A stretch of DNA of 36,934 bases from Bryobacteraceae bacterium (GCA_028275505.1 JAPWUP010000018.1:1-36934), one strand, 5' to 3'. Positions 1 to 36,934 are shown, counted from the stretch's first letter. Program-made: numbers and translations. Notes: generated by a model not told the origin, from the sequence alone.

Positions 1-45
1 TTCGATCTCGACCAGCTCGCCGCCCTGGGTACCGGCGCCCGCTGA
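1..45 (+). CDS. C-terminal end of a CDS truncated by the window start (…FDLDQLAALGTGAR*)
   Basis: Frame 1 is open from base 1 to TGA at 43-45; too short to assign a family. Confidence 0.4.
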   Translation, partial: FDLDQLAALGTGAR

Positions 46-132
46 GGGGTACCCCGCCCACGGTTTGGGAGCAACGGTTCCGGCTTGACCTGCGTCCAAA
101 AAAGGGCGAAGATTGAAGTGCGAGGTGTCCCC

Positions 133-1113
133 ATGAAGCGCAACGGGGCGGTGGTGGTGCTGGTCGGCCTGTTGGGTCTGTTCGGCCCGGCAGCTTTGGC
201 TCAAAACGTAATTTCGGCCAAGGCGGGTCTGATTCATTACGTCGAAGGAAAGGTCTTGCTGGACGGCCGCCAGGTGCAGCCTAAGTTCGGCGAATTCCCT
301 CGTATCTCCCCACAGAGCAGACTCGAGACGCGGGCGGGTCGCGCGGAGGTGTTGCTGGGGCCAGGCGTTTTCCTGCGCGCGGCGGAAAATACCCAGGTTC
401 GCCTGCTCTCCGATAACATCACGGACACGCGCTTGGAATTAATCGCAGGCGCTCTTTTGATCGAGTGCGCGGAAATCAGCAAGGGCAGCCTGCTGGCGGT
501 GAGCTTCCGGGACGCTCTCATCAACATCCGCGAGGATGGACTCTATCGCATCGAGTCCGATCCGGCCGAGCTGCGCGTTTACGCCGGGCAAGCCCTGGTC
601 GAAGCCGGCGGACAGGCTCTCACGGTAAAGAAGGGCAAGGCGCTCGCGCTCGACGGCACGTTGCTGGTGCGCAAGTTCGACGTCAAAACGGGTGACCCCT
701 TCCTGCGTTGGAGCAAACGTCGCGCCGAAACCATCGCGCTGGCCAACCTTTCTTCGGCCAAGGCGCTGAACGACTCGGGAGTGCGTCTGCGCCGCAGCGC
801 CTGGTACTGGAATCCTTATTTCGGTTTGTTCACTTACATTCCTTACCGCGGTATCTGGTCGAGCCCGTTCGGCTGGCGTTTCTATAGCCCGCGCGAAGTG
901 TATGTGGTGTACGAGCCGCCGCGGGTCTCCGCGCGATCGGCATGGGATCCTTCTCCGCGCTGGGACGCGAGCCGCGGCTACGGCACGATCCACCCGACGC
1001 CCGCGGGCGGCTCCGGCACCGTAGCGGCTTCCGGGCCGCCGACTGCGGCTTCCACCGCCTCCACCGCGCCGATTCCCCGCCAGACGGGCAGCGCCGGCGG
1101 GCGTACCCGCTGA
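133..1113 (+). CDS. Secreted FecR-like domain protein
   Basis: ORF 85..1113. ATG at 133 gives a signal peptide (MKRNGAVVVLVGLLGLFGPAALAQ) followed by a FecR-like beta-rich region; C-terminal aromatic WYWNPYFGLFTYIPYRG segment and Pro/Ala/Ser-rich tail. Confidence 0.65.
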   Translation: MKRNGAVVVLVGLLGLFGPAALAQNVISAKAGLIHYVEGKVLLDGRQVQPKFGEFPRISPQSRLETRAGRAEVLLGPGVFLRAAENTQVRLLSDNITDTRLELIAGALLIECAEISKGSLLAVSFRDALINIREDGLYRIESDPAELRVYAGQALVEAGGQALTVKKGKALALDGTLLVRKFDVKTGDPFLRWSKRRAETIALANLSSAKALNDSGVRLRRSAWYWNPYFGLFTYIPYRGIWSSPFGWRFYSPREVYVVYEPPRVSARSAWDPSPRWDASRGYGTIHPTPAGGSGTVAASGPPTAASTASTAPIPRQTGSAGGRTR

Positions 1114-1117
1114 CCGC

Positions 1118-3277
1118 TTACTTGAGCGTCCGCTCGAAGAACTCGAGCATCAGCGAGTTCAGGTGACGGCGGTTCTGCGCGCCGTGTCCCTTGGCCGGAT
1201 ACAGCATCATCGCGAAATGTTTGCCCGCGCGCTGCAAAGCGGCCGCCATCTGAATCGTGTTCTGCACGAGAACGTTATCGTCCTCGAGATTGTGGATCAA
1301 TAACAATTCTGCCCGGAGCGCCTCTGCCTTGTGCACGGGCGAGCTGCGCCGGTAACCTTCGGGATTTTCCGAAGGCAGGCCCATGTACCGCTCGGTGTAA
1401 ATCGTGTCGTAATTGCGCCAGTCGGTAACGGGGGCGCCGGCCACTCCTGCCCGGAATAACTCAGGCGCGTTGAGCAGGCAATACAACGTCATATAGCCGC
1501 CGTAACTCCATCCGTGGATTCCGATCCGCTTGGTGTCCACGAACCCGAGGGAAAACAGGTGGCGCAGGCCTTCTTTCTGATCCTCCAGCTCGCGGACGCC
1601 CAGGTTGCGATAAATGGCCGCTTCCCAGAGATGCCCGCGCCCGGCGGAGCCCCGGTTGTCCAGTTGCCATACGACGAAGCCGCGGTGCGCCAGCACCTGA
1701 TCGAAGCTGAGGCCGTACCATGCGTTGCGCACCGCCTGCGCGTGTGGGCCGCCGTAGATCACCACCACCGCGGGGTACTTGCGCGCAGGATCGAAACCGG
1801 CGGGCCGGATCAGGCGCGCGTAGAGAATGGCCCCGTCGGAAGCCTTGACTGGCACGATTTCCACCGGCAGGATTTCGTATTCGGTGAGGATCTTGGTATC
1901 CGCAGGCCGCAGCGTAGCGATCTCGCGCCCGTCGCTGCTGCACAGCACGGTCGAAGGCGGCGTTGAGAGACTCGAGTAAGTATCCACAAAGTACTCTGCC
2001 CCGGGACTCATGCTGACGGCGTGGGTTCCCTCGCGGGAGGTGATCCGCTGCGGAGGACCGCCTTCCAGGCTTACGCGGTAAAGCTGCCGCTCCAGAGGAC
2101 TGGCCTGCGTAGAAACGTAATACACATATCCGTTCTTTTCGTCCACCCCGGCAACCTCAGTAACTTCCCAGTCCCCCCGCGTAAGTTGAGTTATCGCTCT
2201 GCCGTCGGTCGTGTAACGGTAGAGATGTCCGCAGCCGTCCCGTTCGCTCCACCAGAGAAACTCCTTGCCGCCTTTGAGCCAGCGGAAGTTATCGCGGACG
2301 TTGATCCAGTAGGGATCGCTCTCTTCGAGCAGGACGCGCGCTTTTCCTCCCGCGGAATCGGCCAGAATCAGTTCCTGCCGGTTTTGCGTACGATTGAGTT
2401 TCTGGACCAGGACGCCGGCCGAGTCCGGCAGCCAGTAGAAGCGGGCCAGCAGCTTGTCGTTGGCGTCGCCGAGATCCAGCCAGCGCGTAGGACCGCCAGA
2501 TGCGGCGACGACCCCCAGCCGCACTTCGGCATTGGGTTCGCCGGCTTTGGGATAGCGCTGTGGCTCGTAACGGGGCGGCAACGGCAGCAGGTCCACCTGC
2601 GGATAGAGCGGTTGGCGGCTTACGTCGAACTGGAGGTAGGCGATGCGGGTGGAATCCGGCGACCACCAGTGGGCCGTTCCCAGCGCCAGCTCCTCCGGAT
2701 AAACCCAGTCCAGTTCGGCGTTACGCAGACTCTCGGAGCCGTCATGGGTGAGCCGCGTCTCGCGACGGGAGGCGATATCCAGAACCCACAGGTCGTGATG
2801 CCGGCGAAAGCTCACGCGACGGCCATCCGGAGAGACCTTGGGATCCCGTTCGTCCTGGGGCGTGGTTGTCAGCTGGACCCATCCGCCGGCGGCCAGCCGG
2901 AACAGGAACAGATCCCCGCCTGCGCGGATCAGCAACTCACGGCCTCCGGGCAGCCACTGAATATTCTGGTCGCGTACGCCGCGGTTTTCCCAGGGATAAG
3001 TGGAGGGTTCTTCCGTCTTCACAGCCGCGGCGCTCAGCGCTGCCAGGGCGACCAGCTCCCGCTTGTTTCGGGACGGTATGTCGTAGAGCCATAACTTGCC
3101 CTCTTCGGTGTACACGAAGCGCCGGCCGTCCGGCGCCCACACCGGAGAAAGCGGCGGCGTGGGGCGCTGCGCGGCGAGAGCTTCCAGGGTTACGGGCTTC
3201 TTTTGAGCGACCGCAGGGATCGAAAGGATCGCGACGAGCAATAAGGAGACCAGCATGGCTCTTTCGATTATATTCAT
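1118..3277 (-). CDS. S9 family peptidase, dipeptidyl-peptidase IV-like
   Basis: Signal peptide, N-terminal beta-propeller region, alpha/beta-hydrolase domain with GWSYGGY nucleophile elbow, LEDDNV and GHG catalytic motifs. Confidence 0.9.
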   Translation of the reverse strand: MNIIERAMLVSLLLVAILSIPAVAQKKPVTLEALAAQRPTPPLSPVWAPDGRRFVYTEEGKLWLYDIPSRNKRELVALAALSAAAVKTEEPSTYPWENRGVRDQNIQWLPGGRELLIRAGGDLFLFRLAAGGWVQLTTTPQDERDPKVSPDGRRVSFRRHHDLWVLDIASRRETRLTHDGSESLRNAELDWVYPEELALGTAHWWSPDSTRIAYLQFDVSRQPLYPQVDLLPLPPRYEPQRYPKAGEPNAEVRLGVVAASGGPTRWLDLGDANDKLLARFYWLPDSAGVLVQKLNRTQNRQELILADSAGGKARVLLEESDPYWINVRDNFRWLKGGKEFLWWSERDGCGHLYRYTTDGRAITQLTRGDWEVTEVAGVDEKNGYVYYVSTQASPLERQLYRVSLEGGPPQRITSREGTHAVSMSPGAEYFVDTYSSLSTPPSTVLCSSDGREIATLRPADTKILTEYEILPVEIVPVKASDGAILYARLIRPAGFDPARKYPAVVVIYGGPHAQAVRNAWYGLSFDQVLAHRGFVVWQLDNRGSAGRGHLWEAAIYRNLGVRELEDQKEGLRHLFSLGFVDTKRIGIHGWSYGGYMTLYCLLNAPELFRAGVAGAPVTDWRNYDTIYTERYMGLPSENPEGYRRSSPVHKAEALRAELLLIHNLEDDNVLVQNTIQMAAALQRAGKHFAMMLYPAKGHGAQNRRHLNSLMLEFFERTLK

Positions 3278-3302
3278 CGTGTGCACCGGCCAAACCCTGT
3301 GT

Positions 3303-3311
3303 TGCTATAAT
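3303..3311 (+). promoter_or_regulatory. Predicted extended -10 promoter (TGCTATAAT) for the 3336 CDS
   Basis: Consensus TGnTATAAT 25 nt upstream of the ATG at 3336; no good -35 seen. Confidence 0.55.
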
Positions 3312-3335
3312 GGCCCCTGACTCCGGGGATCAGCA

Positions 3336-4589
3336 ATGGGAAGGTATAACCTTTTTGTTTCGATGGGGCGCCCTGCGTTGCTGGCTATTTGCGCATTTCT
3401 TGGGTGCACGTGGTGTTTTGGACAGGCCGAGATCGCGGGTTGCCCGGTCTTCCCGCCGAACAATATTTGGAATACGCCGGTGGATCATCTGCCTGTGGAT
3501 CCCCGGTCGGCCAGGTACATCGCAAACAACGGACCCGAACGCAGCCTGCATCCGGATTTCGGGCGGAGCGGCGCTATTCCCTTCAACATCGTGCCCGAGG
3601 ACCAGCCTCTGGTGCCCGTCCGCTTCACTGCCGGAGCGGCCGAGAGCGACCCCGGTCCTTACCCGATACCGCCCAATCCCGCCGTCGAACCGGCTGCCGA
3701 CGCTCACTTGATCGTCGTGCAACAGGGAAAGTGCAAGCTGTATGAACTCTACGCCGCCAAGCCGCTGCCCGATGGCACGTGGGAAGCTTCTTCGGGCGCG
3801 ATCTTCGATCTGCGATCGAACCTGCTGCGTCCCGCGGGCTGGACCTCCGCCGACGGCGCCGGCTTGCCCATTCTTCCCGGCTTGGTCCGCTACGACGAGG
3901 TGGCTAGCGGTGAGATCCGTCACGCCCTGCGCCTCACGGTTCCGCGCACGCGTCGCGAGTATGTCTGGCCAGCCCGGCACTTCGCCTCCCGCACAAGCGA
4001 TCCCGACCTGCCGCCCATGGGCCAGCGCTTCCGCCTGCGCAAGGACTATGACATTTCCGGTTTCCCTCCCGAAGTGCAGGTCATTCTGCGGGCTCTCAAA
4101 AAATACGGATTGATCCTCGCGGACAACGGATCCTCCTGGTACATTACTGGCGCGCCCGATGCCCGCTGGAATGAAGAGGCTCTGGCCACGCTGAAGCGCG
4201 TTCGGGGCGCTGACCTGGAGGCGGTGGACGTGTCCTCCTTGATGGTCAGTCCCAACTCGGCTGCGGCCGGCACGCCCCTGCTCACCGGGCGCGTGGCGGT
4301 GCCCTTTTCCCCCACGCCCGTGTTCGACCTCTCCGCGGGAACCGCACAGAGCATTACCCTGACGGGCGACGTCACGGCCGCCACGATCACCGGACTGGCC
4401 GACGGGCAGATCGTTTCCTTCCTGATCTGCCAGGACAGCATCGGCGGAAGGAAATTCGTCTGGCCCGCCCTCGTGCGCGGTGGAATGGAAATCGGACTGG
4501 AGCCGGACACCTGTTCCGCCCAGTCCTTTGTAAGTGATGGCGTAAATCTCTACGCCACCTCGCCCGGAGTTACTAACATGCCCAGGTAA
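3336..4589 (+). CDS. Secreted protein of unknown function
   Basis: 417 aa; signal peptide; N-domain with FPPNNIWNTPVDHLPVD and GWTSADGAGLPILPGLVRYDEV; distinct C-terminal domain TAQSITLTGDVTAATITGL…FVWPALVRGG. Start could also be ATG 3363. Confidence 0.7.
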   Translation: MGRYNLFVSMGRPALLAICAFLGCTWCFGQAEIAGCPVFPPNNIWNTPVDHLPVDPRSARYIANNGPERSLHPDFGRSGAIPFNIVPEDQPLVPVRFTAGAAESDPGPYPIPPNPAVEPAADAHLIVVQQGKCKLYELYAAKPLPDGTWEASSGAIFDLRSNLLRPAGWTSADGAGLPILPGLVRYDEVASGEIRHALRLTVPRTRREYVWPARHFASRTSDPDLPPMGQRFRLRKDYDISGFPPEVQVILRALKKYGLILADNGSSWYITGAPDARWNEEALATLKRVRGADLEAVDVSSLMVSPNSAAAGTPLLTGRVAVPFSPTPVFDLSAGTAQSITLTGDVTAATITGLADGQIVSFLICQDSIGGRKFVWPALVRGGMEIGLEPDTCSAQSFVSDGVNLYATSPGVTNMPR

Positions 4590-4668
4590 CTTGTCCGCCG
4601 GGAGTCGGACGGCTTTACCGGGAAAAACCCTGCCGGCTCGTGACTTTGCTGGTGGACGCGCGGGGTCC

Positions 4669-5973
4669 TCAGACGATTTCTTCGCTCACCGGATCCCAGC
4701 GCACGCGACGCTGCTGCCGGTAGGCCTCGACCGACATGCAGATGGTGACCGCTTCTTCAAACGCGCGGTCCACCCCGCAGCGCGGCTCCTGACGCGTGCG
4801 CACGCACTCGAAAAAGTTTTCCATGTGACTGCTGACTTCCAGTTCGCCCTTCTTGAACGAATAATCGGGCGGCACCGGCATGTCCATGGGCGAGAGACCC
4901 GCCTTCTCGGCCAGCTTGCGCGCCTCCGCCAGCCGCTCCTTGAACTCGGGCTTCCACTCCGCCACGTAGGTCCGGCAGAACGAAGGCGAAACCTCCAGCG
5001 TCTTTTCGCGGCCCAGATACTGCACGACCTCGCCTACGTGCCGGTTGTGGAAGCAGCAGGCAAAGGTGATCGCCAGCTCCCGCTTCGGATAATCGAACAG
5101 CACGTGCCACATGTCGGGCACGTCGCGGCCGTCGTGCCAGAAGTAGAGATTGCCCTGGGTGACGCAACTCTCGGGAATTCCCATGCCGATGACGAAGTTC
5201 ACCGAGTCCCACAGGTGGCTCATGAGGTCCCCGGCGATGCCGGTCCCGTACTCCCACCAGCACCGCCATTTGAAGAATCGCTCCACGTCGAACGGCCTCT
5301 TGGTCGCGTTGGCGATGAAACGCTCCCAGTCTATGGTTTCCGGGCTGGCGTCTTTGGGCGGCTGCTGAATGTTGTAGGCCGTGTAAAACTGCCATTCCGG
5401 CCACGGATTCGTGCGGTCAATGTAAGTGCGCACGAGCGGGACTTTGCCCAGCTCGCCGGACTGATAAATCTGCCGCGCGCGGTGGAACGTGGGCAGGCTG
5501 TTGTACTGGTGGCCGAGCTGCATGACCACTTTGTTGTCCTTGACCGCCTTGCGCATGCGCTTGGCGTCCTCCAGCTTGGTGCACCAGCCCTTCTCCACGT
5601 AAATGTCTTTCTTGGCTTGCGCCGCTGCGATGACCATGGGTGCGTGCCAGAAATCGGGCGTGGCGATGATCACCACATCCACCTCGCGGTCAGCCGCGGC
5701 TTCCTCCCACGCCTTGGTGAGCCGCACCTTCTGGTTCGTGGTGAATTCCTTGGCCCGCCGCAGGTTGCCGTCGTAAAGGTCGCAGATCACGCGGATCTCG
5801 GTGTTGGGGATGGCCTGCGCTTCGCGCAAAAGCTGAAAACCGCGGGTGCCCACGCCGATCACCGCCACGCCCAGCCGGTCGTTGGCGCCGCGCTGGGCCA
5901 GGATCGCCGGCGCCGCCACCGCAGCCGTCGCCGCACGCAAGAAATCACGCCTTGCCGGATTGCTGCTGTTCAT
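4669..5973 (-). CDS. Gfo/Idh/MocA family oxidoreductase with Tat-type signal
   Basis: MNSSNPARRDFLRAATAAVAAPAILAQRG then Rossmann GVAVIGVGTRGFQLL; EKGW in place of the usual EKP; GGAGGA Shine-Dalgarno upstream. Confidence 0.88.
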   Translation of the reverse strand: MNSSNPARRDFLRAATAAVAAPAILAQRGANDRLGVAVIGVGTRGFQLLREAQAIPNTEIRVICDLYDGNLRRAKEFTTNQKVRLTKAWEEAAADREVDVVIIATPDFWHAPMVIAAAQAKKDIYVEKGWCTKLEDAKRMRKAVKDNKVVMQLGHQYNSLPTFHRARQIYQSGELGKVPLVRTYIDRTNPWPEWQFYTAYNIQQPPKDASPETIDWERFIANATKRPFDVERFFKWRCWWEYGTGIAGDLMSHLWDSVNFVIGMGIPESCVTQGNLYFWHDGRDVPDMWHVLFDYPKRELAITFACCFHNRHVGEVVQYLGREKTLEVSPSFCRTYVAEWKPEFKERLAEARKLAEKAGLSPMDMPVPPDYSFKKGELEVSSHMENFFECVRTRQEPRCGVDRAFEEAVTICMSVEAYRQQRRVRWDPVSEEIV

Positions 5974-6018
5974 CGTGTTCCTCCTGCAATCGCTTTGATC
6001 ATACAACGGCCGCGGTGC

Positions 6019-6027
6019 TGATATGCT
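6019..6027 (+). promoter_or_regulatory. Extended -10-like element TGATATGCT, 7 nt before ATG 6035
   Basis: TGnTATGCT followed by GGACCAC then ATG; no Shine-Dalgarno between. Confidence 0.35.
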
Positions 6028-6034
6028 GGACCAC

Positions 6035-7450
6035 ATGAAGCTGATTTTCTGGGGCGCGGTGCAGACAGTCACCGGCTCCATGCACGAGTTGCGCGTGGAC
6101 GGCCGCCGCTACCTGCTCGATTGCGGACTTTATCAGGGGCGGCGCAAGGAAGCCTGGGAGCGCAACACGAACTTCCCGTTCCGTCCCGACTCCGTGGACG
6201 CCGTCCTGCTCTCCCACGCCCACATTGATCACAGCGGCAACTTGCCGACCCTCGTCCGCCAGGGTTTCTCCGGTCCCATCCACGCGACCGAAGCCACCGC
6301 GGACCTTTGCGGCCCCATGCTGCGCGACTCCGCCCATCTCCACGAAAAGGACGCCGAGTATCTCAACAAACGCGCCCAACGCCGCCGCGCGCTCAACCTG
6401 GAAGCGCCGACCGAGCCCGTCCAGCCCCTCTACACCGTCGCCGACGCCGAAGCGGTGTTGCCTTTGTTCCGTCCCGCTCCCATGCGCACTCGCGTTCCGC
6501 TCGATGACGGCCTGGCCTGGGAGGCTTACGACGCCGGCCACATCCTGGGTTCCGCCGCGCTCTTGCTCACCTGGCAGAACGCCGGCAAGCGCATCCGCCT
6601 CGTTTTCTCCGGCGATGTGGGCCGCAAGAATCTGCCTATCACGCGCGATCCCGAAGAGCTGCCGCCCGCCGACTATCTCATCCTGGAAAGCACTTACGGC
6701 GCCCGCCTGCACAAGCCCGCGGAAGTCGTTGCCGACAAGCTGGCCAACGTCATCAACCGCACCTGCGCCCGCGGCGGCAAGATCATCGTTCCGGCTTTCG
6801 CCGTGGGCCGCGCCCAGCAGCTCATCCTTCTTTTGCACGAACTCGCGGATGCAGGACGCATTCCCTCCATTCCGATCTTCCTCGACAGCCCCCTGGCTGT
6901 CGAGATTACCCAGGTCTTCCGCAAGCACGCCGAGCTCTACGACGACGAAACGCGCCGTTTCCTCGCCCAGGGTCAGGATCCCTTCCAGTTTCCGCGGCTG
7001 AAACTTATCAAGGACGTGGCGGAGTCCAAAGCCCTCAACGATTTGCGCGGTCCCTTCGTCGTCATCGCCGCTTCGGGGATGTGCGAGGCTGGCCGCATCC
7101 TCCACCACCTCAAGAACAACATCGAGGATCCGCGCAACACCGTGCTCATCACCGGCTTTCAGGCCGCCAACACGCTGGGCCGCAAGCTGGTGGACAAACT
7201 CCCCGAGGTTTCTATCTTCGGCGAACCGATGCGCCTGCGCGCCGAAGTGGAAACCCTGAATGAGCTCAGCGGGCACGCCGATCAGCAGGAGCTGCTCGCT
7301 TGGATGAAGCCCATCACGCCGGCCCTGAAGCGCGTCTTTCTCGTGCACGGCGAGCCCGCGCAGGCGGAAGCCCTCGCGCGGGCCATCCGCGAACGCTACG
7401 ATCTGGATGTCGTCATTCCCACCCGCGGCCAGAGTTTCGATCTGGTCTGA
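6035..7450 (+). CDS. MBL-fold metallo-hydrolase with beta-CASP / RNA-specificity domain
   Basis: HAHIDHSGNLP metal-binding motif, LESTYGAR, beta-CASP region, GFQAANTLGRKL, SGHADQQEL. ATG 6023 is an alternative start. Confidence 0.9.
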   Translation: MKLIFWGAVQTVTGSMHELRVDGRRYLLDCGLYQGRRKEAWERNTNFPFRPDSVDAVLLSHAHIDHSGNLPTLVRQGFSGPIHATEATADLCGPMLRDSAHLHEKDAEYLNKRAQRRRALNLEAPTEPVQPLYTVADAEAVLPLFRPAPMRTRVPLDDGLAWEAYDAGHILGSAALLLTWQNAGKRIRLVFSGDVGRKNLPITRDPEELPPADYLILESTYGARLHKPAEVVADKLANVINRTCARGGKIIVPAFAVGRAQQLILLLHELADAGRIPSIPIFLDSPLAVEITQVFRKHAELYDDETRRFLAQGQDPFQFPRLKLIKDVAESKALNDLRGPFVVIAASGMCEAGRILHHLKNNIEDPRNTVLITGFQAANTLGRKLVDKLPEVSIFGEPMRLRAEVETLNELSGHADQQELLAWMKPITPALKRVFLVHGEPAQAEALARAIRERYDLDVVIPTRGQSFDLV

Positions 7451-7506
7451 CCCCCAACCCGACCGCTTCCTTTCCACAGTACAATTGGCAGTTCGGAGAT
7501 CGAGCC

Positions 7507-10134
7507 ATGGATAGCAAGCTGCCCCTGTTGTTCGTTACGGTCATCTCGCTTGCCTGGACACAACCGCAGCCGCCCACCGGGCTGCGCACAGAATACCTTG
7601 TCAATCCCGAGGTCGTGGACGTTGCGCGCCCGCGCTTCTCCTGGGTTCTGGAACATACCGAGCGCGGGCAGCGACAGACCGCATGGCAAATTCTCGTCTC
7701 CACTCGTCCCGAGGTTAACGTGGGAGACGTCTGGGACAGTGGGCGAGTCGAGGGCGCTCAGTCCACCCACGTTACTTACAACGGCAAGCCGCTGGAAAGC
7801 GGCCGCACCTATTACTGGAAAGTCCGCTGGTGGGACGCTGCCGGTCAGGCCAGTCCTTACAGCCGCCCGGCCCGCTTCACCATGGGCCTGCTGAACCCGT
7901 CCGATTGGAAAGGGCGCTGGATCGGCGGTGCCAACCAGCTCCGCAAGGAATTCAACCTCCCTGCCCGTCCGGTGCGGGCTCGTGCTTTTATCTCCGGCCT
8001 CGGCTATTACGAGCTTCGCATCAATGGTCGGAAAGTGGGGGATCACGTTCTCGATCCCGGCTGGACCACTTATGACAAGCGCGTGCTCTACACTTCCTAT
8101 GACGTTACGGATCTGCTTCGCCAGGGCGCTAACGCCGTCGGCATTATCCTCGGGCAGGGATGGTACGGCTCCCGGGCGGCTCTGCTTCAGCTCAACATCG
8201 AAATGGAAGGAGGCCAGCGAACCGAGGTGGTAACGGACGCCTCATGGAAAGTGCGCCAGGGACCGATCCTCTCCGACAGCATTTATGACGGCGAAACTTA
8301 CGACGCTCGCCTGGAAACGCCGGGTTGGGATCGTCCGGGCTTCGTGGATGTCGGCTGGCAGGCGGCAACGCTCGTGGATCCTCCTAAGGGTCAGCTTTCC
8401 GCACAGATGATGCCGCCCATCCGCGTCACCGACACGATCGTACCGCTGAGAATGTGGAGTCCGCGACCCGGCGTCTACGTGTTCGACATGGGGCAGAATT
8501 TCGCCGGCTGGTGCCAGTTGCGGGTTCGCGGTCCCCGGGGCACGGCGGTCCGGCTGCGCCATGCCGAACTTGTCTATGACAACGGCATGATTAACGTCGA
8601 AAATATCCGCCGCGCGCGGGCAACCGACACTTATATCCTGCGCGGCGACGGCGACGAGGAAATCTGGGAGCCGCGGTTTACTTATCACGGCTTCCGGTAT
8701 GTCGAGGTCACCGGCTACCCCGGCACGCCGCGCCTGGATTCCATCCGCGGCCGCGTGGTCCACACGGACGTGAAACCCCACGGCAATTTCGTCGCCTCCA
8801 AGCAGATCCTCAACCGCATCCAGCACCTCATCCTCTGGGGCATTCGCAGCAACCTGCACAGCGTCCCTACCGATTGCAACCAGCGCGACGAGCGCATGGG
8901 TTGGATGGCCGACGCTCATCTTTATACCGAACCTACCCTGTGGAATTACGACTCGGCCGCCTTTTACGCCAACTTCCTGCGTAACATCCGGGATATCCAG
9001 GGGCCGGACGGAAGCGTGACGGATACCGTGCCCCACAAGTACGGGCGAAGGCCCGCCGATCCGGCTTGGGGCGCTGCCTATCCCCTCATCACGTGGTATC
9101 TCTACCTGTATCACGGGGACCGTCGCGTCCTCGAGGAGCACTTCGAGGGAATCAAGGCCTGGACTGATTTCCAGCGTTCCCAGGCCAAAGACGGCATCTT
9201 GAGTTACAGCTATTACGGCGACTGGGTGCCCATCGAACGCACGCCCGGCGAACTGGTCTCCACTTTCTATTACTACTACAGCGCTCATCTGACCTCGCGC
9301 ATGGCCCAGATCCTGGGTCGCAAGACCGAAGCGGAGGCCTACGCAAAGCTGGCGGACGAAATCCGCGACGCCTTCAATAAACGATTCCTGAACCCGGACG
9401 GCACTTACGCCAACCGCACCCAGACTGCGCATACTTTGGCGCTGTACCTTGACCTCGTCCCCAAGGAGCGCCGCGGTGCCGTGTCTTCGTATCTCCGCGA
9501 CGATATCATCTACCGCAACAATACCCACCTGACCACGGGCATCATCGGGACCAAGTACATCATGGAGTTGCTTACGCGGCAGGGTCAGACCCACCTGGCT
9601 TATGACCTGGCAACGCAAACCACTTACCCGAGCTGGGGCTATATGGTGGAAAACGGCGCCACTACGCTGTGGGAGCTCTGGCAGAACAAGACAGGCCCGG
9701 GCATGAACTCTCACAACCACCCGATGTTCGGCAGCGTGGGCGCCTGGTTCTACAAGGCGCTGGCCGGGATTGATCTGGATCCCGAGCGGCCTGGCTTCGA
9801 GCGCATTCGCATCGTGCCCGGCGCCGTGCGCGACCTGGATTGGGTCTCCGGCGATACGGAGACGCTGCGCGGGCGCGTGCTCTCACAGTGGAGCCGCACG
9901 CCCGAAAGCTTCCGCCTCGAGGTCATCATCCCGGTGGGAAGCACCGCGGAAGTGCATCTGCCCAAGCTCAACAACTGGCAGGAAGTGGAGGTCACGGAGT
10001 CCGGGCGTACGGTGTGGAAGGGCAATCAGTTCGCCAGCGGCGTCCCCGGCATCAGTGCCGGACGCCAGACCAGGGACGAGATCATTCTCGAGGTAGGTTC
10101 GGGCCGCTACCTTTTCGAGGTCAGAGGCAAGTAA
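7507..10134 (+). CDS. Alpha-L-rhamnosidase (GH78-like), secreted
   Basis: Signal peptide; LRTEYLVNPEVVDVARPRFSWVL, NLHSVPTDCNQRDERMGWMADA, GATTLWELW…NSHNHPMFGSVGAWFYKALAGI. TACAAT -10-like box at 7480-7485. Confidence 0.92.
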   Translation: MDSKLPLLFVTVISLAWTQPQPPTGLRTEYLVNPEVVDVARPRFSWVLEHTERGQRQTAWQILVSTRPEVNVGDVWDSGRVEGAQSTHVTYNGKPLESGRTYYWKVRWWDAAGQASPYSRPARFTMGLLNPSDWKGRWIGGANQLRKEFNLPARPVRARAFISGLGYYELRINGRKVGDHVLDPGWTTYDKRVLYTSYDVTDLLRQGANAVGIILGQGWYGSRAALLQLNIEMEGGQRTEVVTDASWKVRQGPILSDSIYDGETYDARLETPGWDRPGFVDVGWQAATLVDPPKGQLSAQMMPPIRVTDTIVPLRMWSPRPGVYVFDMGQNFAGWCQLRVRGPRGTAVRLRHAELVYDNGMINVENIRRARATDTYILRGDGDEEIWEPRFTYHGFRYVEVTGYPGTPRLDSIRGRVVHTDVKPHGNFVASKQILNRIQHLILWGIRSNLHSVPTDCNQRDERMGWMADAHLYTEPTLWNYDSAAFYANFLRNIRDIQGPDGSVTDTVPHKYGRRPADPAWGAAYPLITWYLYLYHGDRRVLEEHFEGIKAWTDFQRSQAKDGILSYSYYGDWVPIERTPGELVSTFYYYYSAHLTSRMAQILGRKTEAEAYAKLADEIRDAFNKRFLNPDGTYANRTQTAHTLALYLDLVPKERRGAVSSYLRDDIIYRNNTHLTTGIIGTKYIMELLTRQGQTHLAYDLATQTTYPSWGYMVENGATTLWELWQNKTGPGMNSHNHPMFGSVGAWFYKALAGIDLDPERPGFERIRIVPGAVRDLDWVSGDTETLRGRVLSQWSRTPESFRLEVIIPVGSTAEVHLPKLNNWQEVEVTESGRTVWKGNQFASGVPGISAGRQTRDEIILEVGSGRYLFEVRGK

Positions 10135-10136
10135 GA

Positions 10137-10180
10137 CGGCGGTCGCTTACGCCTTCCATGTGGGCTCGGGGCGACCGCCG
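10137..10180. terminator. 10-bp perfect inverted repeat between convergent genes (possible bidirectional terminator/attenuator)
   Basis: CGGCGGTCGC (10137-10146) and GCGACCGCCG (10171-10180), 24-nt loop; no poly-U tract. Confidence 0.35.
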
Positions 10181-11580
10181 GTGGCGGCCAGAATCTTTCT
10201 CATGCGCCCTTGCAAGTCCGCGACGAGCTTTTTCAGTTCCGGATCCTTGATCCGATTGAACAGGCGGCCGGCCTGCGTGGTAATCCGGACATCGCCCAGT
10301 AAGTTGTTCATCTGATCGGGATCTTTCTGGATGTCATACAGCTCGTCCAAGTCCCAGATCCCGTGGTATTGCATGTAGCTGTACTGATTCGTGCGCAGGC
10401 CGAGGACGGTGGGAGTTTGCGGAAAGTCGCGCTCCCAGAAATATTCGTAAAGGAACTCGGTCCGCCACTCGCCGGTCCCGCGGATCAGGGGCAGGAGCGA
10501 TCGTCCGTGCAAGCCGGGCGGCACGGGCACACCCGCGGCCTCGAGCATGGTGGGGCAAATGTCGAGATTCAGAGCCATCCCCTGCACCTGCCGGCCACCC
10601 TCGAAGAGGTCCGGGCAGTGGGCGATCATCGGCACCCGGATGGACGGTTCGTACATGGCCCGCTTGTCAATCAGGCCATGCTCGCCGAACATGAAGCCGT
10701 TGTCGCCCATGTAGATGACGAGGGTGTCGTTGAGCAGCCCTTTTTCTTCCAGCGTGTTGACGATGCGGCCCACGCTTTCATCCAGAGCCATGAGTGTGCG
10801 GCAGTAATCCCGGTAAAACTGGTCGAAAGGAATCTTGTGATCGTACATGCCGTCCACGCCATGCCATGAGTTACGCTGCCGCCTCACCCAGTCGGGCTTG
10901 CCGCGGTAATTTTCTTCGGTATTCGCCATGGATTTGGGGTATGGCAAAGGCACGTCCGAGTAGAGATTCTTGTGCCGTTCTGCCGGGAAGAATTCGTGAT
11001 GGACGGCTTTGTGCCCCAGGTAAAGCAGGAACGGCCGGCTTTTGTTCTCCTCGATGAACTTGATGGCTTCTTCCGTGAGTATGTCGGTGACGTAGCCTTT
11101 CACTTGCCGCCGCTGGCCATCGAAGTTCAGCACCGGATTCCAGTAAACCCCTTGTCCGCGGAAGCTGATCCAGCGATCGAAGCCCGGTCGCGGGGCATCC
11201 GACTCTCCGCCCATGTGCCACTTGCCGATGTAGCCGGTCCGGTAACCGTGCTTTTGCAAAAGTTGCGGGAAGGTAACGAGCCCTGGGGGCAAGGGCGTCA
11301 CGTTGTCCGTGACGCCGTGGGCATGCACGTAAAGTCCGGTCAGGATCGAGGCCCGCGAAGGCGAGCAGAGCGAAGTCGTGACAAAGGCGTTGCGGAACCA
11401 CACGCCGCCCTTTGCCAGCCGGTCCAGATTTGGTGTCTTCAGAAACGGATGGCCGGCGCAGCTCATGAAGTCGTAGCGATGATCGTCGCTCAGAATGAAG
11501 ACGAGATTCCTCCGCTTGCCTGCCTGGGTCAATACCGCGGGTGCTGCGACCGCGGTCCGCAAGAACTCTTTCCGCGTCAT
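10147..11580 (-). CDS. Sulfatase (formylglycine-type, Cys)
   Basis: CSPSRASILTG signature (CxPSR), LSDDHRYDFMSCAGHPFLKTPNLDRLAKGGVWFRNAF, YMGDNGFMFGEHGL. Confidence 0.93.
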   Translation of the reverse strand: MTRKEFLRTAVAAPAVLTQAGKRRNLVFILSDDHRYDFMSCAGHPFLKTPNLDRLAKGGVWFRNAFVTTSLCSPSRASILTGLYVHAHGVTDNVTPLPPGLVTFPQLLQKHGYRTGYIGKWHMGGESDAPRPGFDRWISFRGQGVYWNPVLNFDGQRRQVKGYVTDILTEEAIKFIEENKSRPFLLYLGHKAVHHEFFPAERHKNLYSDVPLPYPKSMANTEENYRGKPDWVRRQRNSWHGVDGMYDHKIPFDQFYRDYCRTLMALDESVGRIVNTLEEKGLLNDTLVIYMGDNGFMFGEHGLIDKRAMYEPSIRVPMIAHCPDLFEGGRQVQGMALNLDICPTMLEAAGVPVPPGLHGRSLLPLIRGTGEWRTEFLYEYFWERDFPQTPTVLGLRTNQYSYMQYHGIWDLDELYDIQKDPDQMNNLLGDVRITTQAGRLFNRIKDPELKKLVADLQGRMRKILAATGGRPEPTWKA

Positions 11581-11589
11581 AGCGCGCGC

Positions 11590-11598
11590 ATTGTACCA
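11590..11598 (-). promoter_or_regulatory. Extended -10-like element TGGTACAAT, 9 nt before the sulfatase ATG
   Basis: Reverse complement of attgtacca; no Shine-Dalgarno between it and ATG 11580. Confidence 0.35.
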
Positions 11599-11641
11599 CG
11601 GCTGCGCTCGCCCGTGTCATGATGAAAGACCGGAGACGCCC

Positions 11642-12931
11642 ATGAGCATGGATCGCAGGAGTTTCCTCGTCGCCACCGCCGCCGCGCCGGTGCTCGGCGC
11701 CAACGATCGCATCAACGTGGCCGTGGTCGGCGTGCGCGGCCGCGGTCGCGACCACATTTCGCTGTTCGGTTCCCGCCGCGGCGCCCGCGTCGTCGCGGTC
11801 TGCGACATAGACACCGCACAGTCGGAGCGCGCCGTGGCCTTGGCCGAAAAGGTACAGGGCTTCAAGCCTAGGGTCTACCAGGACTTCCGCAAACTTCTCG
11901 AAGACCGCGAAGTGGACGTGGTCTCAATCGCCACCTGCAACCACTGGCACGCGCTGCAAACGATCTGGGCTTGCCAGGCCGGCAAGGACGTCTATGTCGA
12001 AAAGCCCGCCAGCCACAACGTCTGGGAGGGGCGCAAAATGATCGAGGCCGCGCGCAAGTACCAGCGCATCGTTCAGGTCGGCATGCAGAGTCGCGGCATC
12101 GCCCACAAGCGGCGCGCGATCGAGTTACTGCGTCAGGGCGCCATCGGCAAGCTTTACATGGCCAAAGGACTTTGTTACAAGCGGCGCCGTTCCATCGGCC
12201 GGCAGCCCGACGGCCCGGTCCCGCCGGGCGTGGACTATGACCTCTGGCTCGGCCCCGCCCCCTGGCGACCTTTCAACCCCAATCGGTTTCACTATAACTG
12301 GCACTGGTTCTGGGATACCGGCAACGGCGACATCGGCAACCAGGGCGTGCACGAAATGGACATTGCCCGCTGGGGCCTGGGCAAACAGACGCTGCCCACC
12401 GTGGTCCACTCCACCGGCGGCAAGTTCGTCTACGACGACGATCAGGAAACCCCCAACACCCAGATCGCCGAGTTCGATTACGGCGACTGCCTGCTCGTCT
12501 TCGAAGTCCGCGGCTTGCTTACCACGGGCGAAGCCAGCATCGTGCGCGACGGCCAGAATTACATCGGCAATATCTTCTTCGGTAGCGACGGGGTCATGTC
12601 GCTCGATCTCGAGGGCTTCCAGATTTACCGGGGCGAGAAAATGGAGCTGGTCGAACAGATGAAGTATGTCGAGCCGCAGAAGTGGGACACCACGCCCCTG
12701 GTGGAAAACTTCCTCGCCGCGGTGCGCAGCCGGCGCCATACCGGTCTGCTCTGCGACATCGAGGAAGGCCACCTCTCGGCCGCGCTCTGTCATCTGGCCA
12801 ACATCAGCTACCGCACCGGGCGCAAGCTCCGCTTCGATCCCTCCCGCGAGCGCTTCATCAACGACCCGGAGGCCGATCAGCTCCTGACCCGTCGCTACCG
12901 CGAACCTTACGTCGTGCCGGAGAAAGTCTGA
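11642..12931 (+). CDS. Gfo/Idh/MocA family oxidoreductase with Tat-type N-terminus
   Basis: MSMDRRSFLVATAAAPVLGANDRINVAVVGVRGRGRDH; VYVEKPASHNVWEG. Confidence 0.9.
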   Translation: MSMDRRSFLVATAAAPVLGANDRINVAVVGVRGRGRDHISLFGSRRGARVVAVCDIDTAQSERAVALAEKVQGFKPRVYQDFRKLLEDREVDVVSIATCNHWHALQTIWACQAGKDVYVEKPASHNVWEGRKMIEAARKYQRIVQVGMQSRGIAHKRRAIELLRQGAIGKLYMAKGLCYKRRRSIGRQPDGPVPPGVDYDLWLGPAPWRPFNPNRFHYNWHWFWDTGNGDIGNQGVHEMDIARWGLGKQTLPTVVHSTGGKFVYDDDQETPNTQIAEFDYGDCLLVFEVRGLLTTGEASIVRDGQNYIGNIFFGSDGVMSLDLEGFQIYRGEKMELVEQMKYVEPQKWDTTPLVENFLAAVRSRRHTGLLCDIEEGHLSAALCHLANISYRTGRKLRFDPSRERFINDPEADQLLTRRYREPYVVPEKV

Positions 12932-12961
12932 GGCGGCTGGAAGAGCGGCGTCGCCGTCGGC

Positions 12962-12967
12962 TATACT
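12962..12967 (+). promoter_or_regulatory. -10-like TATACT, 9 nt before GTG 12977
   Basis: ggcTATACTcgctttttcGTG; no Shine-Dalgarno. Confidence 0.3.
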
Positions 12968-12976
12968 CGCTTTTTC

Positions 12977-13507
12977 GTGAGGCTCCGGCGCGCTTGGATC
13001 ACCAGTGCTCTTTTACTGGCGGGATGCACCGCGATCCCGGATTACTATGCTCCCCCGGTGCAGCGCCGCCCGATGACGGGGCCCGAACCCAGTCCTGTAA
13101 CTCACTTCATCACGATGAACGCGCCCAACGCCGAAGCCCACTTCGTGCGCGGCGTCAGCCGGCACCTTGAGGGCGGCGCCTGGCGCTGGCTGGAACCCAG
13201 GGCCGAGCTCGTCTTCCGGCTTCCCACCACGCAACGCCTCCGCTTCGTAATGGAGTTCGCCATTCCGGAAGTAACCTTCGCGCAACGCGGCCCGGTCGTG
13301 GTCTCAGTCCTCGTCAACGGCCAGTTGCTCGATCGCTCGCGGTATGAAAAAGGAGGCGAATTCCGCATCGAAAAACCGGTGCCGGCGGAATGGTTACGAA
13401 CCGACCTCCACAACTACGTCACCCTGGAAATAGACAAGCCGTGGGTGGCGCCGCAAGACGGCGCGCGCCTCGGTTTCATCCTGAAGAGCGCCGGCTTCCT
13501 CCAATGA
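12977..13507 (+). CDS. Putative lipoprotein of unknown function
   Basis: GTG start; MRLRRAWITSALLLAGCTAIP contains a lipobox (LLAGC); beta-rich remainder. Confidence 0.65.
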   Translation: MRLRRAWITSALLLAGCTAIPDYYAPPVQRRPMTGPEPSPVTHFITMNAPNAEAHFVRGVSRHLEGGAWRWLEPRAELVFRLPTTQRLRFVMEFAIPEVTFAQRGPVVVSVLVNGQLLDRSRYEKGGEFRIEKPVPAEWLRTDLHNYVTLEIDKPWVAPQDGARLGFILKSAGFLQ

Positions 13508-13529
13508 TGCACGGCCGGCTCAGCGTCTG

Positions 13530-15743
13530 ATGCCGCAGGCCTTCTACATCCTGTACGGCGCTGTGTTGACGGTGGCCGCTGCCCTGGCCTTGGGCTATCT
13601 GGTCCTGCGCGCCCTCGAACTCAGGCTGTACCGCGAGGAGCGTCCCCTGTTCGCTTTCGCCGCCGGCGCCGCCTGCCTTAGCCAGCTCGTCTTCGTCGCT
13701 GCCACGCTCGGACTGGCGCGCAAGGGAGTGTTCCAGACCTTTGGCCTCGCAGTCGTCGCACTCGCGCTCTGGCGAGGCTGGTTCCGTGCCGAGGGGGAGT
13801 GCCAGCCGCCGCTGCCGGCCTTCTGGAAACGCTTGTTCTTCGCACTTGGCCTGCCTTTCCTGATCCTTTACTTTTTCAACGCCATGGCGCCCGAGATGAG
13901 CCCCGACGGCAGCACGTACCATCTCGGACTGGTCTCTCGCTACCTGCGCCACCGCGGCTTGGAACCGATTACCACCAACATGTACGCGAACCTTTCCCAG
14001 GGCATCGAGATGCTCTACCTGTTCGCGTTCTCCGTCGGGCGCCACTCGGCCGCAGCCCTGGTCCACTTTGCCTTCCTCATCGCTTTGCCCTTGAGCATGA
14101 TCACTTACGCCCGCCGCTTCGGCTTCGGCCCCGCGGGCGTCCTCGCCGCCTTGTTCACCTTTCTTAGTCCGGTCGTGGGACAGGACGGGACCACCGCCTA
14201 TATTGACGTCGCCACCGCCTGGCTTCTATTCACGGTCTTTTATCTGGTCCAGATCTGGGATCGCGAACGGGCCCCTCGCCTGCTACCACTAATCGGGTTA
14301 CTCGCCGGCTTCTGCTATGCGGCCAAGTACACCGCGTTTCTCGGCGCGGTCTACGCTCTGGGCTTCGTGGCCTGGAAGTTATTGCGCGAGAAGCAGCGAT
14401 GGATGCCGTCCCTGGCCGTGCTGGCGCTGTGCGCGGCTATACCCGTCATTCCCTGGGTGGCCAAAAACTGGATCTGGCTGGGCAATCCCTTTTCTCCCTT
14501 TTTCAACCGCTATTTTCCCAATCCCTATGTGCACGTATCTTTCGAGCAGGAATATCTCCATCACATGCGCAATTATATCGGCCTGAAAAGTCACTGGGAT
14601 ATTCCGCTGGAAGTTACCGTGCGCGGCGCAGTACTCTGCGGTCTGCTCGGACCTTTGTTTTTGCTGGCCCCGTTAGGTCTGGGGGCACTGACCCATCCGG
14701 CAGGACGCAGGCTTCTGGCTGCCGGCCTGCTATTCGGCCTGCCCTACGCCAGTAACATCGGCACACGGTTCCTGATCCCCGCCGTGCCTTTCGTATCGCT
14801 CGCCATGGCCGTGGTCTTGATTCGCTGGCGCGCCCTCGCCGCCGGCTTCGCGCTCGCGCATGCTATCGCGAGCTGGCCCGATGTGGTCAATCTGTACTGC
14901 GATCCTAACGCCTGGCGACTCACCAAAATTCCCGTCCGACAGGCCTTGCGCCTGGAATCCGAAGAGTCCTGGCTGACGCGCAAGAGTCTCTTCTATCCCA
15001 TCGCGCGCATGATCGAGGACCTGACCCCGCCTGGCGCGCGCATCCTGACCTTCAATCAGGTCCCCGACGCTTACACCACGCGCGAGATCCTGGTCGTTTA
15101 TCAATCGGCTTTCAACGCGGTGCTCGGCGATATCCTCTGGCACGGCATCATCCCCGAGTACGCGCCGCAACGCCAGTTGACCTTCCGCTTTCCGCCCGTC
15201 GAACTGGCCGCCGTCCGCGTGGTGCAGACCAATCGCGGCGGGCCGGACCATTTCAGCGTCGGCGAGATGCGTCTTTTCCGGGGCGAGCGCGAGCTGCCGC
15301 GCCACCCCCTCTGGCGTCTCCGCGCCTGGCCGAAACCCTGGGACGTGCAGTTGGCTTTCGACAACAGCCCCGCTACGCGCTGGCGAAGCTGGCAGACACT
15401 CGAGCCGGGCATGTTCGTCGAGGTGGAATTCCACAGGCCGCAGACGCTGGATCGCGTGGTGCTGGAATGCTCGCGCGACCAGTATCGCAGCCGCGTCCGT
15501 TTGGAAGGGAAACTGCCTTCCGGGGAGTGGCGCAGGCTCGATGACGAGCCCGACGTCGCCGAACTGCCGCCCCCGCTCGGCTTGCGGCGCGCCGCCGCTT
15601 GCGAACTCAAGCGCCGCAACGTCCGCTACGTGCTCATCTGGGACGAGGACTTCGGCGCGGAAGACTTCCGCAAGAACGCCGTCCTCTGGGGCGCCACTTT
15701 CCTCGCCGAACGCAACGGCGCGAGGTTGTATCGTCTGGATTAG
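13530..15743 (+). CDS. Polytopic membrane protein, GT-C glycosyltransferase-like, with C-terminal discoidin (F5/8)-like region
   Basis: Multiple hydrophobic segments; APEMSPDGSTYHLGLVSRYLRHRG loop; soluble C-terminus with VELAAVRVVQTNRG…QLAFDNSPATRWRSWQ…MFVEVEFHRPQTLDRVVLECS. Confidence 0.7.
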   Translation: MPQAFYILYGAVLTVAAALALGYLVLRALELRLYREERPLFAFAAGAACLSQLVFVAATLGLARKGVFQTFGLAVVALALWRGWFRAEGECQPPLPAFWKRLFFALGLPFLILYFFNAMAPEMSPDGSTYHLGLVSRYLRHRGLEPITTNMYANLSQGIEMLYLFAFSVGRHSAAALVHFAFLIALPLSMITYARRFGFGPAGVLAALFTFLSPVVGQDGTTAYIDVATAWLLFTVFYLVQIWDRERAPRLLPLIGLLAGFCYAAKYTAFLGAVYALGFVAWKLLREKQRWMPSLAVLALCAAIPVIPWVAKNWIWLGNPFSPFFNRYFPNPYVHVSFEQEYLHHMRNYIGLKSHWDIPLEVTVRGAVLCGLLGPLFLLAPLGLGALTHPAGRRLLAAGLLFGLPYASNIGTRFLIPAVPFVSLAMAVVLIRWRALAAGFALAHAIASWPDVVNLYCDPNAWRLTKIPVRQALRLESEESWLTRKSLFYPIARMIEDLTPPGARILTFNQVPDAYTTREILVVYQSAFNAVLGDILWHGIIPEYAPQRQLTFRFPPVELAAVRVVQTNRGGPDHFSVGEMRLFRGERELPRHPLWRLRAWPKPWDVQLAFDNSPATRWRSWQTLEPGMFVEVEFHRPQTLDRVVLECSRDQYRSRVRLEGKLPSGEWRRLDDEPDVAELPPPLGLRRAAACELKRRNVRYVLIWDEDFGAEDFRKNAVLWGATFLAERNGARLYRLD

Positions 15744-15752
15744 GAGGCAGCC

Positions 15753-16700
15753 TTGTTCCTGGGTGTGGACGGCGGCCAGTCCGCCACCATCGCGCTTGTC
15801 GCCGACGCGTCTGGACGCGTGCTTGGTATGGGCCGCGGCGGCCCCTGCAATCATGTGGGCGGTCCGGAGGGACGCGAGAAGTTCCTAACCGCGATTCGGG
15901 AATCCGTGGGCGAGGCCTGCCGGAACGCGGGCCTGGATCCTTCGCTGGCGCGTTTTCGCGCGGCCTGCCTTGGCTTCAGCGGCGGACCCGAGGACAAACG
16001 CGCCTTGCTCGAACAAATGCTGCGTGCCGACGAACTCATCGTGACCACAGACGCCCTGATTGCCCTCTCAGGCGCCACGGGCGGTGAACCTGGCATCATT
16101 GCCATCGCCGGCACGGGCTCGATCGCCTTCGGGCGCAACGCCGACGGCCGCACCGCGCGCGCCGGCGGCTGGGGCTACATCTTCGGCGACGAAGGCGGCG
16201 CTTTCGATCTGGTGCGCCAGGCCTTGCGCGCCGCCCTCCGCTATGAGGAAGGCTGGGGACCGCCTACTTCGCTCCACGGCCTCTTGCTGAAAGCCACTGA
16301 AAGCTCCTCCGCCAATCAATTGCTCCACCGCTTCTACACGACCGAGTTTTCCCGTCCGCAAATCGCGCGCTTTGCTGTTCTGGTGGATCGCGCCGCCTGC
16401 GAGGGCGATGCCGTGGCCCGCGAGATCCTGGAAAACGCCGCTGCCCAACTGGCTGCCCTGGTTGCCGCTGTGCGAGGCCAGTTGTTTGCCCCCGGCGAAA
16501 CGATCCGCGTCGCTTACATTGGCGGTGTGTTTCGCAGCGAAATCCTGCGGCAGCGTTTTTGTGCCCTGGTAGAAAGCGAGGCCGGCAATGTCTGCGGCCC
16601 TCCCATGTATCCCCCCGCCGCCGGCGCGCTTCTGGAAGCGATGCGCGCGGCGGGGCAGCGTCATCCCCGGCTCAGCGACCTGCCGGCGTTCGAGAAATAG
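15753..16700 (+). CDS. BadF/BadG/BcrA/BcrD ATPase family protein (N-acetylglucosamine kinase-like)
   Basis: TTG start; FLGVDGGQSATIALVADASGRVLG phosphate loop; IIAIAGTGSIAFGRNADGRTARAGGWGYIFGDEGGAFDLVRQALRA. Confidence 0.85.
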   Translation: MFLGVDGGQSATIALVADASGRVLGMGRGGPCNHVGGPEGREKFLTAIRESVGEACRNAGLDPSLARFRAACLGFSGGPEDKRALLEQMLRADELIVTTDALIALSGATGGEPGIIAIAGTGSIAFGRNADGRTARAGGWGYIFGDEGGAFDLVRQALRAALRYEEGWGPPTSLHGLLLKATESSSANQLLHRFYTTEFSRPQIARFAVLVDRAACEGDAVAREILENAAAQLAALVAAVRGQLFAPGETIRVAYIGGVFRSEILRQRFCALVESEAGNVCGPPMYPPAAGALLEAMRAAGQRHPRLSDLPAFEK

Positions 16701-16756
16701 CCTGTCTCCGCCGGCCTCCTGCTCCATGCTAGGATCGGAGATTCAAGGAGGACTCG

Positions 16757-17926
16757 ATGCCAAAGTTATCCATCCGCGATCTGGATCTGGAAGGCAAGCT
16801 CGTCTTCATGCGCGTGGACTTCAACGTGCCGCTGGCGCCCGGCGGACAGGAAATCACCTCCGACAAGCGCATCCGCGCTTCCCTGCCAACCATCAAGTAC
16901 GCTCTGGAGCGCGGCGCCCGGCTGGTGCTGGCCAGCCACCTGGGTCGTCCCAAGGGCAAGCCCAATCCCGAGATGAGCCTCAAGCCGGTCGCGGCTCGCC
17001 TCCAGGAGCTGCTCGGCGAGCCTGTGGTGATGGCGCCCGATTGCATCGGTCCCGAGGTTGAAAAACTCAAGGCGGAAGGGCACCGCATCATCCTGCTGGA
17101 GAACCTTCGCTTCCATCCCGAAGAGGAGAAAAACGATCCCGAATTTGCGCGCCAGCTCGCAGCGGGTTGCGATTATTACGTGAACGATGCTTTCGGCACC
17201 GCCCATCGCGCCCATGCCTCGACCGAAGCCATTACGCGCTTCGTGCCCAAGGCGGCTGCCGGCTTGCTCATGGAGAAAGAGCTGGAGTATCTCACCAAAG
17301 TTACTCAGGACCCGCCGCGTCCCTGCGTCGCCATCCTGGGCGGCGCCAAGGTATCGGACAAGATCGGGGTGATTGAGAACTTACTGAAGATCGTGGATCG
17401 GCTCCTGATCGGCGGCGCCATGGCCTACACGTTCAAGCTGGCCAAGGGCGAGCCGGTGGGTAACTCGCTGGTGGAGCCGGACAAAGTCGAGTTAGCCCGC
17501 GAGCTGATGGCCAAGGCCGGCGACAAGATGATGCTTCCTGTGGATCACGTGGTGGCGGAAAAGGTGGAACCCGGCGCGCCGCACAAGGTCGTGGAAACCA
17601 TTCCCGACGGCATGGCCGGCGTGGATATCGGTCCCAAAACCGTCGAGCTTTACTCGGCTGAAATCGCCAAAGCGAAGAGCATCATCTGGAACGGGCCTAT
17701 GGGCGTTTTCGAAATGCCGCCTTTCGATGCCGGGACCGTGGCGCTGGCCAAGGCAGTGGCCGCCTCCGGCGCCCTCTCCGTCGTGGGCGGCGGCGATTCC
17801 GAGAAAGCCATCAAGGCGGCTGGCGTCGCCGACAAGATCTCGCACATTTCCACGGGCGGCGGCGCCTCGCTGGAGTTTCTGGCCGGCCTGACTTTGCCTG
17901 GCGTAGCTGCCCTCACTGACAAGTAA
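16757..17926 (+). CDS. pgk: Phosphoglycerate kinase
   Basis: [87 protein letters not shown] Shine-Dalgarno. Confidence 0.98.
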
Positions 17927-17950
17927 CCCGTGCGCACCGCGCCGCCCCTG

Positions 17951-17959
17951 TGTTAGATT
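17951..17959 (+). promoter_or_regulatory. Extended -10-like element TGTTAGATT, 7 nt before ATG 17967
   Basis: TGnTAGATT + CGGCGGC + ATG; no Shine-Dalgarno. Confidence 0.35.
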
Positions 17960-17966
17960 CGGCGGC

Positions 17967-18809
17967 ATGGTGCGAGCAACGTGCTTGCTTCTTGTCGTTT
18001 GCCTGAGTGCGGCGGTGGCCCAGCAGGCGCCGCCGAGTTTCTCCGACGAAGAGCTGCGCAAGGGCGCCAATCTGCTCCGCTACCCCGAAACCAGCGACGA
18101 GGACCCCATGGTTCTCGTCCGCAAGTACCAGGGATTGCGTGTCAGTGACGTCATTGACGCCATGCAGGCCATCGGCTTGCAGGATATCGGCGTCATGGAT
18201 CACGACATCCGTCCCCTGTGGCGGGATCAAACCGATCAGCTCGCGCACCGCATTTACGGTGTGGCAGTAACTTATCAGTACGTGCCGACCAACCGCCCGC
18301 CGGCCGGGCAGATGCCCTACGAAGAGTTCCGCAAGTGGCATAGCCACTGGTATCAGAACTACGCTCCGGAACTTTTTTCGCGCATTCTGAAGCCTGGGCA
18401 CGTCATCGTCATTGACGCCCAGGGCATCGAGAACACCGGCTTCATCGGCTCCAACAACGCGCTGAACTGGCGCTCCCGCGGCGCTGTCGGCGTCATCACC
18501 AACGGGCCTTGTCGCGATTCCGACGAGCTCATCCTGCAACGCATCCCGGTGTACTCGAAATACGTCGGCGGCGGCACCAGGCCCGGTCGCATCGAAGCCG
18601 CGGCCATCAATCGTCCGGTCGTGGTGGGCGGCGTGCTCGTTCGCCCGGGCGACTTCGTGGTGGCTGACGGCGATGGCGTGGTCGTCGTTCCCCGCGAGCA
18701 CGCCGAGCGCGTGGCCGAAATCGCCTGGGATATCGCGAAGGGCGATAAAGCGGCCCGGCGCAAGCTTTACGAAAAGACGGGCTTGAAACCCGACGCCACG
18801 GTGAAATAG
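17967..18809 (+). CDS. RraA family protein with N-terminal signal peptide
   Basis: MVRATCLLLVVCLSAAVAQQ; GHVIVIDAQGIENTGFIGSNNALNWRSRGAVGVITNGPCRDSDEL…VRPGDFVVADGDGVVVVPREHAERV. Confidence 0.85.
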   Translation: MVRATCLLLVVCLSAAVAQQAPPSFSDEELRKGANLLRYPETSDEDPMVLVRKYQGLRVSDVIDAMQAIGLQDIGVMDHDIRPLWRDQTDQLAHRIYGVAVTYQYVPTNRPPAGQMPYEEFRKWHSHWYQNYAPELFSRILKPGHVIVIDAQGIENTGFIGSNNALNWRSRGAVGVITNGPCRDSDELILQRIPVYSKYVGGGTRPGRIEAAAINRPVVVGGVLVRPGDFVVADGDGVVVVPREHAERVAEIAWDIAKGDKAARRKLYEKTGLKPDATVK

Positions 18810-18816
18810 CAGGCGT

Positions 18817-18852
18817 TTGCGGGGATCCGTTATGGTACGGTAATTCCCGCAA
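18817..18852. other. Composite inverted repeat downstream of the RraA-family gene
   Basis: TTGCGGG (18817-18823) / CCCGCAA (18846-18852) enclosing CCGT (18827-18830) / ACGG (18837-18840). Confidence 0.35.
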
Positions 18853-18978
18853 CGTTCCTCGGCGCTCATCCGCATCATACCGGCTGACAGTCGCTTCGTA
18901 ACGGCGCTTAATAGAACTGTGCCCTGTCCGTTCGTGACGGCTGCGGCCGCCTGACTATTCACGAAAAGGAGGAGCCTT

Positions 18979-19452
18979 ATGCGCATCGTCGGCTTGTGCC
19001 TTGTGCCGGTGATCCTGATTTGCCTGGTGGGCGCTCCGCCCGTCTGGGCCCAGAACGGCTGCGCCTTTTTCACCCAGGGCTACTGGAAGAACCATCCGGA
19101 CGCCTGGCCGCTAGACACGTTGACCTTGGGCACTGTGACTTACTCGAAGGACCAGTTGCTTTCGATCCTTCGCCGGCCCGTTCGCGGCAACGGATTGGTA
19201 GCGCTGGCTCACCAACTCATCGCCGCAAAGCTGAATGTGGCGCTGAACGAGCAGACTGGATTCACGATCCCCGATTCGGTCCAGGATTTGATTCGAAGTG
19301 CGGATAACCTGATTGGCCAATTGATCGTCCCGCCCGTGGGTAAGGGATGGCTCCACCCCTCCGTCACCAGCGAGCTGGTCATGGCCCTCGACGAGTTTAA
19401 CGAAGGCGCCTACCCTTGTGAGGGAGGCGGTGTCCCGGGCGGCGGCTGTTGA
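18979..19452 (+). CDS. Small secreted protein with TQGYWKNHPDAWP motif
   Basis: AAAGGAGGAG Shine-Dalgarno; signal peptide MRIVGLCLVPVILICLVGAPPVWAQ; Cys near N- and C-termini; Gly-rich end CEGGGVPGGGC. Confidence 0.75.
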   Translation: MRIVGLCLVPVILICLVGAPPVWAQNGCAFFTQGYWKNHPDAWPLDTLTLGTVTYSKDQLLSILRRPVRGNGLVALAHQLIAAKLNVALNEQTGFTIPDSVQDLIRSADNLIGQLIVPPVGKGWLHPSVTSELVMALDEFNEGAYPCEGGGVPGGGC

Positions 19453-19469
19453 AACCAAGGCGGCGAAGC

Positions 19470-20381
19470 TCACGCTTGCTTGAGTACCCCCTGTAGGACC
19501 GCCACTTCGTCCCTGAACCGCTCCAGCAACCGCGCCAGCTCCCCGCCCACCCCCAACGCCTCCAGCGCCAGCGTCGCTGTGTGATGCGGAACCACGCCGG
19601 GCGGCAACATTGCGTAACCCATGTCCGCAGCCAGCAGGTTGGCTGCGTGCACCACGTGCGCCAGATCCAGTTCTCCCCCGCGCGCTAGCTCCGGCGCGTG
19701 GTGATGCCTCACCGCCCGACGGATTGGCTCCGGCAGCTTCCAGCGTTCCAGCGCAGCAGCAGAAAGCTCCGCGTGATCGCACCCCCAGAGTTCCTTCTCG
19801 CACGCCAGCCAGTCCCCATGGCCCTGCTCCAGAGCTCGCCAAACCGCCAGATAGTGCTCCGGCAGCGCAATCGCCCACAACAGCTTGCCCATGTCGTGCA
19901 GCAGGCCCGCTACGAAGGCGCCCTCCGCATCCGGCGCCGGCACGACCTCCACTAGCAGGTCGGCCAGCGTGGCCACCGCCACCGAGTGCAAGTTGAACTG
20001 CGCCGTGGACCAGCCCGGCGGCGTCCGCACCGAGCGCCATAGCCGAGAGATCGTCATTCCCAACAGCACGTTGCGCAGCTTCACCAGCCCGAGAATGGCT
20101 ACCGCATGGCGCACTGAACTCACCGTGCCCGGCAGGCTGTACAAGGCCGAGTTCACCAGCCGCAGGATATTCCCCGCCAGCACCGTGTCCTTTTCGATCA
20201 GGCTCGCCAGCTCCGCAAACGACACGTCTTCGCGCGCCAGGCTGGCCAGGAGCCGATTCAGGATGGGGGAAAACGGCGGCAGCCGATCCAGCGCCTTCAA
20301 CGCCCGCTCGCGCACCTCCAGACTGCCGCTTGTCACCACGCCCACTCCCTCCCTATCGGCTGGCCGCGTCGCAAACTTCAT
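19470..20381 (-). CDS. HDOD domain protein
   Basis: LPPFSPILNRLLASLAREDVSFAELASLIEKDTVLAGNILRLVNSALYSLPGTVSSVRHAVAILG; FVAGLLHDMGKLLWA. Confidence 0.92.
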   Translation of the reverse strand: MKFATRPADREGVGVVTSGSLEVRERALKALDRLPPFSPILNRLLASLAREDVSFAELASLIEKDTVLAGNILRLVNSALYSLPGTVSSVRHAVAILGLVKLRNVLLGMTISRLWRSVRTPPGWSTAQFNLHSVAVATLADLLVEVVPAPDAEGAFVAGLLHDMGKLLWAIALPEHYLAVWRALEQGHGDWLACEKELWGCDHAELSAAALERWKLPEPIRRAVRHHHAPELARGGELDLAHVVHAANLLAADMGYAMLPPGVVPHHTATLALEALGVGGELARLLERFRDEVAVLQGVLKQA

Positions 20382-20422
20382 GGTCCAAATCAGCTTCTGT
20401 ACGATGAGTTAGGAAAGCGAGT

Positions 20423-21196
20423 ATGCACGGCGCCCTGGCCGACCCCGCCTCGCCCGCCATCGAAGTCCGCGGCCTGCGCAAGCTCTACGGCGAAAAAGCC
20501 GCCGTGGACGGCCTCGATCTGACCGTGCCACGGGGCTGCTTCTACGGCTTCCTCGGGCCCAATGGCGCCGGAAAAACCACCACTATTCGCATGCTCATCG
20601 GCCTCGCCAGACCCACCGCCGGCGAGATCCGCCTGCTCGGCCTGCCCATGCCCGAACGCGCCCTCGACATCAAGCGCCGCATCGGCCTGGTGCCGGAAGA
20701 GTCCTTGCTGTTCGAGCGCCTCACCGGCGCCGAGTTTCTCCAGTTCGCCGGCCGCATGTACGGGCTGGACCGCGCCACGGCCGCCTCCCGCGCCGCCGAG
20801 CTGCTCGAGTTCTTCCGCCTCAACGACAGCCCGCGCAAGCTCATCGCCGAATACTCCAAAGGCATGCGCAAGCGGCTCATGATGGCCGCGGCTCTGATCC
20901 ACCGCCCCGAGTTGTTCCTGCTGGACGAACCCTTCGAGGGCGTGGACGCCGTGGGAGCGCGCATCATGAAGGACCTGCTGCTCGATCAGGTCCGTCGCGG
21001 CGCCACCGTCTTCCTGACTTCCCACGTGCTGGAAGTGGTCGAGCGACTCTGCGATCGCGTGGCCATCCTCAATCAGGGACGCATCGTGCTGGAGGCGGCC
21101 GTGAGCGACTTGCACAGCGCGGCGGAAACCCTTGAGGACGCCTTCGTCCGTCTGGTCGGCGCCGGCCAGGGCCTGGAAAAACCGGATTGGCTGTGA
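20423..21196 (+). CDS. ABC transporter ATP-binding protein
   Basis: Walker A GPNGAGKTTT, signature-like EYSKGMRKRL, Walker B LFLLDEPFEGVD, H-loop LTSHV. Confidence 0.97.
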   Translation: MHGALADPASPAIEVRGLRKLYGEKAAVDGLDLTVPRGCFYGFLGPNGAGKTTTIRMLIGLARPTAGEIRLLGLPMPERALDIKRRIGLVPEESLLFERLTGAEFLQFAGRMYGLDRATAASRAAELLEFFRLNDSPRKLIAEYSKGMRKRLMMAAALIHRPELFLLDEPFEGVDAVGARIMKDLLLDQVRRGATVFLTSHVLEVVERLCDRVAILNQGRIVLEAAVSDLHSAAETLEDAFVRLVGAGQGLEKPDWL

Positions 21197-22791
21197 TGCT
21201 TGCGTCCTCGCTCTTGCGCGCCATCCTCTGGGCTCAGTGGCGCAGCCTGCTCAATTTGCGCTCGGGCGAAAGCCGCCTGGGCCGCTGGCTCGGTTCGCTG
21301 GTCGCCCTCATCTGGTACTCGCTTTGGGCCGCCGTTGCTGTGGCGGCAGCGATCGTCCTTGCACGCCCGAGTCGCGCCGAACTCGCCGTGATCCTGCCCT
21401 GGGGACTGATGTCCGTTTTCTTCTACTGGCAGCTGGCGCCCGTCATCACGGCCAGCCTGGGCGCGGCACTCGATCTGCGGCGACTGCGCATTTATCCCGT
21501 CCCCGAGGATCACTTGTTCCTGGTGGAAATCCTGTTGCGCCTTGCCACTTCCTTCGAGATGCCTCTCGTGCTGCTCGGCGCGCTCATCGGCCTCTGGCGC
21601 AACCCCGCGCTCTCATTCTGGTGGCCCCTGATCGCCTTGCCGCTTTACGGCTGCTTCAATCTTTTCCTGGCTGCCGGCCTGCGTGGCCTGCTGGAAAGCT
21701 GGTTCGCTCACCGCCGCGTGCGCGAGATCGCGGCTTTCCTCCTGGTGCTCGCCGTGGGCGCGCCGCAATTGCTGCTGTGGGGAGGGATCACGAGCCTGGG
21801 GCGCGGATTGCCGTGGCGCGGGCCTTCCATTTCCTGGCCTTGGGTCAGCTTCGGCAGGCTCGCCTGCGGTGAGTTCGGTCCTCAGGATTGGGTCCTCGTC
21901 GCGCTCTGGCTTACCGTCGCAGTCCTGTTCGGCCGCACTCAGTTCGATCGCAGCCTGCGCGCGGACGCCGTGGAGACGGCCCCGGTCGCCCTGCCCGCTT
22001 CGAGCAAGAAAGCCTCCGGTGTCGGCACCCTCATCAGTCGCCTGGCGCCCGATCCGCTCGCCGCGATCCTGGAAAAGGAACTCCGTTCGCTGGCCCGCTC
22101 GCCCCGTTTCCGCCTCGTGTTCCTGATGGGATTCTCGTTTGGCTTCCTGATCTGGGCTCCGCTGACGCGCCGCGAGGGCAGCTTCACGGAAGGCTATCCC
22201 GTGCTGGTCAGCGTCTATGCCGTGCTGCTGCTTTCCGAGGTCCTCTTCTGGAACGCCTTCGGGTTCGATCGCTCGGCGGCGCAATTCTGGTTCGTGGCGC
22301 CAGCGCCGTTTCGTTACGTGCTGGTTGGGAAGAACCTGGCCGGAGCTTTGCTCGCCACAGCCGAAGTCACGGTCGTTCTGGCCGTTTGTCGCCTGCTCGG
22401 AGCGCCGCTCTCCGGGCTGAAAGTTCTCGAAGTCTACGGGGTGGCTCTGACGCTTTGCTTGTACCTGCTCGCCGGCGGCAACCTGAGCTCGCTGCGCTTC
22501 CCGCGCCCGGTCAATCCCGAGCAATCCTGGGGCCGCGCTTCCACGGGACGCTTCCAGATGCTGGTTCTGTTCCTTTATCCGCTGCTCGGCGCTCCGGTAG
22601 GACTGGCCTATCTGGTCCGCTACCTTACCGGAAGCCAGACAGCGTTCTTCGCACAGCTCAGCCTGGCGGCTCTGGCCGGCGCGGTCTTCTATCACGCTTC
22701 GCTCGATTACGCTCTGAAAATGGCGGATCGCCGCAAGGAAGAGTTCATCCAGACGCTTCTCGAGCAGGGCGGTCCGGTGCTCACCCGATGA
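21196..22791 (+). CDS. ABC transporter permease (large, polytopic)
   Basis: Many hydrophobic segments; start overlaps the ATPase stop (TGATG), implying coupling. Confidence 0.75.
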   Translation: MLASSLLRAILWAQWRSLLNLRSGESRLGRWLGSLVALIWYSLWAAVAVAAAIVLARPSRAELAVILPWGLMSVFFYWQLAPVITASLGAALDLRRLRIYPVPEDHLFLVEILLRLATSFEMPLVLLGALIGLWRNPALSFWWPLIALPLYGCFNLFLAAGLRGLLESWFAHRRVREIAAFLLVLAVGAPQLLLWGGITSLGRGLPWRGPSISWPWVSFGRLACGEFGPQDWVLVALWLTVAVLFGRTQFDRSLRADAVETAPVALPASSKKASGVGTLISRLAPDPLAAILEKELRSLARSPRFRLVFLMGFSFGFLIWAPLTRREGSFTEGYPVLVSVYAVLLLSEVLFWNAFGFDRSAAQFWFVAPAPFRYVLVGKNLAGALLATAEVTVVLAVCRLLGAPLSGLKVLEVYGVALTLCLYLLAGGNLSSLRFPRPVNPEQSWGRASTGRFQMLVLFLYPLLGAPVGLAYLVRYLTGSQTAFFAQLSLAALAGAVFYHASLDYALKMADRRKEEFIQTLLEQGGPVLTR

Positions 22792-23207
22792 AGATCCACC
22801 TGTGTTACGTCGGCAAGGCGCGCGATCCTCACCTGAACGCCGTCGCTGCCGAGTATCTCAAGCGCGCCGGGCGGTGGGTCCGCTGCGAGATGCGTTCCAT
22901 CGAACCCGCCCGGCAGGACTTCTTCGAGCGCTATCAGGGTTGGCGAACGATCCTGCTCGATCCAGGTGGACAAAAGTTGGACACGCCAGCTTTTGTCCAG
23001 CTCGTGCGCGACGCCGAAATGCGGGGGCAGGACCTGGCCTTCCTCGTCGGCGGCGCGGAGGGGCTTCCGCCGGGCTGGCGCGAGCGTGCCGATCTCCTTT
23101 TGTCGCTTTCGCCGCTGACCATGGCCCACGAGCTGGCCCGCGTCGTCTTGGCCGAACAGATCTATCGCGCCCTGGCCATGCTGCACGGGCATCCCTACCC
23201 GCGCTGA
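22788..23207 (+). CDS. rlmH: 23S rRNA (pseudouridine1915-N3)-methyltransferase RlmH
   Basis: MKIHLCYVGKARDPHLNAVAAEYLKRA; LAFLVGGAEGLPPGWRERADLLLSLSPLTMAHELARVVLAEQIYRALAMLHGHPYPR; ATGA overlap with the permease stop. Confidence 0.95.
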   Translation: MKIHLCYVGKARDPHLNAVAAEYLKRAGRWVRCEMRSIEPARQDFFERYQGWRTILLDPGGQKLDTPAFVQLVRDAEMRGQDLAFLVGGAEGLPPGWRERADLLLSLSPLTMAHELARVVLAEQIYRALAMLHGHPYPR

Positions 23208-23211
23208 GCTG

Positions 23212-23910
23212 TTATCGCCTCATCTGGCAATCTACCAGCGGGCACCGATCGCAAGGATTGCCGTAGGCGCGCACGCGATCCTCGGGACCGATTCCGATCA
23301 GGCCGGAAATGGTCTTCAGCGGACGCATGATCATCGTCGGCAGGAGCTGGACTCCCACCAAGGAGGCGTCCAGCAGGCCGAACAACGTCCGCTGCTGCTC
23401 CAGAGGGATGCCGCAGTAGCCGGGACTGTAAGGCAGCGTGAGCGCTTCGCCGGCGCCCAGTTGCCCGCGCAGGTGCTCGATGGTGCGCGCAACCATGGCT
23501 TCGGCCAACGCGGCGCCGATCGCGTGGCAGACGAGACCGCCCAGAAAGTCTCGCCCCTGCATGGCGGCCTCGGCCGCCGCAACGATTTCCGTTCCCGCAG
23601 TGGCCAGGAAGATCGCAGCCCTTTGGGCTTCCCCAAGGAATTCGCCGATGCGGCCGGTGAACACGGCGCCGGGCAACTCCAGCCGGTGAGCAGAGCTGCG
23701 GAGCACGGGATAGATGCGGTACATCGCGCGCGGGCGTATCTCGGGCAAAAGTTTCTCGAGCGCCTGCTCCACGCGCTGTGCGACGCGTGGCTCGACAGGG
23801 GCGTCCTTCGGGTAACCCAGGTAACGGAAGACCTCCGCCGGATCGGGCTTCAGACCGGCGCCCTCCAGAACGACGGTCTCCGCTTCAGCCTTTCCACTCG
23901 CGCGCGGCAC
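23212..23910 (-). CDS. Stand-alone MetH-activation-domain-like protein (B12-dependent methionine synthase activation domain family)
   Basis: SPGYCGIPLEQQRTLFGLLDASLVGVQLLPTMIMRPLKTISGLIGIG matches the activation-domain GYP…LL…P…SGL pattern; C-terminal NPCDRCPLVDCQMRR Cys cluster. GTG start overlaps the upstream stop. Confidence 0.8.
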   Translation of the reverse strand: MPRASGKAEAETVVLEGAGLKPDPAEVFRYLGYPKDAPVEPRVAQRVEQALEKLLPEIRPRAMYRIYPVLRSSAHRLELPGAVFTGRIGEFLGEAQRAAIFLATAGTEIVAAAEAAMQGRDFLGGLVCHAIGAALAEAMVARTIEHLRGQLGAGEALTLPYSPGYCGIPLEQQRTLFGLLDASLVGVQLLPTMIMRPLKTISGLIGIGPEDRVRAYGNPCDRCPLVDCQMRR

Positions 23911-24880
23911 GAACCATTTCTCGCAGGTTTTCCAGCGGCGTCATGGGCGCCAGGCCGCAGCCCGGCGCCAGAATGTGCACGCCCGCGCTCAGCGATTCTT
24001 CGACGGCGCGGCGGACACGCTCCGGCGTGCCATTCAGTAGCACTTCCACCGTAGGGACGCCGCCCGCAATCGCGCAATCGCCCGCGCCGACCGCCTGCAC
24101 GAGATCCGTCCGGTCCTCAAGACTGATCACTTCCGCTCCCACGCGGTGCAGCAGAGAAAGGATGCGCGTGTTGGAGCCGCAAATGTGCAGCACCACCGGA
24201 GCCGGAATGGCCGAGACCAGCTGCTGCTGCGCGGGCAGGATCAACTGCTGGTAGAGGCGCGGCGAGGTCATGTCCAGGCTCGCGGCCATGTCTTCCACGG
24301 TGACCGCATCCGCGCCCGCGGCGACTTGCCTGCGGCCATACTCGATGCCCAACTCCACCGCAAAGTCCAAGTAGGGGCGCAGGGCATCCGGCCGGCGCAC
24401 CGATTCGGTGAGCACGGTCGTCAGCCCGGCAAGCTGGCAGACCAGCGTGAACGGGCCGACCAGCCCGCCGAGGACGGCCACCCGCTCGCCGAAATGCCGC
24501 CGTAGTTGCGCGATGGCCTCCACGACCGCCCGCGGCCTTCCCCGGTCCAGATCAGGCATGGCGGGTACGGGATCGCCCAGCCGGAGAGGGTGCGAGCGGA
24601 CCGAGGCGTTCGAGGTCCGATCGCCCAGATCCACCTCGGCGCCCAGCAGCTCGGCTTCGATGGTCTGGTCGAAGGGGACGCGCACGAAGTCAAAGCCGAC
24701 CACTTCGCAGGCGGCAGCGGCAAGCCTCGCCATGGCGTCGGGATCGCGGTGGGCCTCGGGCCACCAGGCGTTGACGGCTTCCATCTGCGCGACGGTGGCC
24801 GATTGCGTCAGCGCGCCTACCGGGACGGGGCGGACGGTCGTCCGCCGCATGGCTGAAAGCAGTCTTTCGCGCGGGGTCAT
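23885..24880 (-). CDS. Uroporphyrinogen decarboxylase-family protein, MtaA/MtbA-like methyltransferase
   Basis: MTPRERLLSAMRRTTVRPVPVG; VVLHICGSNTRI (HxC) and ILAPGCGLAPMTPLENL (second Cys) Zn-site-like motifs. Confidence 0.85.
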   Translation of the reverse strand: MTPRERLLSAMRRTTVRPVPVGALTQSATVAQMEAVNAWWPEAHRDPDAMARLAAAACEVVGFDFVRVPFDQTIEAELLGAEVDLGDRTSNASVRSHPLRLGDPVPAMPDLDRGRPRAVVEAIAQLRRHFGERVAVLGGLVGPFTLVCQLAGLTTVLTESVRRPDALRPYLDFAVELGIEYGRRQVAAGADAVTVEDMAASLDMTSPRLYQQLILPAQQQLVSAIPAPVVLHICGSNTRILSLLHRVGAEVISLEDRTDLVQAVGAGDCAIAGGVPTVEVLLNGTPERVRRAVEESLSAGVHILAPGCGLAPMTPLENLREMVRAAREWKG

Positions 24881-26034
24881 GGCAGGGGCTTGCGCCGGGC
24901 TTCCTCGATCATGGCCCGGACATTTTCCACCGGGGAGTAAGAATCCACTTCACAGCCGGGCATGACGACCGCGGTGGTGTGCGGCAAGGTGGCGTCGAGA
25001 AACTCGCGCACCATCCGGCGGACGTCCTCCGGCGTGCCGTGACAGGCGGTTTGCGTGGTCGGTGAGTTCATAGCGCAGCGCTTGCCGGCGAACAGCCGGG
25101 CCACGGATTCGCACCACTCCGGCCAGCTCAGCTTCTGGCTGTAATAAGGCATATCGTACTGCACGGCTTTGATGCCGTCCCACTGGACCAGCAACTGCAT
25201 GGCCTCGGGCAGGTTGTGGCCGCAAATGTGCCAGAACACGTAAGGGAACAATTTTACTGCCTTTTGTACGAAAATTTCGTCGGCGTAGCCGAACTCGCGC
25301 AGCTGGCGCGGTCCCCAGGTGCGGGCGCCGCCGAACAGGCAGACGAAATGCAAGCCGTGCTTGCGCGCGATCTCGGCGTAGAAGTCGAGCGCGGCCAGCC
25401 GCTCCTCCAGCGCCAGATCCAGGTAACGCTTGACCTTCTTGGGCTCGGTCACCGTCCAGCGTACGAACTGCTGCACTTCCACCAGCGTTTCCGCGTAGTT
25501 GGACGGCGTGGCGATACCCACGATCACGGGCACGATTCGGTCCATCTTTTCCTGGAATTCAAGCAGCTGGAGCATGTGCGGCACGTAGTGAGTGACGGCG
25601 CGCGATCCCTCCAGGTACCGCTCGTAAGCGCGGCTTTCGTACAGCTCGATGGCTTCGTCAATGGTTTTCGCCACCGGTTTGAAAAGCAGGTAATCCTTGT
25701 CGCCGCGGTGCACGAAATGCTCGGGGCGCTTTTCCGGCGGGATGAAGTTCTCGATCTGGTGGCTGATGTCCACGTACATCCAGATGGCGTCGGTGCGCAG
25801 GTCAGCCCACGTGCGGATGCAGGCGTCCGTGGTCTTGTCCACGTCATTGTAAATTTCCGCGTGCGAGTAACCCGCGTAAGTAATTTGCCAGTAATCCAGT
25901 TCGGGCGCCACGGGGACCAGATCGCTGCGACGCAATTCGAAGGCGGCCGCCATCCGCTCCCAGTGCGTCATTTCGCCGATCGGGCGCAGCTTGCCCTTGA
26001 GACGACGGACCCAGGCGTCAACGATTTCGCTCAT
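24877..26034 (-). CDS. Second, divergent uroporphyrinogen decarboxylase-family protein (putative corrinoid-dependent methyltransferase)
   Basis: MTHWERMAAAFELRRSDLVPVAPELDYW; FWHICGHN (HxC) and VVMPGCEVDSYSPVENV (Cys); ATGA overlaps at both ends. Confidence 0.82.
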   Translation of the reverse strand: MSEIVDAWVRRLKGKLRPIGEMTHWERMAAAFELRRSDLVPVAPELDYWQITYAGYSHAEIYNDVDKTTDACIRTWADLRTDAIWMYVDISHQIENFIPPEKRPEHFVHRGDKDYLLFKPVAKTIDEAIELYESRAYERYLEGSRAVTHYVPHMLQLLEFQEKMDRIVPVIVGIATPSNYAETLVEVQQFVRWTVTEPKKVKRYLDLALEERLAALDFYAEIARKHGLHFVCLFGGARTWGPRQLREFGYADEIFVQKAVKLFPYVFWHICGHNLPEAMQLLVQWDGIKAVQYDMPYYSQKLSWPEWCESVARLFAGKRCAMNSPTTQTACHGTPEDVRRMVREFLDATLPHTTAVVMPGCEVDSYSPVENVRAMIEEARRKPLP

Positions 26035-26702
26035 ACGGACCTCCGTGCGGCGCGCAACTCTTCCACCAGCCGGTCAAGTTTCCCCACGGCCTCCCAGGCG
26101 TCGTCGCTGGCGTCATCGGCGCCCATGCGCCGGGCCGCGGCTGGGTCCACGGCCGGCCCGCCGCAGATGATCTTGACGCGGTCCCGCAGGCCGGCCTGCT
26201 CGATGACGCGCACGGTTTCGCGGGTGTGCATGAAGGTGGAGGTCATATAGGTTCCCAGACCCACGATGTCCGGTTCGTACTCGCGAATGGCCTCGACGAA
26301 CCGTTCGTCGGGCACGTCCACGCCCAGATCTATGACGTCATAGCCGGCGGCCTGAAACACGGGGACCGCGACATCCTTGCCAACCGAGTGAATGTCGCCG
26401 TAAATGGTGCCGATGATCATCTTGCCGCGAACCGGGCCCCCGCCGGTCTGACGGATGAGGGGCCGCAGGATCTCCAGGCCCCGGTAGTATACATCGCAGG
26501 AGACCAGGACTTCGGGCATGAAGATTTCGCCCTGCTTGAACCTTTCGCCGACCTGGCGCATGCCCGCCGAGAGGCCTTCGGCCAGAATTTCCACCGGCGA
26601 CAGTCCGGCCGCCAGGCTGTCCTCGACCAGGGGGACGATCCCTTCGACGTCCATCTCCAGCACGGCCTGCGCGAGTTTTTGAAGCCTTTCCGCTTTTTCC
26701 AC
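26031..26702 (-). CDS. Corrinoid protein (MtbC/MtaC-like, B12-binding)
   Basis: GTIYGDIHSVGKDV contains DxHxxG corrinoid His motif; AGYDVIDLGVDVP…DIVGLGTYMTSTF…ICGGPAVDP Rossmann features; N-terminal helical cap. GTG start with GGAGG 6 nt upstream. Confidence 0.93.
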   Translation of the reverse strand: MEKAERLQKLAQAVLEMDVEGIVPLVEDSLAAGLSPVEILAEGLSAGMRQVGERFKQGEIFMPEVLVSCDVYYRGLEILRPLIRQTGGGPVRGKMIIGTIYGDIHSVGKDVAVPVFQAAGYDVIDLGVDVPDERFVEAIREYEPDIVGLGTYMTSTFMHTRETVRVIEQAGLRDRVKIICGGPAVDPAAARRMGADDASDDAWEAVGKLDRLVEELRAARRSV

Positions 26703-26866
26703 TTGGAACCTCCGTGATGTGGGTGCCTCAGGGGCCGCAGCGCCGGCGGGCGGCAGCGCGGCGCGGGCCTGAGTCCCACGATAAGAGTACTACAGCGAGG
26801 CGGTTCTGCTGGGCCGGCGGGGCGCGGCCGGGGGTGCGAAAATGGAAGTGTCCCTCCTGAAGGACC

Positions 26867-28153
26867 ATGGCGGAGGTCTCGGGAATGCCTGCCGAAGTCC
26901 AGCGGACTGTCCTCCCCAACGGCGTACGGGTCATCAGCGAGCGGATGCCACATGTGCGGTCGGTGTCCGTGGGCATCTGGCTGGCCACGGGCGCGCGGCT
27001 GGAGTCACCCCAGGAAACCGGGATCTGCCATTTCCTGGAGCATCTTCTATTCAAGGGGACCAAGCATCGGACCGCCGAGGAGATTGCGCGTTCGGTGGAC
27101 TCGATCGGGGGGAATCTGGATGCTTACACGGGCAAGGAGATGGTGACTTTCAACGCCAAGGTCCTGGATGAGCACCTGCCCATCGCCTTCGACGTGCTCT
27201 CGGACATGGTCGTCAACCCGCTGCTCCGGCCCGAGGACATTCAGAAGGAAAAGGGCGTGATCCTGGAAGAGATCAAGATGGAGCTGGACAACCCCGAATA
27301 TGTGGTGCACGAAATGTTCGCGAGCAATTTCTGGAGGGGTCACGCGCTGGGTCGCCCGATTCTGGGCACGCGCGAGACCGTCCAGCGCTTCACGCCCGAG
27401 ATGGTGGAGAGCTACTACCGCCGCGTCTACATCCCTTCCAACATCGTGATCACCGCGGCCGGCAATCTGGACCACGAGCGGTTGGTGGAGCTGGCGCGGG
27501 AGCGCTTCGAGCAGATGCCGGCCGGCGGTCCGCTGCCGCCGGACGAACCGCCCGTCACTCACGCCCGCCTGGCGTTGCGCCACAAGAAGTCGCTCGAGCA
27601 GGTGCATCTTTGCCTGGGAGTGCCCGCCCATCCGGCGCCGCACAAGGACCGTTTCGCCGGCTACCTGCTGAACACCCTGCTCGGCGGGGGAATGAGCTCG
27701 CGCTTGTTCCAGAACATTCGCGAGCGGCAGGGCCTGGCGTACGCCGTCTTTTCCGAGGTGAGCCCGTATCGCGATACCGGCTGCCTGTACATCTATGCCG
27801 GCACGTCGGTGGATGCGGCTCGCAAAGTCGTGCATTCGATCCTGGCCGAGTTGCGGCGCTTCAAGGAGGAGCTGGTGAGCCAGGACGAATTGCAGCGTGG
27901 CAAGGACTATTTGAAAGGTTCGCTCATCCTGGGCCTGGAGTCCACCACGCATCGCATGGCAAACCTGGCGCGCCAGGAGCTGTATTTCGGACGGTTCTTC
28001 AGCCTGGACGAGCTGATCGAGGACATTGAGCGCGTGACACCGGAGGATGTGCAGCGCGTCGCCCAGCAGTTCTTCGATTCGCGCTCCATCACGCTGACCG
28101 TGCTGGGCAACCTCGACGGGGTCCGGCTGAGGCGGGAAGAGCTGGTCTGCTGA
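26867..28153 (+). CDS. M16 family (insulinase-like/pitrilysin) zinc metallopeptidase
   Basis: HFLEHLLFKGTKHRTAEEIA (HxxEH); typical M16 spacing. Alternative start ATG 26885 has GGAGG at good spacing. Confidence 0.94.
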   Translation: MAEVSGMPAEVQRTVLPNGVRVISERMPHVRSVSVGIWLATGARLESPQETGICHFLEHLLFKGTKHRTAEEIARSVDSIGGNLDAYTGKEMVTFNAKVLDEHLPIAFDVLSDMVVNPLLRPEDIQKEKGVILEEIKMELDNPEYVVHEMFASNFWRGHALGRPILGTRETVQRFTPEMVESYYRRVYIPSNIVITAAGNLDHERLVELARERFEQMPAGGPLPPDEPPVTHARLALRHKKSLEQVHLCLGVPAHPAPHKDRFAGYLLNTLLGGGMSSRLFQNIRERQGLAYAVFSEVSPYRDTGCLYIYAGTSVDAARKVVHSILAELRRFKEELVSQDELQRGKDYLKGSLILGLESTTHRMANLARQELYFGRFFSLDELIEDIERVTPEDVQRVAQQFFDSRSITLTVLGNLDGVRLRREELVC

Positions 28154-28185
28154 GCGGCCTCGGGCGCGCGGCTGCGTAGTACACT

Positions 28186-28995
28186 GTGGGATTGCCGAAG
28201 GTGCGAGCTACCGCGAGGGTGGTTCTGTGCGCGCTTGCGCTCGCCGCGCAGGCGCTGGCTTTCGACTTCACGGCGCTCAAGCCCCAGGGCTACGTGAGCG
28301 ATTTCGCCGGGGTGGTGGACCGTGAGTCGCGGCAGCGCCTGGAGGAGTACTGTGCGCGCCTGGAGAAGGCCACCGGCGTGCAACTGGCCTTGGTGACGAT
28401 CCCCAGCTTGCAGGGCGAGCCGATTGAAGACGTGGCGAATGCCCTGTTTCGCGCCTGGGGGATCGGCAGCAAGCAATCCAACGAAGGCCTTCTGCTTTTG
28501 CTGGCGATTCGGGACCGCCGCAGCCGCCTGGAAGTGGGTTACGGCCTGGAGCCGGTAATTCCTGACGGTTACGCGGGCAGCGTGCTGCGAGCCATGCGGC
28601 CGGCCTTGCGCGAGCAGCGGTATGGCGAGGCGCTGCTGGCGGCGGCGGTGGAGTTGGGGCAGCGGATCGCGCAGGCGAAGGGAGTGCAGCTGGAGGCGCC
28701 GGCAGTTCCGCAGCGAGCCCGGCGACAGGAGCCCGTACCGGGCTGGGCCTTCGCAATGTTCTTTGTCTTCGTGATGCTGGTGCTGCTGGCATCGGCGTCT
28801 TTTCGCCCCCGGCGCCTTTACCGGTCTGCCGGCGGCTCGCCGGATCTGGGCGCGTTCATGCTGGGCACGTTGCTGGGCCGGAGCATCGGTGTTCGGACCA
28901 GCGGCGGCGGTTTCGGCGGCTTCGATTCGGGCGACTCTTTCGGCGGCTTTGGCGGCGGGGACTCGGGCGGAGGCGGGGCGTCGAGCAGTTGGTGA
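28186..28995 (+). CDS. TPM domain (YgcG-like) protein
   Basis: Signal peptide, YVSDFAGVVDRESRQRLEEYCARLEKATGVQLALVTIPSLQG, C-terminal TM and Gly/Ser-rich tail. Start could be GTG 28186, TTG 28192 or GTG 28201. Confidence 0.87.
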   Translation: MGLPKVRATARVVLCALALAAQALAFDFTALKPQGYVSDFAGVVDRESRQRLEEYCARLEKATGVQLALVTIPSLQGEPIEDVANALFRAWGIGSKQSNEGLLLLLAIRDRRSRLEVGYGLEPVIPDGYAGSVLRAMRPALREQRYGEALLAAAVELGQRIAQAKGVQLEAPAVPQRARRQEPVPGWAFAMFFVFVMLVLLASASFRPRRLYRSAGGSPDLGAFMLGTLLGRSIGVRTSGGGFGGFDSGDSFGGFGGGDSGGGGASSSW

Positions 28996-29008
28996 AGCGG
29001 TGGGCGTC

Positions 29009-29719
29009 ATGGAACGAGAGCTGAACCAGCTTGTCGAGAAACTGAAGCGAACTTACGGCGACCGGCTCGTATCGGTGGTGCTCTACGGCTCGGCGGCCGC
29101 GGGCGATTACCACGGCCGTTTCTCGGATCTCAACGTTCTTTGCGTTCTTCGTCATATCGGGCCGAGCGAGCTGGCGGATTCGGCGCCGATCTTTCGCTGG
29201 TGGCGTGAGCGCGGCAATCCGGCGCCCCTGTTGCTCGAGCTGGAGGAGTTACGTCGCTCGACGGACTGTTTTCCCATCGAGTTCCATGACATCGCCGAAC
29301 AGCGCCGCGTGCTGTACGGCGAAGACGTGATCGCGGGCCTGGAGATTGACGATTCGTTTTACCGCGCGCAGGTCGAGCACGAGTTGCGCGCCAAGCTGCT
29401 GCGGCTGCGCCAGAAGGCGGCGGGGGTGATGAAGGACAAGGATCTGCTGCGGACGCTGCTGGTGGACGCGCTGCCGACCTTCTGCACGCTGTTCCGTCAC
29501 GCCTTGCGTTTGCTGGGCCACGAGGCCCCGTTCGTAAAACGCCTTCTGCTGGAACGAGTGCGGCAGACGCTGGGCGTGGACACCTCGCCGCTGGAACGCG
29601 TACTGGATGTGAGGGAAGGCAAGATCAAGCCGAGGCAGTTGGACCCGGGCGCCTTGTTCGAGGGATACATGGCGGCGATTCAGGCCGTCATCGCCCGGGT
29701 GGACGGATTGCCGAAGTAG
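29009..29719 (+). CDS. Nucleotidyltransferase-fold protein, atypical active-site motif
   Basis: VVLYGSAAAGDYHGRFSDLNVLCVL: GS…SDxN instead of the canonical GS…DxD; ~236 aa from ATG 29009. Confidence 0.75.
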   Translation: MERELNQLVEKLKRTYGDRLVSVVLYGSAAAGDYHGRFSDLNVLCVLRHIGPSELADSAPIFRWWRERGNPAPLLLELEELRRSTDCFPIEFHDIAEQRRVLYGEDVIAGLEIDDSFYRAQVEHELRAKLLRLRQKAAGVMKDKDLLRTLLVDALPTFCTLFRHALRLLGHEAPFVKRLLLERVRQTLGVDTSPLERVLDVREGKIKPRQLDPGALFEGYMAAIQAVIARVDGLPK

Positions 29720-29754
29720 TGAAGTAAGTAGTCGGACGATACGGAGCGAAAGCC

Positions 29755-30321
29755 ATGCGAACCTTCGCGATCGTAGCGGTAATCTTGCTGGTGGTTGCCT
29801 TGCTGGTCGGCGGCAAGGTGGTTTCGATCCGCAACGAGCTGGTGACGCAGCGAAATGCGATCGAGGCCGCCTGGGCGCAGGTGGACGTCGCGTTGCAGCG
29901 CCGCGCGGACCTGATTCCCAACTTGGTGGAGACGGTCAAGGGATTCGCCGCGCAGGAGCGGCAGGTGATCCAGGCGGTCACGGAGGCCCGGGCAGCGCTG
30001 GTGGGAGCGCGCACGCCGCAGGAGCGCATGGCCGCCAACGCGCAACTGGATGCGGCGCTGGCCCGGCTGCTGGTCATCGTGGAGAACTACCCGCAACTGA
30101 AGTCCAACGAAAACTTCCTGCGCCTGCAGGACGAGCTGGCGGGCACGGAAAACCGCATCGCCGTGGAGCGGCGCAAATACAACGAGGCCGTGCAGCGATA
30201 CAACACGACGCTGGAATTGTTCCCGAACAATCTGGTGGCGGCCCTGTTCGGCTTTACGCGGAACAACGACTACTTCCGCGTGGAGCCGGGGGCGCGGACC
30301 GCGCCGCAGGTCAAGTTCTGA
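29755..30321 (+). CDS. LemA family protein
   Basis: N-terminal TM, IRNELVTQRNAIEAAWAQVDVALQRRADLIPNLVETVKGFAAQERQVIQAVTEARAAL…LLVIVENYPQLKSNENFLRLQDELAGTENRIAVERRKYNEAVQRYNT. Confidence 0.96.
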   Translation: MRTFAIVAVILLVVALLVGGKVVSIRNELVTQRNAIEAAWAQVDVALQRRADLIPNLVETVKGFAAQERQVIQAVTEARAALVGARTPQERMAANAQLDAALARLLVIVENYPQLKSNENFLRLQDELAGTENRIAVERRKYNEAVQRYNTTLELFPNNLVAALFGFTRNNDYFRVEPGARTAPQVKF

Positions 30322-30360
30322 AATGCGAATGCAAAAGTGAGCCGTGCGGGGAGGCAAGCC

Positions 30361-31806
30361 ATGAGCGCACCGATCTTTCGCAACTACATTAACGGCGAGT
30401 GGGTGGAAGGAGAGCTGTTCGAGAACCGGAATCCCGCCAACACGGACGATCTGGTCGGGTTGTTCGTGGCGGGCACGGAAGAGGACATGGCGCGCGCGGT
30501 GGCGGCGGCGGAGGCGGCTTTGCCTGGGTGGGCGAACACGCCGGCGCCGGCTCGGGGCGCATACCTCTTTAAGGTGGCGGAAATCCTGGAGAGTCGGCTG
30601 GAGCAGCTCGCTGTGGAGATGACGCGCGAGGAAGGCAAGACGCTGCCGGAGGCCCGCGGCGAGGTGCGACGGTCGGTCAACATTTTCCGCTACTACGCGG
30701 GCGAGGGGTCGCGCCTGCCCGGTCTGGTGACGCCTTCGGAACGGGATCGCGTCCATACGTTCGCGATCCGGCGGCCCATCGGCGTGGTCGGGCTGATTAC
30801 GCCGTGGAATTTTCCGAGCGCGATTCCGGCGTGGAAGCTGGCGCCGGCGCTAGTTTGCGGCAACACGGTGGTGATCAAGCCGGCTTCAGCCGCGCCGCTG
30901 AGCGCCTGGCGGATCGTGGAAGCCTGCCATGAAGCGGGCATCCCGCGCGGTGTGGTCAATTTCGTGGCCGGGCCGGGCGGACGGCTGGGGCGCGCGCTCA
31001 TCGAGGCGCCGGCGCTGAAGGCAATTTCCTTCACCGGCTCGTGCGAGATCGGACGCCAGTTGCACGAGGCCGCTTCCCGGCGCCGGCTGCGCATCCAGCT
31101 CGAGATGGGCGGCAAGAATCCGACGATCGTGCTGGCCGACTGCGATCTGGGGCTGGCGGTGGAGAACGTCGTCAACGGCGCCTTTGCCTCGACCGGACAG
31201 AAGTGCACGGCCACCAGCCGCGCCATCGTGGAAGAGAAGATTTACGACCGGTTCCTGGATGCGCTGATCGAGCGCACGCGGCGCTACAAGGTCGGCAACG
31301 GTCTGGAGCCCGGCGTGGACATGGGGCCGGCCATTGACGAAGCGCAACTGGAGACCGATCTCAGGTACATCCGCATCGGGACCGAGGAAGCAGGGCCACC
31401 GGTCTTCGGCGGACGGCGGCTGACCGGTCCCGGCTACGACAAGGGTTACTTCGTCGAGCCGACCATTTTTGCCGGCGTGACGCCCGAAATGCGCATCGCC
31501 CAGGAGGAGATTTTCGGCCCCGTGCTGGCGGTGATGAAGGCGCGGGACTTCGACGAGGCGCTGGAAATCGCCAACCGCGTGCCCTTCGGCCTTTCCGCCT
31601 CGCTTCAGACCACGAATCTTTCGCGCGTCTTCGAATATATCCACAGGATGGAGGCGGGCTTGCTGACGGTCAATCTGCCCAGCGCCGGCGTCGAATACCA
31701 GTTACCGTTCGGAGGCACGAAGGAATCCAGTTTCGGACCCAAGGAACAGGGCCCGACGGCGCTGGATTTCTACACCGATTTCAAGACCATTTATCTCAAA
31801 TACTAA
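30361..31806 (+). CDS. Aldehyde dehydrogenase family, probable alpha-ketoglutaric semialdehyde dehydrogenase type
   Basis: FRNYINGEWVEGELFENRNPANTDDLVG; TPWNFPSAIPAWKLAPAL; LEMGGKNP; GQKCTATSR catalytic Cys; EEIFGPVLAV. Confidence 0.85.
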   Translation: MSAPIFRNYINGEWVEGELFENRNPANTDDLVGLFVAGTEEDMARAVAAAEAALPGWANTPAPARGAYLFKVAEILESRLEQLAVEMTREEGKTLPEARGEVRRSVNIFRYYAGEGSRLPGLVTPSERDRVHTFAIRRPIGVVGLITPWNFPSAIPAWKLAPALVCGNTVVIKPASAAPLSAWRIVEACHEAGIPRGVVNFVAGPGGRLGRALIEAPALKAISFTGSCEIGRQLHEAASRRRLRIQLEMGGKNPTIVLADCDLGLAVENVVNGAFASTGQKCTATSRAIVEEKIYDRFLDALIERTRRYKVGNGLEPGVDMGPAIDEAQLETDLRYIRIGTEEAGPPVFGGRRLTGPGYDKGYFVEPTIFAGVTPEMRIAQEEIFGPVLAVMKARDFDEALEIANRVPFGLSASLQTTNLSRVFEYIHRMEAGLLTVNLPSAGVEYQLPFGGTKESSFGPKEQGPTALDFYTDFKTIYLKY

Positions 31807-31820
31807 GTTCGCGAGTTACT

Positions 31821-32666
31821 ATGCGATTGGGTCAGATACGCCTGGCGAACCAGACCGTGGCTGCGGTTTTCGAGGGCGAGCTGGTGAGGCCTGTGCCCAA
31901 TTACACGATGCTGGAGTTGATCCGGAAGGCGGAGAAAGAGCAGACGCCCTTGCCGGAGCTGGCGCAGGAGCTGGCCAGCCGCCATGCGGAGCCGGGGAAG
32001 CCGCTGATTCCGATCCACCCGCCCGAGGTGTGGGCTTGCGGCTGCACCTACGAGCCGAGCGCCAGTTTCCGCGACTCGCAGCACGGCGAGGAGGAAGGCA
32101 TTTACGCTTACGTGTTGCGCCGGCCGAGACCGGAGATTTTTTTCAAAGGCACGGCGCGGGTTTGCGTCGGGCCGGACCAGCCGATCGGCTTGCGCGCCGA
32201 CTCTCGCTTCACGGCCCCCGAGCCCGAGCTGGCCCTGGTGTTGGGAGGCCAGGGAGAGATCCTCGGATACACGCTGGCCAACGACGTCTCGGCGTGGGAC
32301 ATCGAGCGGGAGAATCCCCTTTATTTGCCGCAATCGAAATTCTATTGCGGCTGCTGCTCGCTAGGACCGGTGATTGTGACGGCGGATGAGATCGGTGATC
32401 CTTACGACATCGAGATTCGCTGCGTGATCCGGCGAGGCGAGGCCGTGATTTTCGAGGGTTCGGTTTCCACGCGGTCGCTGGTGCGCAAGTTCGACGAGCT
32501 GATCGGATATCTGCGGCGCTCGAACCGTGTTCCTTCCGGCTCGGTGTTGCTGACCGGGACGGGCATCATCGTCCCCGAAGAAGCGGCTCTTCAGCCGGGC
32601 GATGTGGTTTCGATCAGCGCCCCGGCGATCGGCGAACTCTCCAATCCCGCGGCGGTGGTGGAGTAA
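31821..32666 (+). CDS. Fumarylacetoacetate hydrolase family protein, possibly 2-keto-3-deoxy-sugar-acid dehydratase type
   Basis: PPEVWACGCTYEPSASFR; RPEIFFKGTARVCVGP; APEPELALVLGGQGEILGYTLANDVSAWDIERENPLYLPQSKFY; LLTGTGIIVPEE. Confidence 0.85.
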   Translation: MRLGQIRLANQTVAAVFEGELVRPVPNYTMLELIRKAEKEQTPLPELAQELASRHAEPGKPLIPIHPPEVWACGCTYEPSASFRDSQHGEEEGIYAYVLRRPRPEIFFKGTARVCVGPDQPIGLRADSRFTAPEPELALVLGGQGEILGYTLANDVSAWDIERENPLYLPQSKFYCGCCSLGPVIVTADEIGDPYDIEIRCVIRRGEAVIFEGSVSTRSLVRKFDELIGYLRRSNRVPSGSVLLTGTGIIVPEEAALQPGDVVSISAPAIGELSNPAAVVE

Positions 32667-32678
32667 GTCGGGGGGCGC

Positions 32679-33290
32679 TCAGCGTACTTTCACGGTGAGG
32701 GATCGAGTTTCGCTGCGGCCTGAAGGATCGGTCACGGTGAGCGTGTAAGTAGTCGTCTGGCGCAGGGAAACGGAGAAGCAGGCGCGCGGCCCCGGCGGTC
32801 GCTCCACGTCCGGCTGGAGCTGCACGCTTGCGTTTTCTGCCACCGCGTAACATACGGTAACACGGCCTCCGGGCGCGGTTTCCGGCGGGGTGGCGGTGAA
32901 TTCCTCAATCAAAGGTTCAGGCCTCGGGGGTGCTTTCCTGGCAGGGCGTGCGCCAGTAACTTTGAGCTCGAACGAGGCGCTGACGGTCTTGCCGTCGTGC
33001 CCTTCGGCCACGAGCGTATAAGTCGTATCCCGCGCAGGAGCGACCTGGAAACAGCGGTTGTAAGCGGGTCGTAACTCTTCGACGGGAGGGTCCAGGCGCA
33101 CGGCGCGCGCATTTTCGACGCCGTAACACACCGTGGCGCGCTCGCCCGGCTCGAGCACCGGCGGGCTGGCGTAAAAGTGGGTGATACGCACTGGCGGTTG
33201 CGCGGGCGCCTTGCTTTCCGGCTGGGGTTTGGGAGCCGGGCCGCACCCGACCAGCATGACGAGCGCCGCCAGCCCTGCTGAAGCACGCAT
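32679..33290 (-). CDS. Lipoprotein with two tandem Ig-like repeats
   Basis: MRASAGLAALVMLVGCGPAP lipobox; two ~75-80 aa repeats: I(T/E)xF…PP…PG…TVCY(G/A)V…CF(Q/S)V…TTYTL. Confidence 0.65.
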   Translation of the reverse strand: MRASAGLAALVMLVGCGPAPKPQPESKAPAQPPVRITHFYASPPVLEPGERATVCYGVENARAVRLDPPVEELRPAYNRCFQVAPARDTTYTLVAEGHDGKTVSASFELKVTGARPARKAPPRPEPLIEEFTATPPETAPGGRVTVCYAVAENASVQLQPDVERPPGPRACFSVSLRQTTTYTLTVTDPSGRSETRSLTVKVR

Positions 33291-33300
33291 CCTGAGCCCC

Positions 33301-33597
33301 TCAGCGCCGCGCCGGCGCTTCCGATTCAAGGAACGCCACAGTCTTGATGCCGGAGATCTCGAACGTCCTCCGGCAACGGGGATTCCGGCAGACGACTTTG
33401 TCGTCCAGCAGGACCATGTAGCTTTGCGACTTGTTGAATTTGGCCCGGGCTTCTTCGTCCGCGCCCGGAGGCAGCCGGTCTTTCTTCTTCCGCACCAGCC
33501 AGCGCAGCTCGTAACTCTCCGTCGTGCGGCAGTAGGGGCAATTCAGGCGCGCGGGCCGTGTGGTCTGCGATTCCTTGTAAAAAGCTCGTTCTTCCAC
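33301..33597 (-). CDS. Small protein with two CxxC/CxxxxC-type putative zinc-ribbon motifs
   Basis: 98 aa; NCPYCRTTE … VVCRNPRCRRTFEI. Confidence 0.6.
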   Translation of the reverse strand: MEERAFYKESQTTRPARLNCPYCRTTESYELRWLVRKKKDRLPPGADEEARAKFNKSQSYMVLLDDKVVCRNPRCRRTFEISGIKTVAFLESEAPARR

Positions 33598-33604
33598 CGG
33601 AACC

Positions 33605-34888
33605 TCACACTTCAGGGTACTTCCAGGGCGCGCGGTAGGCGCGACGGAGTAACTTGTTGGCCTCGGGATCGCCCACGATGACCTCTTTCTCGCCGTCCCA
33701 TGTAATGGCGCGCCCGAGTTTATAAGAGATCATGCCCAGCAGGCACATATTCGTCGAGCGATAGCCGTTCTCGATGTCGGAAACAGGCCGACGGCCCGTG
33801 CGAATCGCATCGAGGAAATCGGCCCACAGCTCGCGAATGTTCTGGTTGTCCGGCTGGCCGAGTTTCGGCTCCTCGTGGAGTACAGGCTGGCCTTTCTTGG
33901 CCGGATAGAAGGTCCAACCGTCGAGCCAGCCCATGTGGAAGGTTCCTTCGGTGCCGTAAAAGTAGCAGCCGAGAGGCGCTTTCTCGGCCTCGTTTCCCGC
34001 GTAAGTCCGATGCTCCCAGGTGACCAGGAAGGACTCGAATTCGAAGACCGCGACTTGGGTATCCGGGGCGTCCGTGGAGTCGCGGCGGATGAAACGCCCG
34101 CCGCTGGAAAATACTTTGCGCGGATATTTTTCCTCGGTAATCCAGAGAATCTGATCCATCCAGTGCACGCCCCAGTCTCCAAGGGTGCCGTTGGCGTAGT
34201 CCAAGAACTGGCGGAAGCCCCGCGGGTGGATCGCCTTGTTGAACGGCCGCTTGGGAGCAGGACCGCACCAGAAATCCCAATCCAGCCCGGGCGGCGGATC
34301 CGAGTCGGGCGTGGGCTGGCCCGGACCGCCCGCCGAATGCACGAAAGCGCGCACCATGCCGATCCTGCCCAGCTTGCCCGAGCGCAGGAACTTCATCCCC
34401 GAGACGTTGTGAGGCGAGACGCGACGATGCAGGCCGACCTGAACGACGCGGTTGGCGGCGCGGGCCGCCTTCACCATGGCGCGTCCCTCGAGGATCGTGT
34501 GGCTGATCGGCTTTTCCACGTACACGTGGGCGCCGGCCTCGAGGGCGGCGATGGTGGGCAAAGCGTGCCAGTGGTCCGGCGTGGCCACGATCACGATCTC
34601 GGGTTTCTCTCGGGCGAGTAACTCCCGGTAGTCCTTGTACCGTCGCGGCTGATCCCTGGTCAGTTCCTGGACTTTCTTGATCGCCGCGTTGAGCTGGTTC
34701 TCGTCCACGTCGCACAGGGCCACGACCTCGCACTCGCCGGACTCGATCGCGCCGCAGGTGAGGATGTTCATGCCCCACCAGCCGCTGCCGATCAAAGCGG
34801 TGCGGTACCTTTTGGCGCGCTGCGCGCCCCGGATGTGGAAGCCTAGAGATCCGGTGAGAGAGCCGGCAACAAAGGTTCTCCGCTGCAT
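33605..34888 (-). CDS. Gfo/Idh/MocA family oxidoreductase with Tat-like N-terminus
   Basis: MQRRTFVAGSLTGSLGFHIRGAQRAKRYRTALIGSGWWGMNIL; VYVEKPISHTILEG; DWGVHWMDQILW. Confidence 0.9.
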   Translation of the reverse strand: MQRRTFVAGSLTGSLGFHIRGAQRAKRYRTALIGSGWWGMNILTCGAIESGECEVVALCDVDENQLNAAIKKVQELTRDQPRRYKDYRELLAREKPEIVIVATPDHWHALPTIAALEAGAHVYVEKPISHTILEGRAMVKAARAANRVVQVGLHRRVSPHNVSGMKFLRSGKLGRIGMVRAFVHSAGGPGQPTPDSDPPPGLDWDFWCGPAPKRPFNKAIHPRGFRQFLDYANGTLGDWGVHWMDQILWITEEKYPRKVFSSGGRFIRRDSTDAPDTQVAVFEFESFLVTWEHRTYAGNEAEKAPLGCYFYGTEGTFHMGWLDGWTFYPAKKGQPVLHEEPKLGQPDNQNIRELWADFLDAIRTGRRPVSDIENGYRSTNMCLLGMISYKLGRAITWDGEKEVIVGDPEANKLLRRAYRAPWKYPEV

Positions 34889-34900
34889 GGCACTACCCGC

Positions 34901-34943
34901 CTTTGTCAGGTCTGGCGGCGCTGCCGCCAGTTTGCGAACAAAG
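34901..34943 (-). promoter_or_regulatory. Composite hairpin in the upstream region of the 34888 oxidoreductase gene
   Basis: Inner perfect stem CTGGCGGC-3nt-GCCGCCAG (34912-34930) inside CTTTGT (34901-34906)/ACAAAG (34938-34943); -10-like TATCAT at 34947-34952 (minus). Confidence 0.5.
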
Positions 34944-34981
34944 CTAATGATACCGCAAGGGGCGCGATCCGGGAACAGGCT

Positions 34982-36934
34982 TCAGCGCACCGCGATCACG
35001 ACGCCGGGCGGGCTGCGGCGCTCGCCCACCCGAAGCTCGACGGGGAGCAGGCCCGCGGGCAGGAAGCCGCCCGGGATGCGCGCGTTGATTTGCAACACCC
35101 CCACCAGCCCGGGAGCGCTTCCTGCGAACAGGATTTCCGCGGAGTGGACGCCGATGAAGAGCTGGACGGGCAGGATCGGCTTCGGTAAGGGCGGTGCGGC
35201 GGGCCGGCCTTCTTCGCTCGCGGGCTCCGTGAGACCTTCCCCGGTGGCGAATAGCGTCACGATGGAGCCTCGCGGCGCCGGATTTTCCACCGAATTCGCC
35301 GTGCCGTCCTCGTTGATCGCGGCCACGTGACCGCCGGAGGCGAACAGTGCAGGGGCGGCCTCCACAACGGGCAGCACGGCGGTGAAGACGACCTGGCCGC
35401 GGCGCCGCACTTCCAGCACGGTTTCTTTTTGAGCGGCGAGGCCGTAAGGTGCCTGGGCGGTGATTTGATCACTGCGGGCAATGAGCAGTGGGCCGGGCTT
35501 GCCGTCCCAGAGGACCTCGACGCCGTCGAGTTGCGTCACCAAGCGCCCGCTCGGGTCGAGTTGCGGGCCTATTTCATTCTCCGGACCGATCCCCGGCCCT
35601 TGTATGGAAACCAACTGCCCGGGCGCCACGGGACCAGGCTTCAGGCTCGCCGCGTGGAGCACCTCGGCGGCGGGCAATTGCACAGGCGCAGGTTCGATCG
35701 TTGGGCTAAGCACCCGCACCCGATGATTGTCGCGATCCGCCACGTAGACGTTGCCGCGCGAATCCACCGCGAGAGCCGCGGGCCAGCGCAAGCGCGCCTG
35801 AAGGGCCGGGCCGCCGTCGCCCTCGAATCCTGCCACGCCATCGCCCGCGATGGTGCGGATGATGCCGCCTGAATCCACTTTTCGCACGCGGTTGTTTTCC
35901 GTATCCGCGATGTAAAGATTGCCCTGATCGTCCACTGCCACAGCCATCGGATGGTTCAAGCGCGCCTGGTTCGCGGGTCCGCCGTCGCCGCTGAAGCCCC
36001 GATACCCGACGCCGGCCACGGTTGTGATCACGCCGTCTGGCGTTACCTTGCGGATGACGTGGTTCATGCGATCGGCGATGTAGAGATTGCCTTGCCGGTC
36101 CAGGGCGAGGCCGGCGGGGGAATCGAGCAGGGCTTGCAACGCGGGGCCGCCGTCCCCTGCATATCCGCGCAAGCCGCGACCGGCAACGCTGCCGAGCATC
36201 CCCGAAGGCGAAAGCACGCGGATGCGGTGGTTGCCCGTGTCGGCGATATAAATGCGACCATCGGGGCTGGCGACGAGTCCGGCTGCTGCGTTCAGTTGCG
36301 AGGCTGCGCCGGGACCGTCGCCATTGAAGCCCGCCACGCCCGTGCCGGCCGCCGTGTTGATGAAGCCTGCCGGCGAGAGGTAGCGAACGCGGCTCACCAG
36401 AGAATCCGCGATATAGAGGCCGCCGGCGCCATCCAGGGCGATCGCGACCGGGTAGAAAAGACGCGCGGTCAGCGCAGACAAGGCCTCGCCGACGGCGCCC
36501 GAACGTCCCGCACCCGCGATGGTCGTGATGATGCCCCGGAGATCCACTTTGCGGATGCGGCCATTGCCTGTGTCGGCGATATAGAGGCTGCCGTCCGGAC
36601 CCAGCGCGATGCCCGAGGGCGAATCCAGGCGGGCGCTGGTTGCCGGGCCGCCATCGCCCCAGAAGCGCGGTTGGGTCGTGGCGCCCGCGATCACACTGAC
36701 CCCGCCGGAAGGACTGAGCCGGGTGATTTGGGGAGCGCCGGCGGCGACGTAAAGGTTGCCGGCTTCGTCGGCGACCAGGTCGCGCGCGGCCAGGGGAAGC
36801 GTGGATGCGGCACCCGAGGGCGGGAGCTTGACGATGCGGCTGCGGTCCGCGATGTAGAGATTGCCTGCGGCGTCGAAGGCCAGACCCGTGGGCAGCTCGA
36901 GCGTGACGGGCACGTTCAGGGTGCTGAGGACCCC
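34982..36934 (-). CDS. NHL-repeat protein with Solibacter-type C-terminal domain; 5' end truncated by window edge
   Basis: About 7 NHL-type repeats (…GxxGDGGPAxxARLxxPxGxAxDxxGNLYIADxxNxRIRK…), then ASLKPGPVAPGQLVSIQGPGIGP…AAINEDGTANSVENPAPRGSIVTLFATGEGLTEP. Frame remains open to base 36934. Confidence 0.85.
   Translation of the reverse strand, partial: GVLSTLNVPVTLELPTGLAFDAAGNLYIADRSRIVKLPPSGAASTLPLAARDLVADEAGNLYVAAGAPQITRLSPSGGVSVIAGATTQPRFWGDGGPATSARLDSPSGIALGPDGSLYIADTGNGRIRKVDLRGIITTIAGAGRSGAVGEALSALTARLFYPVAIALDGAGGLYIADSLVSRVRYLSPAGFINTAAGTGVAGFNGDGPGAASQLNAAAGLVASPDGRIYIADTGNHRIRVLSPSGMLGSVAGRGLRGYAGDGGPALQALLDSPAGLALDRQGNLYIADRMNHVIRKVTPDGVITTVAGVGYRGFSGDGGPANQARLNHPMAVAVDDQGNLYIADTENNRVRKVDSGGIIRTIAGDGVAGFEGDGGPALQARLRWPAALAVDSRGNVYVADRDNHRVRVLSPTIEPAPVQLPAAEVLHAASLKPGPVAPGQLVSIQGPGIGPENEIGPQLDPSGRLVTQLDGVEVLWDGKPGPLLIARSDQITAQAPYGLAAQKETVLEVRRRGQVVFTAVLPVVEAAPALFASGGHVAAINEDGTANSVENPAPRGSIVTLFATGEGLTEPASEEGRPAAPPLPKPILPVQLFIGVHSAEILFAGSAPGLVGVLQINARIPGGFLPAGLLPVELRVGERRSPPGVVIAVR

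Follow-up and report, generated by a model that had tools for sequence, protein, structure and literature searches.

A rare corrinoid methyl-transfer operon with two UroD-superfamily methyltransferases and a MetH-type activase in a Bryobacteraceae genome

The genome of a Bryobacteraceae bacterium carries a real, rare and co-conserved four-gene operon encoding a corrinoid protein (CP), two proteins of the UroD superfamily (UroA and UroB) and a MetH-type activase (ACT), all of which could be firmly assigned to families. The operon lies in a 36,934-nucleotide stretch of DNA, hereafter the window, which is the whole of contig C8 in an assembly of 4.66 Mb and 98.9% completeness. We consider the chances evenly balanced that the operon works as a folate-independent corrinoid methyl-transfer module, in which UroA would load a methyl group onto CP, UroB would unload it onto a thiol (likely homocysteine) and ACT would repair the corrinoid. 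As read from sequence, the operon combines four families, zinc triads, co-conservation and a genome devoid of pterin-type MT-II; the triads, the missing MT-II, the grouping of UroB with MtaA, a homocysteine methyltransferase neighbour at a related locus (L014), its relatives in other corrinoid operons, the fold of ACT and the correlated distances of CP, UroA and ACT support such a module. The features are as follows:

26031..26702, minus strand: CP, corrinoid protein of 223 aa with a B12-binding_2 cap and a B12-binding domain (Pfam)
24877..26034, minus strand: UroA, UroD-superfamily protein of 385 aa with a His-Cys-Cys triad, proposed MT-I (URO-D, alignment, tree, predicted fold)
23885..24880, minus strand: UroB, MtaA-family methyltransferase of 331 aa with a His-Cys-Cys triad, proposed MT-II (PRK06252, TIGR01463, tree)
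23212..23910, minus strand: ACT, stand-alone MetH-type reactivation protein of 232 aa with a C-terminal CxxCxxxxC (Met_synt_B12, predicted fold)
26703..26866, minus strand: intergenic stretch of 164 bp up to a divergent gene, expected promoter site (sequence)

An earlier reading of the window made from its sequence alone (the sequence-only reading) had given the minus-strand order CP-UroA-UroB-ACT with coordinates that proved exact when the open reading frames were checked, as did its junction overlaps in the sequence (ATGA at 26031-26034 and 24877-24880, and 26 nt at 23885-23910). CP starts at a GTG codon with a GGAGG ribosome-binding site upstream, and a codon-model gene caller picked the same four frames with a slightly later start for UroB. 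Since orthologues keep the same order in other genomes and the overlaps recur in relatives (-4, -4 and -26 nt at locus L004, -4 and -26 at L001, -4 and -4 at L002), the order of the four genes is not a product of chance. The neighbouring genes, a SPOUT methyltransferase gene downstream and a divergent gene upstream for a 428-aa protein that reads as peptidase-like from its sequence, look unrelated. No known RNA family was found in the 164-bp intergenic stretch, where matches upstream of CP stayed at chance level, and neither the window nor the loci of 14 relatives gave a SAM or cobalamin riboswitch match that reached the gathering score. Sugar-type neighbours include AP_endonuc_2 at L004 and Gfo/Idh-like proteins; as a hint of O-methyl sugars they are weakened, since similar genes recur near other loci.

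UroA was present in 1/396 genomes of an Acidobacteriota sample, four of the 150 genomes of a family sample, 2/392 genomes of a Planctomycetota sample and 6/397 genomes of a class sample around a Phycisphaerae genome, low counts that rule out a wide spread. A scan of an 84,980-species collection, which detects close relatives only, placed UroA at 18 loci, and 72,556 plasmids yielded zero matches. Its hosts are a few Acidobacteriota, Planctomycetota, Verrucomicrobiota, Armatimonadota and Sumerlaeota, the nearest named relative being a Bryobacteraceae MAG (L001) with a 94-95% identical UroA. CP lies upstream of UroA in most loci, and ACT lies downstream at ten (L001, L003, L004, L006, L008, L009, L010, L011, L013 and L014); in Planctomycetota, no other gene accompanies CP-UroA as regularly as ACT. 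L005 and L007 have no adjacent ACT and carry it elsewhere in the genome. UroB sits between UroA and ACT at L001, L003 and L004 (the contig of L002 stops inside UroB), and it was seen beside CP, UroA and ACT only in Acidobacteriota and one planctomycete. That planctomycete (L003) has the full operon with an 80% identical UroA, which suggests lateral transfer, misbinning being less likely. For the Planctomycetota clusters without UroB, the acceptor enzyme is not fixed by a model built on UroB. Distances of CP, UroA and ACT correlate across 11 loci (r 0.78-0.86, Mantel p 2e-4), of which shared ancestry may be part of the cause. The sequence-only reading had held that the operon would fall if its four genes were not co-conserved; the same gene order in other genomes speaks otherwise.

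CP matches the Pfam families B12-binding (4e-24) and B12-binding_2 (4e-20) and is of the methyltransferase-cognate corrinoid type, yet it stays under the cut-off of every named subfamily, with 176 bits against 215 for NCBIfam TIGR02370. Its DxHxxG motif reads GDIHSVG, and a motif of this type is present in 15/15 orthologues. Both methyltransferases were found by Pfam (URO-D 1e-14 for UroA and 1e-66 for UroB), structure comparison and tree to have the UroD fold, as had been proposed. Grouping with HemE, named beforehand as an outcome against the proposal, did not occur: UroA gave zero match to the hemE equivalog profile, UroB scored 56 bits against 303, and the genome's HemE (contig C121) groups with neither in the tree, so HemE identity is ruled out for both. 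UroB is a member of the MtaA/CmuA family (TIGR01463, 271 bits, cut-off 235.4), exceeds the cut-off of PRK06252 (322 bits against 244) and falls short of the equivalog cut-offs for MtaA and MtbA. It groups with MtaA at 92/88, just below the tree tool's threshold for a firm branch, and the His-Cys-Cys triad is kept in 11/11 aligned UroB-type proteins.

By sequence, UroA forms a highly conserved clade apart, which stands on a long branch of its own with 100/100 support, keeps 62-95% identity across five phyla and passes no named family's cut-off; its 65 bits stay far below the 235.4 of the MtaA/CmuA profile TIGR01463. The structure predicted for UroA (pLDDT 86.5) compares best with MtaA 4ay8 and only slightly less well with HemE structures, and its N-terminal part resembles CdmB, on the O-demethylase side of the family. 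The H-x-C...C triad (H269, C271, C361), which matches the His-Cys-Cys zinc ligands of the MtaA/CmuA family, is invariant in 18 orthologues, and by this motif UroA would be of the zinc thiol-methyltransferase type. No paper on UroA or on the whole operon was found in the open-access literature.

The expectation of a MetH-domain-type activator was borne out by the Met_synt_B12 profile (1.8e-6, 28.1 bits, cut-off 25) and by the MetH reactivation fold predicted for ACT, whose best structural match is 1j6r (TM 0.84 on target). ACT is like the MetH reactivation domain (E. coli MetH, T. maritima TM0269) in fold and in the PGY region of the SAM site, which is conserved in the aligned ACT proteins; unlike it, ACT stands alone beside a methyltransferase corrinoid protein and ends in an invariant CxxCxxxxC tail (C220-x2-C223-x4-C228, common to 19/19 aligned stand-alone ACT proteins) that was not seen in the C-terminal sequence of the genome's own MetH. 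Because the tail is modelled at low confidence (pLDDT about 51-64), a metal cluster carried on it would be only a guess. ACT-type proteins also occur beside MtaB, CP and a UroD protein (L088) and beside MttB and CP (L089). Since they adjoin MtaB, MttB and UroD systems alike, ACT-type proteins seem to serve stand-alone corrinoid proteins in general, which suggests that the stand-alone form with CxxCxxxxC is a general activase type in these phyla. Its SAM chemistry would, by analogy, be that of MetH. In MetH-type reactivation, the methyl group of SAM is put on cobalt once per rescue. Such rescue of MetH is rare, about once in 2,000 turnovers (PMC7005905).

A genome-wide search of the window's genome found only two pterin-binding proteins, FolP and MetH, and besides these no pterin-type MT-II in the window or the rest of the genome. 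The absence of a THF methyltransferase from the window, remarked on in the sequence-only reading, thus extends to the whole genome, and a hidden folate MT-II elsewhere is ruled out; the pterin-type MT-II of the folate-linked Mtv/Odm/Cdm/Mec demethylase systems is missing here. Nor does a third pterin protein pass the cut-off in the ten relatives where ACT adjoins UroA, whereas the genomes of L012, L015, L016, L017 and L018, all without adjacent ACT, have at least one extra pterin match. The short extra pterin protein of the L015 and L017 genomes was confirmed by Pfam, and one at L068 sits within another corrinoid cluster. At L005 and L007 ACT is not adjacent, and these two genomes also lack an additional pterin protein. 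Phylogeny may explain the contrast between ACT and pterin proteins, because it also follows lineages.

Methyl donor and acceptor, both left open by the sequence-only reading, can now be narrowed: the triads would point to a sulfur or selenium compound as donor, and the neighbours of relatives to homocysteine as acceptor. A sulfur or selenium donor is favoured because the His-Cys-Cys zinc triad marks the S/Se methyltransferases of the UroD superfamily (PMC10418091). At L014, a planctomycete locus, a homocysteine S-methyltransferase lies directly upstream of CP-UroA-ACT (PF02574, 4.7e-66), and the homocysteine methyltransferase (HMT) family occurs in other corrinoid operons of these genomes, ordered CP-HMT-UroD (L110), MttB-CP-HMT (L133) and CP-RACo-HMT-UroD (L134). 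We viewed 22 short HMT neighbourhoods and judged the pairing of HMT with corrinoid proteins to be above chance because most were picked by the position of HMT, not by corrinoid neighbours. For this group of systems, homocysteine is thus a moderately supported candidate acceptor; in the case of UroB it would follow from family, as MtaA methylates a zinc-bound thiol, and from position. Phycisphaerae clusters without UroB have a short HMT, 53-59% identical to that of L014, and a 65% relative of the L014 HMT stands alone on contig C307 of the window's genome. Since this genome has both UroB and HMT, the strict rule that UroB replaces HMT was rejected, and replacement is only suggestive. Given the free HMT, UroB may have another thiol acceptor, and given the complete MetH, activation domain included, that the genome also encodes, a second methionine synthase is unneeded for growth.

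We infer the direction of flow, donor, acceptor and action of ACT on CP as follows. UroA would transfer a methyl group to Co(I) of CP from a donor that is most probably a thioether or a selenoether; UroB would pass it on from CH3-Co(III)-CP to a thiol bound to zinc, with homocysteine as the most probable one and methionine as the product; and ACT would use SAM and an electron to restore CP that has fallen into the Co(II) state, in the manner of the MetH reactivation domain. The scheme would resemble a split methionine synthase with a UroD enzyme in place of the methyl-folate module. A more specific version is tentative and on the whole doubtful, namely an undescribed folate-independent methionine synthase in which CP would be charged by the UroA clade from methylated sulfur or another donor, unloaded onto homocysteine by the MtaA-type enzyme in Acidobacteriota or by HMT in a planctomycete, and reactivated by ACT with a metal or iron-sulfur Cys tail.

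The sequence-only reading's view of the operon as the best candidate for an undescribed pathway was not supported as it stood: two UroD proteins with one corrinoid protein have precedents in mlp (PMC10418091) and mec (PMC9768040), and mlp also lacks a folate methylase. The mlp gene clusters, type 1 MGC of Kountz and Balskus, contain at least two MtaA-like proteins, a corrinoid protein and a Ram/RACE activase but no folate methylase, with a proposed role in methyl-selenide recycling or methionine salvage (PMC10418091). By definition, each MtaA-like protein is >25% identical to a known CoM methyltransferase and no tetrahydrofolate methylase lies within 20 kb (PMC10418091). Here, identity to M. 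mazei MtaA is 37.9% for UroB and 24.3% for UroA, the latter at the edge of the rule; CP would belong to the same transcription unit, lying directly upstream with a 4-nt overlap; and no folate methylase lies within 20 kb, the genome having only FolP and MetH. The four-gene cluster has no Ram/RACE activase, its activase being the Met_synt_B12 protein, and because of this and of UroA at the 25% edge the operon, although it would work like an mlp cluster, is not one by definition. In both systems, several His-Cys-Cys enzymes of the UroD superfamily share an operon with a single corrinoid protein and an activase, and both are patchily spread; they differ in that the activase here is MetH-type, UroA is a different, more distant clade, and the hosts are Acidobacteriota and Planctomycetota and not mainly Firmicutes. 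The mec cassette for dichloromethane (MecC, MecE, MecI) also has more than one UroD enzyme per corrinoid protein, but it includes the pterin-binding MT-II MecF and no MetH-type activase (PMC9768040). In the split methionine synthase/MtgBCDE system, a separate corrinoid protein shared by demethylation and methionine synthesis can couple the two via a homocysteine module, with a folate (MtgD) or MttB-type (MtgB) donor module (PMC12478193), whereas here the donor module is UroD-type and the acceptor module would be UroB, or homocysteine methyltransferase at L014. Core-MetE, a UroD/MetE-fold enzyme, shows that homocysteine can be methylated from methylcobalamin without folate and is proposed to draw the methyl group from a corrinoid protein (PMC7005905), but it is of a different family from the MtaA-like UroB. 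What is new here is the UroA clade and the MetH-type activase with its invariant CxxCxxxxC tail.

Among other explanations, it is unlikely, though less so than the rest, that the operon recycles methyl selenides or methyl sulfides, with the UroD enzymes demethylating Se/S compounds and passing the methyl group to sulfide or another thiol, not specifically homocysteine. The mlp clusters are the closest described architecture, ClMlp2 shifts methyl between cobalamin and selenide (PMC10418091), and UroA and UroB carry the same zinc triad as the mlp enzymes; however, mlp clusters occur in obligate anaerobes with Ram activase, and no selenium or sulfur genes were found adjoining the operon. That UroA is an O-demethylase stripping a methoxy group (compare MtvB, OdmB and MtoB), with methyl flow via CP to a thiol at UroB, is quite improbable. 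In O-demethylases the Cys positions are taken by carboxylates or carry no zinc ligand (PMC10418091), while UroA is His-Cys-Cys throughout, and O-demethylase systems use a pterin MT-II, which this genome lacks. The likeness to CdmB fits this explanation, as do MFS transporters beside CP at L008 and L013 whose nearest relatives are aromatic-acid symporters, although they fall far under the family cut-off.

We think it very unlikely that UroA is a CmuA/MecE-like MT-I acting on chloro- or bromomethane: the MtaA/CmuA family, matched by UroA and UroB, does include CmuA and MecE (PMC9768040), but UroA is far under its cut-off, and Cmu, Cdm and Mec pass the methyl group to folate via the absent pterin MT-II. 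Slightly less probable still is a reverse flow, by which ACT would charge CP from SAM and UroA or UroB would methylate a metabolite in a biosynthetic operon. MetH-type reactivation does place the SAM methyl on cobalt, and ACT accompanies CP-UroA so regularly in Planctomycetota; yet MetH reactivation is a rescue and not the main cycle (PMC7005905), and no biosynthetic genes accompany the operon in the window or at the relatives' loci. Least probable of all is coenzyme M as the acceptor of UroB, as for its archaeal relatives. UroB shares fold, zinc triad and 38% identity with MtaA of the methylcobamide:CoM methyltransferases MtaA, MtbA and MtsA, more than the ~30% among these enzymes themselves (PMC10418091), but its host is bacterial, no methanogenesis or CoM-related genes were found near the operon, and its acceptor is probably not CoM.

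The folate-independent module with homocysteine as the likely acceptor would show methanogen-type thiol methyltransferases working in Acidobacteriota without a folate step, and would add a route besides MetH and split MetH by which corrinoid-bound methyl groups reach methionine.

URO-D matches were found at 14 places in the Bryobacteraceae genome, which encodes about a dozen UroD-family paralogues besides the true uroporphyrinogen decarboxylase HemE. Since only three B12-binding_2 proteins are present against about a dozen paralogues, most of the latter are without an adjoining corrinoid partner. The genome's second stand-alone corrinoid protein adjoins an AP_endonuc_2 TIM-barrel protein, and no methyltransferase was found beside this pair (L071:2716-4249, contig C343). 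A close relative of the same TIM-barrel protein lies directly 5' of CP (L004:1760-3336) in an Acidobacteriota locus with the full CP-UroA-UroB-ACT operon. In the window, the B12 domain of CP (26031-26702) carries VGLGTYM in place of the Ser-x-Leu motif that is usual in corrinoid proteins. Elsewhere in the window (30361-32666), an aldehyde dehydrogenase gene is followed by one for an FAA-hydrolase family member; together the two resemble genes of oxidative sugar-acid catabolism.

Five more uncharacterised corrinoid operons were found in the same set of genomes:

L088:5607-9763, MtaB-ACT-CP-UroD
L089:1-2604, MttB-ACT-CP
L133:4266-7295, MttB-CP-homocysteine methyltransferase
L134:194-6239, CP-RACo-homocysteine methyltransferase-UroD
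L110:5177-7805, CP-homocysteine methyltransferase-UroD

A folate-linked corrinoid system was observed in Armatimonadota, in a genome that also carries UroA:

L068:1320-7941, cluster of a pterin-binding protein, a corrinoid protein, UroD proteins and a putative formate-THF ligase, so named because it reads like one

In Verrucomicrobiota, DUF1638 stands ahead of CP-UroA or of UroA (L016:7830-8597, L018:9067-9879), and ACT is absent from these loci. L074 and L099 each have a UroD gene with a putative DUF1638-like protein ahead of it, judging by the look of the sequences.

In the alignment of stand-alone MetH-type activation proteins (A2), which includes the window ACT (23212-23910), the CxxCxxxxC tail (C220/C223/C228) is invariant (19/19), and it is possibly a metal or iron-sulfur site.
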